From positions 1 through 64,000 of the forward strand of contig NZ_LSEF01000073.1 of assembly GCF_001641695.1 (NCBI RefSeq): DNA of 64,000 nucleotides, given 5' to 3'. The translations under genes were made by a program, and so were the position numbers. The notes beneath the pieces were generated by a model. The model was not told where the DNA came from, did not search any database, and saw only the letters and a program-made list of their open reading frames with translations. Positions within the stretch are counted from its first letter, which is position 1, and every line of letters begins with the position of its first letter. This document shows positions 1 to 64,000 of this stretch, one piece after another. This DNA comes from Bradyrhizobium neotropicale (GTDB taxonomy: Bacteria; Pseudomonadota; Alphaproteobacteria; Rhizobiales; Xanthobacteraceae).

Positions 1-13
1 TTTGTTTCGGCAT

Positions 14-49
14 TTGCCATCAAGGAGCGGTAGGGCTCCCTGATGGCAA
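14..49. repeat. Hairpin at left edge, downstream of the transposase
   Basis: Arms at 14-28 and 35-49 form a 15-bp stem with one mismatch and a 6-nt loop. It lies just after the transposase stop codon when the minus strand is read. No clear T-tract follows, so it may be a terminator or a subterminal structure of the insertion sequence. No match to the right-hand flank was found, so the left IS end probably lies outside the window. Confidence 0.5.
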
Positions 50-89
50 GAAGCCGGCGGCGTCAGGCCGCCGGGTCCGCTTCTGCGGT

Positions 90-1418
90 CTATGCTTTTG
101 CGAGACGGTGTCCTTGCAGGATGTTGTTGGTGAGGGCGTACCAGAGCACGACGGCACGAATCTTCTCGATGCCGCGCACGGTCAATTGCCTGAGGTCCCA
201 GTTCCGCCATCGGGCATGGATGCATTCGCAGATCGTGCGGGCTTGGTACTGTGCCTTGCCGGCTTCGCTGGCCATGCGAGCACGCCAAGCCGCTACCCCA
301 GGACCGTCGCTGCTCCGGGGTAAAAAGGGATCGACACCGCTCCTGGATTTGGGGGGAGGACAGTAAATCTCAACACCTTCGCCATGCGCCCATTCGATGT
401 CCTCGCCACTGCAGAACCCGCCATCGGCGAGGTAGCGGCCTGGCAAGCGCTTCAGCCGAGCGCGCGTTCGCTCCAGCATCGGCCGCATCAAGCCACGATC
501 TGAGCCGCTGTTGTCGACATCGATCGCGACCACGAGCAGTTCGCCGGCTGCACTGGCGACCTGCACATTGTAGGCCGGGCGGAAGCCGGCATCCGCCATC
601 TTCATCACCCGTGCTTGCGGATCAGTGGTGGAGGCACGTGATTCCTTCGGCTTTTTGCCGTTGCCGCCCTTGTCGTCGAGCTGCTTTCGCTTGCGCCTGA
701 TCTCAGCCAGCGCGGCTTGGGCCGCTTGCACCCGCTCGCTGCGTTCCCGCGCCGCACGCTCCCTGGCAGCCCGGATGCGCCGATTGCTGGCTTCCGGATC
801 CGCATCAACCTCGCGCCTGAGCTCTTCCACTACGGCCTTCGCCTGTGCCATCTGCCGATCCAGCGTCGCCTCCCGCCGGAAGGAGCCAGTTCCCGCACTC
901 GCCCGTATCCGCACCCCGTCCTGAGTCAGCTTCTCCAGATCGACCAGCCCTGCCTCATTCAGGGCCATCAGATGTTCGACCAGCAAACGGTCGAGCAAGT
1001 CGGCACAGCCGACCCGGAAGTCCGACAGCGTATGATGGTTCAAAGACACGCCGCCGCAGAGCCAGCGATAGACGTCGTGACTATCGCAGAGTCGGTCCAA
1101 GGCACGCGCGCTGCCAACGCCATCGCTCGTGGCGTAAAGCCAAAGCGCCAGCAACAGCCGCGGCGACGGTGCTGGATGGCCGGGCGTGTTTTCCCTCGCC
1201 TTGACCCGATCCTCCAGCTCGCTCAGGTCCAGCCCCTCAACATAAGCCCAGATCACCCGTGCCGGATGATCCTGCCCGATCAGGCTATCAATATCGACCG
1301 CTCGCAACTCGATCTGATTGCGAACAGGCTCGCGCAGCCGAGGTCCACCCCGCGGCACCTCCTCGGTTCGTGGCCCCGACTGTTCCGGCAATTCGCCAAA
1401 AAGTCCGTCGTCAGACAT
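90..1418 (-). CDS. IS1182-like DDE transposase
   Basis: The 442-residue protein resembles IS1182-family transposases (IS5/IS1182 type), which cut and rejoin DNA at the ends of their own element. An N-terminal DUF772-like region spans about residues 30-165. The likely catalytic triad is D167 (in QDGVRI), D332 (in LADGGF) and E398 (in ICECIH). A charged, coiled-coil-like insert lies at about 185-260. The start is set at 1418 because a GGAGG motif sits 5 nt upstream; a longer TTG start at 1433 is possible. The frame is intact, so the element may be active. Neither terminal inverted repeat could be paired, because the left end seems to be outside the window. Confidence 0.88.
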   Translation of the reverse strand: MSDDGLFGELPEQSGPRTEEVPRGGPRLREPVRNQIELRAVDIDSLIGQDHPARVIWAYVEGLDLSELEDRVKARENTPGHPAPSPRLLLALWLYATSDGVGSARALDRLCDSHDVYRWLCGGVSLNHHTLSDFRVGCADLLDRLLVEHLMALNEAGLVDLEKLTQDGVRIRASAGTGSFRREATLDRQMAQAKAVVEELRREVDADPEASNRRIRAARERAARERSERVQAAQAALAEIRRKRKQLDDKGGNGKKPKESRASTTDPQARVMKMADAGFRPAYNVQVASAAGELLVVAIDVDNSGSDRGLMRPMLERTRARLKRLPGRYLADGGFCSGEDIEWAHGEGVEIYCPPPKSRSGVDPFLPRSSDGPGVAAWRARMASEAGKAQYQARTICECIHARWRNWDLRQLTVRGIEKIRAVVLWYALTNNILQGHRLAKA

Positions 1419-1492
1419 CACTGCCTCCAGCAATCAACCTGCTCAGAGAATCACATCCGCCCAACGCCCGGTACAAAAAGATTCACAGTCTC

Positions 1493-1607
1493 GTAGGGTG
1501 GGTTAGCGTAGCGTAACCCACCTCTTTGCTCTCCACGCGTCGAGAGAAGGGGTGGGTTACGCCGAGCGGACTGCGCTTCGCGCAGCCGCGGGGCTAACCC
1601 ACCCTAC
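1493..1607. repeat. Palindromic intergenic repeat, family A copy 1
   Basis: A 115-bp element with perfect 14-bp terminal inverted repeats (gtagggtgggttag and its complement). Each terminus is itself part of a hairpin with arms ggtgggtta/taacccacc, so the whole could fold into two stem-loops. The same architecture recurs at 29574-29660. It sits between the insertion sequence and the TetR gene. Confidence 0.85.
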
Positions 1608-1617
1608 GGCATCCCGC

Positions 1618-2247
1618 CTAATTCTGCTTCTCGCGCGGCTTCCTCGCGGCGGCGGGCTTCGCCGGCCCGCGGCGCGCGCCGTCGAGGGCGCCGTCCTTGC
1701 CCGCCTTCAGCACCTCGTCCGACAGCTCGCTGGAACCGGCAATGCGCGCCAGCAGCATGGTGCCAGCCATGGTCGCGAGCGTCGCGATCGCCTGCTTGCG
1801 TGCCGCCTTGCGCGGCATGTTGGGGATGAAATCGGTCATCATCTCGATCATCTCGTCCAGCTTGCCGGCAAAAGCCTTGCGGGTCTTCGGGCTCTCGCGG
1901 GCGATCTCGGCGCCAAGCGAGGGGATCGAGCAGCCGTGACCGGGATTGTCGCGATGGAGCACCGAGAGATAGGCGTCCGCGATCAGTGCCAGCCGCTTTT
2001 CGGGAGCGGCCTCGTCGGTGATCTTGCGCCAGTGCTCCATCGAGCGATCCATGGCATAGGCAAAGGCCTCCATCACCAGCGCCTCGCGGGAATCGAAGTG
2101 GGCATAGAAGCCGCCATGGGTCAGGCCGGCCTCCTTCATGAGGTCGGCGACGCCGATGCCGTGAGCGCCCTTTTCGCGCAGCCGCACGGAGGCCTTCTTC
2201 ACGATGCGGTCGTGGGTTTCCTGCTTGTGTTCCCTGGAGTAGCGCAT
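1618..2247 (-). CDS. TetR/AcrR-family transcriptional regulator
   Basis: A 209-residue repressor-type protein. The N-terminal helix-turn-helix lies at about residues 10-58 and includes GVADLMKEAGLTHGGFYAHFDSRE-like sequence, typical of TetR. The rest is a helical ligand-binding domain. The C-terminus is rich in Lys, Arg and Ala and is probably disordered. It lies 57 bp downstream of a thioesterase gene on the same strand and near divergently read beta-oxidation genes, so control of acyl-CoA metabolism is a reasonable inference. The ligand is unknown. Palindromes at 2864-2874 and 4017-4028 are possible targets. Confidence 0.85.
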   Translation of the reverse strand: MRYSREHKQETHDRIVKKASVRLREKGAHGIGVADLMKEAGLTHGGFYAHFDSREALVMEAFAYAMDRSMEHWRKITDEAAPEKRLALIADAYLSVLHRDNPGHGCSIPSLGAEIARESPKTRKAFAGKLDEMIEMMTDFIPNMPRKAARKQAIATLATMAGTMLLARIAGSSELSDEVLKAGKDGALDGARRGPAKPAAARKPREKQN

Positions 2248-2304
2248 GCGGATCTCATTGGATGTCGGAAGTCATTTAATAGCACGGGAATGGCCGAGTG
2301 CGCA

Positions 2305-2844
2305 TTAATTCGCAGTTAAGTCGTTGCCGATCATGGAAAAGGTTGCAGTTGCATGCACCGCTAGGGCCCCTTTTCCGTCACGGACGAAGCCCTCGGTGTA
2401 GCTGGTCCGGCGTCCCAGCTTGATCACCTTGCCTTCGGCCGAAACCAGCCCCGAGCGTACCGACAGCGGCCGCAGGAAGGTCAGCTTCAGATCGAGCGTG
2501 ACGGACCCCTGCCCGGCCCCCAGCCGGGTCGAGATCGCACACCCCATGGCGGTGTCGAGCAGCGCCGCCGCTGTCGCGCCGTGCAGGAGGCCAATGGTAT
2601 TCTCGAGGTCCTCGCGCGGCTCCAGTTCCATCACGATCCGCCCCGGCTCGACCACGGCCATGGTGAAGCCGATCAGCTTGGCGAAGGGTGGCGGCGGTAG
2701 GCGGCCGTCGCGAATGCCGAGCATGGCGTCCATGCCGGAGAAGCCCATGGCCGCCTTCGCAACCGGTGCCGGCACCTGCCAGTCCACCACGCGCTCGCGC
2801 CGGCGCGCGGGCGAAAACAGGTCGGGCTGATCGATGTCGGTCAT
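2305..2844 (-). CDS. PaaI-family hotdog-fold acyl-CoA thioesterase
   Basis: A 179-residue protein whose C-terminal 130 residues match the PaaI/YdiI-type hotdog fold. These enzymes hydrolyse acyl-CoA or aryl-CoA thioesters in the cytoplasm. The LLHGATAAALLDTAMG segment corresponds to the helix motif with the catalytic Asp and nearby Gly. The first 40 residues are an extra segment rich in Arg and Pro. An agagg motif 6 nt upstream supports the start. It is transcribed towards the TetR gene and away from the enoyl-CoA hydratase, consistent with CoA recycling in the same pathway. The substrate cannot be read from sequence. Confidence 0.82.
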   Translation of the reverse strand: MTDIDQPDLFSPARRRERVVDWQVPAPVAKAAMGFSGMDAMLGIRDGRLPPPPFAKLIGFTMAVVEPGRIVMELEPREDLENTIGLLHGATAAALLDTAMGCAISTRLGAGQGSVTLDLKLTFLRPLSVRSGLVSAEGKVIKLGRRTSYTEGFVRDGKGALAVHATATFSMIGNDLTAN

Positions 2845-2863
2845 GGCGGCCTCTTTATATTAT

Positions 2864-2874
2864 GTATGTCATAC
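2864..2874. promoter_or_regulatory. Short palindrome between divergent thioesterase and hydratase genes
   Basis: The sequence gtatgtcatac is an 11-bp inverted repeat with a 1-nt centre, 20 bp upstream of the thioesterase start and in the divergent promoter region. It is a candidate operator for the nearby TetR protein. It is short enough to arise by chance. Confidence 0.3.
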
Positions 2875-2994
2875 TATGTCACGGACTTCGCGCTGGCAAC
2901 CTCTCCTCGCCGCTTGACAAGCAGAGCGTTTCGGCCCGGAAGTGATCCCGACCGGTGCCCCCCGCGCACGTCCACGAAACTTAGAGATCCCGCC

Positions 2995-3765
2995 ATGGAA
3001 ATGCTCAATCATCACTGCGGCGTGACGCGCGATGCGCGCGGCGTCGTTCATGTTGCGATCTGCAACGCCGGCTCGCTCAACATCCTAGGCTCGCCGGTGA
3101 CCGATGCGGTCCGCGAAGGCCTGCAGCAGTTGGCGGCCGATCGCAGCATTCGCGTGGTCGTGCTGCGCGGCCAGAGCGAAAAAAGCATGATCGGCGGCGC
3201 CGACATCAAGGAGATGGCGAAGCTCGACCAGACATCGGCCGAAGCCTTCATCAGCCGCCTGCGCGATCTCTGCGAAGCCGTGCGCGCCTTCCCGGCCCCC
3301 GTGATCGCGCGCATGCCGGGCTGGTGCCTCGGCGGCGGACTTGAAGTCGCCGCCGCCTGCGATTTCCGGATCGCCGCGCATGATGCGCATTTCGGCATGC
3401 CGGAGGTCCGCGTCGGCATTCCCTCGGTGATCCATGCCGCGCTTTTGCCGCGCCTGATCGGCTGGGCCCGCGCGCGCTGGCTGGTGATGACGGCCGAAAA
3501 CATCGACGCGCCGACGGCGCTCGCCTGGGGACTGGTGGACAAGGTCGCCGCGCCGGGCGAACTCGATGCCGCGGTCGAGCACACAATCAAGAGCCTGCTC
3601 GAATGCGGCCCTGAAGCGCTGCGGTCGCAGAAGGCGTTGCTGCGGCAGTGGGAAGAACTGCCGCTGACGGAGTCTGTGAACCTCAGCGTCAAGGTGTTCG
3701 GCGAGTCGTTCCTGACCGACGAGCCGACGCGGCTGATGCAGGCGTTTGCGAATCGGAAGCGGTAA
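2995..3765 (+). CDS. Enoyl-CoA hydratase/isomerase (crotonase family)
   Basis: A 256-residue crotonase, the usual length. It should add water to trans-2-enoyl-CoA, or isomerise it, during beta-oxidation. The oxyanion-hole motif GGAD is at 67-70. GGGLE at 113-117 and PE at 136-137 place both catalytic glutamates (E117 and E137) 20 residues apart, as in rat mitochondrial crotonase. The frame is open from 2866, but ATG 2995 gives the family N-terminus. The gene diverges from the thioesterase and precedes a thiolase, which suggests a small acyl-CoA degradation locus. Confidence 0.86.
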   Translation: MEMLNHHCGVTRDARGVVHVAICNAGSLNILGSPVTDAVREGLQQLAADRSIRVVVLRGQSEKSMIGGADIKEMAKLDQTSAEAFISRLRDLCEAVRAFPAPVIARMPGWCLGGGLEVAAACDFRIAAHDAHFGMPEVRVGIPSVIHAALLPRLIGWARARWLVMTAENIDAPTALAWGLVDKVAAPGELDAAVEHTIKSLLECGPEALRSQKALLRQWEELPLTESVNLSVKVFGESFLTDEPTRLMQAFANRKR

Positions 3766-3779
3766 GCCTCCAAAGACGA

Positions 3780-3881
3780 TGTCATGCCCCGCGAAGGCGG
3801 GGCATCCAGTACGCCGCGGCTTCTCCGTATCCGTGTACTGCCTCTGGAATACTGGATCGCCCGCCTTCGCGGACGATGACA
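3780..3881. repeat. Palindromic intergenic repeat, family C
   Basis: An imperfect inverted repeat of about 100 bp. The left arm, gtcatgccccgcgaaggc, is nearly complementary to the right arm ending gccttcgcggacgatgac. An inner pair is built on atccagta and tactggat. It fills the gap after the enoyl-CoA hydratase. Confidence 0.7.
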
Positions 3882-3993
3882 GAGGCGTATGGGCCAACGG
3901 CTGCGTGTCAGAAGCTCCTCCGATCGAACGAGCAAAGCTCATCCGATCCACGACAAATTCTCATCCGAGCCGAGGTTGCATTTCCCGCGTCGC

Positions 3994-4028
3994 ATCATAT
4001 GATGATCATAATCCTAATGACTCGTCAT
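3994..4028. promoter_or_regulatory. Two candidate operator palindromes before the thiolase gene
   Basis: A perfect 10-bp palindrome (atcatatgat, 3994-4003) is followed by atgac-tc-gtcat (4017-4028). Both lie within 50 bp of the thiolase start. They could be TetR-family or general promoter elements. Assignment rests on symmetry and position only. Confidence 0.3.
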
Positions 4029-4043
4029 CTCAGGGAGCCCGTC

Positions 4044-5240
4044 ATGGCCGAAGCCGCCGATCCCGTCGTCATCCTCTCCGCCGCCCGCACCCCGCTCGGC
4101 CGTTTCATGGGCGAGCTGTCGCCGCTGGCCGCGCACAAGCTTGGGTCGCACGTGATCGGCGCGGCGCTGGAGCGCGCCAAGCTTGCACCCGAGAAGGTCG
4201 ACGAGGTCTTCATGGGTTGCGTGCTGCCGGCCGGCCAGGGTCAGGCGCCGGCGCGCCAGGCGGCGCGCGCTGCTGGCCTCCCCGACGCCACCGGCGCGAC
4301 CACCGTCAACAAGGTCTGCGGCTCCGGCATGAAGGCGACCATGCTGGCTCATGACATCATCCGCGCCGGCTCGGCCGACATCGTCGTCTCCGGCGGCATG
4401 GAGAGCATGAGCAATGCGCCCTATCTGCTCGCGAAGGCGCGCGGCGGCTATCGCGCCGGCCACGACCGCATCATCGACCACATGATGATGGACGGGCTCG
4501 AGGACGCCTACGAGACCGGCCGCTCCATGGGCGATTTCGGCGAGGCGACGGCCGAAGCCTACCAGTTCACCCGCAAGGACCAGGACGCCTATGCGATGGA
4601 GACGCTGAGCCGCGCGCGCAAGGCAGTCGAGGGCGGCGCCTTCAAGGCCGAGATCGCGCCGATCACGCTCACCGAGAAGGCCGGCCCGCGCATCATCGCC
4701 AATGACGAACATCCGCTGAAGGTTGATCCGGCAAAAATCCCGGGGCTGAAGCCGGCGTTCCGCGCCAACGGCACCATCACGCCGGCGGCCTCCTCCGCCA
4801 ATGCCGACGGCGCTGCCGCGCTCGTGCTGACGAAGCGCTCGATCGCCGATCGGGCCGGCCTTCCGGCGCTGGCCGAGATCAAGGGCCACGCCACCCACAG
4901 CCAGGAGCCGCAATGGTTCACCACGGCACCGATCCCGGCAATCCGTAAGCTGCTCGACAAGATCGGCTGGAACGCCGGCGACGTCGACCTGTTCGAGATC
5001 AACGAAGCCTTCGCCGTGGTGGCGATGGCGGCACAACGTGACCTCGGCATTCCCCGCGACAAGCTGAACATCAATGGGGGCGCCTGCGCGCTTGGCCATC
5101 CCATCGGCGCGACCGGCGCGCGGCTGGTCGTGACGCTGCTGCATGCGCTGGAGGCACAGAACCTCAAGCGCGGCGTCGCGGCACTCTGCATCGGCGGCGG
5201 CGAGGCAACAGCGATCGCCGTGGAACGGATCGCGCGCTGA
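4044..5240 (+). CDS. Acetyl-CoA C-acyltransferase (thiolase)
   Basis: A 398-residue thiolase that condenses or cleaves acyl-CoA and acetyl-CoA. All catalytic residues are present: nucleophile C92 in VCGSG, H352 in ALGHPIGATG and C382 in CIGGGEA. The frame is open from 3648, but ATG 4044 has an aggag-like motif 6-7 nt upstream and gives the family N-terminus (PVVILSAARTPLG). Length and motifs fit the biosynthetic or short-chain type (AtoB/PhaA-like). It follows the enoyl-CoA hydratase after a 278-bp gap that contains a repeat and likely its own promoter. Confidence 0.92.
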   Translation: MAEAADPVVILSAARTPLGRFMGELSPLAAHKLGSHVIGAALERAKLAPEKVDEVFMGCVLPAGQGQAPARQAARAAGLPDATGATTVNKVCGSGMKATMLAHDIIRAGSADIVVSGGMESMSNAPYLLAKARGGYRAGHDRIIDHMMMDGLEDAYETGRSMGDFGEATAEAYQFTRKDQDAYAMETLSRARKAVEGGAFKAEIAPITLTEKAGPRIIANDEHPLKVDPAKIPGLKPAFRANGTITPAASSANADGAAALVLTKRSIADRAGLPALAEIKGHATHSQEPQWFTTAPIPAIRKLLDKIGWNAGDVDLFEINEAFAVVAMAAQRDLGIPRDKLNINGGACALGHPIGATGARLVVTLLHALEAQNLKRGVAALCIGGGEATAIAVERIAR

Positions 5241-5241
5241 C

Positions 5242-5256
5242 CGGACGAAACGTCCG
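5242..5256 (+). terminator. Weak hairpin after the thiolase gene
   Basis: cggac-gaaac-gtccg forms a 5-bp stem immediately after the stop codon and is followed by aaaa rather than a T-run. It could aid termination, but support is weak. Confidence 0.25.
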
Positions 5257-5355
5257 AAAACGAGGGAAGTCTGGCATTTTAGACTTTTGAGTCCTGTGCC
5301 AGTCTGCAACGATGACGCGGGTCTCGCTATGCCCGCCAACCAAGATTGAGGGGCA

Positions 5356-6651
5356 ATGATTTCGAACTGGCTCGCGGCAGCACTCGGCCGCCGCAATATC
5401 CACTACGGCTGGGTGATGGTCGGCGTGACCTTCCTCGCCGCGCTGATCAGCGCCGGCACCGTCGGCGCGCCCGGCGTGTTCATCGTGCCGCTCCAGAAGG
5501 AGTTCGGCTGGAGCACCGCGCAGATCTCATCGGCGCTGTCGATCCGCTTCATCCTGTTCGGGCTGATGGCGCCATTCGCCGCGGCGCTCCTCAACCGCTA
5601 CGGTCTGCGCAACGTCACGCTTGCCGCGCAGCTCATCGTCGTCTCCGCGCTGGTGGCTTCGCTCGGCATGACCGAGGTCTGGCAGCTCGTGCTGCTGTGG
5701 GGCGTCGTGATCGGGATCGGCACCGGCATGACCGCGCTGGTGCTGGGCGCGACCATCGCCACGCGCTGGTTCGCGGCACGTCGCGGTCTCGTCGTGGGCA
5801 TCATGACAGCAAGCGTCGCTACCGGTCAGCTCGTGTTCCTGCCGCTGCTCGCGAGCCTCACAGACCGCTTCGGCTGGCGCCTAGCGCTCGGCTTCGTCTG
5901 CATCATGCTCGGCGTCTCGGCGCTGGCCGTCGCGCTCGCGATGCGCGACCGGCCGAGCGACCTCGGCCTGCGTCCATTCGGCGATGAAGGCACCGAGCCC
6001 CTGCCCGCACCGCCCGTCAACCACGGCTCGATCACAGGCGTTGCGCTCGGCACGCTCCGCGACGCCTCGAAGTCGAGCGCGTTCTGGATCCTGTTTGCGA
6101 CCTTCTTCGTCTGCGGCGCCTCCACCAACGGCCTCGTCCAGGTGCACCTGATCCCGATGTGCCTCGATTTCGGTATCCCGCAGGTGCAGGCGGCGAGCCT
6201 GCTCGCGGCCATGGGCATCTTCGATTTCTTCGGCACCATCATGTCGGGCTGGCTGTCGGACCGCTACGACAATCGCTGGCTCCTGTTCTGGTACTACGGC
6301 CTGCGCGGGCTCTCGCTGATCTTCCTGCCGTTCAGCGATTTCTCGTTCTACGGACTGTCGCTGTTTGCGATGTTCTACGGGCTCGACTGGATTGCGACGG
6401 TGCCGCCGACGGTGCGGCTCACCGCGCAGAAGTTTGGCCCTGAGCGCGCCAACCTGGTGTTCGGCTGGATCTTTGCCGGCCACCAGCTCGGCGCCGGCAC
6501 GGCCGCGTTCGGAGCGGGCCTGTCGAGGACACTGCTGGCGAGCTATCTGCCCGCCTTCTTCGTCGCCGGCGCACTCTGCGTGTTCGCATCGCTGATCGTG
6601 CTGGCGCTCTCGCACCAACCGAGCCCGAAGCCGAAGCCCGCGATGGCCTGA
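5356..6651 (+). CDS. MFS transporter (OFA-like)
   Basis: A 431-residue inner-membrane protein with about 12 hydrophobic segments and a central polar loop near residues 195-225. The N-terminal HYGWVMVGVTFLAALIS segment is typical of the oxalate/formate-antiporter-like branch of the major facilitator superfamily, which moves small organic acids. ATG 5356 is preceded by a gagggg motif. It follows the thiolase by 115 bp and faces the porin gene, with a strong palindrome between them. The substrate is unknown; a carboxylate is a guess from the family. Confidence 0.85.
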   Translation: MISNWLAAALGRRNIHYGWVMVGVTFLAALISAGTVGAPGVFIVPLQKEFGWSTAQISSALSIRFILFGLMAPFAAALLNRYGLRNVTLAAQLIVVSALVASLGMTEVWQLVLLWGVVIGIGTGMTALVLGATIATRWFAARRGLVVGIMTASVATGQLVFLPLLASLTDRFGWRLALGFVCIMLGVSALAVALAMRDRPSDLGLRPFGDEGTEPLPAPPVNHGSITGVALGTLRDASKSSAFWILFATFFVCGASTNGLVQVHLIPMCLDFGIPQVQAASLLAAMGIFDFFGTIMSGWLSDRYDNRWLLFWYYGLRGLSLIFLPFSDFSFYGLSLFAMFYGLDWIATVPPTVRLTAQKFGPERANLVFGWIFAGHQLGAGTAAFGAGLSRTLLASYLPAFFVAGALCVFASLIVLALSHQPSPKPKPAMA

Positions 6652-6662
6652 GGGCGCGTATC

Positions 6663-6682
6663 AGGCCGGCGCGCGCCGGCCT
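6663..6682. terminator. Perfect 20-bp palindrome between convergent genes
   Basis: aggccggcgc followed by its exact complement forms a GC-only stem between the MFS gene and the porin gene, and overlaps the porin stop codon. A shared bidirectional terminator is likely, though no T-run flanks it. Confidence 0.55.
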
Positions 6683-8084
6683 AATACCTGATCGTGGTGG
6701 TCACGCCGAACACCGCGGCGTCGCCGATCCGCGAGATGCCGGTCGGATCGTTCGGATTCGGGATGCCGCCGGAGGGCCTGAACACGTACTGGAAGTAAGG
6801 CGCGATCAGCCAGCCCGGCTTGATGTGCGCTTCGTAGATCATCTCGATCAGGGTCTCGTTGCTTCGTATCGGATTCTGGGTACCGGTGTAGAACCGAGTA
6901 TCGAGGTCGAGGTTGCGGGCGGTGTTCGAGATCCGCATGTAGGCCATCGCCACGCCGAAACGATCGAGCGCACGGCCGGGCGTGAAGCCGACGAAGCCGA
7001 TGCCGCCGTCGAGATAAAGGTCGATCAGGTTGCGGTCCGCTGGGCTGTAGGCAATGCGGCCGAAGGCGGTGACGCCCGGGATCGATGCGGACGTGGTGTT
7101 GTCGGTCGTCCCCGGCGGCCGATACAGCACCTGCTCGATGACCGCGTAGATTCCGTAGTTGCCGCGAAGCTTGGCTGGAATGCCGGTGCCGTCGGGATCG
7201 GCAATCGACAGGCCCTCCGCCGTGAAGCGCTGGCTGTTGAAGTCGCCATAGTGCTTCCAGGCGCCGGGTGTGAAGTTGCCGGCGAGCGAACGGCCGCCAA
7301 TGTCGAGATCGTAGTCGAAGTGAACCTGCCCGATGACCCAGGGCGGATCATTGACGCGAAACGCGAGGCCGTGATGGTCGCGCATCTGCGGATCGCCCCC
7401 GCCTGGCCCCGAGGGGTCGCCATTGAACACCGCGCCAAAGAGGGTGATCTTGTCCGAGACCGCGGCCTTGACGCGAATGCCGGGCACCGCGATCGGCGGC
7501 GCCGGGCCGCCGGCCGGAAGGTTGGAGGCCTTGATGGCAGGCCAGCCGAACGTGCCGTTGATGAAGAGGTCGTCGGTCTCGCTGTCGAAGAACTCGACAT
7601 CCGCCGCCTGCTGGCCAGCCCTGATATTCAGCGCCCCATTGAAGAAGCTCTGCTCGAAATAGGCATTGTAGAGACGCTGGTCGGGCAGCGCCTCGATCTC
7701 GCTGATGGTGGCGAGGTTGAAGATGTAGTTGCGCGTCAGCCCGCGCCCGTAGATCTCGAAGGCGTTGGCGTAGAAGCGGCCACCGGTCCAGCCGACAAGC
7801 TTGTCGAGATCGGCGTCGACGGAGATATCGAGGCGGCCGAAATGGATCGCACCGCGCCCGACCCCGCCCGACACATTGCCGATATTGTCGGCGATGAAGG
7901 TCGCGCCGAAATTCAGGCCCTTGTTGGCGAGCCCGTCATGCCATTCGTTGAACCATTTTGGGGACAGCCACTCGGCCGCGCTTTCGTCCTTGGCGCCGGC
8001 GAATGCGCTCGTGCTCGCCATCGTGCTCGCCACCGCCATTGCGACCGCGCTCCGCGACCGAGTTCTATGGGCAGTCCCACTCAC
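6681..8084 (-). CDS. OprB-like carbohydrate-selective porin
   Basis: An outer-membrane beta-barrel of about 467 residues. It begins with an Arg-containing, Ala-rich signal peptide ending near TSAFA. The KGLNFGATFIADNIGNVSGG region, many alternating aromatic strands, and a final strand ending in TTTIRY fit the OprB family, which lets sugars diffuse through the outer membrane. The start is uncertain: GTG 8084 gives a good signal peptide without overlap. An open frame runs up to 8150 into the next gene, and an ATG further in would give a signal with no charged region. Confidence 0.8.
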   Translation of the reverse strand: MSGTAHRTRSRSAVAMAVASTMASTSAFAGAKDESAAEWLSPKWFNEWHDGLANKGLNFGATFIADNIGNVSGGVGRGAIHFGRLDISVDADLDKLVGWTGGRFYANAFEIYGRGLTRNYIFNLATISEIEALPDQRLYNAYFEQSFFNGALNIRAGQQAADVEFFDSETDDLFINGTFGWPAIKASNLPAGGPAPPIAVPGIRVKAAVSDKITLFGAVFNGDPSGPGGGDPQMRDHHGLAFRVNDPPWVIGQVHFDYDLDIGGRSLAGNFTPGAWKHYGDFNSQRFTAEGLSIADPDGTGIPAKLRGNYGIYAVIEQVLYRPPGTTDNTTSASIPGVTAFGRIAYSPADRNLIDLYLDGGIGFVGFTPGRALDRFGVAMAYMRISNTARNLDLDTRFYTGTQNPIRSNETLIEMIYEAHIKPGWLIAPYFQYVFRPSGGIPNPNDPTGISRIGDAAVFGVTTTIRY

Positions 8085-8106
8085 GGCCGGTACCGGTTCG
8101 CGTGCG

Positions 8107-9123
8107 CTATTTGAAAATGCCCGTGCGCCGCATGAACAGATAGGCCGCACCGATCGAGCCGACCATCAGCGCCGCGGCCCAGAGAAACCCCTCGTCGACA
8201 TCGGTGAGCGGCAGGCCCTTGGTGTTCATGCCGAAGATTCCGGTGATCAAGGTCGGCGGCAGCAGCAGTGTCGTCACGATGGAGAGCGTGTGGAGGTGGC
8301 GGTTGCTCTCTTCCTCGTTCTTGAAGCGAAGCTCCTCCTCGAGCAGGCGGCTGCGCTCGCGCAGCTCGACGATGTCGTGATCGAGGCCATCGAGCCTCTG
8401 CGCGAGCTTGCCGGCCTGAATCCGCAGGCTCGGCGTCAGGTGATCGGTGTTCTTCTGGTCGAGGCGGTGAAACAGCACACGCAATCCCGTGAGCTGGCGA
8501 TGTAGCCTGACGCAGGTGCGGCGCAGCCGGCCGAGGTTGCGGCGCATCTCGGGCTTGGCGTCGTCGGCCAGGATCCGCTCCTCGATGCCGTCGATCTCCT
8601 GCCCGAGCTTGTCGGCCATCCGGTCCAGCGTGTCGGCGACCTCGTCGACGATCTTCTCGAGGAGATGGGCGACGTTCTCGACGCGATAGCCGCCCTCGAG
8701 CACGCGGCGCGTCGCATCGGCCGAGCACAGCGCCTGATGGCGGCCGCTGACCAGAAGCCGCTCGGTCATGGCAAAGCGCAGGAATGCGGTCTCCTCCGTC
8801 GCGGCTTCGATGTCGCGCACGAGGTCGGAGAACACGCCGTAGACACAGCGGTCGATGACGTGGAGCTGCTGGAACGTGTCGTTGGAGAGCAGCAGCTCGC
8901 GCGCGAGCGGCGGCAGCTGTGAGGCCGCGATCCACGGCCGCACGCGCGCGTCGGTCAGGTTGAAATGGAGCCAGAGCCTGCCGTCATGGCTGAGCTCGAT
9001 CGGCTGGTCGATCGGCAACGCCTCGGCGCTGCCGTCGCTGTGCAGCCGAAACGCCCACACCAGACCGGGAATGGCAGGCTCGGCGTCAGACATCGCGCTG
9101 ACAAGCTTTGCCGGCTCAGCCAT
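8107..9123 (-). CDS. CorA/ZntB-family divalent-metal channel
   Basis: A 338-residue inner-membrane protein. A large cytoplasmic N-terminal domain includes long coiled-coil helices (about 145-270). Two C-terminal transmembrane helices are joined by a short loop, with the signature GMN in GIFGMNTKG. CorA proteins carry Mg2+ or Co2+; the ZntB branch carries Zn2+. The sequence resembles ZntB more than CorA, but sequence alone does not settle this. ATG 9123 has gggggtgag just upstream and is preferred over the in-frame start at 9150. The porin gene follows on the same strand. Confidence 0.85.
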   Translation of the reverse strand: MAEPAKLVSAMSDAEPAIPGLVWAFRLHSDGSAEALPIDQPIELSHDGRLWLHFNLTDARVRPWIAASQLPPLARELLLSNDTFQQLHVIDRCVYGVFSDLVRDIEAATEETAFLRFAMTERLLVSGRHQALCSADATRRVLEGGYRVENVAHLLEKIVDEVADTLDRMADKLGQEIDGIEERILADDAKPEMRRNLGRLRRTCVRLHRQLTGLRVLFHRLDQKNTDHLTPSLRIQAGKLAQRLDGLDHDIVELRERSRLLEEELRFKNEEESNRHLHTLSIVTTLLLPPTLITGIFGMNTKGLPLTDVDEGFLWAAALMVGSIGAAYLFMRRTGIFK

Positions 9124-9237
9124 ACTCACCCCCACGTCGATGCAGCCCATATCCGGGGGGGCAGTTGGCCGCCTCCTCCGGACTTCTCGCGGGTACTGAA
9201 TTACGCTTCTGTTACAGCTTGATGATGGTGGTCTGCC

Positions 9238-10020
9238 CTATTCCGCGGCCAGCCCCGTCGCAGCCGCGGCCTCGGCTTCCTTGACGTAGTCGTGCACGAC
9301 GCGGCCAAACGGCAGCGTCAGGTCGGCGATGTAGTGATGCGCGCCGACGACGCGGCGGACCGGAAAATCGGCAACCGGCGCGTTGACGTGCGGCACCAGA
9401 TGCAGGCGGCCGGGCCCCATCCACGACCCCTTCGGCACGATGTCCGTGAGGTTGATCGCGACGAGCTGGCAGACCTCGAGGCGGCCATCGACGCCGGGAA
9501 TCATCTTCAGATTGACTTGCGTCTTCGACAGCGTGGCGCGTGTGAGTTCGCCGTTGCCGGCCATGCTCTCATGCTTGTAGCCCATCGTGCCCATCGCAAC
9601 GAGCTGGCCGGCATATTCGAGCGTGCCCGTCAGCGTGTCCTTGACGATCTCGAGTTTTGGATGGGCGTACTTCTTGGGAAAGCCCCAGATCTCGCGGCCC
9701 GCCGCGATCGGCGGATCGTCGTCCAGATACATCTGCGAGACGAAGTTGACCTCCTCGCCGTTGAGGCGCGCAGGGATCACGAGACCGGATTCGGTGTAGC
9801 TGCCGAAGCCGGACGAGTCCGGCATCCTGATCCATTCGTAATGCACGATCGGCTGGTCGATCGGCTCCAGCGGCTCAGGCAGGCCGGCGCGGATCAGATC
9901 CGGGTCGGTCTCGTAGGTGATGACGAGGAATTCGCGATTGATGAAGCGATAGGGACCAGCCGGATAGCTCGGTCCGGCAGCCGGCATGGACGGGAGTCTC
10001 AGAACGTCTTCCCTGCGCAT
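9238..10020 (-). CDS. adc: Acetoacetate decarboxylase
   Basis: A 260-residue member of the acetoacetate decarboxylase family, which converts acetoacetate to acetone and CO2 through a lysine Schiff base. The motif REIWGFPKK contains K116 and K117, matching the catalytic lysine and its pKa-lowering neighbour in the clostridial enzyme. EWIRMPDSSGFGSYTE and the C-terminal LTLPFGRVVHDY are also typical. It diverges from a patatin-like gene across 286 bp. In alphaproteobacteria this pairing is often near ketone-body or polyhydroxybutyrate metabolism (family knowledge). No hydroxybutyrate dehydrogenase lies alongside, although a DHRS6-like SDR is at 41416. Confidence 0.9.
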   Translation of the reverse strand: MRREDVLRLPSMPAAGPSYPAGPYRFINREFLVITYETDPDLIRAGLPEPLEPIDQPIVHYEWIRMPDSSGFGSYTESGLVIPARLNGEEVNFVSQMYLDDDPPIAAGREIWGFPKKYAHPKLEIVKDTLTGTLEYAGQLVAMGTMGYKHESMAGNGELTRATLSKTQVNLKMIPGVDGRLEVCQLVAINLTDIVPKGSWMGPGRLHLVPHVNAPVADFPVRRVVGAHHYIADLTLPFGRVVHDYVKEAEAAAATGLAAE

Positions 10021-10242
10021 CGCAGTCTCCTGTGTGATGCTGGTGTGATGTTCGTCCGGCGGCGACGAGCTTAGCGCAAATTGCTAGCCCTCGTCATTGA
10101 CTGCGATGTGATGGATTTCCGTCAGGCGCGTGACCTAGCCGTCATGCCAGCGGCGCTGACCTGCATGCCCACGATGCATCGGCGCCACAATTGTCATCAG
10201 GCCGTCACCGCCGGGCGCAATCGTTTCGGCTTGTTGTAGAGG

Positions 10243-10286
10243 CATGTTCTCGTCGGAAAACCGCTGCGCACTTTTCCGGATCATGC
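10243..10286. repeat. Palindromic intergenic repeat, family G copy 1
   Basis: About 44 bp bounded by catg...catgc with an inner pair cggaaaa/ttttccg. A close copy is at 20655-20699. It encodes the apparent N-terminus MFSSENRCALFRIMP of an extended patatin reading frame, so that extension is probably not translated. Confidence 0.8.
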
Positions 10287-10306
10287 CTGGCAGGAGGCAA
10301 TCGGCC

Positions 10307-11482
10307 ATGGACGCCAGGACGTCGCAACCGACATATCAGACACATCAGCCTCCCTCGCGGGGCTGGCGGCCCGAGCGCTGCGACCGCGTCGCGCTGGTGC
10401 TGCAGGGCGGCGGCGCGCTTGGCGCCTACCAGGCCGGCGTCTATCAGGCGCTGCACGAGGCTGGCATCGAGCCGGACTGGGTCTGCGGCGTCTCGATCGG
10501 CGCGATCAACTCCGCCATCATCGCCGGCAATAGGCCGGAGAAGCGGCTTGATGCGCTCCGCATCTTCTGGGAGCGCATCACCAACCGCAAGATCTGGCAC
10601 TACACGCCCGACGGCGACGTCTTCCGCCAGTGGCGCAACTTCTACAGCGCCTGGATGACGTCGGCCATGGGCCAGCCGGGCTTCTTCACCCCGCATCAGG
10701 TCAATCCCTGGTTCAGCCCGGTCGGCGCCAGAACCGCGACCAGCTATTACGACACCAAGCCCTTGCGCGACAGCCTGCGCGAGCTCGTCGACTTCGACCT
10801 CATCAACGAGAAGAAGGTCCGCTTCGCGGTCGGCGCGGTGAACGTGCTGTCCGGCAACTTCATCTATTTCGACAATGCCCATGACGAGATCGAGCCGGAG
10901 CACGTCATGGCCTCCGGCGCGCTGCCGCCGGCGCTGCCGATGGTGCGGATCGGCACCGATCACTTCTGGGACGGCGGCATCGTCTCCAACACGCCCCTGC
11001 AGCACCTGCTCGACCAGGAGGACGCGCTCAACTCGCTGGTGTTCCAGGTCGACCTGTTCAGCGCGCGGGGCGTGCTGCCGCGCTCGATCCAGGACGTGAT
11101 GGCCCGCCACAAGGACATCATGTATTCCTCGCGAACGCGCCACAACACCGACGTCTATCGCCGAACACATAACCTCAAGGTCCTGCTCTACAAGGCGCTG
11201 TCGAATATCCCGGACGAGCAGTTGTCCGAGGACGACCGCAAGCTCAAGACGAGCCTGCGCAACATGCCGGAGATCGCGATCCTGCATCTGATCTACCAGC
11301 AGAAGGCCTATGAGGGCGACGCCAAGGACCACGAGTTCTCGGGCACCTCGATGCGCGAGCACTGGTCCAGCGGCTACGAGGACACCAAGCGCACCCTGAA
11401 GCGCCGCGATTGGATCAAGATGCCCGAGGAAGGCATGGGCCTCGTCGTGCACGACGTGCACCGCGAGACGGAGAGCGCGTAG
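10307..11482 (+). CDS. Patatin-like phospholipase (DUF3734 type)
   Basis: A 391-residue cytoplasmic lipid hydrolase. The oxyanion motif GGGALGAYQAG is at 34-44, the nucleophile S63 lies in GVSIG, and D222 in WDGG completes the Ser-Asp dyad. The region after about residue 250 matches the DUF3734 extension found in proteobacterial patatins. The frame is open from 10244, but the first 21 codons come from a dispersed repeat. ATG 10307 has AGGAGG 9 nt upstream and is the better start. It diverges from acetoacetate decarboxylase. The substrate, phospholipid or storage polymer, is not known. Confidence 0.88.
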   Translation: MDARTSQPTYQTHQPPSRGWRPERCDRVALVLQGGGALGAYQAGVYQALHEAGIEPDWVCGVSIGAINSAIIAGNRPEKRLDALRIFWERITNRKIWHYTPDGDVFRQWRNFYSAWMTSAMGQPGFFTPHQVNPWFSPVGARTATSYYDTKPLRDSLRELVDFDLINEKKVRFAVGAVNVLSGNFIYFDNAHDEIEPEHVMASGALPPALPMVRIGTDHFWDGGIVSNTPLQHLLDQEDALNSLVFQVDLFSARGVLPRSIQDVMARHKDIMYSSRTRHNTDVYRRTHNLKVLLYKALSNIPDEQLSEDDRKLKTSLRNMPEIAILHLIYQQKAYEGDAKDHEFSGTSMREHWSSGYEDTKRTLKRRDWIKMPEEGMGLVVHDVHRETESA

Positions 11483-11810
11483 GCCGCCTCACCACTTGAC
11501 CCGGCCATCCACGTGACGCCACACATGCTGAAGAACGTGGATGCCCGGGACAAGCCCAGGCATGACGACGGAGTGCGGGCGAGTGCTACCGGTCAACAGC
11601 CGCCAACAAAAATCTCGAAAACAACCCCATGCAAAGTAGCCGGTGGCGGGCGGCGGTCGCCTCGCGCACCCGCAAAATCAATTGACACGTCGGGCAAAAC
11701 ACCGGCATCACGTTATCATTGCGAACTCCGCAAGACGCCCCCATGCCCTGCCCGTCAGCCGGCGCTTTGCGGAGTGGCGCACACCTCGACATTGACGCCG
11801 GCTGTTTTCC
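11483..11810. other. Intergenic gap with a family D repeat
   Basis: About 330 bp between the patatin gene and a convergent secreted-protein gene. An inverted repeat at about 11501-11568 pairs ccatccacgt with acgtggatg and is followed by cccgggacaagccc and catgacga. I see no convincing gene in the remainder. Confidence 0.6.
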
Positions 11811-12356
11811 TCAGCTCACCGAGCCGCGCGGGTTGACGACCGTATAGCCCCGCAATGAACGCGCGTGCATTCGCGTTGCGTGTCCGCCTGAGTTGGCGTC
11901 ATACGCCATCCACATGTCGCCTCCGAGGTGCTGCTCCAGGACGAAGACGTGGCCGCGTCGGGCGGCAACCATTCCCGGTGCGGGCGACGTCCGGGGAAAA
12001 CGCAGCCAGTTGGACGCGAGATTCAATTCCGGCACGATATGACCAAACACACGGATAGCCGCGCCGCAGCCGCAGAAGGATGAAGGGCATCCGGACGGCC
12101 GGCCGCCGACGACACGACTGCCAGAGACATTCACCACCGTGGCGGCGTTGCCCGCGTCGGTCACTGTCAATTGCTGCGAACGGTACGCTTGTAGTGAGTA
12201 TCTCGACACCCGTTCGCGGCGTGTTTGCGAGTACGAGAAGTCGCAGGGCATGGTCACATTGCATTCGCGTGCTTGCGGAATGCGGTAGGGCCGTGCCTCG
12301 GAAGCGATAGAGCTAACGGTAAAGAACAGACACGCCGAAAGAACTTGCTTGAACAT
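11811..12356 (-). CDS. Secreted protein of unknown function, possibly CHAP/NlpC-like
   Basis: A 181-residue protein with a signal peptide (MFKQVLSACLFFTVSSIASEA) and no membrane segment afterwards. The second half, from GCGAAIRVFG through RRGHVFVLEQHLGG to YDANSGGHATRMHARSL, has the Cys-then-His order of papain-like CHAP or NlpC/P60 cell-wall peptidases, but I cannot confirm the fold. A Cys-rich stretch (SGCPSSFCGCG) precedes it. An ggag motif about 7 nt before the ATG supports the start. It stands alone, with a convergent neighbour upstream in coordinate and an empty gap beyond. Confidence 0.6.
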   Translation of the reverse strand: MFKQVLSACLFFTVSSIASEARPYRIPQARECNVTMPCDFSYSQTRRERVSRYSLQAYRSQQLTVTDAGNAATVVNVSGSRVVGGRPSGCPSSFCGCGAAIRVFGHIVPELNLASNWLRFPRTSPAPGMVAARRGHVFVLEQHLGGDMWMAYDANSGGHATRMHARSLRGYTVVNPRGSVS

Positions 12357-12480
12357 TGCAGGACTCCGAATTGAAGCTCCTGCCCCGGGGCCAGAGAAAC
12401 CGATAGCAGTTTGGCTGAAATGGGCCTAAAGCACGGCCGAAAATGGCTGCATCTGCGTGTCGTGTTGTTCGGTTATCATA

Positions 12481-12577
12481 AGCTGAACGTTGCGACCGAA
12501 ATGATTAACCCGCAATAGCACGAACGCTCGCCTCGGGCGGCGCACAACTCGCCCGCGCTGACGAGGTGATCGAGTGA
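12481..12577 (+). pseudogene. Degraded tail of an ABC substrate-binding protein gene
   Basis: Plus-strand reading of 12530-12577 gives LASGGAQLARADEVIE followed by TGA. This matches the C-terminus (LLARADEVIE) of the ABC_sub_bind substrate-binding proteins that are common in Bradyrhizobium. Upstream codons resemble the usual preceding segment only weakly and are broken by a stop and frame changes. The rest of the gene is absent, so this looks like a decayed remnant. Confidence 0.5.
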
Positions 12578-12834
12578 GACACAACGCGCAACCCGCGCCG
12601 CGATGACAGAACGGGTCCCGCTGGATGTCCGCTTTGCGCCGCCAATAGCTGCCCTCCCGCCAGGTCGCATCTTGACCCGAGGTCAACCTCTGACGCCATT
12701 CAGTCAACCGGTCGGCAGCCATGATCCGACCCGCGCTCCAGCCGCTCATGTCGAGCTGGCCCGGCGCCGCAACGTGTCACCCGCCGGACCAACGCTCACG
12801 CTGCGACGTGCACGGTCTTTCTGGCGTTACGCCG
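12578..12834. other. Intergenic region, no gene recognised
   Basis: About 260 bp between the pseudogene tail and the next secreted-protein gene. Short open frames exist on both strands but lack ribosome-binding sites and recognisable motifs. The segment tgtccgctttgcgccgccaa resembles a stretch I have seen repeated in related genomes; this is not verified. Confidence 0.4.
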
Positions 12835-13311
12835 CTAAGTGCCGGGCGTTTTGACGACCAGCTTTATATTCAGGAGATTGACGCCCTTGAACGGGTTCGG
12901 CGCACTTTCGATCGTTCCCGTGCCCGTAGCGTTCGCATAGACACCCGTGCCGGAAAGGATCGTGTATTCGCCCTTTGACTTGCCGTCTTTCGCCGAGCCG
13001 GTGTAACGCGCGGTTATCGAACCGTCCTCGAACGTATAGGTGCTATAGCCGAAGAACGGACCCGAACCTTTGAGCAGGTCCGAGGTATTGACGAACTCTT
13101 TCACCCCGATACGGCCGTCCTTGAAGACAGCAACGCCGAAAAATTTGCCGGACACGACCGTCTGTCCCTCGATATTCGCCGCCTCCATTACCTTGACATC
13201 GATCGGCCTGGTGACGAGCTTGAACTCGAGCACCTGCTCACCGGCTACGGCGGTTGACGCCGCAACGACGACTGCCATGCCAGAAAGAAAAAAGGCGAGA
13301 GACTTCCGCAT
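12835..13311 (-). CDS. Secreted protein, allene-oxide-cyclase-like barrel (tentative)
   Basis: A 158-residue protein with a clear signal peptide (MRKSLAFFLSGMAVVVAASTAVA). The mature part is rich in beta strands. It contains ILSGTGVYANATGTGTIE, a G-x-Y-x-x-A-x-G-x-G motif seen in allene oxide cyclase and dirigent-like barrels, and preceding strands such as YSTYTFEDGSITARYTG fit the same fold. The bacterial role of such proteins is not established. An aggagg motif precedes the ATG at good spacing. It is a single-gene unit. Confidence 0.6.
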   Translation of the reverse strand: MRKSLAFFLSGMAVVVAASTAVAGEQVLEFKLVTRPIDVKVMEAANIEGQTVVSGKFFGVAVFKDGRIGVKEFVNTSDLLKGSGPFFGYSTYTFEDGSITARYTGSAKDGKSKGEYTILSGTGVYANATGTGTIESAPNPFKGVNLLNIKLVVKTPGT

Positions 13312-13807
13312 AGGTTCCTCCTGCGCTTTGTGAGATCAATCGTGGGATGCACAGCGGGCTACCTCATGCCCCAGCTTTTGCGCTGCGGCACGACAAGGAG
13401 CGCTCAGCGCCCAGCTAGCGGCTGAAACTAATCGGTACTCGGCATGGCTGGGACGCAACTATGAGTCTAAACGATGGAGAAAAGGTTCAGGGTTCGATCG
13501 GACGAAGTTGTCAGCCGGCGCCACCGAGACGGCCCTCGGGCGCCCTGCCGCCGAAGCGCGATGTGATCAAAGCTGACGCTCGTTCTCAGTAAGGCATTTT
13601 CGACGCTGGCACTTCCAAGCCATGCGGGTCCGGTCGAACGCCCGCTTTTGCGCGAGAGCTTGATGATCGCGACCGCTTGCGAGCGGCACGATGAATCAAA
13701 CGAGCGCACCTCTTATTCGCGGTTGTCATTCGATACGCAGGCACTATCGTGCGCAAGCGGCGCAGCCGCAGCGTTCATCCAATAATTCCAGATTATGGGA
13801 GAATCGC
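13312..13807. other. Long intergenic region, no gene recognised
   Basis: Nearly 500 bp separate divergent genes. Short open frames on both strands lack ribosome-binding sites or family motifs. The promoters of both neighbours should lie here, but I could not identify them. Confidence 0.5.
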
Positions 13808-14083
13808 ATGAAATTCATAACCACATGGAGCGTACCTCAAGGCACCTTCAATGCAGCCGTCGCCCGCTTTCTCGAAACCGGCGGCACACCACCCGAAGGC
13901 GTCAAGATGCTGGGTCGCTGGCACGGCATGAACGGACAGGGATTTGCGATCTCGGAATCGAGCGATCCGAAAGCCATGTATCGCTGGCTCGCACAATGGT
14001 CTGACCTGCTCCCGTTGACCGTCACGCCCTGCCTCGAGGATGGAGACGCCGGCGAAGTGATGGCCTCGCTACCCAAGCGTTGA
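13808..14083 (+). CDS. DUF3303-family protein
   Basis: A 91-residue protein matching DUF3303: the start MKFITTWSVPQG, then AVARFLETGGTPPEGVKMLGRWH and LLPLTVTPCLEDGDAGEVM follow the family pattern. These are small ferredoxin-like alpha/beta proteins of unknown function. The frame is open from 13691, but ATG 13808 has gggaga 6 nt upstream and gives the conserved N-terminus. A stem-loop follows the stop codon. No operon partner is apparent. Confidence 0.75.
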   Translation: MKFITTWSVPQGTFNAAVARFLETGGTPPEGVKMLGRWHGMNGQGFAISESSDPKAMYRWLAQWSDLLPLTVTPCLEDGDAGEVMASLPKR

Positions 14084-14095
14084 TCTTCTCACGTC

Positions 14096-14119
14096 ATTGC
14101 CGCCGGGATCGGCGGCAAT
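14096..14119 (+). terminator. Stem-loop after the DUF3303 gene
   Basis: attgccgcc and ggcggcaat form a 9-bp stem with a 6-nt loop 12 bp past the stop codon. A second hairpin (gagcttcg/cgaagctc) follows about 15 bp later. No T-run is present, so termination is inferred from position. Confidence 0.45.
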
Positions 14120-14190
14120 GGCAGGCCTGCTGAGCTTCGCCTCGAAGCTCAGCTTCGATCTGCCTCCGCAGGCTGGCGAGCCCGTCGACA

Positions 14191-14283
14191 TCACCCGCTA
14201 ATCATTCTCTCGAGTGCAACCAGTGATCCGAACACGATCCCGGTGACAGCGAGGAAGACGACGGCAAGATAGAGGCGATGCAT
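14191..14283 (-). CDS. Very small single-span membrane protein (putative)
   Basis: A 30-codon reading frame begins MHRLYLAVVFLAVTGI and ends ALERMISG. One hydrophobic span covers about residues 4-23, with positive residues before it, giving N-in topology. No strong ribosome-binding site is visible, so translation is uncertain. It lies alone between the DUF3303 gene and the 77-residue gene. It resembles in style the 45-residue ORF at 16161-16298. Confidence 0.4.
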   Translation of the reverse strand: MHRLYLAVVFLAVTGIVFGSLVALERMISG

Positions 14284-14618
14284 GCGTAAAACACTCCGAA
14301 TGCGCTATCAGCGATAACAGATACGCCTTCAGATGGTTTCTGCTCGAATGGTTAAGGGCAATCCTTCCGATCGAGGCGGCCCTGCCCTCTGTCACAAATC
14401 TGCAAAGCGCCCTTGTGATACTGGCGGCTTGGCCGCCGCTCTCTTCGGTTGAGAAGCATTTTCAAATGGCTGGAGCTGTCGATCAGACGTGCATCCGGCT
14501 GCCCGAACCAGCGCGCTGGCTACTGCCGAAAACCGCTAGCGAGTTCATTTTGATTGCTAGCTCAGATGAACTACCGTGGGGCTCATTTCAAGAATTAATC
14601 ATATTTTAGGAGCGACCA
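14284..14618. other. Intergenic region, no gene recognised
   Basis: About 335 bp between the small membrane ORF and the 77-residue gene. It is somewhat richer in A and T near 14540-14610, consistent with a promoter for the downstream gene. No specific element was identified. Confidence 0.4.
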
Positions 14619-14852
14619 TTGCCGTCAAGCATTGAATCGATCGTTTCTGCATATGTACGTTTGAGGAACCGGCGAGCACTGGAAGACATGCAAGACCTTC
14701 GGCGCCAGTTGCTTGGAAACCTGCAGTCCACATCCAGCATCGATCCGCGCATGGCTCTCGACATCGTGCGCGAGGACCTGCAAGTGATCGAGGACGGACT
14801 GGAACAGCTCCAACCGCCGCCCGGGACTCTGCCCGAGAACGAGTGGCGCTAG
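14619..14852 (+). CDS. Small conserved-looking protein of unknown function
   Basis: A 77-residue acidic, helix-rich protein (MPSSIESIVSAYVRLRNRRALEDMQDLRRQLL..., ending GTLPENEWR). The start is a TTG codon, supported by aggag 6 nt upstream. There is no signal peptide or membrane span. I do not recognise a family. It precedes a response regulator by 364 bp on the same strand, but the gap makes a shared operon doubtful. Confidence 0.5.
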   Translation: MPSSIESIVSAYVRLRNRRALEDMQDLRRQLLGNLQSTSSIDPRMALDIVREDLQVIEDGLEQLQPPPGTLPENEWR

Positions 14853-15216
14853 TCGGATCCGGCCTTCGTACTCCGACGCAACGATAACCCGCCCAGCCTT
14901 TGGCCAAGCAGCTCTCGACCGTGGCAACGTTTTTCGATTTTTCGACCGAGATAGAGGATGGGGTTTCGAACGTTCAGGCGCACAACGCTTTGCCGGCTTC
15001 GGGCGCCGCAAGCGGGAGAACACATTCGAAAGATCCTTGAGACCTTGAACTTGAGGACCGATGGCTCGCCCTGCCGGACGATCGTGGCTTTACGTCGCTC
15101 TGTCGGAAGCAGCGGCATCGCGCGAGCAACCGCACAACGTAACTTCATCGAACCATGAACTTTTCTGTCTCACACGCATTGTGCCGCCGCTGGCGCGAAT
15201 TCTGCGGAGGGGGAAG
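14853..15216. other. Intergenic region, no gene recognised
   Basis: About 360 bp upstream of the response regulator. The regulator frame stays open from 15061, but that extension has no recognisable domain and a weaker start than GTG 15217. No repeat was seen. Confidence 0.4.
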
Positions 15217-15600
15217 GTGCACAATCTTCCTGTCGTTCTCGTGGTCGAGGACGAAGAGTTGCTACAAGACATTGTTCATGACGCCCTCAAGGAAGGCGGC
15301 TTCGACTTGACGGCTGTCGCTTCCGGCCACGAAGCGGTGACGATGATCGACAGCGGGGTGGTCGTGTATTCCGCGCTCGTGACCGATGTTGTCCTCGGAG
15401 GACAGATGAGGGGCTGGGACATTGCGCGCCTGGTCAGGCAAATCGATCCTTCATTCCCGATCGTCTATATGACGGGCGCAGCGGCCGACGAGTGGGCACA
15501 CGAAGGCGTCCCGAACAGCATTCTGCTGACGAAGCCGTTTGCACCAGCGCAGCTTGTTGCTGCGCTGTCTCAACTCCTTCATCTGGCTTCGTCGGACTGA
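15217..15600 (+). CDS. Single-domain response regulator (CheY-like receiver)
   Basis: A 127-residue receiver domain without an output domain. The acidic pocket E11/D12, phosphorylation site D57 (in VTDVVL), T86 (in YMTG) and K106 (in LTKPF) are all present, so it should be phosphorylated by a histidine kinase and act by protein contact. The GTG start is chosen because GGAGG lies 6 nt upstream and the receiver fold begins at once. It converges on a second, frameshifted receiver gene. No kinase is encoded nearby, so its partner is elsewhere. Confidence 0.85.
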   Translation: MHNLPVVLVVEDEELLQDIVHDALKEGGFDLTAVASGHEAVTMIDSGVVVYSALVTDVVLGGQMRGWDIARLVRQIDPSFPIVYMTGAAADEWAHEGVPNSILLTKPFAPAQLVAALSQLLHLASSD

Positions 15601-15630
15601 CGCGGGATCTGCCGCATCATCTCCCGAGCA

Positions 15631-15986
15631 CTATGGTTGAGACAGAACAACATTGATCGCTGATCCCAGCTCTCTTGTCAGACATGGCTTCGTAGCACCG
15701 GGCGTTCGCGAAGCGTTGCGGGAACCCCGGCAGGGCCGTAGCCCGTGACGAAAAGCAAGGGAAGACCACGTGCCACGACAGCCTCCGCGACCGGCTGCAC
15801 GTCGAACCCGTGCAGATTGATGTCGAGGATCGCGAGATCATACTCCTCTTCCTGGGCGAGCGCGCGGCCATCGCTGACATCTCCTGCGACCGCAATGACG
15901 CGATGCCCGAGCTCTTCAATCATGTCGATGAGCAACAATCGAATGAGCGCCTCGTCCTCGACAAGGATGACGGATGCCTTGCTCAT
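15631..15986 (-). pseudogene. Single-domain receiver gene broken by a 1-nt frameshift
   Basis: The open frame (15678-15986, 102 residues) is a receiver with E10/D11, D55 and T81, but it ends VLRSHV without the conserved Lys. Adding one A near 15690 makes the same strand read VLRKPCLTRELGSAINVVLSQP and stop at 15631. That restores the Lys-Pro motif and the last helix at the usual family length. A deletion, or a sequencing error, is therefore likely. If real, the truncated product lacks the switch lysine and should not signal normally. Confidence 0.7.
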
Positions 15987-16061
15987 TGCTCGCTCCTGCC
16001 TCCCTTTGGGCGGTTAGGCTGCCTTCGCCGCCGCTCTCTCACACGAAATGTAGAAAAGTGG

Positions 16062-16081
16062 GCGGAACGCCTTTGTTCCGC
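16062..16081. promoter_or_regulatory. Palindrome upstream of the broken receiver gene
   Basis: gcggaac and gttccgc are exact 7-bp arms around 6 nt, about 75 bp upstream of the receiver start read on the minus strand. GGAAC is also the -35 core of EcfG-type stress promoters, but I could not place a matching -10 at the usual spacing. The role is unknown. Confidence 0.3.
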
Positions 16082-16160
16082 GGAGCCATCAAGATTTGGC
16101 ACCGCGCTTCCGTCCTGCCGATCACCGGATGGACTCGTCGGGAAAGCCACGACTCCCTGG

Positions 16161-16298
16161 CTAGCGCTGAGGAGAGCGCGGAATCACCCATTGCTGGAGG
16201 CGATCGATTGACGCCTCCCGTTCGTGCTGGCCCAGCCAAATCGTGAGGAGAACCAGCGCGCCGGCGAGAGCGCCGATGCCGAAGTACAGGTTCCTCAT
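16161..16298 (-). CDS. Small single-span membrane protein (putative)
   Basis: A 45-residue frame begins MRNLYFGIGALAGALVLLTIW and continues into a charged tail (GQHEREASIDRLQQWVIPRSPQR). One transmembrane helix covers about residues 4-21. The Arg at position 2 and the polar C-terminus look like a genuine small membrane protein. No strong ribosome-binding site is seen. It lies between the carboxyltransferase stop and the broken receiver. The function is unknown. Confidence 0.5.
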   Translation of the reverse strand: MRNLYFGIGALAGALVLLTIWLGQHEREASIDRLQQWVIPRSPQR

Positions 16299-16357
16299 GC
16301 GCGTTGAATGCGGAGCGCCGGAAATGGTTCCTCGCACCGCAGCCTATCGCTGCGCAG

Positions 16358-17917
16358 CTACGGCCGGATCGTCATATTCCCCGGCGGTCCCGGCGTTCGC
16401 AGCGGCTCCGCCAGCCGCGCGAACTCGCACAAGAGCGATCGTGTCTTGCGGGGGTCGATGATCTCCTCGACCCAGAATTTTTCGGCCGAGCGGAACGGCG
16501 AGCGCAGCTTGTTGAGGCGCTCCTCGATTTCCTTCAGCTTGGCCGCCCTGTCCTCTGCCGCGTCGATGTCGGCGCGGTAGGCAGCCTCGATGCCGCCTTC
16601 GAGCGGCAGCGATCCCCAATAGGCCGAGGGCCAGGCGTAGCGGATCGAGAAGCGGTCCGCCGGCTGATGCACCACGCCGGCGACGCCGAAGGCGTTGCGC
16701 AGGATCACCGTGCACCAGGGCACCGTGGTCTGGTTGACCGCGGCCATGGCGCGGACGCCATGGCGGATGGTGGCCGCCTTCTCGGCATCCAGGCCGATCA
16801 TGAAGCCGGGGCAGTCCATGAGATAGACGATCGGCAGATGGAAGGTCTCGGCGAAATCGACCCAGCGCACCACCTTCTGGCACGCATCCGCCGTCCATGA
16901 GCCGCCATAGTGAAAGCTGTCGCTGGCGAGCAGTAGCACCGCCCTGCCCTCGAGCCGCGCGAGCCCGGCGATGATCGGCCTGCCGAAATTCCTGGCGACC
17001 TCGAAGAACGAGCCCTTGTCGACGACGGACTCGATGATGGGGCGCATCTTGTAGACTTGCTTGCGGTTGCGCGGCACCGCGTTCATCAGCGATTCTTCGC
17101 CGCGGTCGGGATCGTCGGTGCAGGGCAATGTCGGCGGCAGCTCGTAGACCGACGACGGCAGATAGGACAGGAAGCGGCGCGCGCAGGCAAACGCCTCCTC
17201 CTCGGTCTCGACGGCATGATCAATCGCGCCGGCGCGGGTCTGGATGTCGGCGCCGCCGAGATCCCCCTTCGAGAGGTCCTGTCCCAGCGCCTTCACAACC
17301 GGCGGTCCGGCGACGAACATCGCAGAGGACTTCGTCATGATCGAATAGTGGCTGGCGGCAAGACGCGCCGCGCCAAGGCCCGCGACCGAGCCGAGGCCCA
17401 GCGCGACCACGGGCACGCGGGACAGGTTTTCGGTCGTGAAGCGATACCAGCGCGTGCCGCCGATGCCGCCCGGCAGATTTGCGGCGCCCTTGGTCTCGAT
17501 CGTCTTGACCGAGCCGCCGCCGCCCGAGCCTTCGATGATGCGGATGATGGGGAGGCGAAAATCGTGCGCCATCTCCTCAGCCATCAGCGGCTTGGCCGAG
17601 ATCGACGCATCGGCCGAGCCGCCGCGCACGGTAAAATCGTCGCCGACGACGACCACGGTGCGCCCCTCCATACGCGCGCGGCCGAACACGCAGTTGGCCG
17701 GCGTGACGTGCTTCACTTCGCCCTTCGGATCGTACTCGCCGATGCCGGAGACGGCACCGATTTCGTGAAAGCTGCCTCTGTCGATCAGCTTGTCGATGCG
17801 CTCCCGAACAGTCAGCCGGCCCTGGTCATGCTGTCGCTTGACCTTGTCAACGCCTCCCATCTCCCGCGCGAAGGCTTCGCGCCGGGCGAGCTCGTCGAGT
17901 TCCGGCTTCCAGTTCAT
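16358..17917 (-). CDS. Acyl-CoA carboxylase carboxyltransferase (beta) subunit
   Basis: A 519-residue carboxyltransferase of the propionyl/methylcrotonyl-CoA carboxylase type, which moves CO2 from carboxybiotin to an acyl-CoA. Two crotonase-like halves are visible, at about 25-265 and 280-505. Gly-rich oxyanion segments include SGGGGSV and GGIGGTRW in the first and DCPGFMIG in the second. It overlaps the end of the upstream IclR gene by 71 bp, so the two form one transcript. A stand-alone biotinyl protein is encoded divergently, but no biotin carboxylase subunit is in the window. The acyl-CoA substrate is unknown. Confidence 0.88.
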   Translation of the reverse strand: MNWKPELDELARREAFAREMGGVDKVKRQHDQGRLTVRERIDKLIDRGSFHEIGAVSGIGEYDPKGEVKHVTPANCVFGRARMEGRTVVVVGDDFTVRGGSADASISAKPLMAEEMAHDFRLPIIRIIEGSGGGGSVKTIETKGAANLPGGIGGTRWYRFTTENLSRVPVVALGLGSVAGLGAARLAASHYSIMTKSSAMFVAGPPVVKALGQDLSKGDLGGADIQTRAGAIDHAVETEEEAFACARRFLSYLPSSVYELPPTLPCTDDPDRGEESLMNAVPRNRKQVYKMRPIIESVVDKGSFFEVARNFGRPIIAGLARLEGRAVLLLASDSFHYGGSWTADACQKVVRWVDFAETFHLPIVYLMDCPGFMIGLDAEKAATIRHGVRAMAAVNQTTVPWCTVILRNAFGVAGVVHQPADRFSIRYAWPSAYWGSLPLEGGIEAAYRADIDAAEDRAAKLKEIEERLNKLRSPFRSAEKFWVEEIIDPRKTRSLLCEFARLAEPLRTPGPPGNMTIRP

Positions 17918-18821
17918 TCAATCCCCCCGGCGTGATCGGCTTGTTATTGTTTTGCACCGCCATCGCGATCGACTTGCGCGCGAGACGATTGTTGAACACG
18001 TCGGCTTCCGCGCCTTCGACCAGACTGCCCAGCGACCGGCCGAGCTCGACCATCAGCGGCGCGACTTCCGCATGCAGCCGCTGCTCGTCATACATCGAAG
18101 ACAAGAGGCCGATCGTGATGACCACGAAGGTCTGATATTGCGGCGACCAGATCGGCACCGCGAGCCCGTTGATGTGCGGGCTCCACAATCCGCAGGCCAC
18201 CACATAGCCATGCTCGCGCAGGAACTGGCGGTTGGCCTCGATGCGAGGCTTCAGCGTCTTCGCGGCCTCGGGGGCTTCGCGTTCCATTTCCGCAAGCAAG
18301 GCATCGCCGACCTCTGGTGCCAGCGCCGCCGTGTAGGCCGCGCCCGCGGCGGTCGAGGCCATCGAGATGCGGCTGCCGGTGCCCTCATGCAGGCCGAGTG
18401 CGGCCGCCGAGCGCGCGAATTGCACATAGACGAGATGGAAGCGGTCCGGCACGACGAAGCCGACCGTGCCCGGCAGTTGATCGGCGACCTCCTGGAGGCG
18501 CTGCCGGATCATGCTGCGGAGCTGCGCGCCCTTCATCATCGAAGCGCTCATCGCCACCGCGCTCGGCCCGATCCGATATTTCTGGTCACGCGGCAGATAG
18601 ACGAGCTGACCCATGCGAGTCAGCGTGTGCGTGAGCCGCGATACCGTCGAGCGCGGCAGGCCGCAGCGATTGGAAATCTCGAGATTGCCGAGCCGGGCCT
18701 CGTGGCCCTCGAAGCATCGCAGCACGTCAAACGCGCGCGATACCACCTGGATGACATCACCTTCACCGGCATCGCCGGCGAGCATTCCTTGCCTACTCAA
18801 GCGCTCCGAACGTCGTCCCAT
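17847..18821 (-). CDS. IclR-family transcriptional regulator
   Basis: A 324-residue regulator. A winged helix-turn-helix lies at about residues 20-80 (RAFDVLRCFEG, then NRCGLPRSTVSRLTHTL), followed by an IclR effector domain to about 270. The C-terminal 40 residues are rich in Arg, Pro and Asn. ATG 18821 is chosen; a TTG at 18833 is possible. The gene overlaps the carboxyltransferase gene and diverges from the biotinyl-protein gene. Paired palindromes in the gap probably form its operator and give autoregulation plus control of both directions. Confidence 0.85.
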   Translation of the reverse strand: MGRRSERLSRQGMLAGDAGEGDVIQVVSRAFDVLRCFEGHEARLGNLEISNRCGLPRSTVSRLTHTLTRMGQLVYLPRDQKYRIGPSAVAMSASMMKGAQLRSMIRQRLQEVADQLPGTVGFVVPDRFHLVYVQFARSAAALGLHEGTGSRISMASTAAGAAYTAALAPEVGDALLAEMEREAPEAAKTLKPRIEANRQFLREHGYVVACGLWSPHINGLAVPIWSPQYQTFVVITIGLLSSMYDEQRLHAEVAPLMVELGRSLGSLVEGAEADVFNNRLARKSIAMAVQNNNKPITPGGLNELEAGTRRARPARSLRAGDGRR

Positions 18822-18840
18822 GTTCCCTACCAAGCTGTGT

Positions 18841-18866
18841 TCCGCTGTGCGGAATTAAATTCCGCT
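18841..18866. promoter_or_regulatory. IclR-type operator in the divergent promoter region
   Basis: A 17-bp palindrome (gcggaatt-a-aattccgc, 18850-18866) overlaps a second one (ttccg-ctgtg-cggaa, 18841-18855). This gives three TTCCGC/GCGGAA half-sites. It lies 20 bp upstream of the IclR start and 54 bp upstream of the biotinyl-protein start. Symmetry, spacing and location fit an IclR-family binding site. Confidence 0.6.
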
Positions 18867-18919
18867 TGAAGGACACGCTACCTCAGGCATTTTGCGACGA
18901 CAACAAAAAGGCGATTGGC

Positions 18920-19141
18920 ATGCCAGATATTCGAATTGTCACGGAGGTCGCGGGACGCGTGTGCGCGATTCCCGTGGAGGTTGGCGGAAGCGTCGCAGAT
19001 GGCGATGACGTTGCAATCGTCGAAGCCATGAAGATGGAGATCCCCGTGTCCTCGCCCGCGACCGGCACGATCAATTCGCTTCTCGTGAAACTCGACGACG
19101 TCGTCGCCGAAGGTCAGGCCATCGCGATCGTCGCGAGCTGA
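18920..19141 (+). CDS. Stand-alone biotin/lipoyl attachment domain (BCCP-like)
   Basis: A 73-residue protein that is a complete biotinyl domain. The motif EAMKME places biotin on K38, and the flanking Gly-rich hairpin turns (EVGGSVADGDD, VKLDDVVAEGQ) are typical. It should carry carboxybiotin between a biotin carboxylase and the divergent carboxyltransferase. ATG 18920 is chosen because the upstream 18 codons have no fold and run into the operator. The missing biotin carboxylase must be supplied from elsewhere. Confidence 0.85.
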   Translation: MPDIRIVTEVAGRVCAIPVEVGGSVADGDDVAIVEAMKMEIPVSSPATGTINSLLVKLDDVVAEGQAIAIVAS

Positions 19142-19182
19142 AGCGCGCATCAAGCGCGTGGGTGAGCAATCTCTTTGTGGCC

Positions 19183-19296
19183 CATCCTTCGAGACGCCCG
19201 CTTTTGGCGGGCTCCTCAGGATGCGGCCTATTTTCGCGGCAAATTCGTAGACCTCATGGTGAGGAGCGCCGCTCGCGGCGCGTCTCGAACCATGGG
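19183..19296. repeat. Palindromic intergenic repeat, family B copy 1
   Basis: About 114 bp. It has catccttcgagacgcccgc followed by gcgggctcctcaggatg, then cctcatggtgaggagcgccgc paired with gcggcgcgtctcgaaccatg. Each half is a hairpin. Related copies are at 24853-24965 and 42153-42249. It separates the biotinyl gene from the TAXI receptor gene. Confidence 0.8.
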
Positions 19297-19472
19297 CGCG
19301 CACTTTGCAATCGACAAGACGCCGGATGCGATTGACCTGCTCGTCGTCCGCGACAATCTGTCTGCCCGACTCTTCGCTGCGCGGTACGGCGTTGCCATCG
19401 CCGATTGCCGATGACATGATCCGATCCAAGCAAGAAAGTCTTCGCGGCAAGCGGAGACAATTGGAGGGAAAC

Positions 19473-20636
19473 ATGTTTCGTGGGCTGCTCATGCTCGCGC
19501 CTGCCTTGGTTGCGGGCTTTTCTTTTGCGTCTACACGCTATGTCTTCGCCGAAGACACCAAGCTGCCGCCGACCCTGACCTTCACCGCCTATGACACGGG
19601 AACCGCGGGCTTCAACATCGCGGTCGGCGTCGGCAAGATGATGAAGGACAAATACGGCACCGACGTGCGCGTGCTGCCGGCCGGCAATGACGTCGCGCGC
19701 CTCGCGCCGCTGCGCGCCAAGCGCGCGGCTTCCGCGGCGATGGGATCGGGCACCTACTTTGCGCAGGAAGGCGTGTTCGAGTTCGGTAGCAAGGAATGGG
19801 GCCCGCAGCCGCTCCAGATCCTGCTCTCGACCGTCGACTGCAATTGCGGCTCGCTCGGCGTCGCGGCGGACTCAGGCGTGAAGGAGCTCAGGGACCTCAA
19901 AGGCAAGCGGGTCGGCTTCGTGGTCGGCTCGCCGGCGCTGAACCAGAACTCGCTCGCCGTGCTCGCCTTCGCCGGTCTGACGAAGGACGACGTCAAGGTC
20001 GTCGAGTTCGCAAGCTATGGCGCGATGTGGAAGGGACTGATCAACAACGACACCGATGCCGCCTTCGGCACCACCATCACCGGCCCCGCCAAGGAAGCGG
20101 AGACCTCGCCGCGCGGCCTGATCTGGCCGTCGCTGCCTGCCAAGGACAAGGAAGGCTGGGCGCGGATGCAGAAGGTCGGCTCGTTCTTCTTCCCGCAGCT
20201 CGCGACCTGCGGCGCCGGCATCTCGCCGGACAAGCCGATCGAGCTCGGCAACTACCCCTACCCGATCTTCGTCGCCTACGCCGCGCAACCAGCCGACCAG
20301 GTCTATGCGATGACCAAGGCGATGATCGCGAACTACGACGCCTACAAGGACTCCGCACCCGGCGCCGGCGGGCTCGCCGCAGAACGGCAGACCAAGAACT
20401 GGGTGGTGCCAGTACATCCCGGCGCGGTGAAAGCGCTGAAGGAGGCGGGGCAATGGACCGACGCGCAGGAGGCCCACAACAACAAGCTCTTCAAGCGCCA
20501 GGAGGTGCTCGCGTCCGCCTGGGCCGACTACGGCAAATCCAATCCGCCATCGGACGACAAGGCGTTCCTCGACGGCTGGATGAAGCTGCGCGCGGCCGCG
20601 CTCGCCAAGGCCGACATGCCGAACGGGTTCGACTGA
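19473..20636 (+). CDS. TAXI-family TRAP transporter solute receptor
   Basis: A 387-residue periplasmic binding protein. The signal peptide (MFRGLLMLAPALVAGFSFASTRYVFA) precedes PPTLTFTAYDTGTAGFNIAVGVGKMM, a variant of the TAXI family start. The 31-kDa immunogenic protein of Brucella belongs to the same family. These receptors deliver carboxylates or amino acids to TRAP permeases; some TAXI members are annotated for glutamate or glutamine. ATG 19473 has ggaggg upstream. The fused permease follows after a 99-bp gap containing a repeat, so the pair forms one transporter. Confidence 0.88.
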   Translation: MFRGLLMLAPALVAGFSFASTRYVFAEDTKLPPTLTFTAYDTGTAGFNIAVGVGKMMKDKYGTDVRVLPAGNDVARLAPLRAKRAASAAMGSGTYFAQEGVFEFGSKEWGPQPLQILLSTVDCNCGSLGVAADSGVKELRDLKGKRVGFVVGSPALNQNSLAVLAFAGLTKDDVKVVEFASYGAMWKGLINNDTDAAFGTTITGPAKEAETSPRGLIWPSLPAKDKEGWARMQKVGSFFFPQLATCGAGISPDKPIELGNYPYPIFVAYAAQPADQVYAMTKAMIANYDAYKDSAPGAGGLAAERQTKNWVVPVHPGAVKALKEAGQWTDAQEAHNNKLFKRQEVLASAWADYGKSNPPSDDKAFLDGWMKLRAAALAKADMPNGFD

Positions 20637-20654
20637 TCGTCACTTTTTGTTTGC

Positions 20655-20699
20655 GCATGATCTTCTCGGAAAACCGCTCCACACTTTTCCGGATCATGC
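20655..20699. repeat. Palindromic intergenic repeat, family G copy 2
   Basis: A 45-bp element with outer arms gcatgatc/gatcatgc and inner arms cggaaaa/ttttccg. It is nearly identical to 10243-10286. It lies between the TAXI receptor and the TRAP permease genes, where it could act as a stabilising or processing stem in the shared mRNA. Confidence 0.8.
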
Positions 20700-20735
20700 T
20701 TTAGCCTGCCGCAGCAACGTTTGAGGAGAGCGCGG

Positions 20736-22934
20736 ATGTCCGACAGCGCGGCAGCGCCGGCGAAGAAGATCGAATTCGGGGATCCGCATCTCGGCGCGAC
20801 GGCGGACTTGCAGGAAGCCGAGGTCACGCGCGTCCGCACACTGCAGGGCACGTGGCGCTGGGTGCTGATGGTCGCCACGGCGGCCACCATCCTGCTGTGC
20901 GTCAACCAGCAGTTCTCGCTGCGGTTCTTCATCGACTACACGCAGCTCAACACCGAATATTTCTACCTGCTGATAGCGCTGATGCTGCCGTTCACCTTCC
21001 TGATCTTCCCGGGATCGGAGACGGCGCCGCTCGACCGCATCCCCTGGTATGACCTGCTGCTGTTCGCGCTGACCTTCGGCTCGGCGATCTGGCTGATGCT
21101 GAACATCCGCAAAGCTGCGCAATTCGGCTGGGAGTTCGACGGCGCACCGGCCAACGTCGTCGCCGCCGGACTCGTGATGTGGTTCGTGCTGATGGAGGCG
21201 CTACGGCGCACCGGCGGCTGGAGCCTGTTGCTCAGCGTATTGCCCTTCACCTTCTATCCGATGTTTGCGGATTCCACCTGGCTCGGTCCGTTCCGCGGCA
21301 CGCAATCGACGCTGCAGCAGACCACGTCCTATCACATGCTCTCGGGTGAAAGCCTGCTCGGAATCCCGATCCAGGCCTTTGCCGACACCGTGATCGGCTT
21401 CCTCGTGTTCGGCACCGCGCTGATGATGACGGGCGCCGGGAAGTTCTTCATCAACATCGCATTCGCGATGTGCGGCACGTTCCGCGGCGGCGCGGCGAAG
21501 GTCTGCGTGTTCGCCTCCGGCCTGCTCGGCACAGTCGGCGGCAGCATCGTCTCCAACGTGCTCACCGCCGGCACGATGACGATCCCCGCCATGAAGAAGA
21601 CCGGCTTCACGCCGTCCTATTCCGGCGCGATCGAGGCCTGCGCGTCGACCGGCGCCGTGCTGGCACCGCCAGTGTTGGGTGCCACCGCTTTCGTCATGGC
21701 GCAGTTCATGAACACGGGCTATGCCGACGTGGCACTCGCCGCGACGATTCCCTCCGTACTTTATTATGTCGGCCTGTTCGCGCAGGTCGACGCCTATGCC
21801 GCCCGCCACAAGCTGAAGGGCCTTCCGCGCGCCGAGCTGCCGCGCTTCTGGGACGCCTTCAAGGACGGCTGGTATTATCTGTTCGTGATCGTCGTGCTCG
21901 TGGTGATGCTGCTCTACTTCAAGCGCGAGAGCCACGCGCCGTTCTATGCCTCCGTGCTGCTGGTGATCCTGCACCAATGGTCGGGGCCGGCGCCCTGGAA
22001 GCTCGGCAACACGCTCGTGCTCGCGGGCTCGATCGTGGCGACAGCAGCGATGTTCTGGTTCGGTGTGCTCAATGCCGCGCTGTGGGGCATGTGCCTGCTT
22101 GCGGCGCTCAACGAGTTCTTTCCCGGCAAGAACTGGGGCGGCGCACGCTGGCTGCAATTCCTCGAGCTGAACGGCAAGACCTTCGTCGAGCTGATCGCGA
22201 TCCTCGCCGGCTGCGGCCTCCTGATCGGCGCGTTCTCGCTCACCGGCGTGATCTCGAGCCTCGCCAACGATCTCCTCAGCATCGCGGGCGGCGATGCCTT
22301 CCTGCTGCTCATCATGTGCGCCGTGACCAGCCTGATCCTCGGGCTCGGGCTGACCACGACGTCCTGCTACATCTTCCTCGCCATCCTGGTGGCGCCGGCG
22401 CTGGAGAAGCTCGGGCTCAACAAGATGGCGGTGCATATGTTCATCTTCTACTGGGGCATGCTGTCCTCGATCACGCCGCCGGTCGCGATCGCCTCGTTTG
22501 CGGCCGCCGGGATCGCCGGCGCGCCCGCGATGAAGACCGGGTGGGAAAGCATGTGGGTCGGCAGCATCATCTACTTCATTCCGTTCTTCTTCGTGCTCAA
22601 TCCGGCGCTGCTGCTCCAGGGCAATAATCCCTATCTGGAGGCGTTCGGGCTCACCGGGCTCGCCTGCTTCGGCATCGTCTTCATCTGCGGCGGCATCCAG
22701 GGCTACCAGGCCTTCGTCGGCGATCTCCGCGGCGCCGGCATGCTGGAGTGGCCGCTCCGCGTGCTGCTGGTGATCGGCGGCTTCGTGGTCGCAACCCCCG
22801 GCGGTGGGATCATGCCACTGTCGCAGATGCAGATCACGCTGTTGGGGCTCGCCATCCTGGCGCCGACGGTTCTGATCGCGTTGCTGCTGGTCCGGCGGCA
22901 GGCCGTGGTGCCGGACGGGTTGCGCGTACCCTGA
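20736..22934 (+). CDS. TRAP transporter fused permease (DctQM type)
   Basis: A 732-residue inner-membrane protein with many hydrophobic segments. The first four spans (about 40-190) replace the small DctQ subunit, and the rest is the large DctM-like permease with Gly/Thr-rich re-entrant segments such as GTVGGSIVSNVLTAGT. Fused permeases of this size usually work with TAXI receptors and use a Na+ or H+ gradient. ATG 20736 has aggag 7 nt upstream. The glutaminase gene follows 22 bp downstream, which suggests co-transcription. Confidence 0.88.
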   Translation: MSDSAAAPAKKIEFGDPHLGATADLQEAEVTRVRTLQGTWRWVLMVATAATILLCVNQQFSLRFFIDYTQLNTEYFYLLIALMLPFTFLIFPGSETAPLDRIPWYDLLLFALTFGSAIWLMLNIRKAAQFGWEFDGAPANVVAAGLVMWFVLMEALRRTGGWSLLLSVLPFTFYPMFADSTWLGPFRGTQSTLQQTTSYHMLSGESLLGIPIQAFADTVIGFLVFGTALMMTGAGKFFINIAFAMCGTFRGGAAKVCVFASGLLGTVGGSIVSNVLTAGTMTIPAMKKTGFTPSYSGAIEACASTGAVLAPPVLGATAFVMAQFMNTGYADVALAATIPSVLYYVGLFAQVDAYAARHKLKGLPRAELPRFWDAFKDGWYYLFVIVVLVVMLLYFKRESHAPFYASVLLVILHQWSGPAPWKLGNTLVLAGSIVATAAMFWFGVLNAALWGMCLLAALNEFFPGKNWGGARWLQFLELNGKTFVELIAILAGCGLLIGAFSLTGVISSLANDLLSIAGGDAFLLLIMCAVTSLILGLGLTTTSCYIFLAILVAPALEKLGLNKMAVHMFIFYWGMLSSITPPVAIASFAAAGIAGAPAMKTGWESMWVGSIIYFIPFFFVLNPALLLQGNNPYLEAFGLTGLACFGIVFICGGIQGYQAFVGDLRGAGMLEWPLRVLLVIGGFVVATPGGGIMPLSQMQITLLGLAILAPTVLIALLLVRRQAVVPDGLRVP

Positions 22935-22956
22935 TTGCGTTGCACAAAGAGAGGCG

Positions 22957-24804
22957 ATGAAACCGCTATCGCCTCCCGCCTCCGCCTGGACCCGCTCGAA
23001 ACCGCCCTTGCTGCGGTTTCTGGACAATTGTCTCAGCGAATTCTCCGCCGAAACCTCCGGCGCGGTCGCCGACTACATCCCCGAGCTCGGCAAGGCCGAC
23101 CCTGCCTATTTCGGCATCAGCCTCGCGACGCTGGACGGCCACGTCTACGAAGTGGGCGACAGCCGGGTGCCCTTCACCATCCAGTCGATGTCAAAGCCGT
23201 TCGTGTTCGCGCTGGCGCTGGACCTGCTCGGGGCGGCGCGGGTCGAAAGCACGATCGGCGTCGAGCCGTCGGGCGATCCCTTCAACTCGATCCGGCTCAA
23301 TGCCGAGAACCACCCGTTCAACCCGATGGTCAATGCCGGCGCGATCGCCTGCACCGGGCTGATTCACGAGAGCAAGGGCGACGATGCCTTCGAGCAGATC
23401 CGCCTCGCGCTCGGACGTTTCGCCGGTCGCGATCTCGACGTCGACGAGGCCGTCTATACCTCCGAAAGCCAGACCGGCGACCGCAACCGCGCCATTGCCT
23501 ATCTCCTGCGCACCAATGCCGTGATCAAGGACAATGTCGCCGCTGTGCTCGACGTCTATTTCCGGCAATGCGCGGTGCTGGTGACGGCGCGCGACATCGC
23601 GGTGATGGCGGCAACGCTCGCCAACCGCGGCGTCAATCCGGTCACCGGCGAGCAGGTGGTGACCCCCTACGCGATCGCGCGGACGCTGTCGGTCATGACG
23701 TCGTCCGGCATGTACGACTATGCCGGCGAGTGGATCTACCGGATCGGCATCCCCGCCAAGAGCGGCGTCGGCGGCGGCATCCTCGCAGCCCTGCCCGCCC
23801 GCCTCGGGCTCGGCAGCTATTCGCCGCGGCTTGACAAGCACGGCAATAGCGTGCGCGGCATCAAGGTCTGCGAGGCGCTGTCCTCGCATTACGACCTGCA
23901 CATGCTCAACCGCAGCGACGACGCCCGCAACGCCGTCATCGCCGACTACGACATCGGCAAGAGCCCGTCGCGGCGCGTGCGCCGTCCGCAGGAGCGCGAG
24001 ATCCTGGCTGCCCATGAGCAGGAGGTGCGGATCATCGAGCTGGTTGGCACGCTGTCGCTGTCCGCGGTCGACTACGTGTCTCGGCGGCTGGCGGGGCGGC
24101 CGCGGCCGCAAATCGTCGTGTTCGACCTGCACCGCGTCACCTCCACGACACGCGCCGGCGCGCGGCTGATCGCGGAGGCTTTTGAGGAACTGGCAGCGCT
24201 GAATGTCACGGTGGTCCTGTCCGGGGTCAAGCGCGCCTCCCGGGAATGGAACAGCTTGCGCGAATGGACCGCCGAGCTGAAGAACGTCCGCGACTTCTAT
24301 CTGCTCGACACCGCAATCGAATGGGCGGAAGACCAGATCGTGTATCGCTATGGCGGCTCGATCGACTTCCACGAGATCACCGAGCTTGCCGAACAGCCCC
24401 TGCTCGCCGGCCTGAGCGAGGAGGAGCTGACGGATCTGGCCTCGCTGTGCAGCATCCGGACCTATCAATCCGGCGCGAAAATCCTCACCACCGGCGATCC
24501 GGCCGATGCCCTGTTCTTCCTGCGCAGCGGCGCCGTCCACGTCACGCTGCCCGACGGCGTGCGGCTGGCAACGCTGACCGCCGGCATGGCCTTCGGCGAG
24601 ATGGCGCTCCTGGAGCAGACCCGCTCCGCCGATGTGTTCGCCGACATGGCCGCGACCGCGTTCGAGGTGCCGTTGAAAGATTTCGAACGTTTCCGCAAGC
24701 AGCACCCGCGCGCCGGCGAGCGCATCATGCGCAATTTGGCGCAGCTCCTCGCCGATCGCCTGATCGTGGCCAACGCCAAGGTCGACATCCTGACGTCGAT
24801 GTGA
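22957..24804 (+). CDS. glsA: Glutaminase fused to STAS and cyclic-nucleotide-binding domains
   Basis: A 615-residue protein in three parts. Residues 15-325 are a beta-lactamase-fold glutaminase (glutamine to glutamate plus ammonia), with S77-x-x-K80 in QSMSKPF, NAENHPFNPMVNAGA and a conserved MTSSGMYDYAG. Residues 350-460 look like a STAS domain (IIELVGTLSLSAVDYV..., VVFDLHRVTSTTRAGARL). Residues 475-600 form a cNMP-binding fold (SGAKILTTGDPADALFFLRSGAV, MAFGEMALLEQTRSADVFA). The extra domains suggest allosteric or protein-protein control. It lies just behind a TAXI transporter, so glutamine or glutamate may be the imported solute. Confidence 0.88.
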   Translation: MKPLSPPASAWTRSKPPLLRFLDNCLSEFSAETSGAVADYIPELGKADPAYFGISLATLDGHVYEVGDSRVPFTIQSMSKPFVFALALDLLGAARVESTIGVEPSGDPFNSIRLNAENHPFNPMVNAGAIACTGLIHESKGDDAFEQIRLALGRFAGRDLDVDEAVYTSESQTGDRNRAIAYLLRTNAVIKDNVAAVLDVYFRQCAVLVTARDIAVMAATLANRGVNPVTGEQVVTPYAIARTLSVMTSSGMYDYAGEWIYRIGIPAKSGVGGGILAALPARLGLGSYSPRLDKHGNSVRGIKVCEALSSHYDLHMLNRSDDARNAVIADYDIGKSPSRRVRRPQEREILAAHEQEVRIIELVGTLSLSAVDYVSRRLAGRPRPQIVVFDLHRVTSTTRAGARLIAEAFEELAALNVTVVLSGVKRASREWNSLREWTAELKNVRDFYLLDTAIEWAEDQIVYRYGGSIDFHEITELAEQPLLAGLSEEELTDLASLCSIRTYQSGAKILTTGDPADALFFLRSGAVHVTLPDGVRLATLTAGMAFGEMALLEQTRSADVFADMAATAFEVPLKDFERFRKQHPRAGERIMRNLAQLLADRLIVANAKVDILTSM

Positions 24805-24852
24805 GGCCCTCCGGGATCTTGAGGCGCCTGTTTGTCTGCCGTCACCCATCGG

Positions 24853-24965
24853 CCTCGTCCTGCGGAGCGCGCTCTTGCGCGCGTCTCGAAGGACGGCCAG
24901 AGGCGAGATCCCGCCCGCGGCCATCCTTCGAGACGCCCGCTTCCAGCGGGCCCTCAGGATGAGGT
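24853..24965. repeat. Palindromic intergenic repeat, family B copy 2
   Basis: Two hairpin halves: cctcgtcc...gcgtctcgaaggacg, then catccttcgagacgcccgc paired with gcgggccctcaggatgagg. Layout and core words match the copies at 19183 and 42153. It fills the gap between the convergent glutaminase and MazG-like genes. Confidence 0.8.
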
Positions 24966-24995
24966 CCATCAGATTGACCGCACGGAAGGGATCGT

Positions 24996-25298
24996 CTAGC
25001 GGCTCGCGGCCTCGCTGAGCCGCCGGTTGATCCTGGCTGCGCTTTTCTTGAGCAGTTCGGACGGCGTCTGGCCGGTCGCCGCGCACAGGCAGGCCCAGTA
25101 GTAGATGACATCGCCGAGTTCATCGACGAGACCCGCCTGATCGAGCCAGCCGTCGCGGAGGAGCTTCTTGATGTGGTCGGCGACTTCGCCGGACTCGCCG
25201 GCGAGGCCAAGACCGAGATAGGACAACCGCTCGTTCGACGGGTGCTCTTCGACTTTCGCAATGGTTGCGGCCCAGGCCGCATATTCATCGATCGTCAT
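24996..25298 (-). CDS. MazG-like nucleotide pyrophosphohydrolase
   Basis: A 100-residue all-alpha NTP pyrophosphohydrolase of the MazG-like group. These cleave (d)NTPs to monophosphates and often clear abnormal nucleotides. The metal-binding motif appears as GLAGESGEVADHIKK followed by DELGDVIYYWACL, which gives the E-x-x-E and E-x-x-D pattern. ATG 25298 is favoured because gaggg lies 6 nt upstream; ATG 25304 is 6 bp longer. It is followed by nothing on the same strand and lies 26 bp downstream of the next gene, so a two-gene unit is possible. Confidence 0.8.
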   Translation of the reverse strand: MTIDEYAAWAATIAKVEEHPSNERLSYLGLGLAGESGEVADHIKKLLRDGWLDQAGLVDELGDVIYYWACLCAATGQTPSELLKKSAARINRRLSEAASR

Positions 25299-25324
25299 CG
25301 GCATCCCTCGCCGCTGCTGTCGGA

Positions 25325-25852
25325 TCAGCCCACCACTTCGGTCACGGGCTGCAGATCGATCTCGAAGGTCTCGAGGAATTTCGAGGTCATGATGTAGAAG
25401 CCGACCGAGAGCTGCAGCTCGACCAGCGCGGCCGGCGTGAGCTTTGAGGCGATCGCCTTGAACGTCGCATCCGTCGGCTTGTTCAGCTTGACGATCTCGT
25501 CGGTGAAGGCGAGCGCGGCGCGCTGCGTCTCGTCGAAACAGCTCGCGGCCTGCCAGTTCACCAGCGCTTCATTCTGCTCGTCGGTGACGCCGACATTCTT
25601 GCCGATGCGCTTGTGTGCAACGATCTCGTACGGCGCCTCGCACAGAATTCCGGTGCGCGTGATCGCGAGCTCGCGCACGATCGGATCGAGCTCGCCTTTG
25701 TGGCGGATGGCGCCGCCGAGCCGGCAGTACTGCTCAAAATAGCTCGGCGAATGCGCCATCATGCGGAAGATGTTGGCGTGGCGGTTCTTGTCGAGGATCT
25801 CGCGGGTGCGGTCGGATGCCTTGGACGGATCGCTGTAGTCGATGCGGGCCAT
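25325..25852 (-). CDS. Carboxymuconolactone-decarboxylase-family protein
   Basis: A 175-residue all-helical protein of the CMD/AhpD superfamily. The diagnostic segment ILCEAPYEIVAH holds C71, E76 and H80, which in this family form the active-site pocket. Members act as decarboxylases or peroxidase-like enzymes, and many are uncharacterised. It lacks the C-x-x-C pair of AhpD, so a peroxidase role is less likely. The frame is open from 25957, but ATG 25852 has agga upstream and begins at the conserved MARIDY. The substrate is unknown. Confidence 0.78.
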   Translation of the reverse strand: MARIDYSDPSKASDRTREILDKNRHANIFRMMAHSPSYFEQYCRLGGAIRHKGELDPIVRELAITRTGILCEAPYEIVAHKRIGKNVGVTDEQNEALVNWQAASCFDETQRAALAFTDEIVKLNKPTDATFKAIASKLTPAALVELQLSVGFYIMTSKFLETFEIDLQPVTEVVG

Positions 25853-26151
25853 GATTTTCCTGAGGATTTTGGCCGAAGAGTTTCCTTGAGGATTTTCCTC
25901 GGACTTTCGATGCTTTTTGTCGTTGTCGGCGAAAATTCCCGGAAACTGTATTCGCACGCCGACGCAGGAGCAACATTATCGAGTCAAATTGCCGCCGCAT
26001 TGCTGATCGACCTTGGCACAGTCGATATTCGCCGCGTGGGGACAAATCGCGGCGAGTACTCGAAGTGGGGTGTTCCGAGTAAAAATAATTGGCCATCGAT
26101 TGCGCAGCGCGCGCAACGATGAGTCACGCCCAAGTCTAGGGAGAAAAAGGC
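25853..26151. other. Intergenic promoter region of divergent genes
   Basis: About 300 bp, locally A+T rich (gagtaaaaataattggc near 26079), between the CMD-family gene and the 33-residue ORF. Promoters for both probably lie here. Short open frames have no support. Confidence 0.4.
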
Positions 26152-26253
26152 ATGAGGGAAGCCACCAGGAGGGCGGCCTCGGGAGCGCTCGCGCATATGC
26201 TGGCGGTGACGGCGATGCTCGTCATCGCCAGCATATTGTTCTACGGGCGTTAG
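26152..26253 (+). CDS. Small single-span membrane protein
   Basis: A 33-residue protein that starts MREATRRAASGALAHMLAVT and ends VIASILFYGR. A charged N-terminus (four positive residues) is followed by one hydrophobic span at about 14-30. A strong purine-rich ribosome-binding site (agggagaaaaaggc) sits directly before the ATG, which makes translation credible despite its size. It is followed by a repeat and stands alone. The function is unknown. Confidence 0.6.
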   Translation: MREATRRAASGALAHMLAVTAMLVIASILFYGR

Positions 26254-26271
26254 CGTTAGTATGAGTGTTTT

Positions 26272-26354
26272 CGTCATTCCGGGGTGGCTCTCGCACAAGC
26301 CAGGCCCAGAATCCCGTTCCAGGTTCGGTCCTTCTGGACCGCCCCCGAATGACG
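26272..26354. repeat. Palindromic intergenic repeat, family E copy 1
   Basis: cgtcattccgggg at the left and cccccgaatgacg at the right form an imperfect inverted repeat of about 83 bp, with an inner pair near ggtccttctggacc. It separates the 33-residue gene from the convergent DUF35 gene. A related copy is at 27878-27988. Confidence 0.75.
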
Positions 26355-26361
26355 AATCCTA

Positions 26362-26727
26362 CTACGCCTTCTTGGTGAAGAACGGCACGAGCTTGCCGGC
26401 AAAGGACTTGAAGCTCGCATCGACCTCATCGCCGATGGCAAGACCGGCCTCGCCGTGCGCCATCATGCGAAAACCCTCGGCGCAATCGACCAGCAGGATG
26501 TTGTAGGGCACGTGCGCGCGCGTCTCGGGCGTGGCGGCGCGGCAGACCAGCGAGGTCGCATAGACCCTGCCCTTGCCGCTTGCGTGCTGCTGGCGCGGAT
26601 TGGCAGCTCCGCAAGCCGCGCAGAAGGCGCGGTGGAAATATTGTACATGGCCGCATGAGCCGCAGGTCTGGTACGTGATGGCCTCTTCGCCCCTGGTCCA
26701 GTCGCCAATTCGCTCGTTGCTGCTCAT
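26362..26727 (-). CDS. DUF35 OB-fold protein with zinc ribbon
   Basis: A 121-residue acyl-CoA-binding accessory protein. The N-terminal rubredoxin-like zinc ribbon has C22, C25, C36 and C39, followed by a short OB-fold (GRVYATSLVCRA to DEVDASFKSF). DUF35 proteins usually form complexes with thiolase-like partners, for example ChsH2 with the Ltp2 retro-aldolase in steroid side-chain breakdown. Its ATG overlaps the stop of the upstream thiolase-fold gene by 4 bp, so the two are translationally coupled and likely form one enzyme. Confidence 0.87.
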   Translation of the reverse strand: MSSNERIGDWTRGEEAITYQTCGSCGHVQYFHRAFCAACGAANPRQQHASGKGRVYATSLVCRAATPETRAHVPYNILLVDCAEGFRMMAHGEAGLAIGDEVDASFKSFAGKLVPFFTKKA

Positions 26728-27860
26728 CGCACCTGCTCCAGGAACATGCTGACATGCGAGGACAGCACGCCGCCATCACCGTGCAACAGCGCAATTGAGG
26801 CGTCGCGCACCTGGCGATTCGCCGCCCGCCCCGTCATCTGCAGATGCGTCTCGACCAGATGCGCCATGGCGCCGCCGACGCCACAATGGCCGTAGCTGAG
26901 AAGGCCACCATGGGTGTTGAGCGGCATTGCCCCGTCGCGGCCGAAATGCCCGGCGCGCACCCGCGCCGCCGCCTCGCCGCGACCCGCAAGCCCGAGGTCT
27001 TCCAGCAGCATCGCGAGCGTGATGGTAAAACTGTCGTAGACGGCAGCGTAGCGCACGTCCGAGATCGCAAGGCCCGTCGCCTCCTTGGCGCGCGCGATGG
27101 AGATCTCGGCGCCAAGCTCGCTCAGGGCAGGTGCCGCCGTCACATGCTGATGCGTGTGAGCCTGGGCGCAGCCGCGAATGCGCACCCCGGCCGCGCCCAT
27201 CCGCTCGCGGCTGACGACGAACGCCGCGCCGCCGTCGGACACCGGACAGCAGTCGAGCAGCTTCAGCGGCATCGCCACCGGCTTCGAGGCCATGACGTCG
27301 GCGACCGTGATCGGCTCGTGAAATTGCGCACCGGGATGCGTGCAGGCATGCTCGCGCATCAGCACCGCGAACTCGGCAAGGTCTTCTTCGCTCACGCCGT
27401 ATTCGTGCATGTAGCGTGAGGCGACGAGGCCGTAATAGGCGGGGATGGTCGGCCCCAGCGGCACCTCGTAGTCGGGATGACCGACCTGCGCCAGCGCCTG
27501 GATCGAGGCATCGCGGCTCTGTCCGGTAAGACGGTTCTCGCCGGCCACCACGAGCACATGCCGCACCACGCCGGCCTCGACGAGATGATGCGCGAGCATC
27601 GTCATCGCCAGCCCCGTGGCGCCGCCGACCTGCACAGCATGGGCATAAGAAGGACAAATGCCGAAGTGCTCGGCGAACACGGTCGCCAGCATGATGTGCG
27701 GTGAGACGGTCGAATAGCCGCAGAGAATGCCGTCGATCTCGGCGCGCTTGAGCCCGGCATCGTCGATCGCGAGCTGGGCAGCCCTGCTCATCAGGTCGAG
27801 CGAGGACGAGCCTTCGTGCTTGCCGTAGGGTGTGAGGCCAACGCCGGTGATGAAGCTCAT
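26724..27860 (-). CDS. Thiolase-fold protein lacking the nucleophilic Cys (SCP-x/Ltp2-like)
   Basis: A 378-residue thiolase-superfamily protein of the non-specific lipid-transfer type. Where thiolases have the Cys nucleophile (N-x-x-C-A-S-G), this one reads HAVQVGGATGLAM. The final Cys-Gly-Gly motif is also replaced (GDGGVLSSH), while SYGHCGVGGA keeps a His-Gly. It therefore probably does not do classical thiolysis. Coupling to a DUF35 gene points to an Ltp2-like aldolase or related acyl-CoA lyase. A gggagg motif precedes the start. Confidence 0.83.
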   Translation of the reverse strand: MSFITGVGLTPYGKHEGSSSLDLMSRAAQLAIDDAGLKRAEIDGILCGYSTVSPHIMLATVFAEHFGICPSYAHAVQVGGATGLAMTMLAHHLVEAGVVRHVLVVAGENRLTGQSRDASIQALAQVGHPDYEVPLGPTIPAYYGLVASRYMHEYGVSEEDLAEFAVLMREHACTHPGAQFHEPITVADVMASKPVAMPLKLLDCCPVSDGGAAFVVSRERMGAAGVRIRGCAQAHTHQHVTAAPALSELGAEISIARAKEATGLAISDVRYAAVYDSFTITLAMLLEDLGLAGRGEAAARVRAGHFGRDGAMPLNTHGGLLSYGHCGVGGAMAHLVETHLQMTGRAANRQVRDASIALLHGDGGVLSSHVSMFLEQVR

Positions 27861-27877
27861 GGGATCAACCTCCCTGT

Positions 27878-27988
27878 CGTCATTCCGTGGCGCGACAACG
27901 TCGCGAGCCCGGAATCAATCGTTCAGCATGTGAAGGAGATAAATGGATTCCGGGCTCGCGCCCCAAATGGGCGCGCCCCGGAATGACG
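27878..27988. repeat. Palindromic intergenic repeat, family E copy 2
   Basis: cgtcattccgtggcgcg and cgcgccccggaatgacg are the outer arms; gcgagcccggaatc and gattccgggctcgc are exact inner arms. Length is about 111 bp. It lies between two same-strand genes of acyl-CoA metabolism. Confidence 0.82.
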
Positions 27989-28017
27989 AATGAGAGAGCC
28001 TTTGCCATCGCTTGCCC

Positions 28018-29217
28018 CTACTCCGGCAAAGAACGTGTAACACCATCGCGGACCATGGCCGCAATCTCGTCTGCGGCGTACCCGATCTCTCGCAAGATCT
28101 CCGCGCCGTGCTCGTTGAGCCGCGGTGCGAGACGGACCGGCTCGGCCTCGGTCTCCGACCAGCTCGCGGTGACCTTCATGCTGCGGATCGGGCCTTCGGT
28201 CGGATGCTCGACGACGGGAAAAAAGCCGGTCGCCTCCAGATGCTCATCGTGCAGGATCGACGCGAGGTCGTGCATCGGCATCACCGGCACGTCGGCTTTG
28301 GTGAGCAGCTCGATCCATTCGCCCGTGGTGCGCGTCTCGAAGATGCGTGCGAGCTCGGCGTAGACGACGTCGATATTGGCGGCGCGGCCGGCGAAGGTGG
28401 CAAACTTCGGATCGGCGCGCAAGTCATCGCGCTCCGTGGCCTTGAAGAAGTTCTCCCACTGCTTGTCGTTGTAGACGATGACGCTGAGATAGCCGTCTGA
28501 CGTCTTGTAAGGTCTGCGGTCGCGCGAGAGGTGGCGGGCATAGCCGCCCTTGTCGAGCGGCGGCTCGTAGGTAAGCCCGCCCATGTGATCACCCATGACG
28601 AAGCCCGCCATGGTTTCGAACATCGGGATGTCGACGCGCTGGCCGCGCCCGGTACGGTCGCGATGCACGAGGCTGGCGCAGATCGCGCCGACGGCGGTTA
28701 AGCCCACGATGCGGTCGACCAGCGCATTGGGCACGTAGCGCGGCACGCCGTCGCCGGTCTGCGCCATCAGCGCCGGCAGTGCGGTGGCACCTTGAATCAA
28801 ATCGTCATAGGCGGGCTTGGCCGCATAGGGCCCGTCCTGGCCGAAGCCGAACACGCCGGCATAGACCAGGCGCGGATTGATCTCGGAGACGACGTCATAA
28901 CCAAGTTGCAGCCGCGCCATGGCCTGCGGGCGGACGTTGTAGACGAGGACGTCTGCCCCCCTCAGCAGCCGCAGCACGGCCTCCCGGCCGGCGGGCTTCT
29001 TGAGGTCGAGGCAGATCGAGCGCTTGCTGCGATTGGTGTTGAGGAACACCGGCCCCATGCCGGCATGCCGCATCGGGCCGATCAGACGGGTGACGTCGCC
29101 CTCCAGCGATTCCACCTTGATGACGTCGGCACCGTAGTCGCCGAGCATCTGGGTCGCATAGGGCCCCATCAGCACGGTCGTCATGTCGATGACCTTGATG
29201 CCCGCCAAAGGCCCCAT
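28018..29217 (-). CDS. CaiB/BaiF-family CoA-transferase (formyl-CoA-transferase-like)
   Basis: A 399-residue class III CoA-transferase, which moves CoA between carboxylic acids. The N-terminal GPLAGIKVIDMTTVLMGPYATQMLGDYGADVIKVE is diagnostic, and the conserved aspartate expected near residue 170 falls in the DRIVGLTAVGAI region. A gggag motif precedes ATG 29217. It lies upstream of the thiolase/DUF35 pair and downstream of a second thiolase, all on the minus strand, consistent with an acyl-CoA catabolic cluster. The acid substrate is unknown. Confidence 0.88.
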   Translation of the reverse strand: MGPLAGIKVIDMTTVLMGPYATQMLGDYGADVIKVESLEGDVTRLIGPMRHAGMGPVFLNTNRSKRSICLDLKKPAGREAVLRLLRGADVLVYNVRPQAMARLQLGYDVVSEINPRLVYAGVFGFGQDGPYAAKPAYDDLIQGATALPALMAQTGDGVPRYVPNALVDRIVGLTAVGAICASLVHRDRTGRGQRVDIPMFETMAGFVMGDHMGGLTYEPPLDKGGYARHLSRDRRPYKTSDGYLSVIVYNDKQWENFFKATERDDLRADPKFATFAGRAANIDVVYAELARIFETRTTGEWIELLTKADVPVMPMHDLASILHDEHLEATGFFPVVEHPTEGPIRSMKVTASWSETEAEPVRLAPRLNEHGAEILREIGYAADEIAAMVRDGVTRSLPE

Positions 29218-29341
29218 AGTTCACTCCCGATTGCGCGGGCTCAGCTATCGGCCCGCGATTTCGGTCCAGCTAACGGCAGCGGCGCGGCGCGAGCAAGGGC
29301 GGAGAACGTATGCCCGCATGCACCGCGCGGCGGCAGAGGCG

Positions 29342-29542
29342 CTATTTCTTCTGGCGGGATTCGCGGATCTTCAGCAGCCGCTCGAGTTCTTCGTTCTGCT
29401 GGTTGATGCGATCGGCGATGCGTGCCTCGCTCTGCTCGCCGGAAGCGGCGGCGGCCTGCTCGATGAGCTGCCTGATATTGCTTTCGAGGATCGCAATGCG
29501 ATCGTTGATTTCGTCGAGTGAAAGTGACGTGTCATTGCTCAT
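29342..29542 (-). CDS. Small coiled-coil protein
   Basis: A 66-residue, very polar helical protein (LDEINDRIAILESNIRQLIEQ..., EELERLLKIRESRQKK) with heptad spacing of Leu and Ile, so a coiled coil is likely. It resembles SlyX-type small proteins in character only. agga lies about 8 nt before the ATG. It sits between the CoA-transferase and second thiolase genes, but its role in that pathway is not evident. Confidence 0.6.
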   Translation of the reverse strand: MSNDTSLSLDEINDRIAILESNIRQLIEQAAAASGEQSEARIADRINQQNEELERLLKIRESRQKK

Positions 29543-29573
29543 GATGCGAATCCTGTAAAATCAATCAAGAGCA

Positions 29574-29660
29574 GTAGGGTGGGCAAAGCGCAGCGTACCC
29601 ACCATGACTTAACGCAAAGACAAAGGTGGGCACGGCGCATTGCGCCTTTGCCCACCCTAC
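29574..29660. repeat. Palindromic intergenic repeat, family A copy 2
   Basis: An 87-bp element with perfect 15-bp terminal inverted repeats (gtagggtgggcaaag and its complement) and internal gtacccacc/ggtgggcac. It has the same architecture as 1493-1607 with different internal bases. It lies just past the stop codon of the second thiolase gene. Confidence 0.85.
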
Positions 29661-29666
29661 GAAAGC

Positions 29667-30836
29667 TTACTTCAACGGCTCCAGCACGGAAACGTAGTTG
29701 GCGACGGCGGCGCCGCCCATGTTGAAGATGCCGCCGAGCTTGGCGTTCTTGAGCTGCATGCCCTCGGGGGCCTGGCCCGCAAGCTGCATCGCGGTCATCA
29801 CGTGCATCGAGACGCCGGTGGCGCCGATCGGATGGCCCTTGGCCTTCAGGCCGCCGGACGGATTGACCGGCAGCTTTCCGTCCTTGAGCGTCCAGCCTTC
29901 CTTGATGGCTCGGGCACCCTGCCCCTTCGGCGTCAGGCCCATCGCTTCGTACTCGATCAACTCGGCGACCGTGAAGCAGTCATGGGTCTCGACGAAGGAC
30001 AAGTCGGAGAGCGAGATTCCGGCCTTCTCCAGCGCGCGCTGCCAGGCAACCGTGCAGCCCTCGAACTGGAGGATGTCGCGCTTCGACATCGGCAGGAAGT
30101 CCTGGGCATGCGCGGTGGCGCGGAAGCCGATCGACTTGCTCATGCCCTTGGCTATCTCGGCGTCGGCCAGCACCAGCGCCGCGGCGCCGTCCGAGACGAG
30201 CGAGCAGTCCGTGCGCTTCAGGGGTCCCGCGACAAACGGGTTCTTCTCGCTCTCGGCGCGGCAAAACTCGAAGCCGAAATCCTTGCGCATTTGGGCGAAG
30301 GGATTGGCGACGCCATTCTTGTGGTTCTTGGCCGCGATCAGCGCCAAGGCATCGGACTGATCGCCGTATTTCTGGAAATAGCCGCTGGCGATCTTGCCGA
30401 ACACGCCGGCGAAGCCGCCGACGGTGTCGCCATCCTCGGGCAGATAGGACGCCTTCAACAGGTTCTTGCCGATCTCCGGCCCCGGCGTGCGCGTCATCTG
30501 CTCGACGCCGACGACCAGCACGATCTTGGCAGCCCCTGCGGCGATCGCGCGCAGTCCCTGGTGCACTGCGGCGGAGCCGGTCGCGCAGGCGTTCTCCACG
30601 CGGGTCGCCGGCTTGAAGCGCAGATGCGGGTCGGCCTGGAGCACCAGCGAGGCGGTAAAATCCTGCGGCGAGAAGCCGGCGTTGAAATGGCCGAGCACGA
30701 TCTCGTCGACGTCGGAGGCGGCAATGCCGGCGTCCGCCAGCGCCTCATTGGCGACGCGGGTGACGAGGCTTTCGACGGTCTCGGTGTCGAACTTGCCGAA
30801 CGGCGTGTGCGCCCATCCGACGATGCTGGCGGTCAT
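29667..30836 (-). CDS. SCP-x-type thiolase (acetyl-CoA acetyltransferase family)
   Basis: A 389-residue thiolase. Unlike its neighbour at 26724 it keeps the nucleophile (ENACATGSAA) and the His of GHPIGATG. The last Cys motif is replaced by FNMGGAAV, as in SCP-x-like enzymes. It should cleave 3-oxoacyl-CoA, possibly branched or sterol-like. ATG 30836 is favoured, with aggga upstream; TTG 30842 is 6 bp longer. It heads the minus-strand acyl-CoA cluster ending at 26362, although repeats and gaps split this into several units. Confidence 0.87.
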   Translation of the reverse strand: MTASIVGWAHTPFGKFDTETVESLVTRVANEALADAGIAASDVDEIVLGHFNAGFSPQDFTASLVLQADPHLRFKPATRVENACATGSAAVHQGLRAIAAGAAKIVLVVGVEQMTRTPGPEIGKNLLKASYLPEDGDTVGGFAGVFGKIASGYFQKYGDQSDALALIAAKNHKNGVANPFAQMRKDFGFEFCRAESEKNPFVAGPLKRTDCSLVSDGAAALVLADAEIAKGMSKSIGFRATAHAQDFLPMSKRDILQFEGCTVAWQRALEKAGISLSDLSFVETHDCFTVAELIEYEAMGLTPKGQGARAIKEGWTLKDGKLPVNPSGGLKAKGHPIGATGVSMHVMTAMQLAGQAPEGMQLKNAKLGGIFNMGGAAVANYVSVLEPLK

Positions 30837-30892
30837 GGTCAATCTCCCTAGGTCTTACCTGACCTAAGTCTTAGCCCATCGATCGCAAGACT

Positions 30893-31543
30893 TCACGCGG
30901 CTTTCAGGGCCTTCAGGGTGCGCTGGCAGATGGCAGTTATGCCGGCCCAGTTCCCGGCCCTGATCTCCGCCGTCGGGCACAGCCAGGACCCGCCGACCGC
31001 CACCACATTGGGCTCGGCAAGCCAGGTCGCCGCATTGGCCTCCCCGACGCCGCCGGTGGGACAGAACCGTACGCTCGGGAACGGACCGCCGAGCGCCCGC
31101 AGGCCCTTGATGCCGCCGGCCTGCTCGGCCGGGAAGAACTTTGCGAGGTCGAAGCCCGCCGCCAGGGCCATCATCAGCTCGGACGCGGTCGCGATGCCCG
31201 GCGCGAACGGCAAGGCGCTGTCGGCTGCGGCCTTCAGCAGATCGGGGGTCAGGCCCGGGCTGATGCCGAACTTGACGCCCAGCTTCTCGACGCGGGCGAA
31301 GTCGGCCGGATTGAGGATGGTTCCGATGCCGACGATCGCCTCGGGCACCTCTGACATCATCGCCCTCGCTGCCTCGATCGCAACGGGGGTGCGCAGGGTC
31401 ACCTCCAGCGTGCGGACGCCGCCGGCGACCAGCGCACGCGCCAGCGGCACGGCATCCTGGATACGCTCGATGGTGAGGACGGGAATGACAGTCGCGGCCT
31501 TGAACAGCGCGACGAGTTGGTTCTGTTGGGCAGTCGTGGTCAT
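30893..31543 (-). CDS. KDPG/KDPGal aldolase (2-keto-3-deoxy-6-phospho sugar-acid aldolase)
   Basis: A 216-residue class I aldolase of the Eda family, which splits 2-keto-3-deoxy-6-phosphogluconate, or its galactonate epimer, into pyruvate and glyceraldehyde 3-phosphate. E47 (LEVTLRT) and the Schiff-base K135 (DLAKFFPAEQ) are present, as are GIGTILNP and CPTGGV. The frame is open to 31639, but ATG 31543 starts the family N-terminus. It follows the kinase gene by 37 bp, so kinase and aldolase would act in succession. Sequence does not distinguish gluconate from galactonate. Confidence 0.88.
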   Translation of the reverse strand: MTTTAQQNQLVALFKAATVIPVLTIERIQDAVPLARALVAGGVRTLEVTLRTPVAIEAARAMMSEVPEAIVGIGTILNPADFARVEKLGVKFGISPGLTPDLLKAAADSALPFAPGIATASELMMALAAGFDLAKFFPAEQAGGIKGLRALGGPFPSVRFCPTGGVGEANAATWLAEPNVVAVGGSWLCPTAEIRAGNWAGITAICQRTLKALKAA

Positions 31544-31565
31544 CGCGTGAATCTTGGCTTTCGTT

Positions 31566-31594
31566 TCACTTGGTCGCTTATCACTTGGTCGCTT
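31566..31594. repeat. 15-bp tandem duplication across the kinase stop codon
   Basis: tcacttggtcgctt occurs at 31566-31579 and again at 31581-31594. On the minus strand the second unit holds the kinase stop codon. It is probably a recent slippage event and does not change the reading of either neighbour. Confidence 0.75.
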
Positions 31595-32561
31595 GGCGTG
31601 AGGTCGCCGGCCGGTGCCGTTTCTTCGGCGGCATGGCATAGCCCGGAATGATGGCGCCGGGATAGCAGATCACGAGGCTCGCGAGACGGTGACTGGCCTG
31701 GGCAGCCTCGACCGGATCGGAACCGGCGAGCCGGGCCGCGATATAGGCCGCGGCAAAGCTGTCGCCGGCCGCGGTGGTGTCGACCACCGGCTTGGTCATC
31801 GGCTCGGCACGGATCTCGCTCGTCCCGCCGGGAAAGCGCAGCAGGCTGACGGGCTCGGCGAGCCGGAACACAAGTTCTGGCGCCGGAATGCGCGCCATCA
31901 GCTGGTCATGGCTCTCGCCGGGATAGAGCGCGATCAAATCCTCGGTCGAGGTCAGTACGATATCGGCTGTCGCAAACGCCGCATCGAAGACCTCGCGAGC
32001 GACGTCGCGATCCGGCCAGCCGCGCGCGCGGAAATTGGTGTCGAACACGAAGCGGGTGCCGAGCAGCCGCGCGCGCTTGATCGCCGCAAACAGGCGCTCG
32101 CGCCCGGCCGGATCGTAGATCGAGAGCGTGATCGCCGAGAGATAGATGATATCGTAGCTCATCAACGAGTTGAGGATCTCCTCCGTCTCCGGAATATCCA
32201 TCAGCCGGCGCGCCGCCGCGCTGTCGCGCCAGTGGAAGAACTGGCGCTCGCCCTTGGCATCTAGCTGGATCATGTAGAGGCCCGGCAGCTTGCCCGGCAG
32301 TCGCACGACGCGCCTGGTGCCGACGCCCTCCGCGGCCCAGGCCGCGACCATTTCCTCGCTCAAGGCGTCATCGCCGAGCGCGGTGAAATAGTCGACCTTG
32401 ACCTCGAGCCGCGCCAGATAGACCGCCGTGTTGAGGGTGTCGCCGCCGAAGCCGCGCGAATAGAGGCCGCCGCCCTGCCCGCTGGATTGTCCGGCAGACT
32501 GTCCACCTTGGGCCTGCCTGAGCTCGACCATGCACTCGCCGATGCAAGCAACGCTCGCCAT
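31581..32561 (-). CDS. 2-keto-3-deoxygluconate kinase-like PfkB sugar kinase
   Basis: A 326-residue PfkB/ribokinase-family kinase. The substrate-binding GFGGDTLNTAVYLARL at 37-52 and the anion hole with catalytic D267 (TTAAGDSF) identify it as KdgK-like, phosphorylating 2-keto-3-deoxygluconate or galactonate. Residues 16-35 (QAQGGQSAGQSSGQGGGLYS) are an unusual Gly/Gln/Ser-rich expansion in a loop that is short in relatives. The start at ATG 32561 lacks a clear ribosome-binding site; GTG 32582 is an alternative. It lies between a DenD-like gene and the aldolase gene. Confidence 0.87.
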   Translation of the reverse strand: MASVACIGECMVELRQAQGGQSAGQSSGQGGGLYSRGFGGDTLNTAVYLARLEVKVDYFTALGDDALSEEMVAAWAAEGVGTRRVVRLPGKLPGLYMIQLDAKGERQFFHWRDSAAARRLMDIPETEEILNSLMSYDIIYLSAITLSIYDPAGRERLFAAIKRARLLGTRFVFDTNFRARGWPDRDVAREVFDAAFATADIVLTSTEDLIALYPGESHDQLMARIPAPELVFRLAEPVSLLRFPGGTSEIRAEPMTKPVVDTTAAGDSFAAAYIAARLAGSDPVEAAQASHRLASLVICYPGAIIPGYAMPPKKRHRPATSRQATK

Positions 32562-32591
32562 CTGTCGACCCACACTGTTCACCGGTTTAGG

Positions 32592-33578
32592 TCAGGCGAC
32601 GAAGTTGCCGCCAAGCTCGTCTTCGATGTGAATGCGGATGATATCGTCGAAGCTCTGCTCGGCGGTGGTGAAGCCGAGCTCGCGCGAGCGCTTCGCATCG
32701 AAATTGCGCGGCCATCCGCCGACGATGCCGACGATGAAGGGATCCGGCTCGCGCTTGATGCGCGCGGCGACTTTCTCGCCAGCGACGCGCTTCAGGGCGG
32801 CGATCTGCTCGCCGACGGTTGCGGACAGGCCGGGCATGGTGAGGTTGCGGCGCGGACCGACAGCGGCGAGATCCATCGTGCCGGCATGGAGCAGGAAGCC
32901 CACGGCAGAGCGCGGCGTGGCGTGCCAGTGGCGGACGTCCTCCGAGACCGGCAGGATCGCCTCCTTGCCGGCAAGCGGCTCGCGCAGGATGTTGGAGAAG
33001 AAGCCGGATGCCGCCTTGTTGGGCAGGCCGGGCCGGATGCAGATGGTCGGCAGGCGGATGCCGATGCCGTCGAGGAAGCCGCGGCGCGAATAGTCGGCGA
33101 GCAGCAGTTCGCCGATCGCCTTCTGGGTGCCGTAGCTGAGCAACGGCGTGTGGAAGAACTCGTCGCCGATCGCGTCCGGGAACGGCGCGCCGAACACCGC
33201 GATCGAGGACGTGAACACCACGCGCGGCTTGTAGCCGCCGCCCGCAAGGCGGATGGCGTCGAGCAGCATCCGCGTGCCGTCGAGATTGATGCGGTAGCCC
33301 TTGTCGAAATCGAGCTCGGCTTCGCCGGAGACGATGGCGGCGAGATGGAAGATCACGTCCGGACGGCCCGCGATCAGCTTCTCAGCCGCGCCCGGCACGG
33401 CGAAGTCACCCGACACGGTCTCGACGGGAAAGCCGGCCTTTTCCGGCTTCTTCGGCTCGACCACGTCATGCATGGTCAATTTTGTGATGTCGCTCTTGCC
33501 GAGCCGGCCGTCGCGCAGCAGCCGTTCACAGAGTTTGCGGCCGACCATGCCGGCAGCGCCCAGAACCAGAATGTGCAA
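32592..33578 (-). CDS. denD: DenD-like NAD-dependent dehydrogenase (SDR/epimerase fold)
   Basis: A 328-residue extended SDR. The NAD-binding GAAGMVG is at 7-13, and the catalytic SSIAVFG (124-130) and Y149-x-x-x-K153 are intact. Long stretches (RPDVIFHLAAIVSGEAE, GIGIRLPTICIRPG, DVRHWHATPRSAVGFL) match what I recall of D-erythronate 2-dehydrogenases. Its place in a sugar-acid operon fits oxidation of an aldonate, although the tetronate kinase and decarboxylase normally found with denD are absent. The substrate may therefore differ. Confidence 0.78.
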   Translation of the reverse strand: MHILVLGAAGMVGRKLCERLLRDGRLGKSDITKLTMHDVVEPKKPEKAGFPVETVSGDFAVPGAAEKLIAGRPDVIFHLAAIVSGEAELDFDKGYRINLDGTRMLLDAIRLAGGGYKPRVVFTSSIAVFGAPFPDAIGDEFFHTPLLSYGTQKAIGELLLADYSRRGFLDGIGIRLPTICIRPGLPNKAASGFFSNILREPLAGKEAILPVSEDVRHWHATPRSAVGFLLHAGTMDLAAVGPRRNLTMPGLSATVGEQIAALKRVAGEKVAARIKREPDPFIVGIVGGWPRNFDAKRSRELGFTTAEQSFDDIIRIHIEDELGGNFVA

Positions 33579-33602
33579 GAGCCTACTCCTTCTTTTTGGT
33601 TA

Positions 33603-33642
33603 GAGAACGCGCCGCGCTTGATACGCTTCTTGGCGCGTTCTC
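33603..33642. promoter_or_regulatory. Intra-operon stem-loop between transporter and enzyme genes
   Basis: gagaacgcgcc and ggcgcgttctc are exact 11-bp arms around an 18-nt loop, lying between the permease stop and the DenD-like start. No T-run follows. It could terminate some transcripts or stabilise mRNA ends, so that importer and enzyme genes are expressed at different levels. Confidence 0.5.
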
Positions 33643-33658
33643 ATGGCAGGCCCGCAGG

Positions 33659-34582
33659 TCACTCCTTCACGGCGCCGGTCATCGCCGACACATAGTGCTC
33701 AACGAAGAAGGCGTAAAGGATGACGAGCGGCAGCGAGCCGGCCAGCGCTCCTGCCATCAGCGAGCCCCAGCGGTAGATGTCACCGTCCACGAACTCGTTG
33801 ACGATCGCGACCGGCACGGTCTTGTTGCTGGTCGATTGCAGGAACGTCAGCGCGTAGATGAACTCGTTCCAGCACAGCGTGAAGCAAAAGATGAAGGCCG
33901 AGATCAGGCCGGGTATCGCGAGCGGCAGCACGATCTTGATCAGGATCTGCCAGCGGCTGGCACCATCGATCAGCGCGCACTCCTCGAGCTCGAACGGGAT
34001 GGTCTTGAAATAGCCCATCAGCAGCCAGGTCGAGAACGGGATCAGGATCGTCGGATAGGTCAGGATCAGCGCCAACGGCGAGTCGAACAGGCCGTACTGG
34101 AACACGACGGTGGCGAGCGGAATGAACAGGATCGACGGCGGCACGAGATAGGCGAGGAAGATCAGTCCCCCGACGAGATTGGCCCCCTTGTAGCGCAGCC
34201 GCACGATGGCATAGGCGGCCAGCACGCTGGCGAAAATCGAAAGCACCGTCGCGCAGACGGCGACGTACATCGTGTTCCAGAGCCAGTGCGGGTAGTAGCT
34301 CTCGAACAACAGCTTGTGGAAGTGCTTGAACGTCGGATTCCAGGTCCAGAACGGATTGTACCGTTCGAGGTCGAGCAGCTGGTCGTCGGGCTTCACCGAC
34401 GTCAGCGCCATCCAGTAGAACGGGAACAGCAGGATGAAGACGATGATCGCGAGCGGCAGATAGAGCGTCACGATCCTGCGCGGCACCGACTGCAGATAGC
34501 TCATGCCCTCGCTGTGATCGGCACGCGCCGGCGTCGATATGACGGCCTTGAGATCGACTTTCGAGGCAGGAAGATCAGTCAT
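33659..34582 (-). CDS. ABC sugar transporter permease (MalG-type)
   Basis: A 307-residue inner-membrane permease with six expected spans. The cytoplasmic EAA loop reads EECALIDGASRWQILIKIVLPLAIPG, which contacts the ATPase. The C-terminus (VEHYVSAMTGAVKE) matches the MalG/UgpE branch that serves carbohydrate importers. Its start overlaps the end of the companion permease by 8 bp, a sign of translational coupling. It belongs to the four-gene importer at 33659-38026. Confidence 0.92.
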   Translation of the reverse strand: MTDLPASKVDLKAVISTPARADHSEGMSYLQSVPRRIVTLYLPLAIIVFILLFPFYWMALTSVKPDDQLLDLERYNPFWTWNPTFKHFHKLLFESYYPHWLWNTMYVAVCATVLSIFASVLAAYAIVRLRYKGANLVGGLIFLAYLVPPSILFIPLATVVFQYGLFDSPLALILTYPTILIPFSTWLLMGYFKTIPFELEECALIDGASRWQILIKIVLPLAIPGLISAFIFCFTLCWNEFIYALTFLQSTSNKTVPVAIVNEFVDGDIYRWGSLMAGALAGSLPLVILYAFFVEHYVSAMTGAVKE

Positions 34583-35528
34583 TGCTTTCTCCCTGTTGCC
34601 ACTTGCGCCGCTGCAGACCGAACCAGGAGACCATGATCGCAGCGAGCAGGAACGGAATCATGGCGCTCGAGATCGCGGCCCCCTCGCCCAGCTGCCCGGC
34701 GATGATCGCGCGCTGATAGGACAGGGTCGCCATCAGATGAGTGGCGTTGACCGGGCCGCCGCGGGTCATCGCCCAGATCAGCTGGAAGTCGGTAAAGGTG
34801 AAGAGCACCGAAAACGTCATGACGACGGCAATGATCGGCGTCAGCAGCGGATAGGTGATGTGCCGGAACATCTGCCAGCGCGACGCGCCGTCGAGGGTTG
34901 CAGCCTCATAGAGCGACGGCGAGACGGTCTGCAGCCCCGCGAGCAGCGTGATCGCGACGAACGGAACGCCGCGCCAGACATTGGCGAAGATCACGCAGAT
35001 GCGTGCCCAGGTGGTGTCGCCCAGGAAATTGATGTTCTGACTGATCAGTCCGAGATGCTTCAACGACCAGGAGATGATCGAGAATTGCGAGTCGAAGATC
35101 CACCAGAAGGCGAGCGCCGACAGCACCGTCGGAACGATGAAGGGAATGAGGACCATTGCGCGCAGCATCGCCTTGAAAGGCATGTGCTCGTTCAACAGCA
35201 GCGCGAGGTACAGCCCAATGCCGAATTTGAAGGCGCTGGCGACGAAGGTGTAGAGCAGCGTGTTGGTCACCGACAACCAGAAGATGGCGTCGTCCCAGAG
35301 CCACTCATAGTTCTCGGTTCCGATAAACTGCCCGACCCTGCCGATGCGGGTGTCCGTGAAGGACAGCCAGATGCCGAGCCCCAGCGGATAGGCCAGGAAG
35401 AAGATCAGGAACGCCATGGCCGGCAGCATGAACCAGAAGCCGAGCCAGTTGCGATTGTGTTTGAGCTGGGTCCAGGCGTTGACCTCTCTCATCTGAGGCC
35501 TGGCCCGGGGAACTACGACATCAGCCAT
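34575..35528 (-). CDS. ABC sugar transporter permease (MalF-type)
   Basis: A 317-residue inner-membrane permease. After a short cytoplasmic start there are six spans, with the EAA motif in YEAATLDGASRWQMFRHITYPLL. It pairs with the downstream permease to form the membrane channel. The binding-protein gene lies 64 bp upstream on the same strand. Only short periplasmic loops are present, which fits the shorter UgpA-like branch rather than enterobacterial MalF. Confidence 0.92.
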   Translation of the reverse strand: MADVVVPRARPQMREVNAWTQLKHNRNWLGFWFMLPAMAFLIFFLAYPLGLGIWLSFTDTRIGRVGQFIGTENYEWLWDDAIFWLSVTNTLLYTFVASAFKFGIGLYLALLLNEHMPFKAMLRAMVLIPFIVPTVLSALAFWWIFDSQFSIISWSLKHLGLISQNINFLGDTTWARICVIFANVWRGVPFVAITLLAGLQTVSPSLYEAATLDGASRWQMFRHITYPLLTPIIAVVMTFSVLFTFTDFQLIWAMTRGGPVNATHLMATLSYQRAIIAGQLGEGAAISSAMIPFLLAAIMVSWFGLQRRKWQQGESND

Positions 35529-35592
35529 GCCCGATATCCCTGATCGAAGTGTTGACGAGCGGGCGGCCAGACTGCCGCCCGCTCCGTGACCC

Positions 35593-36912
35593 TCAGCGAT
35601 AGATGCGCTTCAGCTGGCGCTCGGCTTCCACCATCGCGCCCTTCGCATCCTTGGAGCCGGTGCAATAGTTGGCGAACATGTCGACGACGATGAAGTCGGC
35701 GATTGCGGTTGCCGCCTTCTCGCCGACCGTGCCGATGCCGGACGCCGGCAGGGTGCGCTTCGAAGCCTGGGAGAACACGAAGTTCTTGGGATCCGCCGTC
35801 CAGATCGGCGCCGACTCATAGGCGTTCAAGGTCTGCGTCAGATAGCCTTGCGCGCCATCCAGCCACTTCTCGTAGTTTTCCTTCTCCAGCATGAAGGCGA
35901 CGAAGGCCTTCGCCGCGTTCGGATATTTGGTGAAGTTGAAGGCGAGGATCGGCAGCGCAAGCTGCAGCTCGGTCGGCTTGCCGATCGGCCCTACCGGCCA
36001 AAGCGCGTGATAGGTGTCCTCGGCAAGCTCCTTCTTGGTCGGATCGGTCTTGGCGGCCACGTAGATCGAGATGCCGTTCGCCGTGCAATAGAGCTCGCCG
36101 GCGAGGAACGCCTTGTTGTTGGAGGAATCGTTCCAGGACGGCGTGCCCGGGATGAAGCTCTCGTACAGCGCCTTGCAATATTCCAGCGCCTTTGCCGTCT
36201 CCGGCGAGTTGATGATGATCTTGTCGTTCTGGTCGACCGTGTAGGCGCCGTGCCCCCACAGCACCCAGTGCAGCCACGAATTGGCGTCGCCCGACGCATG
36301 GCCGAGAGCGAAGCCGGCCGGCGTGTTGTTCGCCTTGAGGGCCTTGCACATCTCGAGGAAGCTGGGGAAGTCCTTCGGGAACTCCTTGAAGCCCGCCTTG
36401 TCGAGCGCCGACTTGCGGTAGGTCATGTAACCGCCGTTGGTCGCGACGGGAATGCCGAGCCAGTCGTCGCCGAGCTTGCAGGTCTTGGCGGCCGCATCCG
36501 TCCAGCCGCCATATTTCTTGCCGAGATAATCGGCGACGTCGTTCATCTTCAGCACTTTGGTGGGGAAGAGCTGCGGCAGCGTGTGCAAGCCCCAGGCGAG
36601 ATCGAGCCCGGAGCCGGTATTGGCTGCAACCGAAGCCTTCGGCTGCACGTCCTCGAAGGATTCGCTGAACACGTTCATCTCGGTGCCGGTCGCTGTCTTG
36701 AACGCTGCGACCATTGCGTTGAACGCATCGTCCTCCTGCGGCACGAAACGCTTCCAGCGCATCACGGTCAGCTTGGCGCCCGGCTCCGCCTTCCACGGCG
36801 AGCTCTGCGCCCAGGCCTTGGCGAACTCGAACAGTGCCGGCCCAGTCAGCATGCCGGTGGCAGCCAGAGCCGTTCCGCCTTGAAGCAGAGTCCGGCGGGT
36901 AAAGTCTTGCAT
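35593..36912 (-). CDS. ABC sugar transporter substrate-binding protein
   Basis: A 439-residue extracellular binding protein of the family 1 (MalE/UgpB) fold. It begins with a Tat-type signal: TRRTLLQGG at 5-13, a hydrophobic stretch, then a likely cut near WAQ at 33-36. The mature part carries LTVMRWKRFVPQEDDAFNAMV and NGGYMTYRKSAL, typical of sugar binders. A gggagg motif precedes the ATG. Export in folded form by Tat is less common for this family but frequent in rhizobia. The ligand is unknown; a sugar or sugar acid is inferred from context. Confidence 0.9.
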   Translation of the reverse strand: MQDFTRRTLLQGGTALAATGMLTGPALFEFAKAWAQSSPWKAEPGAKLTVMRWKRFVPQEDDAFNAMVAAFKTATGTEMNVFSESFEDVQPKASVAANTGSGLDLAWGLHTLPQLFPTKVLKMNDVADYLGKKYGGWTDAAAKTCKLGDDWLGIPVATNGGYMTYRKSALDKAGFKEFPKDFPSFLEMCKALKANNTPAGFALGHASGDANSWLHWVLWGHGAYTVDQNDKIIINSPETAKALEYCKALYESFIPGTPSWNDSSNNKAFLAGELYCTANGISIYVAAKTDPTKKELAEDTYHALWPVGPIGKPTELQLALPILAFNFTKYPNAAKAFVAFMLEKENYEKWLDGAQGYLTQTLNAYESAPIWTADPKNFVFSQASKRTLPASGIGTVGEKAATAIADFIVVDMFANYCTGSKDAKGAMVEAERQLKRIYR

Positions 36913-36958
36913 GTCGTCCTCCCTGTGATGCTTTTTATTGTCTTGCTATGGTCTTGCG

Positions 36959-38026
<1,068 letters not shown>

Positions 38027-38228
38027 CTAGCTCCCTCCTCACGAATCCACGACGCCCCTAGCGCCGCGACCGTCTTGTTCTTTCAGGCTTCACCGACCGA
38101 AGCCCGATCTTAACGGGCGACATTGTCGGCAGTTTGTGCGGTTTTGGCAATTTGTCTTTGGTTAGTATTTGCTGGTAGCGCTGTCAACGTTCCTTTGTTT
38201 GCGGGAGGGCCTGTGCTATGAGCAGCAA
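38027..38228. promoter_or_regulatory. Divergent promoter region of importer operon and lacI
   Basis: A 202-bp gap between the ATPase start and the lacI start. It is A+T-richer around 38140-38170. It contains the operator at 38173-38186, 147 bp from the ATPase start and 43 bp from the lacI start. Promoter elements were not resolved. Confidence 0.5.
38173..38186. promoter_or_regulatory. LacI-type operator 1
   Basis: tggtagcgctgtca is a near-palindrome with the central CG step typical of LacI/GalR sites. It agrees at 12 of 14 positions with the reverse complement of the site at 39303-39316 (shared pattern TGGTARCGCTRTCA). It lies between the importer operon and lacI. Confidence 0.72.
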
Positions 38229-39305
38229 ATGGGTCGAAAGCGCACCAAGTCAGGCAAAATCCGGCTGGCGGAAGTCGCCGAGCTTGCCGGCGTCAGCCCG
38301 ATCACGGCCTCCCGCTTCTTCCGCAATCCCGAGGCCTTGTCGGTCGCCAAGCGGGCCCGGGTCGAAAGCGCCGCCAAGGAGCTCGGCTATGTGCCGAACC
38401 TCGCGGCGCGCGCGCTGGCCTCGCAGCGCACCGAGGTGATCGGCGTCCTAATCCCCTCGCTCACCAACAACGTGTTCTCGGACGTGCTGCGCGGCATCTA
38501 TGATGCCTCCGAAGGCAGCCGCTATTCGATCCAGCTCTCCAACACCCGCTACAGCATCCTCCAGGAGGAGAGACTGTTGCGGCTATTTCTGGCGCAGAAG
38601 CCGGCCGGGCTGATCGTCACAGGGATCGACCAGACCGCGGAATCACGCGCGATGATGGAGGCGGCCGACTGCCCGATCGTGCAGATCATGGAGCTCGGAC
38701 CCAGTCCCGTCGACATGATGATCGGCTTTTCGCACTATGATGCAGCGCGCGCGGCGGTTGCGCACTTGTTCGCGCAGGGCTGTCGCCGGATTGGATTCGT
38801 GGGGGCGCGCATGGACCCGCGGGTGCAGCGGCGGCTCGACGGCTATGTCTCGGCCATGAAGGACACCGCGCTGTACGAGCAGCGTCTCGTCGTCACGACC
38901 GCCACACCGACCTCGGTGACGCTCGGCGGCGCCCTGTTCGCCGATCTGCTGGCGCGGGAGCCTGGCATCGATGGGGTGTTCTGCGCCAACGACGACCTCG
39001 CGCTCGGCGTGCTGTTTGAATGCCGTCGCCGGGAGATCGAAGTGCCCGAGCAGATCGCGATCGTCGGCTTCAACGATCTCGAATTCATGGCAAGCACCGT
39101 CCCCACCCTGACCAGCGTGCGCACCAACCGCTATGAGATGGGCCGCACCGCCGCCACGATGCTGGTCGAGGCGATCGAAGGACGGCGACCGGAGGAGCCG
39201 GTGCTCGATCTCGGCTTCAAGGTGATCGAACGGCAGAGCTCGCTGGCGCAGCGCGCGGAGAGCCAGCCAATGGTGTCCGAACTGGTGGCGGATCGAACAA
39301 AATGA
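38229..39305 (+). CDS. LacI-family transcriptional regulator
   Basis: A 358-residue regulator. The N-terminal helix-turn-helix and hinge are at about 10-70 (IRLAEVAELAGVSPITASRFFRNPEALS, then YVPNLAARALASQRT), followed by a periplasmic-binding-protein-like effector domain. It diverges from the sugar importer and is followed by the dehydratase gene. Near-identical operators lie on each side of the gene, so it most likely represses both units until a sugar or sugar acid binds. ATG 38229 lacks a strong ribosome-binding site, and the frame is open from 38169. Confidence 0.9.
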   Translation: MGRKRTKSGKIRLAEVAELAGVSPITASRFFRNPEALSVAKRARVESAAKELGYVPNLAARALASQRTEVIGVLIPSLTNNVFSDVLRGIYDASEGSRYSIQLSNTRYSILQEERLLRLFLAQKPAGLIVTGIDQTAESRAMMEAADCPIVQIMELGPSPVDMMIGFSHYDAARAAVAHLFAQGCRRIGFVGARMDPRVQRRLDGYVSAMKDTALYEQRLVVTTATPTSVTLGGALFADLLAREPGIDGVFCANDDLALGVLFECRRREIEVPEQIAIVGFNDLEFMASTVPTLTSVRTNRYEMGRTAATMLVEAIEGRRPEEPVLDLGFKVIERQSSLAQRAESQPMVSELVADRTK

Positions 39306-39316
39306 TAGCGTTACCA
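39303..39316. promoter_or_regulatory. LacI-type operator 2
   Basis: tgatagcgttacca reads TGGTAACGCTATCA on the other strand and matches operator 1 except for two A/G changes. It overlaps the lacI stop codon (39303-39305) and lies 136 bp upstream of the dehydratase start. This suggests that the same LacI protein controls the dehydratase unit. Confidence 0.72.
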
Positions 39317-39451
39317 ACCGCCCATGACTAGTATCGCACTTGTGAGGAAATGACCCGCCGCGGCAAACGATCCATCGTCCGCGCCGTTGGGCATCGCACA
39401 AGCCGACAACGCAAGACCGACGCCAGTGCGTTTGCATTGCAGGAGAGACCA

Positions 39452-41281
39452 ATGACAAAAAAACCAACCAACGGGCAAGCGCCCGCCAGCAACGGCAGTC
39501 GCCGGCACCTTCGTTCCCAGGAATGGTTCAACAACCCGCATAATCCCGGCATGACCGCGCTCTATATGGAGCGCTATCTCAATTACGGCCTCACCCGTGC
39601 CGAGCTGCAGTCCGGCAAGCCGATCATCGGCATCGCGCAGACCGGCAACGACCTCTCCCCCTGCAACCGCCACCATATCGAGCTCGCCCATCGCGTCCGC
39701 GAAGGCATCCGCGAGGCCGGCGGCATCGCGATGGAATTTCCAACCCATCCGATCCAGGAGACCGGCAAGCGCCCGACCGCGGCGCTCGATCGCAACCTTG
39801 CCTATCTCGGCCTGGTCGAGATCCTGTACGGCTATCCGCTCGACGGCGTCGTGCTGACCACCGGCTGCGACAAGACCACGCCGGCCTGCATGATGGCGGC
39901 CGCCACCGTGAACCTGCCGGCGATCGTGCTGTCGGGCGGCCCGATGCTCAACGGCTGGCACGACGGCGAGCGCACCGGCTCCGGCACCATCGTCTGGAAG
40001 TCGCGCGAGCGGCTCGCCGCCGGCGAGATCGACTATGAGGAGTTCATGGAGATCGTGGCGTCGTCGGCGCCCTCGGTCGGCCATTGCAACACCATGGGCA
40101 CCGCCTCGACCATGAACGGGCTTGCCGAAGCCCTGGGCTTCTCGCTGCCGGGCTGCGCGGCGATCCCGGCGCCCTATCGCGAGCGCGGCCAGATCGCCTA
40201 CGAGACGGGCAAGCGCATCGTCGAGATGGTCTGGGAGGATCTGAAGCCCTCGGACATCCTGACCCGCAAGGCGTTCGAGAACTGCATCGTGATCAACTCG
40301 GCGATCGGCGGCTCGACCAACGCGCCGATCCACATCAACGCGCTGGCGCGCCACATCGGCGTGGAGCTGTCGATCGACGACTGGCAGAAATACGGCCACG
40401 GCGTGCCGCTGCTCGTCAACATGCAGCCGGCCGGCTTCTATCTCGGCGAGGAATTTCACCGCGCCGGCGGCATACCGGCTGTGGTGCGCGAGCTGATGCA
40501 GCACAAGCGCATCCATGAGGACGCGGTCACGGTTAACGGCCGCGGCATTGGCGAGAACTGCAAGGATGCGCCCAAGCCCGACAACGACGTGATCTGGAAT
40601 TACGACAAGCCGCTGGTGAAGGACGCCGGCTTCCTTGTGCTGAGAGGCAACCTGTTCGACTCCGCGATCATGAAGACCAGCGTGATCTCCAAGGAGTTTC
40701 GCGACCGCTACCTCAGCAACCCGAAGGACCTCAACGCCTTCGAGGGCCGCGCCATCGTGTTCGAGGGGCCCGAGGACTATCACGAGCGGATCGACGATCC
40801 CTCGCTCGACATCGACGAGCGCTGTGTGCTGTTCATCCGCGGCACCGGCCCGATCGGCTATCCCGGCGGCGCCGAGGTCGTGAACATGCAGCCACCCGCG
40901 GCGCTGATCAAACGCGGCATCCTGTCCCTGCCCTGCATCGGCGACGGCCGCCAGTCCGGCACCTCGGGCTCGCCGTCGATCCTCAACGCCTCGCCGGAAG
41001 CCGCCGCCAATGGCGGGCTCGCGATTCTCAAGACCGGCGACAAGGTGCGCATCGACCTCAACAAGGGCAGCGCCAACATCCTGATCTCCGACGACGAGGT
41101 GAAGAAGCGCCACGCCGAGCTGACGGCCAATGGCGGCTTCAAGCATCCGCCGAACCAGACGCCCTGGCAGGAGATCTATCGCAACACCGTCGGCCAGCAG
41201 TCGACCGGGGCCTGCATGGAGCTCGCCACGCGCTATCAGAACGTCGCCGGCACATTCGGTGTGGCGCGGGACAACCACTAG
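39452..41281 (+). CDS. IlvD/Edd-family sugar-acid dehydratase (xylonate-dehydratase-like)
   Basis: A 609-residue Fe-S dehydratase. C71, C139 ([10 protein letters not shown]) and C212 ([11 protein letters not shown]) are the expected cluster ligands. The full length, including the C-terminal TPWQEIYR block, resembles Caulobacter D-xylonate dehydratase (XylD) as I remember it. The enzyme would turn an aldonate into a 2-keto-3-deoxy acid. ATG 39452 has aggaga upstream; the open frame extends to 39350. It lies under the second LacI operator and precedes two SDR dehydrogenases. Arabonate or fuconate are alternative substrates. Confidence 0.85.
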
Positions 41282-41290
41282 CAACGACAT

Positions 41291-41378
41291 CGTCATTGCG
41301 AGCGAAGCGAAGCAATCCAGAGTTATCTCCGCGGAGACACCCTGGATTGCGTCGTCGCAAGCGCTCCTCGCAATGACG
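41291..41378. repeat. Palindromic intergenic repeat, family F
   Basis: cgtcattgcgagcg... and ...cgctcctcgcaatgacg are the outer arms, with inner arms gcaatccag/ctggattgc. Total length is about 88 bp. It lies between the dehydratase and first SDR genes without a clear break in the operon. Confidence 0.82.
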
Positions 41379-41415
41379 AGCCAACAGACACATTCAAGGT
41401 GAGGAGAACAAGAAA

Positions 41416-42147
41416 ATGGCAGACCGCCTCAAGGGAAAACGCGCCGTTGTCACCGCCGCAGCCGCGGGCATCGGGCGTGCATGCGCAATCGCATTCGCGC
41501 GTGAAGGCGCAACCGTGATCGCCACCGACATCAACGAGAGCGGCATCGCCAGCCTCGGCAAGGAGGGCATCGCCGAGACGGCCAAGCTCGACGTTCGCAA
41601 CAGCGCCGACGTCAACGCCTTCGCCAAGCGCATCGGCAAGGTCGATATCCTGCTCAACGCGGCGGGCTTCGTGCACCACGGCACCATCCTGGACTGCTCG
41701 GAAGAGGATTGGGATTTTTCGTTCGACCTCAACGTCAAGTCCATGCACCGGACCATCAAGGCGTTTCTGCCGGCAATGCTGGCCGGCGGGGGCGGCAGCA
41801 TTGTCAACATCTCGTCCTGCGCGGCGCTCAGGCCACCGGCCAATCGTTATGCCTACAGCGCATCCAAGGCGGCAGTGTCGCTCTTGACGCGCGCGGTTGC
41901 GCTCGACTTCATCACGCAAGGCATCCGCTGCAACAGCATCTGCCCCGGCACCGTCGAGACACCGTCGATGCTCGACCGTGCCGCCGCCCAGGGCCCGCAG
42001 GGCAAGGAGATGTTCATCTCCCGACAGAAGATGGGTCGGCTCGGCACCGCGGAGGAAATCGCGGCCATGGCCGTCTATCTCGGCAGCGACGAAAGCGCGT
42101 TCACCACCGGCGTCGACCTCGTCGTCGACGGCGGCTACATGCTCTGA
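41416..42147 (+). CDS. SDR dehydrogenase, DHRS6/2-keto-3-deoxy-L-fuconate-dehydrogenase-like
   Basis: A 243-residue classical short-chain dehydrogenase. Catalytic S133/S134, Y147 and K151 are present. The nucleotide motif is an unusual TAAAAGIG instead of TGxxxGIG. VDILLNAAGFVHHGTILDCSEEDWDFSFDLNVKSM and QGIRCNSICPGTVETPS are strikingly like human DHRS6/BDH2. Bacterial relatives oxidise 2-keto-3-deoxy sugar acids such as 2-keto-3-deoxy-L-fuconate. That role would follow the dehydratase encoded just upstream. gaggag precedes the ATG. Confidence 0.85.
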   Translation: MADRLKGKRAVVTAAAAGIGRACAIAFAREGATVIATDINESGIASLGKEGIAETAKLDVRNSADVNAFAKRIGKVDILLNAAGFVHHGTILDCSEEDWDFSFDLNVKSMHRTIKAFLPAMLAGGGGSIVNISSCAALRPPANRYAYSASKAAVSLLTRAVALDFITQGIRCNSICPGTVETPSMLDRAAAQGPQGKEMFISRQKMGRLGTAEEIAAMAVYLGSDESAFTTGVDLVVDGGYML

Positions 42148-42152
42148 TCACG

Positions 42153-42249
42153 CCTCATCCCGAGAAGGCGCGACCAGCTCCGTCTCGAGGGATGGGCCAC
42201 GAGCTTCATGGTTCGAGACGCTCGCAAAAGCGGGCTCCTCACCATGAGG
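42153..42249. repeat. Palindromic intergenic repeat, family B copy 3
   Basis: cctcatccc...gtctcgagggatg, then cttcatggttcgagacgctcgc paired with gcgggctcctcaccatgagg. It has the same plan as 19183 and 24853. It contributes apparent upstream start codons (42208 and 42244) to the next reading frame, which are probably not used. Confidence 0.8.
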
Positions 42250-42270
42250 GATAGAGAACGGGGATTCTGC

Positions 42271-43017
42271 ATGAACAAGATCGATCTGAACGGCCGCGTT
42301 GCCATCGTCACGGGCGGCGCGCAGGGCTTTGGCCGCGCCATCGCCGAACGTTTCGTCGCCTCCGGCGCCAAGGTCGCGATCTGGGATTTTGATGCGAACC
42401 TGGCCGAGAAGACTGCCAAGGAGATCGGCGGCGACGCGCGCGTCTTCAAGGTCGACATCACTGACACTGCCGCAGTCGAGCAGGCGCGCGATGCCACTTT
42501 GGCTGCCTTCGGCAAGATCGACATCCTCGTCAACAATGCCGGTATCGCCGGCGTCAACAAGAGCGTCTGGGAGACCGACCTCGAGGAATGGCGGAAAGTC
42601 CTGCGCATCAACCTCGACGGCCCCTTCATCTGTTGCAAGGCGATCGTGCCCGCGATGCTCAAGCAGAAATACGGGCGGATCGTGAACATCGCCTCGATCG
42701 CCGGCAAGGAAGGCAATCCCAACGCGGCGCACTACTCGGCCTCCAAGGCCGGACTGATCGCGCTGACGAAATCGCTCGGCAAGGAGCTCGCCGCGCATGA
42801 CATCCTCGTGAATGCGGTGACGCCGGCCGCGGCGAAAACCGCGATCTTCGACCAGATGACGCAGCAGCATATCGACTTCATGCTGTCAAAAATCCCGAAG
42901 GGTCGCTTCGTGCTGGTGGAAGAGCTTGCCGCGATGGTGGCCTGGCTTGCATCCGAAGATTGTGCCTTCTCCACCGGCGCGGTGTTTGATATTTCCGGTG
43001 GCCGGGCGACCTACTGA
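42271..43017 (+). CDS. SDR-family dehydrogenase
   Basis: A 248-residue classical SDR. TGGAQGFG (14-21) binds NAD(P), NNAG follows at 88-91, and S142, Y155 and K159 form the active site. It resembles 3-oxoacyl-ACP reductase-like and sugar-acid dehydrogenases. ATG 42271 is chosen because the open frame before it lies within a repeat. It is the third enzyme gene after the LacI operator, so it probably acts on an intermediate of the same sugar-acid route. The substrate is unknown. Confidence 0.85.
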   Translation: MNKIDLNGRVAIVTGGAQGFGRAIAERFVASGAKVAIWDFDANLAEKTAKEIGGDARVFKVDITDTAAVEQARDATLAAFGKIDILVNNAGIAGVNKSVWETDLEEWRKVLRINLDGPFICCKAIVPAMLKQKYGRIVNIASIAGKEGNPNAAHYSASKAGLIALTKSLGKELAAHDILVNAVTPAAAKTAIFDQMTQQHIDFMLSKIPKGRFVLVEELAAMVAWLASEDCAFSTGAVFDISGGRATY

Positions 43018-43045
43018 GACATTGGACGCCCTTAAGGGGGCGACC

Positions 43046-44200
43046 ATGGGGCTTGCACGTCGGGATTTTGTAAAGCTCGCAGCGGGAGCGTGCGCGCTGC
43101 CGCTCGTTGGCCCTGCCTTCGCGCAACTGGCGCCCAATCCCCCGAACATCCGTCCGCCATCGCCGGCCGAGCGCGGCGCGATGGCGCGGCTGGCGCGCGC
43201 CTTCATGGACAAGTACGACGTGCCGGCGCTGTCCTTCGCCATCGGCTATGCCGGCGCGATCGTCCACCAGGACGCACTCGGTCTTGCCGATCGCGAGCGC
43301 AACGAGGCGGTGACGCCGCGGCATCTGTTCCGGATCGCCAGCGTCAGCAAGATGATCACTTCGGTCACGATCTTCCGCCTGATCGAGGAGAACCGCGTCA
43401 AGCTGTCGGACCGGGTGTTCGGCCCTGGTGCGATCCTCGGCACCGACTACGGGCAGCCGCCCTACTCCGCCGGCATCGACCAGATCACGCTCGAGCACCT
43501 GTTGACGCACACCGCCGGCGGCTGGAGCAACGACAACCGCGATCCCATGTTCACGCATCCGCGGATGGATCACGCACAGCTCATCGCATGGACGCTCGCC
43601 AACCGGCCGCTCGATCGCCCGCCCGGCCAGCGCTACGCCTATTCCAACTTCGGCTATTGCGTGGTGGGTCGGATCATCGAGAAGCTCACCGGCCAGCCCT
43701 ATGCGGATTACGTCCGCACTGAGGTGCTCGGCCGCTGCGGCGTCTCCGACATGTCGATCGCCGGCAACACCCGCGATCAGCGCCAGGCCGGCGAAGTCGC
43801 CTACTACAGCCAGGGCGAAAACCCCTACGACATGAACGTGAGGCGGATGGACTCTCACGGCGGCTGGATCGCGACGCCCGCCGATATCGTGCAGTTCCTG
43901 ATGCATGTCGACGGCTACGCGAGGCCGGCAAACATCCTGCGGCCGCGGACCATCCAGACCATGACAACAGCCCCCGCGGTCAGCCCGGATTACGCCAAGG
44001 GCTTTTGCGTCAACAAATCCGACAATTGGTGGCACAATGGCAGCCTGCCCGGCACCAGCACGATTGCCGTGCGCACCCATGGCGGCTTCTGCTGGGCCGC
44101 CTTCACCAACACACGGCGCGGGAATTCCAACATGGACGGCGATCTCGACGAGCTCAACTGGAACATGGCGCGCCAGGTCGGCGAGTGGCGGGTGGCCTGA
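43046..44200 (+). CDS. Beta-lactamase-family serine hydrolase, Tat-exported
   Basis: A 384-residue class C/esterase-type hydrolase. The Tat signal ARRDFVKLAAGACALPLVGPAFA is followed by S99-x-x-K102 (SVSK), Y199-S-N201 and HNGS near the end, the three motifs of this fold. Such proteins may be esterases, peptidases or D-aminopeptidases as well as lactamases. It starts 28 bp after the SDR gene, with aaggggg before the ATG, and may be co-transcribed. Its link to sugar-acid metabolism is unclear; it could act on lactones or esters. Confidence 0.85.
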   Translation: MGLARRDFVKLAAGACALPLVGPAFAQLAPNPPNIRPPSPAERGAMARLARAFMDKYDVPALSFAIGYAGAIVHQDALGLADRERNEAVTPRHLFRIASVSKMITSVTIFRLIEENRVKLSDRVFGPGAILGTDYGQPPYSAGIDQITLEHLLTHTAGGWSNDNRDPMFTHPRMDHAQLIAWTLANRPLDRPPGQRYAYSNFGYCVVGRIIEKLTGQPYADYVRTEVLGRCGVSDMSIAGNTRDQRQAGEVAYYSQGENPYDMNVRRMDSHGGWIATPADIVQFLMHVDGYARPANILRPRTIQTMTTAPAVSPDYAKGFCVNKSDNWWHNGSLPGTSTIAVRTHGGFCWAAFTNTRRGNSNMDGDLDELNWNMARQVGEWRVA

Positions 44201-44203
44201 GCC

Positions 44204-44596
44204 ATGATCCGGGAAGGTGGATGCCTGTGCGGCGCAGTGCGGTTCAAGGCAGAAGGCGAGCCGCTCAATGTCCGCATCTGCCACTGCCGCAACTGCCAGA
44301 AGGCGATGGGTTCGCCCTTCTTCGCCCGCGCGCAGTTCGATCAGAAGGCGCTGACGGTCGAGGGCGACACCGCCCGCTATGCCTCATCGGAGCACATCGA
44401 TCGCGTGTTCTGTACACGTTGCGGCACGCGCCTGTTCGCCTGGCGACGCAACGGTACGCTCGCGGGCGTGGCGCTGGCGACATTCGACGACCGTAACGCC
44501 TTCGCACCGACCGAGCACATCTGGGTCTCGGAAAAGATCGCCTGGCTGAAGCTCGACGACGGCCTGCCGCAATATTCGACGACGATCCCGGCGTGA
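44204..44596 (+). CDS. GFA/CENP-V-family zinc protein
   Basis: A 130-residue protein of the glutathione-dependent formaldehyde-activating family. Seven likely zinc-binding cysteines are visible: C7, C9, C26, C28, C31, C70 and C73. Most members have no proven activity, and the original formaldehyde role applies to only some. The gene begins 3 bp after the hydrolase stop, so translation is probably coupled. It converges on the EamA gene with almost no gap. Confidence 0.85.
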   Translation: MIREGGCLCGAVRFKAEGEPLNVRICHCRNCQKAMGSPFFARAQFDQKALTVEGDTARYASSEHIDRVFCTRCGTRLFAWRRNGTLAGVALATFDDRNAFAPTEHIWVSEKIAWLKLDDGLPQYSTTIPA

Positions 44597-44598
44597 CG

Positions 44599-45522
44599 TC
44601 AGGATTGGCTTGACGCGGACGCGCTCGCGGCCTGAATGCGCGTCCCCGTTGTCGTGGCGATCCAGATTCCGGCAAAGACCGCGACGATGCCGGCTGCCAG
44701 ATTCCAGCGCAGCGGCTCCTGCAGCAGCCAGGCGCCGACCAGCGACGCCGTGATCGGATTGACCGTCACCGAGATCGCCACGCGAGTCGGCGTCGTTCGC
44801 TCCAGCGCGAAGGCCCAAAGATAGAACGTCAGCGCCGCGCCGAAGGCGCCGAGATAGAAGGCCGCCAGCCATTGCGGCGCACCGAAGCCCGCGACCGGGG
44901 CAAAGCTGCCGCGGAGATAGGAGAGCAGGATGAGGCAGGCCGCGCCCGCCGCCATGCTCATCGTCGTGAAGCCGATCGGACTGGAGCGGCGGATCAGCGG
45001 CTTCGACCAGATGCCATACAGTGCCATGCAGAGCGCGGCGGCGACCATCAAGAGATCACCACGCCAGGCGCCTGCAGGCGCCGAGGTCAGGTCGGTAAGC
45101 AGCGCGACCGCAACCCCCAATGTCGCCACCACAACGCCGACGGATTTGCGCAGTGTCAGCGCTTCGCTGCCGAGCGCGGCCCCGATCACCAGCGTCAGCA
45201 GCGGTAGCGTCGACAGGGCGAGCGCACCGCGCGCGGCGGTCGTGAAGATGAGCGATGCATTGAACAGAATTGGAAACAGGGCGAAGAACAGAAAGCCGAG
45301 CCCGGCTGCGGCGGCCCAGTCCGCTCGCTGCGGCCAGCGATCGCCGCGCAGGATCGTCAGCGGCAACAATGGCAAAAAGCCGATGCCGAAGCGGAACGAG
45401 CCGATCGCGAGCGGATCGATCGCACTGACGAGATAACGCGTGGCGCCGATCGAGGTGCCGCCCAGCGCACTCGACAGCACAGCGGCCAAGACGCCGGAGA
45501 TCTCGCCCATGTCCTTCCCCAT
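44599..45522 (-). CDS. EamA/DMT-family transporter
   Basis: A 307-residue inner-membrane protein with ten predicted spans formed by two EamA repeats (about 10-140 and 155-290). Family members export amino acids, metabolites or drugs. A C-terminal Ala/Ser-rich tail is cytoplasmic. The start could be ATG 45522 or 45510; neither has a well-spaced ribosome-binding site. It diverges from a LysR regulator by 78 bp, a classic regulator-exporter arrangement. Confidence 0.87.
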   Translation of the reverse strand: MGKDMGEISGVLAAVLSSALGGTSIGATRYLVSAIDPLAIGSFRFGIGFLPLLPLTILRGDRWPQRADWAAAAGLGFLFFALFPILFNASLIFTTAARGALALSTLPLLTLVIGAALGSEALTLRKSVGVVVATLGVAVALLTDLTSAPAGAWRGDLLMVAAALCMALYGIWSKPLIRRSSPIGFTTMSMAAGAACLILLSYLRGSFAPVAGFGAPQWLAAFYLGAFGAALTFYLWAFALERTTPTRVAISVTVNPITASLVGAWLLQEPLRWNLAAGIVAVFAGIWIATTTGTRIQAASASASSQS

Positions 45523-45600
45523 TCACGATTATGCAAACAGCATAGGAGGCGCGCCGAAACAGGGAATGGAATTTCCGTCATGCTGGGATAACTTTTCATC

Positions 45601-46467
45601 ATGACCGCGCCCGATCTCGATCCCGACCTTCTGAAGGCGTTCCTCGCCGTCGCCGAGCATCGCTCGTTCACGCTTGCCGCAGCGGCGCTCAACCGGACCC
45701 AATCGGCCGTGAGCGTCCAGATCAGGCGCCTTGAGCAGCGGCTCGGCACAAGGCTATTCCACCGCACGAGGGCCGGCGTCGCTCTAACGGCGGCCGGTGA
45801 AGAGCTGCGCGGATATGCGCGTCGCATTCTCGCGCTCAACACTGAGGCGGTCGGCGCGCTCCGCGCGCGCAAGATCGACGGCGTGGTCCGGCTCGGCGTG
45901 ATGGATGATTACGGCACAATCGTCATTCCGCCATTGCTGGCGAGCTTTGCCAAAAGCCACCCGCAGGTGCGAGTCGAGATCGAGACCGGACTGACCGCGA
46001 CGATGCCGGCCCGGCTCGGCGAGACTTACGACCTCGTCATCGCCATGCATCCGCAAGGCCGCGGCGACGGCGAGCTGCTGCGTTGTGAGCAGGCGGTCTG
46101 GGCGGCGGCCGCCTCATATCCGGCCGCGGCGCAAGATCCGCTGCCGGTCGCGCTCTACCCGCCGGGATGCCTGTTCAGGCAGTGGGCCGCGGAGGCGCTC
46201 GACGCCGCCCGCCGACCGTGGCGGCTCGCCTTTGTCAGCCGCACCCTTGCGGCGGTGGAAGCGATCGCGGCCCAGGGCCTCGCGGTGACCGTGGTGAAGG
46301 CCGGCACCCTGCCTGCCCGCCTTCGCCCTCTCAGCGTGCGCGACGGTCTGCCGCCGCTGCCTGCGGCCGACATTCGCCTTCATCGCGCGCCCAATCTGTC
46401 ACGCGCATGTGCCCTGCTGGCGGATCATTTGCAGTGGAGCATTTCAGAATCGGCCCCCATATGTTGA
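45601..46467 (+). CDS. LysR-family transcriptional regulator
   Basis: A 288-residue regulator. The helix-turn-helix at about 4-62 (LLKAFLAVAEHRSFTLAAAALNRTQSAVSVQIRRLEQRLG) and the effector domain from about 90 are typical. It is transcribed away from the EamA gene; the 78-bp gap should contain its binding site. Control of that exporter is the most likely role. The inducer is not evident. Confidence 0.9.
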   Translation: MTAPDLDPDLLKAFLAVAEHRSFTLAAAALNRTQSAVSVQIRRLEQRLGTRLFHRTRAGVALTAAGEELRGYARRILALNTEAVGALRARKIDGVVRLGVMDDYGTIVIPPLLASFAKSHPQVRVEIETGLTATMPARLGETYDLVIAMHPQGRGDGELLRCEQAVWAAAASYPAAAQDPLPVALYPPGCLFRQWAAEALDAARRPWRLAFVSRTLAAVEAIAAQGLAVTVVKAGTLPARLRPLSVRDGLPPLPAADIRLHRAPNLSRACALLADHLQWSISESAPIC

Positions 46468-46543
46468 CCTGAAGCGTCGCTGCACCGCCGGACTTGGCCG
46501 GGTCGGCTGCAAGGCCGCGAGCCACAACCAAGGCGGATGAGCC

Positions 46544-47224
46544 GTGAACATTTCCTTCTATGACCTGTCGGTCTGGGTACTCCCGCTGGTGCTTGCCATC
46601 ACCTTCCACGAAGCCGCGCATGGCTTCGTGGCGCACCGTCTCGGCGACGATACCGCCTGGAAGCTCGGCCGGGTCAGCTTCAACCCGCTCCGGCATATCG
46701 ATCCATTCGGCACTTTGATCCTGCCGGCGATGTTGTTGTTTGCGCATTCGCCGTTCCTGTTCGGCTATGCCAAGCCGGTGCCGGTGAATTTCCGCAAGCT
46801 CAACAATCCAAGGCTCGACATGGTCTGGGTCGCGCTGGCAGGTCCGGCGACGAACATTCTGCTCGCACTCGTCACGGCTCTCGCCTTCCACGCCCTGCCC
46901 TGGGTGCCCGCCAGTTCGGCGCAATGGGTCGTCGACAATCTCAAGAATTCACTCGTGATCAATGCGGTGCTGGCCGTGTTCAACATGATGCCGATCCCGC
47001 CGCTCGACGGCGGGCGGGTCGCGGTCGGGCTGTTGCCGCGGCCGCTCGCCTTGCCGCTGGCGCGGCTCGAGCCGTTTGGCATGCTGATCCTGATCGGACT
47101 GCTGATCCTGCTACCGCTGGCGGGTTCCCAGTTCGGTCTAAATCTTGATGTTATTTCAGCAATACTGCGGACGTTGACCGGTTATGTGATTCAGGCTGTT
47201 CTCTTGCTGACCGGCAACGCGTAG
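46544..47224 (+). CDS. Site-2 protease-family membrane metalloprotease
   Basis: A 226-residue intramembrane zinc protease of the short SREBP/M50 group. H22-E23-x-x-H26 and the second motif N147-x-x-P-x-x-P-x-x-D155-G-G are both within hydrophobic segments. There is no PDZ domain, unlike RseP. The start is a GTG. Substrates of this short class are mostly unknown. It is followed 44 bp later by a gene for a C-terminally anchored protein. Confidence 0.87.
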   Translation: MNISFYDLSVWVLPLVLAITFHEAAHGFVAHRLGDDTAWKLGRVSFNPLRHIDPFGTLILPAMLLFAHSPFLFGYAKPVPVNFRKLNNPRLDMVWVALAGPATNILLALVTALAFHALPWVPASSAQWVVDNLKNSLVINAVLAVFNMMPIPPLDGGRVAVGLLPRPLALPLARLEPFGMLILIGLLILLPLAGSQFGLNLDVISAILRTLTGYVIQAVLLLTGNA

Positions 47225-47268
47225 TTGATTGAGACATCTGAAGACGAGCCGAAGGGCCAGAGGCCAAC

Positions 47269-47706
47269 TTGGTCAAAGCTGCCGATATGCTGATCGCGCG
47301 ACGAGCCGATACCCGCGCCCGCGCCGATTTTGCCACGTGGAAGATGATGGCCAAGCTCAACGGGTTGTCGGCCCTGCCTCCGGACGCGCAAGGCTTCCTC
47401 GCGAGCTACAAGAACCTTCTGGAGCAGATGAGCGAGACGGAAGCGACCGAAACCACCATCGCGGCGGTCTACAAGGCCTATTATGCCGAGATGGGTGGCG
47501 CGGGAACCGCACCTGACGTCCGCCCGCGCACGGCCGAGCCGGTCACGGACAATGTCACCGCGTTCCGGCGGCCAGCGCCCAAGCCGAAGAAGGCTCCGTT
47601 CGGGGCAGCGGCATACAGCGGAACCCAGAAGCGGCCGCTTCCGGTCGCCCTGATCTTCGCCTGCCTGGTCGTGGTCTACGTCGCGATCCGCTACTACTGG
47701 CGCTGA
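47269..47706 (+). CDS. C-terminally anchored protein of unknown function
   Basis: A 145-residue protein. The first 70 residues are helical and polar, about 75-125 is a Pro/Ala/Lys-rich linker, and the last 18 residues (ALIFACLVVVYVAIRYYW) form a single membrane anchor. The start is TTG 47269 with agagg 5 nt upstream; ATG 47287 is an alternative. I do not recognise a family. Proximity to the site-2 protease raises the possibility that it is a substrate or partner. It converges on tonB. Confidence 0.6.
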   Translation: MVKAADMLIARRADTRARADFATWKMMAKLNGLSALPPDAQGFLASYKNLLEQMSETEATETTIAAVYKAYYAEMGGAGTAPDVRPRTAEPVTDNVTAFRRPAPKPKKAPFGAAAYSGTQKRPLPVALIFACLVVVYVAIRYYWR

Positions 47707-47718
47707 CGGCTACCCCAG

Positions 47719-48507
47719 CTATTTCGGCTTCTTGAAGTTCACGGGCAGGCTGAAGGCGAACTGATCATCCGTGAGCTCGGCCGGCGGAACCGGCACCGGA
47801 TCCGAACGGCGCACCATGGCTACGGCCTCATTGTCGAAAACGGTGTCGCCGGAGGACTGGGTCACATCGACCGAGACGACATTGCCGCGGCGGTTCAACA
47901 CCAGGCTGAGTACGACGGACGCCGTCTTGCTCTTCTCCTTGGGATAGCGCTTGTGAAGCTCGAAATAGGCGCTGATCCTCTTGCCCCACTCGGCCGTCAG
48001 CTTGCGAATGTCCTTGCCGATGCCCCGGTTCGGTGCAGCGGCCTTCTCATCCTCGCGCGCGTTCTCATCCAGCGCCTGCTTCGCCGACTCCTGGGCATTC
48101 GGCATTTCCTCGACGGCCTGGGTTTCAACCTTGGCCACCTTCGTGTTTTCCTCAACCGGCTTCTTGGAGTCGTTCTCGGTGACGACCCGGTCCGGGTCTT
48201 CGGCTTCCTGAGGCCGATCCTTCGGTAGATCGGTCTCCTTCACCTCGGCCTGCTGCTGCATTTGCTGCGGCTGGAACTGCGAGGCCTCACTGTCCGGGCC
48301 CGGCGGCAGATCCGTTTCCGGAAGCTTCGGCGAGGTCATCTCGACGGCGTATTCCGCACCATTGGCCCCGAGGCCATCGTCACCGTCGTCGGCCCGCAGG
48401 TTCGCCAGCGCCAGCGCGGCACCGCCAAGATGCAATGCGAGCGCGGCCACCGCGGCCAGAATCCACAGCCGCCGGGATGGTTTCACCTCGATCAAAGGAT
48501 CAGACAT
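47719..48507 (-). CDS. tonB: TonB energy-transducing protein
   Basis: A 262-residue periplasmic-spanning protein. One N-terminal span (about 13-33) anchors it. A long acidic linker rich in Pro, Glu and Gln follows. The C-terminal TonB fold includes YFELHKRYPKEKSKTASVVLSLVLNRRGNVVSVDV and RRSDPVPVPPAEL. It transmits the proton-driven energy of ExbBD to outer-membrane receptors. ATG 48507 is chosen; the open frame extends back into exbD. It is the last gene of the iron-uptake operon. Confidence 0.92.
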   Translation of the reverse strand: MSDPLIEVKPSRRLWILAAVAALALHLGGAALALANLRADDGDDGLGANGAEYAVEMTSPKLPETDLPPGPDSEASQFQPQQMQQQAEVKETDLPKDRPQEAEDPDRVVTENDSKKPVEENTKVAKVETQAVEEMPNAQESAKQALDENAREDEKAAAPNRGIGKDIRKLTAEWGKRISAYFELHKRYPKEKSKTASVVLSLVLNRRGNVVSVDVTQSSGDTVFDNEAVAMVRRSDPVPVPPAELTDDQFAFSLPVNFKKPK

Positions 48508-48517
48508 CGCGCTGCCA

Positions 48518-48985
48518 TCAGGGCTGGGGCGCCCCTTGGGACGGCCCAGCCGCCGCAGGAGCCGCTTCGAGCGCCACCAGCTTGACCCGAGAATAGCCGC
48601 CGGCACGCAGGATTTCCATCACGCCCATCAGCTCGCCATAAGGCACGGCACGATCGGCGCGCAGGAACACATATTTGTCCTTGCTCATGTCGGCCATCCC
48701 GTTGAGGGAGCCGATCAGCTCGGTTCGCTTGACCGGATTCTCTCCGATCGCCAGCGTCAGGTCGGATTTGATGCTGACATAGGTCGGCTTGTCCGGCTTC
48801 TTTTGCGGCGTCGAGCTTGAAGTCGGCAGGTCGATCGGCAGGTCGACCGTCGAAAGCGGTGCAGCGACCATGAAGATGATCAGCAGCACCAGAATGACGT
48901 CGATGAACGGCGTGACGTTGATGTCATGCGTCTCGGAGAAGTCCGCATCGTCGTCGAGGTCATTGTCTGCGATCGAGGCGCCCAT
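48518..48985 (-). CDS. exbD: ExbD biopolymer transport protein
   Basis: A 155-residue protein. The N-terminal span INVTPFIDVILVLLIIFMVAAPL contains the essential Asp of the proton channel. The periplasmic domain ends in GELMGVMEILRAGGYSRVKLVAL, as usual for ExbD. It lies between exbB (3-bp gap) and tonB (10-bp gap), which shows tight co-expression. The C-terminal Ala/Pro tail is short. Confidence 0.94.
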   Translation of the reverse strand: MGASIADNDLDDDADFSETHDINVTPFIDVILVLLIIFMVAAPLSTVDLPIDLPTSSSTPQKKPDKPTYVSIKSDLTLAIGENPVKRTELIGSLNGMADMSKDKYVFLRADRAVPYGELMGVMEILRAGGYSRVKLVALEAAPAAAGPSQGAPQP

Positions 48986-48988
48986 GGT

Positions 48989-50005
48989 TTACTCCGCCGC
49001 GCGCGAATGCATGGTGCCGTGCGTGCGATCGAGATCGCGCGAGAGAAGCCGGGCCGAAGCGCCGGAGGCGCGGCTGACCAGCTCGAGATAGCTCTTCGTC
49101 ACGCGCGAGAAGTGATTGTAGACGATGACCGCCGGGATGGCAGCGACGAGGCCGATCGCGGTCGCCAGCAGTGCTTCGGCGATGCCGGGCGCGACGACCG
49201 CGAGGTTCGTCGTCTGCGACTTCGAGATGCCGATGAAGCTGTTCATGATGCCCCACACCGTGCCGAACAGGCCGACGAAGGGCGACGTGGAGCCGATGGT
49301 CGCCAGCACGCCCATGCCGATGCGGATGCGCCGCTGCTCCGCGCGCACGATCTCGGCGAAGCTCGAGGCCGCGCGCTCCTTGATGCCGGCATCGCTGGAA
49401 AGACCGGCCGACATCCTCGCCTCGCGCAGCGCTGCCGCGAGGAAGGACGGCAGTATCCCCTGCTTGGTGCCGAGCGCCATCTGCGCTTCAGCGAGCGAAC
49501 GCGCCTCCGCAATCTTCTTCAGCGCCGAACGGAGCTTGCCGGAGGCAACCGACAGCTCGATCGACTTCGCGATGAAGACGGTCCAGGTCACGAGCGAGGC
49601 GAAGGCGAGCCCGATCATCACCGCCTTCACGATGATGTCCGCGGACATGAACATCACCCAGGGCGACAATTCCTTCATGACCGGCCCAGCCGATTTCTGC
49701 GCGCGGTCGGCGGACGCCACCTCGCCGGCTGCCGGACCAGCATCGGTCGAGGACGCGGCGGGCGCGGCGGCCGGCGTGGAGACAGCCGGCGTCGTGGCCG
49801 CGGGGGCCGCGGTCGATGGCGCGACCGGCGCCACCGCGCTTGGCTGCGGCGCCACGGGAGCCGGAGCGGCCACGGGCCGCTGAGCCGCCGCTGGCGCCGG
49901 CCCCGCCGGCTGGGTTTGTTGCTGGGCAGATACAGGGGATGCGAGCCACGTCGCCGCCATCAGCACGGCTGCGGCAAGGCTTGCTTGGAGAGATGTGGTC
50001 TTCAT
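48989..50005 (-). CDS. exbB: ExbB biopolymer transport protein with extended N-terminus
   Basis: A 338-residue proton-channel subunit. A signal peptide (about 1-27) precedes a Pro/Ala-rich periplasmic segment to about residue 105, then three spans and the MotA/TolQ/ExbB core ([47 protein letters not shown]). The long N-terminal extension is common in alphaproteobacterial ExbB. Its ATG overlaps the PiuC stop by 4 bp, so translation is coupled. Confidence 0.93.
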
Positions 50006-50691
50006 ACTTCTGCCCAGTAGCGAATGAGATTGTGATAGATGCCCGTCAATTTGACCGTTTCGGGATCGTCGCGCCCGAGCCGTTCCACCAGCGCCTGGAT
50101 GGCGGTGTCGAGGTCAAAGATCATGCTGCGGGCGTGGTCATCCCGTATCATGCTCTGAAGCCAGAAGAAAGACGCAACCCGGGCCCCCCGGGTCACCGGC
50201 GTCACGAGGTGCAGGCTGGTCGAAGGATACAGCACACAGTCGCCCGCCGGTAACTTCACTTCATGCGAGCCGTAGGTGTCCTCGATCACAAGTTCGCCAC
50301 CGTCGTACTCTTCCGGCTCAGCCAGAAACAGTGTGACCGACAGATCGGTTCGGATGCGAAGGCCGGTCAGGCGGTCGCCGCGGATCGCGTTGTCGACGTG
50401 CAGGCCGAAATGATGGCCGCTGCTCGCCGCATAGCGGTTGAACAGCGGCGGGAAGATCTGCAGCGGGATCGCCGCGGCGAGGAAGCGCGGGTGCGACGTC
50501 AGCGCCGAAATGATGCGGTTGCCGAGCTTGCGCGCGACCTCGCTGTCCGGCGGCAACTGCTCGTTGCGCTTGACCATTGCTGACTGCGCGCCCGCGGTGG
50601 AACGGCCGTCTTCCCATTCGCTGGCGTCCATGATGCGGCGGAAGTCCGCTACATCATCCTTGCTCAGGACGCCTTCTATGCATGTCAGCAT
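50002..50691 (-). CDS. PiuC-type Fe(II)/2-oxoglutarate-dependent hydroxylase (PKHD type)
   Basis: A 229-residue cytoplasmic dioxygenase. The iron ligands H98-x-D100 and H161, and R171 for 2-oxoglutarate, are in place. The family (YbiX/PiuC) is regularly encoded next to catecholate siderophore receptors such as Fiu and PiuA, and is thought to modify or help release iron from siderophores. The exact reaction is unproven. It starts 21 bp after the receptor stop and overlaps exbB by 4 bp. Confidence 0.9.
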
Positions 50692-50711
50692 GGCACCTCG
50701 TCATGACTCCA

Positions 50712-53252
50712 TCAGTAGCGCGCCGAGATCACCAGATAGGCGGCACGCCCTGGGGCCTCCAGCACGAACGGCGCAGCGCTCTGGTACAGCGCGTCGTAGT
50801 AGCGCTTGTCGAAGATGTTGTTCACGAACAGCTTGGCCGTCCAGTTCTTGTTGATCTTGGCTTCCGCGAACACGTCGAAACGCCAATAGCTCGGAATCGA
50901 TGTGCCCTGGTTGGCCGCGAGGAACGTGCCACCATAGATCTTCGAGCGATAGACGGCCTGACCGCCAAGTTCCCACGTGTCGGTCAGCTGGTACTTGCTG
51001 AGCATACTGAATGACTGATGCGCCACGTTCGCGAGGGGCAGTCCAACGTTCGTGGTGTAGAGGGTCGTGTTGGCCGGCGGGATCAGCGACTTTGTTACTT
51101 CCGACTGCATCAGGACGAGACCGCCGAAGACACTCCACTTGTCGGTGATCTTGCCGCCAACTTCAAGGTCAATGCCGCGAATGCGATATGCCGCGCCCGC
51201 GCTTATGCAGGAGACATTCCCTGACGTAGCCGTGTAGGGGCATGCTGCAGTCGCAGTGGCTGCCGTGACGTTACGCGACTCGCGGGCATTTTCCTTTTCC
51301 GTCTGGAAGAGCGCGGCTGTCACCAGCAGACGCCGGTCGAACAGCTCCCACTTGGTACCAAGTTCAATCGCCTTGTTCTTTTCCGGACCGAATATCTGAG
51401 GGGGGGCGCCATTCAACACCGGCGCAAGGCCTCCGTACTGAATGCTTGTGCCGTCAAATTCGGCACCGACCGGGTTCGACGAGGTCGCGTAGGCCGCGTA
51501 AACGCTTCCATTCGGCAATGGCTTCAGGGTGACGCCAAGATTGAAGTTCGGCATCCCGTAGTCTTGTTGTTGCTGGCCGAAAGCGTTCAGGGTTCCTCCA
51601 TTGACCGAACCCCAACCGTTCACCTTGATATTATAGTCGTCGTAACGGACACCACCGTTCAGGATCAGCAGGTCGTTATAGTTGGCCGTATCCAGCGCGT
51701 AGACACTCTTGGTGTCGATCCGAATGTTTGTCGGCTTACCTGTAAGGCCGCCGGGGATTCCGAACGGAAGGTTCGTGTATTGTGGATAGAACACGCTAAC
51801 GCCAGACAATGAATTGCCGGTGAAGCCACCAGGAAGCGCTTCCGAGGCAAGGCCAGTATAGCTGTCGATGGACGACGTTTCGTGATCATATTCAAAACCG
51901 GCGAGCGCCGTGTGCTTAAACCCGACACCATCGTTAAACTTGTAGGTCGCCTCCGTCTGGTTGGCGATCACATCCGTTGCCTGATAGCGGCTTTGCGGAT
52001 TGGCAGTAAGAGTCGATGCTGAGAGTGGAGTTTGGATCTGCGGATTTTCCGGGAGCGTTCCGATGTAGTTTTGAGTGGAGTGAGAATCCCGGAACCGGTT
52101 GGTGAGAAGCAGATCGGGCGTGACCTGCACCTCGGCATTGAGCGAGCCGATGTCCTGGCCAGTCCGATAGAAGTCGCGATTGACGAATCCGTACCAGTTG
52201 TTGCGGTTGGAGCCGAAGTCCGGGAACGGGCCACCGGCGGTGCTCGCCGTGCTCGGCCGGTAGTACGGCACGCCGAAGTCCGGCAGGCCGGTCAACTCGG
52301 TATGGATGTAGCCGGCGGTGATTTTAACTGCATCCACCGGCTTCCAGGTTGTGGCAACGAACGCGCCATCGCGATTGTCTTTCACATAGTCTCGACCAGC
52401 GACACCGGCATCCTGGAACAGCCCGCCTGCACGCACCGCCCAGGTCGGATCGATCACCTGGTTGACGTCGAGGACCACGCGCTTGGTGCGATCGGTCCCA
52501 AACGTGGTGTCCATGTTGTAGAAGTTGCCTGCTGTCGTTGCCTGCTTGGTGACGATGTTGATCGCGCCGCCGGCCGTGCCGCGACCGGCGAAGGACGACG
52601 CCGGACCGCGCAGGATCTCGACCTGTTCGGTGAAGAAATTCTCGCGCACGCTGACGCCGGCATCGCGCACGCCGTCGATGAAGATGTCGTTGCGGGCATC
52701 GAAGCCGCGGATGAAGAAGCGGTCGCCAAACGCGTTGCCCCCCTCGCCCGTGCCCAGCGTTACGCCGGCCGTGCTGAGAATCGCCTGCTTCAGTGTCGTG
52801 GCGTTCTTGTCCTCCAGCACGTCCTTTGTGAGCACTGTGATTGATTTGGGTGTATTGAGGATCGGCTCGGGAAATTTACCCGACGCCTGCACGCGGTTGG
52901 CCATGTAGGGCGCTGCCGGATTCGCGTATGGATCGGCATCTGGCGCAACAGCATTTGCGGACGGCGCCTGCGCCGTCTGCTGGCGCTGTGCTGCGCGCCG
53001 CAGCGCGGTGCGGGCGCGGATCTGCTCGGGTGACGGCTTCGAGGCCGCAGGACGCGGACGCTCCTTGGGCGCATCGACCGTCACCGGGGGCAGGCTCGAC
53101 TGCTGCGCCTGCGCTCCGGTTGAAACCGATGCGACCGCGATCAGGCTCGCAACGGCGGAGACCGTCTTGCCCGTTGCAGCGTCGAAATTGTTCTCGAAAG
53201 ATTTTCTCGCCGCAGCCGAACGCAATGACCGCGGTGCCCGAACGCCACCCAT
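50712..53252 (-). CDS. TonB-dependent siderophore receptor (Fiu/PiuA-like)
   Basis: An 846-residue outer-membrane receptor. The signal peptide ends near VSTGAQA, and a Pro/Arg-rich N-terminal stretch follows. The plug domain spans about 120-250 (TPKSITVLTKDVLEDKN, FFIRGFDARNDIFIDGVRD, VEILRGPASSFAGRGTAGGAINIVTKQ). The 22-strand barrel ends in a C-terminal aromatic residue (AYLVISARY). Adjacent PiuC suggests catecholate siderophores. ATG 53252 has gggg 7-8 nt upstream; the open frame to 53372 ends at the regulatory boxes, so the shorter start is preferred. Confidence 0.92.
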   Translation of the reverse strand: MGGVRAPRSLRSAAARKSFENNFDAATGKTVSAVASLIAVASVSTGAQAQQSSLPPVTVDAPKERPRPAASKPSPEQIRARTALRRAAQRQQTAQAPSANAVAPDADPYANPAAPYMANRVQASGKFPEPILNTPKSITVLTKDVLEDKNATTLKQAILSTAGVTLGTGEGGNAFGDRFFIRGFDARNDIFIDGVRDAGVSVRENFFTEQVEILRGPASSFAGRGTAGGAINIVTKQATTAGNFYNMDTTFGTDRTKRVVLDVNQVIDPTWAVRAGGLFQDAGVAGRDYVKDNRDGAFVATTWKPVDAVKITAGYIHTELTGLPDFGVPYYRPSTASTAGGPFPDFGSNRNNWYGFVNRDFYRTGQDIGSLNAEVQVTPDLLLTNRFRDSHSTQNYIGTLPENPQIQTPLSASTLTANPQSRYQATDVIANQTEATYKFNDGVGFKHTALAGFEYDHETSSIDSYTGLASEALPGGFTGNSLSGVSVFYPQYTNLPFGIPGGLTGKPTNIRIDTKSVYALDTANYNDLLILNGGVRYDDYNIKVNGWGSVNGGTLNAFGQQQQDYGMPNFNLGVTLKPLPNGSVYAAYATSSNPVGAEFDGTSIQYGGLAPVLNGAPPQIFGPEKNKAIELGTKWELFDRRLLVTAALFQTEKENARESRNVTAATATAACPYTATSGNVSCISAGAAYRIRGIDLEVGGKITDKWSVFGGLVLMQSEVTKSLIPPANTTLYTTNVGLPLANVAHQSFSMLSKYQLTDTWELGGQAVYRSKIYGGTFLAANQGTSIPSYWRFDVFAEAKINKNWTAKLFVNNIFDKRYYDALYQSAAPFVLEAPGRAAYLVISARY

Positions 53253-53372
53253 TTCAAGCCCCACCACATGAAGACGATTGATCGCATTGTGACAACGCGA
53301 CGCGTCGTTGGTATCGAGCGGGATAGATGGGGTCAACGTGACGACGGCCGCGATGCGGTTGAATCGCTCCAT

Positions 53373-53389
53373 TTCAAAACGATTCTAAA
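53373..53389 (-). promoter_or_regulatory. Irr/ICE-like box 1 upstream of the receptor gene
   Basis: The plus strand reads ttcaaaacgattctaaa. It shares CG(A/G/T)TTCTAAA with boxes at 53408 and 53432. The pattern approximates an inverted repeat TTTAGAA...TTCTAAA like the iron control element bound by Irr in Bradyrhizobium (recalled consensus). Confidence 0.55.
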
Positions 53390-53407
53390 CTTGTCGACGC
53401 CTTGCAA

Positions 53408-53424
53408 TTTGAAACGGTTCTAAA
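53408..53424 (-). promoter_or_regulatory. Irr/ICE-like box 2 upstream of the receptor gene
   Basis: tttgaaacggttctaaa is the best-conserved of the three boxes, with near-symmetric TTTGAA and TTCTAAA halves. It starts 35 bp from box 1 and 24 bp from box 3. Iron-responsive control of the receptor-PiuC-ExbBD-TonB operon is the likely meaning. Confidence 0.6.
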
Positions 53425-53431
53425 GTTGTAG

Positions 53432-53448
53432 TTTTTAAGCGTTCTAAA
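53432..53448 (-). promoter_or_regulatory. Irr/ICE-like box 3 upstream of the receptor gene
   Basis: tttttaagcgttctaaa keeps the right half (GCGTTCTAAA) but a degenerate left half. It lies 184 bp upstream of the chosen receptor start, at the distal end of the cluster. Confidence 0.45.
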
Positions 53449-53564
53449 CTGCACTTGAATTATTTATTGAGCCGCGCTCGTTTCGCCAGTTGTTCGCGCG
53501 CTCACGCGGCAAATGCAGAGGGCGTATCGCATCTCTCGCTTCGGCGCCTCTCATCTTGCAGCGA

Positions 53565-53804
53565 TCAATCGCTGCTCGGCGGCTTCATCAACGAGAACAA
53601 TTCGTCGACGGTTCGCTGCGCGGCCGCACGGACACGATCGGTGTTGTCCATGCCGGCGATGTTGACGCCGTTCACGACGGCTTTGATCTCGTCGCGAAAG
53701 TCGGTGAGGAAGCGCAAGGGATCGCGCTGCTCGTTGGCGACGCGCGCGATCAGGCCCGTGATCAGAATCTGACACGCGATCATCTTGCCGTTCAGCTCGT
53801 CCAT
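53565..53804 (-). CDS. Small protein of unknown function upstream of the siderophore receptor
   Basis: A 79-residue soluble, mostly helical protein (MDELNGKMIACQILITGLIARV..., RVRAAAQRTVDELFSLMKPP). There is no signal peptide. ATG 53804 has gggag 7 nt upstream and is preferred over the frame start at 53858. It precedes the receptor on the same strand and has its own Irr-like box 75 bp upstream, so it may be iron-regulated. I do not recognise a family. Confidence 0.65.
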   Translation of the reverse strand: MDELNGKMIACQILITGLIARVANEQRDPLRFLTDFRDEIKAVVNGVNIAGMDNTDRVRAAAQRTVDELFSLMKPPSSD

Positions 53805-54188
53805 TCTGCGCTCCCGTTGTGGCGGCGCTGATATGAACGAGGCCGATTTTCCTGACAACCGAAACGCTGCGGGAGCGATTTAGAACCGTTCTCGCCAAGG
53901 CCATGCCGGCGACTTCGCGCGCGCCGCCTGCACTCGCGCAGCGCGTTGCACGAGACCATGCGCGGGCATTTCAGATCGGCTGCCGGCCGTTTGCGCGCTG
54001 AAAATGCAGCGCTGCACGCTGTCGCGCCAGGCCGCCCGAAGCCGGTGCAAAGCTTTCCAATTGTTTAGGATTCTCAACCGATAGTGCTGTTTACACTGGA
54101 ACTTGGCGTGTATTATACAAGCGCGCTGGAACCCTACGATTGCCTCACAATTCGTAGTTTTGGGCATACGAGCCGATAACGAGCCGAA
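53805..54188. other. Divergent intergenic region
   Basis: About 380 bp between the 79-residue gene and the RND adaptor gene. It contains the Irr-like box at 53879. The segment near 54060-54130 is A+T richer and probably holds the efflux promoter. No gene is supported. Confidence 0.5.
53879..53895 (-). promoter_or_regulatory. Irr/ICE-like box 4 upstream of the 79-residue gene
   Basis: tttagaaccgttctcgc has a perfect left half (TTTAGAAC) and the central agaac-cg-ttct symmetry, with a weaker right end. It matches the boxes before the receptor gene in register. Confidence 0.55.
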
Positions 54189-55361
54189 ATGAAAAAATCA
54201 CGGCCGATCCTCTGGATTTTGATCATCGCGGCCGTGGGCTCCGCGGGCTATTACGGGTGGCAGCGATACTCCGCTGCTGAGGCCGGAAAAGCCCAGACCG
54301 CACAGAAGGGTCCGGCGCGGGCACCCGCCATTCCTGTGAGCGTTGCGCCGGTCGAGAAGACGGATTTTCCGGTCTATTTGACGGGTCTCGGCACGGTTCA
54401 GGGCTTCAACACGGTGCAGGTCCGGACCCGCGTGGATGGCCAGATCGACAAGATCGCCTTCACTGAGGGCCAGATCGTCAATCAGGGCGATCTCCTGGTC
54501 GAAATCGATCCGCGGCCGTTCCAGGCCGTGCTCGACCAGGCCAAGGCCAAGAAGCAGCAGGACGAGGCCAACCTCGCCAACGCCAATCTCGACCTGCAGC
54601 GCTATACCAAGCTCGGCGAGTTCGCGACGCGGCAGCAGACCGATACCCAGCGCTCCACCGTCGCCCAGCTCACCGCCCAGATCGCCGCCGACGAAGCCGC
54701 GATCGCTAACGCCCAGACCCAGCTCGACTATACCCAGATCAAGGCGCCGATCACCGGCGTCGCGGGCCTCCGCCAGGTCGACATCGGCAACATCGTCAAC
54801 GCCGTTACACAGACCGGGATCGTCACGATCTCGCAGATCGAGCCCATCTCGGTGATCTTCACGGCGCCGGAGGATCAGCTTCCCTACATCAGCGAGGGGC
54901 AGAAGGCCGGCGCACTCAAGGTGATCGCGCTCACCACCGACGGCAAGAAGACGCTTGCGGAAGGCAAGCTCGCCGTCATCAACAACCAGGTCGATACGAC
55001 CAGCGGAACTATTCGTCTCAAGGCGGTGTTCGACAACAAGGACCACAATTTGTGGCCGGGACAGTCGGTTTCGACACGGCTGCTGGTGCGCACCCTCAAG
55101 GATGCGACCGTGGTTCCGGATGATGCGGTCCAGCATTCGACCAATGGCCTGTACGCATATACCGTCAACCAAGAGAACAAGGCCGAGCTGCGCAAGATCA
55201 AGGCCAGCTACTCCATCGACGGACGTTCCGTCGTTGATGAAGGGCTGACGCCAGGGCAGCAGGTGATCACCGGCGGTCAATTCAAGGTACAGCCGGGAAG
55301 CCTCGTCACCACGACCGTGGCGAGTTCGGATCCCGGCCAGAACAAGGTTCGACAGGAATGA
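54189..55361 (+). CDS. RND efflux periplasmic adaptor (MdtA-like)
   Basis: A 390-residue membrane-fusion protein. An N-terminal anchor (about 7-24) precedes a lipoyl-like hairpin domain (FNTVQVRTRVDGQIDKIAFTEGQIVNQGDLLVEID), an alpha-helical hairpin (about 110-165) and a beta-barrel domain with ITGVAGLRQVDIGN. It links the inner-membrane pump to an outer-membrane channel, which is not encoded here. Its stop overlaps the pump start (ATGA). Substrates are probably drugs or small hydrophobic compounds. Confidence 0.92.
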   Translation: MKKSRPILWILIIAAVGSAGYYGWQRYSAAEAGKAQTAQKGPARAPAIPVSVAPVEKTDFPVYLTGLGTVQGFNTVQVRTRVDGQIDKIAFTEGQIVNQGDLLVEIDPRPFQAVLDQAKAKKQQDEANLANANLDLQRYTKLGEFATRQQTDTQRSTVAQLTAQIAADEAAIANAQTQLDYTQIKAPITGVAGLRQVDIGNIVNAVTQTGIVTISQIEPISVIFTAPEDQLPYISEGQKAGALKVIALTTDGKKTLAEGKLAVINNQVDTTSGTIRLKAVFDNKDHNLWPGQSVSTRLLVRTLKDATVVPDDAVQHSTNGLYAYTVNQENKAELRKIKASYSIDGRSVVDEGLTPGQQVITGGQFKVQPGSLVTTTVASSDPGQNKVRQE

Positions 55362-58300
55362 CCGAGGGCGGGATTTCGGCACCTTTCATCCGTTATCCCA
55401 TCGGCACCTCGCTGCTGATGGCCGGCATCCTCTTTGTCGGTCTCGTCGCCTATCCCCTGCTGCCCGTCGCGCCGCTGCCGCAGGTGGACTTCCCGACCAT
55501 CCAGATCACCGCGAATCTGCCCGGCGGCAGTCCCGAGACCATGGCCTCGTCGGTGGCGCAGCCGCTCGAACGGCAATTCGCCCAGATTCCCGGCATCGCC
55601 CAGATGACCTCGACGAGCTATCTGGGCACGGCGTCGATCACCATCCAGTTCGACCTCAACCGCAGCATCGACGGCGCCGCAAACGACGTGCAGGGCGCGA
55701 TCAACGCGGCGAGCGGCCAGCTGCCCAAGAACCTGCCCTCGCCGCCGACCTACCGCAAGGTGAACCCCGCGGACGCGCCGATCCTGCTATTGTCGGCGAC
55801 CTCGGACACCCTGCCACTCACCAGCGTCAGCGACGCGGTCGACGCCCAGCTTGCCCAGCAGATCAGCCAGCTTTCCGGCGTTGCGCAGGTCTTCATCGGC
55901 GGTCAGCAGAAACCGTCCGTCCGCGTCCAGATCGATCCCGCGAAACTCGTCGCCAAGGGCCTGTCGCTCGAGGATGTGCGTAGCCAGATCGCGATCGCCA
56001 CGGTCGACAGCCCCAAGGGCAACATCGACGGCGAGAAGCGCGCCTTTACGATCTACGCCAACGACCAGCTCACCCAGTCAAAGGACTGGAACGACGTCAT
56101 CATCGCCTATCGCAATGGGGGCCCCTTGCGGATTCGGGACATCGGCCAGGCCGTCACCGGTCCCGAGGACGCCAAGCAGGCAGCCTGGGCCAACGGCAAG
56201 CGCGGCGTGTTCCTGGTGGTGTTCAAGCAGCCCGGCGCCAACGTCATCGAGACCGTCGACCGGATCAAGGCAACGCTGCCCCGGCTCGTCGCGGCGATCC
56301 CGCCGGCCATCAAGATCGAGGTCATCAGCGACCGCACCACGACCATCCGCGCCGCGGTCGAGGACGTCCAGTTCACGCTGCTTCTGACCATTGCCCTCGT
56401 GGTCATGGTCATCTTCATCTTCCTGCGCAGCTTCTGGGCGACCGTGATTCCGACTGTCACGGTTCCGCTGGCGCTCCTTGGCGCCTGCGCCCTGATGTGG
56501 GTTTTTGGCTATTCCTTGGACAATCTCTCACTGATGGCGCTGACGATCGCGGTCGGTTTCGTCGTCGACGACGCCATCGTGATGCTCGAGAACATCACGC
56601 GCTATATCGAGGAAGGCGCTTCCCCGCTGGCCGCCGCCTACAAGGGGTCGAAGGAAATCGGCTTCACCATCGTGTCGATCAGCGTCTCGCTGGTCGCCGT
56701 GCTCATCCCGTTGCTGCTGATGGGCGGCATCATCGGACGCCTGTTCCGCGAATTCGCCGTCGTGCTGGCGATGACGATCTTCGTCTCGATGTTCGTGTCG
56801 CTGACGCTGACGCCGATGATGGCCTCACGCTTCCTGCGCGCGCATGGTGAAGTGACCCACGGCAAGTTCTACCAGTGGAGCGAACGCGCCTTCGACGCGA
56901 TGTTGCGCGGCTACGAATACGTCCTCGATCACGCCCTGAGCTGGCGGCGCACCACGCTCACGATCTTCTTCGCGACACTGGCCCTGTCGGTCTATCTGTT
57001 CGTCCTGATCCCGAAAGGCTTCTTCCCGCAGCAAGACGTCGGCCTGATCACCGCGACGTCGGAAGCCTCCCAGGACATCTCGTTCGCCGAGATGCAGCGG
57101 CGGCAGGTCGAGCTCGGCAAGGTCGTGATGGCCGATCCCGACGTCGCCTCGATCGCAATGAACATCGGCGGCAGCGGCCGCGCCGGCAACAACGGCAACA
57201 TGTTCATCACGCTGAAGCCGCGCGACCAGCGCCAGGCCTCCGCGCAGCAGATCATCGGCCGGCTGCGCCCGCAGCTCGAGAAAGTGTCAGGCGCCCGCCT
57301 CTACATGCAAGCTGCCCAGGACGTGCGGCTCGGCGGCCGTCCGACCCGTACGCAGTTTGAGTTTACCCTGCAGGATGCCGATCTCGGCGAGCTCAACGAA
57401 TGGGCGCCAAAAATCCTCGCCAAGATGCAGACGCTGCCGCAGCTGCGCGACGTCGCGACCGACCAGCAAACGCAGGGCACAACCGTCCAGCTCAAGATCA
57501 ACCGCGACACTGCCTCGCGCTACGGCATCCAGCCGCAGCTGATCGACGACACGCTCTACGACGCCTTCGGCCAGCGCCAGGTCGCCCAGTACTTCACCCA
57601 GCTCAACAGCTATCACGTGATCCTGGAAATCCTGCCGGAGATGCAGGGCAATCTGGATTCGCTCAACAAGCTCTACCTGAAGTCGCCGCTGACCGGCGAC
57701 CAGGTGCCGCTGTCGACCTTTGCGACCTGGACCACCGATCCGGTCCGGCCGCTCTCGATCAGCCACCAGGGCCAGTTCCCGGCAATCACGATCAGCTTCA
57801 ACCTCGCGCAGGGCGTCGCGCTCGGTCAGGCCACCGAGGCGGTGCAGAAGGCAATGGCTGATCTGGGCGCGCCGGCGACGCTCAATTCGAGCTTCCAGGG
57901 CACCGCGCAGGCATTCCAGCAGTCGCTCGGCACCGTGCCGCTGCTGATCCTCGCGGCGCTTGTCGTGGTCTATCTGATCCTCGGCATCCTCTACGAGAGC
58001 TACATCCATCCGATCACGATTCTGTCGACCCTGCCCTCGGCCGGCGTCGGAGCACTCTTGATCCTGATGGCGGCCGGCTTCGACTTCAGCCTGATCGCGC
58101 TGATCGGCATCATCCTGCTGATCGGCATCGTGAAGAAGAACGGCATCATGATGGTCGACTTCGCCATCGCCGCCGAACGCGACGAGCACAAGACGCCGGA
58201 GGAATCGATCCGTCAGGCCGCGATCCTGCGCTTCCGCCCGATCATGATGACGACGATGGCGGCGTTGCTGGGCGGCGTGCCCTTGATGCTCGGCCACGGC

Positions 58301-58504
58301 ACCGGAGCCGAAATCCGCCAGCCGCTCGGCTACGCCATGGTCGGCGGCCTGATCGTCAGCCAAGCGCTGACCCTGTTCACCACCCCGGTCGTCTACCTCT
58401 ATCTCGACAAGTTCTCCAACCTGTTCTCGAGCGGGGGCCGTTCGGGCGATGGCGACGGGGACGAGGTGGCCGAGCACGGCACCGTCAAGGAAGCCGCAGA
58501 GTAA
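55358..58504 (+). CDS. RND efflux pump, inner-membrane subunit (MdtB/MdtC-like)
   Basis: A 1048-residue AcrB-family pump. It has the usual two-fold pattern of 12 spans and two large periplasmic loops. The proton-relay aspartates lie in GFVVDDAIVMLENI (about residue 405), and the second-half partner segment is LLIGIVKKNGIMMVDFAI. The sequence is closer to MdtB/MdtC than to AcrB. It is coupled to the adaptor gene by a 4-bp overlap. The C-terminal tail is acidic and Gly-rich. Confidence 0.94.
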   Translation: MTEGGISAPFIRYPIGTSLLMAGILFVGLVAYPLLPVAPLPQVDFPTIQITANLPGGSPETMASSVAQPLERQFAQIPGIAQMTSTSYLGTASITIQFDLNRSIDGAANDVQGAINAASGQLPKNLPSPPTYRKVNPADAPILLLSATSDTLPLTSVSDAVDAQLAQQISQLSGVAQVFIGGQQKPSVRVQIDPAKLVAKGLSLEDVRSQIAIATVDSPKGNIDGEKRAFTIYANDQLTQSKDWNDVIIAYRNGGPLRIRDIGQAVTGPEDAKQAAWANGKRGVFLVVFKQPGANVIETVDRIKATLPRLVAAIPPAIKIEVISDRTTTIRAAVEDVQFTLLLTIALVVMVIFIFLRSFWATVIPTVTVPLALLGACALMWVFGYSLDNLSLMALTIAVGFVVDDAIVMLENITRYIEEGASPLAAAYKGSKEIGFTIVSISVSLVAVLIPLLLMGGIIGRLFREFAVVLAMTIFVSMFVSLTLTPMMASRFLRAHGEVTHGKFYQWSERAFDAMLRGYEYVLDHALSWRRTTLTIFFATLALSVYLFVLIPKGFFPQQDVGLITATSEASQDISFAEMQRRQVELGKVVMADPDVASIAMNIGGSGRAGNNGNMFITLKPRDQRQASAQQIIGRLRPQLEKVSGARLYMQAAQDVRLGGRPTRTQFEFTLQDADLGELNEWAPKILAKMQTLPQLRDVATDQQTQGTTVQLKINRDTASRYGIQPQLIDDTLYDAFGQRQVAQYFTQLNSYHVILEILPEMQGNLDSLNKLYLKSPLTGDQVPLSTFATWTTDPVRPLSISHQGQFPAITISFNLAQGVALGQATEAVQKAMADLGAPATLNSSFQGTAQAFQQSLGTVPLLILAALVVVYLILGILYESYIHPITILSTLPSAGVGALLILMAAGFDFSLIALIGIILLIGIVKKNGIMMVDFAIAAERDEHKTPEESIRQAAILRFRPIMMTTMAALLGGVPLMLGHGTGAEIRQPLGYAMVGGLIVSQALTLFTTPVVYLYLDKFSNLFSSGGRSGDGDGDEVAEHGTVKEAAE

Positions 58505-58567
58505 GCTTGCGCTACCCGTCCTGCGACGGTACAGCGACACTCCCCTTTCACGCCAACGCGATATTTC

Positions 58568-59149
58568 ATGCCCATGCGATCCAAACTGATTGCCTTCACT
58601 GCCGCTGCCCTGTTGTCGACGGGCGCCGCGTACGCTCAGCAAGCCGCCAAGAAGAATGCGGCGCCGGCTCACCCCGCGCCGGCCGCAGTGCCGTCGCCCG
58701 CCCCGCAAGCGCAGGCCGACGCCGCGCAAGGCGACGCGCAGCAGCCGGGCTGGATCGCGCGCTGCACCAGCCCGAGCCGAGACGCACCGCTCGAATGCGC
58801 GATCGAGCAGAACGCCGTCCTGACCAAGACCGGCCAGACCGTCGTCCTGATCAACATCCGCGTCGCCCCCGATACCCGCACGCCGGTGGCACTGCTCCAG
58901 CTTCCGCTCGGCCTCAACCTTCCCGTGGGCGCAAAGCTCCAGGTCGACGAAGGCAAGGCGATCGACCTTCAGATCCAGACCTGTGAAAACCGCGGCTGCT
59001 ATGCCTCTACCCCGATCGCGCCGGATCTGCTCGCGACGCTGAAGTCGGGCAAGCAGTTGAAGGTCTCCTTCCAGAACATGGCCAAGGAGACGCTCACAAT
59101 CCCGATGCCACTCAGCGACTTCGCGGCCGCCTACGACAAGATCAAGTAA
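58568..59149 (+). CDS. Invasion-associated locus B (IalB) family protein
   Basis: A 193-residue periplasmic protein. The signal peptide ends at GAAYA. A Pro/Ala-rich stretch runs to about 60, then the IalB domain with WIARCTSPSRDAPLECAIEQN and a C-terminal Cys pair in QTCENRGCYAS, probably forming disulfides. IalB was named from Bartonella entry into erythrocytes, but family members occur in non-pathogens and the function there is unknown. It lies 63 bp after the pump gene. Confidence 0.87.
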   Translation: MPMRSKLIAFTAAALLSTGAAYAQQAAKKNAAPAHPAPAAVPSPAPQAQADAAQGDAQQPGWIARCTSPSRDAPLECAIEQNAVLTKTGQTVVLINIRVAPDTRTPVALLQLPLGLNLPVGAKLQVDEGKAIDLQIQTCENRGCYASTPIAPDLLATLKSGKQLKVSFQNMAKETLTIPMPLSDFAAAYDKIK

Positions 59150-59166
59150 CGGGCGTTTCCTTCCCT

Positions 59167-61455
59167 TTACTGCCGCGCCATCTGCGCATTGCCGACGGCA
59201 TCGCCATCGAGCGTCTGGTCGTTGTGCATGGTGACGGTGACGCGCGACAGCCGTCCAGCGAATTCGAACGGCGCCTCGTAATGCGACACGGGGCTGCCGC
59301 GGTCGCGGCCAATGTCGAGGCCGGACCACGAGATCAGCGTGTGAAAACCGAGCTGGGTCTGGAGCGACCCGGCCGGCTCGCCATCGATCAGCAGCGTGTA
59401 TTCGGAGATGCCGGTGCGCGAGCCCTTGGCGGGCGGCTCCTTGCGCACGAGGCGCTCGACATGCACCCCTAGCCGCTGGACGCCCGACGGCACCTTGCGA
59501 TCCGAGCGCACGATCTGGTGGCTGCCGCCGATGTTGAGGTCGTGCACCAAGAGACCATCCTTGATGTAAAGGCTGTAGCCCGACGTCGCATCGCCATGCG
59601 CGATCAACACGCCGTGGGCGCCCGTCCCATCGATCTCGACATGCGCCTCGATCGTGTAGCTGCGGCTGCGCACGTCGGGCGCAACGTCGGTCGGCACGTG
59701 TCCCATGCCGGCATGGAAGACGAAATGGTGACGCGCGCCGTGGAAGCGCGCGGCGTTCTCGGCAAAGCGCGGGCCAAACCGGTCGTCGAGCGGCAGCACG
59801 TTGTGCGTCTCGGCCTCCGCCCACCAGAGCGCGATCATCTCGGCCAAACGATCCGGCTGCTCCGCGGCAAGATCATTGGTCTCGGAAAAATCCAGGTCGA
59901 GATGAAACAGCTCCCATTTGTCGTTCTCGAACGGCGTGCCCGGTGGATGATAGGCGACCGCCTTCCAGCCGCCGTGCCAGAGGCCGCGATGGCCGAACAT
60001 CTCGAAATATTGCGGCGAACGCTTCGATGGCGCCGACGCATCGGTGATCGAGCGCGCAAAGCTCTCGCCTTCGAGCGGCATCTGCGGACAGCCAGCGATC
60101 GTGTTGGGCGCCTCGATGCCGATCAGATCCAAGAGCGTCGGCGTGAGGTCGCAGGCATGCACGAACTGGTGGCGTAGCTCGCCCCTGCCTGCGATGGGCT
60201 TCGGCCAGTTGATCACGAAGGGATCGCGGATACCGCCGCCATGGGTGTTCTGCTTGTAGCGGCGCAGCGGCGTGTTCGAAGCCATCGCCCAGCCATGTGG
60301 GAAATTGCTGTGGGTGTCGGGCCCGCCGATGTCGTCGATGCGGCGCAGCTTCTCCGCGATCGGCTCCGGCTTGAAATTGAACGGCCCCATCGCATTGACG
60401 AAGCCGAGCGGCCCACCCTCCTGGCTCGCGCCGTTGTCGGACATCACGATGATCATCGTGTTGTCGCGGATGCCGGCCGTCTCCAGGAAGGCGACGAGCC
60501 GCGCCAGATGCCAATCGGAATGGTCGAGCATGCCGGCGAAGGCGGCTTGCAGGCGCGTAAACACGCGCCGCTCGTCGGCGGAATGCTCCTCCCAGGCCTT
60601 CACGCCGTCGTTGCGCACGGGCATTCGCGTGTCCTGCGGCACCAGCCCCATCGCCTTCTGCCGCGACAGCCGCTGCTCACGCTCGACGTCCCAGCCGTGC
60701 GCGAACGCAGCGTCATAGCTCCTGATGATATCGGATGGCGCCTGGTGCGGCGCATGACAGGCGCCCAGCGCGACCCAGGTCAGCCAGGGGATATCGGGCC
60801 GGTCGGCGACGTGGTCGCCGATGAAGCGGATGGCCTGGTCGATGAGATCTTCGGTCAGATGATAGCGTTCGGCATATGTCCCCGGCGGATCGATATGCGT
60901 GTTGTCGGAGACGAGCTCGGGCGCATACTGGTCAGTCTCGGCATCAAGGAAGCCGTAGAAGCGGTCGAAGCCGCGCCCGAGCGGCCAGCCGTCGAACGGG
61001 CCCGTGGCGCCGCTTTCGGTCAGCGGCGTGACGTGCCATTTGCCGACCATGTAGTTGCGATAGCCGTGCACGCGCAGCATCTCGGCGAGTGTCCCCGCCT
61101 CGCGTGCAATCTTGCCGCGATAGCCGGGATAACCGGAGTCGAAATTGGCAAGGCATCCGACCCCGACCGAATGGTGGTTGCGCCCGGTGAGCAGCGCCGC
61201 GCGCGTCGTCGAGCACATCGCCGTGGTGTGGAAGCCGGTGTAGCGCAAGCCTTCGGCGGCGAGCCGATCGATGGTCGGCGTCCTGATCGCCGAGCCGTAG
61301 CAGCCGAAATCGGAGAAGCCGACGTCGTCGAACAGCACGACCAGGATGTTTGGCGCGCCCTGAGGCGGCTTCGGCGCCTCCGGCCACCAGGGTCTCGAGT
61401 CCGCGACGGTCTTGCCGACGGTGCCGCGGAACGGCGTGCCGCTGCCTGCGCTCAT
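59167..61455 (-). CDS. Arylsulfatase (large, type I sulfatase)
   Basis: A 762-residue sulfatase. The formylglycine site is C81 in CSTTRAALLTGR; the usual C-x-P-x-R has Thr in place of Pro. Metal-binding VVLFDDVGFSDFGCYG and MVGKWHVTP are intact, and the C-terminal 200 residues add a jelly-roll-like domain ending in YEAPFEFAGRLSRVTV. No export signal is seen, so it is probably cytoplasmic. ATG 61455 has an ideal gggaggag. It diverges from a TetR gene with an operator between, suggesting induction by a sulfate ester. Confidence 0.9.
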   Translation of the reverse strand: MSAGSGTPFRGTVGKTVADSRPWWPEAPKPPQGAPNILVVLFDDVGFSDFGCYGSAIRTPTIDRLAAEGLRYTGFHTTAMCSTTRAALLTGRNHHSVGVGCLANFDSGYPGYRGKIAREAGTLAEMLRVHGYRNYMVGKWHVTPLTESGATGPFDGWPLGRGFDRFYGFLDAETDQYAPELVSDNTHIDPPGTYAERYHLTEDLIDQAIRFIGDHVADRPDIPWLTWVALGACHAPHQAPSDIIRSYDAAFAHGWDVEREQRLSRQKAMGLVPQDTRMPVRNDGVKAWEEHSADERRVFTRLQAAFAGMLDHSDWHLARLVAFLETAGIRDNTMIIVMSDNGASQEGGPLGFVNAMGPFNFKPEPIAEKLRRIDDIGGPDTHSNFPHGWAMASNTPLRRYKQNTHGGGIRDPFVINWPKPIAGRGELRHQFVHACDLTPTLLDLIGIEAPNTIAGCPQMPLEGESFARSITDASAPSKRSPQYFEMFGHRGLWHGGWKAVAYHPPGTPFENDKWELFHLDLDFSETNDLAAEQPDRLAEMIALWWAEAETHNVLPLDDRFGPRFAENAARFHGARHHFVFHAGMGHVPTDVAPDVRSRSYTIEAHVEIDGTGAHGVLIAHGDATSGYSLYIKDGLLVHDLNIGGSHQIVRSDRKVPSGVQRLGVHVERLVRKEPPAKGSRTGISEYTLLIDGEPAGSLQTQLGFHTLISWSGLDIGRDRGSPVSHYEAPFEFAGRLSRVTVTMHNDQTLDGDAVGNAQMARQ

Positions 61456-61513
61456 CTGCTCCTCCCTGATTGCTGCGCGAGCGGCCACGGTTGACCCAAG
61501 GCCCGTCTACGCA

Positions 61514-61545
61514 TAAATTATAATCCGAATTATGATTATAATTTA
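61514..61545. promoter_or_regulatory. TetR-type operator between sulfatase and tetR
   Basis: taaattataat and attataattta are exact 11-bp arms around a 10-bp spacer that itself contains ataat-ccga-attat symmetry. The site is A+T-rich in a GC-rich genome. It lies 58 bp from the sulfatase start and 6 bp from the first possible tetR ATG, so it probably overlaps both promoters. Confidence 0.75.
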
Positions 61546-61551
61546 AGCTGG

Positions 61552-62241
61552 ATGCAAGCACGGATGCGGCCACGATCAAGGGAGCCGGAACTTCGCGAGT
61601 TCGACCTGCCGGGCGTTGCCCCGTCGCGCCAGAAGCGCAGCCGGGAGATGACGTTCGCGCTGTTACGCGCAGGCGCCGACATGCTGCGCACGCGCAGCCT
61701 TGGCGAACTCGCGATCGAGCCCCTCTGCGCCGAGGTCGGCGTGACCGTCGGCGCGTTCTACAGCCGCTTCGAGAGCAAGGAAGCCTATTTCAACGCGCTG
61801 ATTGCCCTCGCTGCGCGCGATGGCGAACAACGGCTGACGGACATGGGCAGCGCTTCGTCAGCGAACGTCGGTCTTGATGAGCTCTGTCGCGTCATCGTCA
61901 GCGGCATCATTGCCTGGATACGCAAGCACGAGGGCGTGCTGCGCGCCGCGCTTCAGCATGACGATACGCGCCCGGACAAATGGACGACGTTCAAGGGCCT
62001 CGCCCGCGCCACCGGCGAGCACGCCACCCCTCTCCTGCTGCCGGCGATGGGCAAGGGCCGCAAGGCGGCAAAGACCCGCGCCATCGCCTTCGGCTTCCAG
62101 GTCGTGCTCGGCACGCTCGTGAATGCAATCCTCAACGATCCCGGCCCGCTATCGCTCCAGTCGAAAGAGATGGAGGCCCGGCTCGCCGACTGCCTGTTGC
62201 TGCTGCTTCAGGCGGAAATTGGTCAGCCGACGCCCAGATAG
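61552..62241 (+). CDS. TetR-family transcriptional regulator
   Basis: A 229-residue regulator. After a 30-residue charged leader the helix-turn-helix is at about 30-78 (REMTFALLRAGADMLRTRSLGELAIEPLCAEVGVTVGAFYSRFESKEAYF). A helical ligand-binding domain follows. The start may be ATG 61552 or 61564. It is divergent to the sulfatase gene and shares the inverted repeat at 61514-61545, so it most likely represses itself and the sulfatase. Its end overlaps livF by 19 bp, tail to tail. Confidence 0.87.
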   Translation: MQARMRPRSREPELREFDLPGVAPSRQKRSREMTFALLRAGADMLRTRSLGELAIEPLCAEVGVTVGAFYSRFESKEAYFNALIALAARDGEQRLTDMGSASSANVGLDELCRVIVSGIIAWIRKHEGVLRAALQHDDTRPDKWTTFKGLARATGEHATPLLLPAMGKGRKAAKTRAIAFGFQVVLGTLVNAILNDPGPLSLQSKEMEARLADCLLLLLQAEIGQPTPR

Positions 62242-62942
62242 GCCTTTTGCACCTGCGGATCGTCGGCCAGCGCCGCCGCCGTGCCGGACAGCACGCTTCT
62301 GCCGACCTGGAGCACGGTCGCGAAATCCGACACTTCCAGCGCGAGTTCGATCGACTGCTCGGCGAGCAGGATGGTCAGGCCCTCGCGATGCAGGCGGCCG
62401 AAGGTCTCGTACATCGATTCGACGACCGCCGGCGCAAGGCCGAGCGACGGTTCGTCGAGCATCAGGAGTCTTGGATCGCTCATCAAGGCGCGGCCGACCG
62501 CGAGCATCTGCCGCTCGCCGCCGGACATGGTGCCGGCGCGCTGGTCGCGGCGCTCCTTCAGGCGCGGAAAAATCTCGTAGACGCGCTCGAGCAGTGCGGC
62601 CTTGCGCGACTTGTCGTGTAGCGGCGTTGCCCCGAGCAAGAGATTGTTCTCGACGCTCTGCTGCACGAACAGCCGCCAGCCTTCCGGTGACAACGCGAGC
62701 CCCTTGCGTACGATCGCGAAGGCGTTCTGGCCCGCGATGTCCTCGCCGCGAAAGCTGATCACGCCGGAATGCACCGGGATGAGGCCGGCAACCGCGTTCA
62801 ACGTCGTGGTCTTGCCACCGCCGTTCGAGCCGAGCAGCGCGACGACGCTGCCCTCGGGCACCTCCAGCGACACGTCGGAGACGCCGATCAAATCGCCGTA
62901 GCGCACCTCGAGGTGCTCGATCCGGAGCAAAGGCCCGCTCAT
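62223..62942 (-). CDS. livF: Branched-chain amino-acid-type ABC transporter ATPase LivF
   Basis: A 239-residue ATPase. Walker A GSNGGGKTT is at 38-46; the signature SGGERQMLAVGRALM and Walker B LLMLDEPSLGLAP follow. The LivF type is shown by length and by SLGLAPAVVESMYETF. It overlaps the upstream livG by 4 bp. Related systems carry branched-chain amino acids, amides, urea or aromatic acids, so the substrate is open. The binding protein and LivH are not in the window. Confidence 0.92.
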   Translation of the reverse strand: MSGPLLRIEHLEVRYGDLIGVSDVSLEVPEGSVVALLGSNGGGKTTTLNAVAGLIPVHSGVISFRGEDIAGQNAFAIVRKGLALSPEGWRLFVQQSVENNLLLGATPLHDKSRKAALLERVYEIFPRLKERRDQRAGTMSGGERQMLAVGRALMSDPRLLMLDEPSLGLAPAVVESMYETFGRLHREGLTILLAEQSIELALEVSDFATVLQVGRSVLSGTAAALADDPQVQKAYLGVG

Positions 62943-63706
62943 GTGAGCGGCCCGCCCATCAGCTCGATCGGCGTGTGTCCCGCGGCCGCCTTGGCCGCGC
63001 GGGTGCCGAGATAGGCCGCGATCACCGCGGGGTTGGACGTGACCTCGCGCGGGCTGCCGCGGGCGATTTCCTTGCCTTGATGGAACACCATCACGCGGCT
63101 TGCCAGCGACATGATCACTTCCATGATGTGCTCGACGATGACGAGCGTGATGCCGGAGCGGTGGATGTCGCGCACGAGGTCGATCGCGAGCTTCACCTCA
63201 TTGGCGTTGAGACCGGCCATGGCCTCGTCGAGCAACAACACCTTCGGCTCGGTCGCGAGCGCCCGCGCAATCTCCAGCCGCTTGCGCCCGGGCGTGCCGA
63301 GCGAGCGCGCGGACGCCTCCGCAAGCCGGCTCATCCCGACGCGCTCCAGCACGGCGTGCGCCTTGGTCTCGGCTTCGGCGCGATGCGAAGACCGCAGGAA
63401 GGCGCCGATCATGACGTTCTCGAGCACCGTCATGCCCTCGAACGTCTGCGGCACCTGGAAGGTGCGCGCGAGCCCGAGCTCCGCGCGCAGCTCCGGCGTG
63501 AAGTCGGTGATGTCACGCCCCCCGAATAGCACGCGGCCGGAGGTGGCCTTGAGGTCGCCGGTCAGGCAATTGAAGAAGGTGGACTTGCCGGCGCCGTTCG
63601 GACCGATCAGGCCGAGGATGTCGCCTTGCTCCAGCGTCACGGAGGCATCGTCCACTGCCTTGAAGCTGCCGAACGCCTTGGTGATGCCGCGTGCTTCAAG
63701 GAGCAT
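62939..63706 (-). CDS. livG: Branched-chain amino-acid-type ABC transporter ATPase LivG
   Basis: A 255-residue ATPase. Walker A GPNGAGKST is at 35-43; the signature is replaced by the LivG-type SLGTPGRKRLEIARALA, and Walker B is VLLLDEAMAGLN. The open frame reaches 63766, but ATG 63706 has gggag upstream and starts the family N-terminus. It overlaps the end of the livM frame by 11 bp and livF by 4 bp. Confidence 0.93.
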   Translation of the reverse strand: MLLEARGITKAFGSFKAVDDASVTLEQGDILGLIGPNGAGKSTFFNCLTGDLKATSGRVLFGGRDITDFTPELRAELGLARTFQVPQTFEGMTVLENVMIGAFLRSSHRAEAETKAHAVLERVGMSRLAEASARSLGTPGRKRLEIARALATEPKVLLLDEAMAGLNANEVKLAIDLVRDIHRSGITLVIVEHIMEVIMSLASRVMVFHQGKEIARGSPREVTSNPAVIAAYLGTRAAKAAAGHTPIELMGGPLT

Positions 63707-64000
63707 GGCTTGCTCCCGTATCGACGCCCGGCTTGCCGCGCCGCTTGAACAGGCTGAGGATACCACCCGGCTGGAAGCGGGCGATCAGCACGATGATCGC
63801 GCCATAGACCACGAAGGTGAGCCCGGCGCCCTTGCCGCCGAGCCAGCTGTTGGAGATCTCCTCCAGCGGCACCAGGATCGCGGCACCGACCAAAGGGCCA
63901 AACAAAAGCCCCGCCCCGCCCAGCGCTGCCATGATCAGGATCTTCACCGAGATCAGGATGCCGAGACCCGACTCGGGATCGACGAAGCCGAACATCATCG
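63696..64000 (-). CDS. livM: Branched-chain amino-acid-type ABC permease LivM, C-terminal part
   Basis: The last 100 or so residues of a permease whose start is beyond the right edge. ISVKILIMAALGGAGLLFGPLVGAAILVPLEE is the typical last-but-one LivM segment, and the C-terminus is GGILSLFKRRGKPGVDTGASHAP. The EAA-like loop is outside the window. It is the most upstream visible gene of a livM-livG-livF unit. Confidence 0.88.
   Translation of the reverse strand, partial: MMFGFVDPESGLGILISVKILIMAALGGAGLLFGPLVGAAILVPLEEISNSWLGGKGAGLTFVVYGAIIVLIARFQPGGILSLFKRRGKPGVDTGASHAP

Follow-up and report, generated by a model that had tools for sequence, protein, structure and literature searches.

A polarised row of half-perfect ICE-like boxes, in helical register with a conserved -35 element, at a receptor operon promoter predicted to be activated by Irr in Bradyrhizobium

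To our knowledge, the promoter architecture of activation by Irr, as opposed to repression, is little understood. The consensus ICE is a 7-3-7 inverted repeat, TTTAGAA-N3-TTCTAAA. Several imperfect copies of this repeat precede a receptor operon in a 64,000-nucleotide stretch of Bradyrhizobium neotropicale DNA (contig NZ_LSEF01000073.1; hereafter, the window), and the question raised by this locus is how such copies could be read at one promoter. The reading favoured here is that three boxes and a degenerate unit, P, are imperfect ICE-type Irr sites that probably activate the receptor-piuC-exbB-exbD-tonB operon at low iron. Earlier reports describe Irr as activating or repressing depending on the location of the ICE (PMC7762939), TonB-dependent receptors as activated by Irr (PMC3772312), and B. 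japonicum Irr as a repressor of bfr, mbfA, and acnA, with an affinity for mbfA and bfr more than 200 times tighter than for other targets (PMC4902296).

A preliminary description of the window had placed four 17-bp Irr/ICE-like boxes at 53373, 53408, 53432, and 53879, and all of them are present at these starts (Table 1). Against the 14 defined positions of TTTAGAA-N3-TTCTAAA, the three receptor boxes have two mismatches each and box 4 has three, with one complete half in every box. On the gene's strand, boxes 1-3 read TTTAGAA, then CGC, CCG, or TCG, and then the degenerate halves TTAAAAA, TTTCAAA, and TTTTGAA, respectively. The complete half of each receptor box is the gene-distal one, so that boxes 1-3 all point in the same direction; box 4 has the opposite polarity, its complete half facing the gene for a 79-residue protein. 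This shared direction, the degenerate unit before the promoter, and the phasing considered below go beyond the preliminary description.

Table 1. Coordinates of the boxes, promoter elements, and genes in the window.
Feature	Position	Strand	Sequence and remarks
Box 1 (distal)	53432..53448	-	TTTAGAACGCTTAAAAA on gene's strand (TTTTTAAGCGTTCTAAA on + strand); left half complete, right half degenerate; counterpart in orthologues
Box 2	53408..53424	-	TTTAGAACCGTTTCAAA on gene's strand (TTTGAAACGGTTCTAAA on + strand); 24 bp after box 1
Box 3 (proximal)	53373..53389	-	TTTAGAATCGTTTTGAA on gene's strand (TTCAAAACGATTCTAAA on + strand); 35 bp after box 2
Unit P (degenerate)	53358..53372	-	ATGGAGCGATTCAAC in window, often CTGGAnCGATTCAAG in orthologues; begins 16 bp after box 3; putative function
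-35 element	53331..53336	-	TTGACC; 53 bp from first base of box 3, 52 from TTAGAA
Weak -10 region	53308..53315	-	GATACCAA on gene's strand; TA 17 bp after TTGACC; CGATA conserved
TonB-dependent (siderophore) receptor	50712..53252	-	846 aa; relatives at 74 loci
PKHD-type Fe(II) dioxygenase (PiuC/YbiX type)	50002..50691	-	
exbB	48989..50005	-	
exbD	48518..48985	-	
tonB	47719..48606	-	Start uncertain
Box 4	53879..53895	-	GCGAGAACGGTTCTAAA on - strand (TTTAGAACCGTTCTCGC on + strand); upstream of 79-residue gene
-35 of 79-residue gene	53853..53858	-	TTGTCA; 17 bp later CATATC (53830-53835)
79-residue gene	53565..53804	-	237 nt plus stop; no family found

The boxes are more numerous here than chance would give. 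Exact TTTAGAA or TTCTAAA halves occur four times in the 64 kb, always within boxes 1-4, with 0.93 expected and 2 of 100 shuffles reaching four. The 17-mer at up to three mismatches matches five times in the window (0.18 expected; five reached in 0/100 shuffles), the fifth match, at 14449, lying away from the receptor locus. Across the 8.67-Mb genome, the same pattern is found at 43 places and its reversed control at 78, which is no enrichment, and a single match with three mismatches is therefore weak evidence. The case thus rests on clustering, as four boxes in 523 bp compare with 0.0026 expected at the genome's rate, and on conservation.

Boxes 1-3 stand upstream of an iron-gene operon on the minus strand that comprises a TonB-dependent receptor, a piuC-type hydroxylase, exbB, exbD, and tonB. 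Its description as a siderophore-receptor operon is borne out by Pfam plug and barrel domains above their cut-offs, while the NCBIfam siderophore-receptor models match only below theirs. The closest relatives of the receptor are from Bradyrhizobium, with a best identity of 92%. The longest reading frame for the receptor (886 aa) begins at an ATG at 53372, directly beside the box at 53373; the ATG at 53252 (846 aa) is the likelier start, given the conserved -35/-10 pair that separates the two. Downstream of box 3, orthologues conserve TTGACC (or TTGACG or TTGATA), followed in most of them by CGATA about 14 bp later. A generic promoter scan returned no sigma-70 site at the receptor promoter, which has a poor -10. 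For the RND pump genes nearby (54189-58504), an identity as ExsFG was rejected, because the two genes overlap here whereas PMC10760861 gives a gap of 74 nt between exsF and exsG.

Conservation of the boxes was followed in the upstream regions of 67 orthologues and the window, 68 regions in all, in which the interval from -260 to -100 was scanned for halves. These counts leave out three loci in which the receptor start is missing (L050, L056, and L087), three distant ones (L091-L093), and L073, which shows no box and whose start is misplaced because its match extends into an adjacent receptor gene. Complete halves in the 68 regions number 129 in one direction and none in the other. The 62 box-bearing orthologues, mostly Bradyrhizobium, hold 187 boxes, with three boxes in 31 loci and four in 18. 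Neighbouring boxes are most often 23 bp apart (81 of 125 pairs); the remaining pairs are separated by 12 bp (16 pairs), 22 bp (11), 16 bp (4), 35 bp (4), and a few further values. From box 2 to box 3, most orthologues have 23 bp, versus 35 bp in the window, and the right half of their box 2 is mostly TTTCAAA, as in the window. Of 146 genomes of the genus, 89 match a strict tandem pattern and none its reversed control. The array of the window is a looser variant, and its own genome fails this pattern, because box 2 and box 3 are 35 bp apart and box 1 ends in TTAAAAA. A looser tandem pattern, TTTAGAA-N8-32-TTTAGAA, was set aside, as about 64 of the 146 genomes (counted by eye) match its reversed control, versus 96 matching the pattern; in the window's genome it matches twice, both times at the receptor array, and the control does not match.

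The boxes are also conserved at positions by which they were not chosen. In 27 non-redundant orthologues of standard geometry, the information content of the boxes is 1.65-1.76 bits per position, versus 0.39 in the upstream flank. These loci, which do not include the window, were picked for TTAGAA at three places and for TTGA[CT], and the box averages are therefore partly a product of construction. The right halves, unselected, carry 1.52, 1.84, and 1.72 bits per position. That the boxes are chance AT-rich matches devoid of function, as the 43 genome-wide places against 78 for the control might suggest, is scarcely credible in view of their clustering, the conservation of unselected positions far above the flank, and the 89 of 146 genomes against none for the control. 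The earlier view of the sites as dense is sustained and extended, as a large part of the genus conserves the array and, of 47 genera sampled from the family, 6 have its proximal part.

Some relatives have dispensed with the boxes. The BTAi1 group (L075, where upstream sequence is limited to 193 bases, L077, L079, L080, and L082) accounts for five of the 68 regions and has no TTAGAA box. A piuC-type gene adjoins the receptor at all five loci (tblastn), and Irr is present in all four BTAi1-type genomes tested (8/8 of the genomes tested overall). Judged from these sequences, the group is an apparent natural loss of the array with the operon kept, and box control seems dispensable, because receptor, piuC-type gene, and, in the four genomes, Irr persist where the boxes do not. 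Variation in the other direction is also seen: in L026, L027, L029, L030, L058, and similar loci, one more box, placed 12 bp ahead of box 1, produces overlapping TTAGAACGnTT units. One locus with a Bradyrhizobium-like receptor and array, L047, is titled Frankia sp. RB7 and is probably mislabelled.

The distance between the boxes and the promoter is nearly fixed. From TTAGAA to the -35 element it is 52 bp in 54 regions, 53 bp in four, 62 bp in four, and 41 bp in one, covering all 63 box-bearing regions (window included). In L070, one of the four at 62 bp, a TTGACA is also present 13 bp nearer than the TTGACC counted. A search of 296 genomes of the family, with 40-69 bp allowed, found matches in 43 genomes of six genera and none for the control. 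At the 30 loci measured from this search, the distance is 52 bp (23 loci), 53 bp (1), or 62 bp (6), and a reading frame with the receptor's N-terminus follows in 29, L180 being the exception. The steps between these distances, 10-11 bp, correspond to about one helical turn. Class I activated promoters, of the CRP type, have an activator site upstream of the -35 at distances that differ by helical turns. The same geometry is found here, with a site upstream of the -35 and distances that differ by about helical turns, from few independent events. The changes in spacing may go back to as few as two ancestral insertions or deletions, and no probability is put on the phasing for this reason. Assuming a 17-bp spacer (to the TA of the -10) would put the centre of box 3 at about -81.

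Between box 3 and the -35 element lies unit P, with an information content of 1.58 bits per position, versus 0.39 in the upstream flank (the same 27 orthologues, window excluded). Several features suggest that P is a degenerate unit of the Irr type. Box 3 is tandemly duplicated over 16 bp in L066, which sets P in register with it; a second receptor of the window's genome has a box followed by a GATTCAAG element (CTTAGAACGATTCAACACTAGAGGGATTCAAG) at the same spacing as box 3 and P; and the 37 bp from the start of P, taken as a 17-mer, to its -35 equal the distance from box 4 to TTGTCA. Against this assignment, the left half of P is poor, and L025, L047, and L067 are without P. Among 297 sampled genomes of the order, a strict pattern of box 3 and P matched three, all from the window's genus, with 0/286 in other families; this pattern misses the window itself and other genera that share the promoter. 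Separately, a GTGTTGC element lies between P and the -35 (e.g., upstream of L064 and L067), is also present in L140, and recurs at both kinds of receptor promoter.

The right half of box 3 complicates the assignment. In many orthologues it is TTTTGAT, unlike an ICE and yet conserved, and a second factor at the stretch from this half to P is possible for that reason. In its fuller form, this alternative limits Irr to the distal boxes and has a second regulator, or the RNA polymerase alpha subunit, bind the conserved stretch that runs from the right half of box 3 across P and reads TTTTGATCTKGAnnnATTC in many genomes. The divergence of this half from those of boxes 1 and 2 would fit such a site, as would three loci of another genus (L185, L186, and L188) that have box 3 and P with no other TTAGAA in the preceding 140 bases. 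It is nevertheless judged unlikely, since the ICE-like box 4 shares the 37-bp distance of P to the -35, the L066 duplication places P in register with box 3, and the second receptor combines a box with GATTCAAG at equal spacing. An FNR/FixK box is TTGAT-N4-ATCAA, and many orthologues have a resemblance to it, TTGATCTGG, between box 3 and P. This candidate was rejected, as the sequences compared do not conserve its ATCAA half, which is absent in the window (TTGAAATGGAGCGA).

The same genome holds sites and regulators with which the receptor boxes can be compared. Its only two perfect palindromes lie before bfr and mbfA, both well-known targets of Irr, close to the start codons, and they share the half-site of the receptor boxes and have a spacer with CG. 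Imperfect ICE-like sites precede bfd and a class I fumarase (three mismatches) and aconitase (two mismatches); these three genes were named by inspection of the sequence and not by family assignment. Among 13 plug-domain hits, five have an ICE-like site (up to three mismatches, -450 to +200 of the predicted start), versus 0.042 expected from the genome-wide rate, and multiple sites are confined to the receptor studied here. A home-made matrix scores boxes 1-3 at 26.5-28.3, box 4 at 14.1, the mbfA and bfr sites at 21.8-27.4 over both strands, and the bfd, fumarase, and aconitase sites at 12.4, 11.1, and 5.3; having been derived from orthologous boxes (window excluded) with TTAGAA columns fixed, it favours the boxes by construction. 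Irr is encoded (212 bits, NCBIfam cut-off 150) and has GCPWHD, which we take to be its heme motif. A second Irr paralog (G000:C80:26545-26934; L018/L201) scores 172.7 bits, above the NCBIfam cut-off, with no GCPWHD motif visible, and a Fur-like protein is encoded as well. As to the Irr/ICE-like nature first ascribed to the boxes, the likeness holds in the half-site and CG spacer shared with the perfect bfr and mbfA sites and in the presence of an Irr gene; their standing as Irr sites stays at the level of prediction.

These comparisons bear on which protein reads the array and with what effect. Another member of the Fur family, either Fur or the second Irr paralog alone, might be the reader in place of the GCPWHD Irr, as both are encoded in the genome. 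The boxes, however, share their half-site with the ICEs of bfr and mbfA, which makes such a reader improbable overall; nothing separates the two Irr paralogs, and either may read the array. Alternatively, the boxes could be Irr sites with a repressive effect like that at bfr and mbfA, or with repression and activation combined. PMC3413700 has Irr repressing under iron depletion in the species studied, and the perfect sites of this genome lie near the start codons of bfr and mbfA. The receptor boxes, in contrast, lie upstream of the conserved -35 and not over it, and receptors are described as Irr-activated in PMC3772312, so repression, alone or combined with activation, is considered very unlikely. 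What the geometry favours first is activation from a position ahead of the -35.

We infer Irr binding, activation over repression, weak affinity, and the role of P as an Irr unit from sequence features. In the proposed activation mechanism, Irr dimers would be stable at low iron and would occupy the array, which precedes the -35 and is helically in phase with it. This would be class I activation, with bound Irr bringing RNA polymerase to a promoter whose -35 is fair and whose -10 is poor. When iron is present, heme-dependent degradation of Irr would let transcription fall. Several weak sites would give a response that follows the level of Irr, and their graded or cooperative filling is plausible.

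A broader reading, offered tentatively and with somewhat less than even confidence, is that a polarised and helically phased row of half-perfect sites lets Irr, a member of the Fur family, work as a class I activator. The conserved core (box 3, P, and the -35), found in several genera, would have been extended in Bradyrhizobium by added boxes, mostly at a 23-bp pitch, tuning the response to falling iron; full palindromes of high affinity, as at bfr and mbfA, would repress, and half-perfect arrays would activate. If this is true, one regulator reads two site grammars. The difference between the full palindromes of bfr and mbfA and the half-perfect receptor sites could also offer a reason, in sequence, for the reported 200-fold spread of Irr affinities. 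Conservation of the array and its fixed promoter phasing make Irr activation directly testable.

Known systems share only some of these features. With the Irr/ICE regulon of Bradyrhizobium japonicum (diazoefficiens), the locus has in common the half-site, the iron-gene neighbours, an Irr with the presumed heme motif, and perfect ICEs before bfr and mbfA, and positive control of receptors by Irr is likewise described in PMC3772312 and PMC7762939. Unlike the described regulon, it has half-perfect sites that all point one way (three here, three or four in most orthologues), a pitch of mostly 23 bp in orthologues, a helical phase with the -35, and a degenerate unit. The literature searched held no account of such an array; primary papers on ICEs and receptors, which may describe multiple sites, lay outside that search. 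The likeness to class I promoters of the CRP type lies in a site upstream of the -35, distance steps of about whole turns, and a weak -10, whereas the regulator here would be of the Fur family with several sites, and any contact with the alpha-CTD is putative.

Box 4 would place the 79-residue gene under the same iron control. Its distance to the -35 (TTGTCA) is 37 bp in 24 of 62 loci and 36 bp in one; two variants have 32 bp, and 35 loci are unmatched by the expression used. The 79-residue frame is encoded at 62 of 72 loci (window included), and the protein is 72-94% identical in the 17 relatives chosen for alignment. Searches of Pfam (with a longer frame) and NCBIfam found no family for it, and its structural model is poor (pLDDT 72.7, pTM 0.45), with helices only.

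Arrays of complete halves are also seen before a different TonB-dependent receptor in other Bradyrhizobium (L141-L143), where two TTTAGAA boxes lie 27-32 bp apart upstream of the gene (e.g., L142, 2426-2457). L140 has the same two-box array, with no receptor reading frame seen after it.
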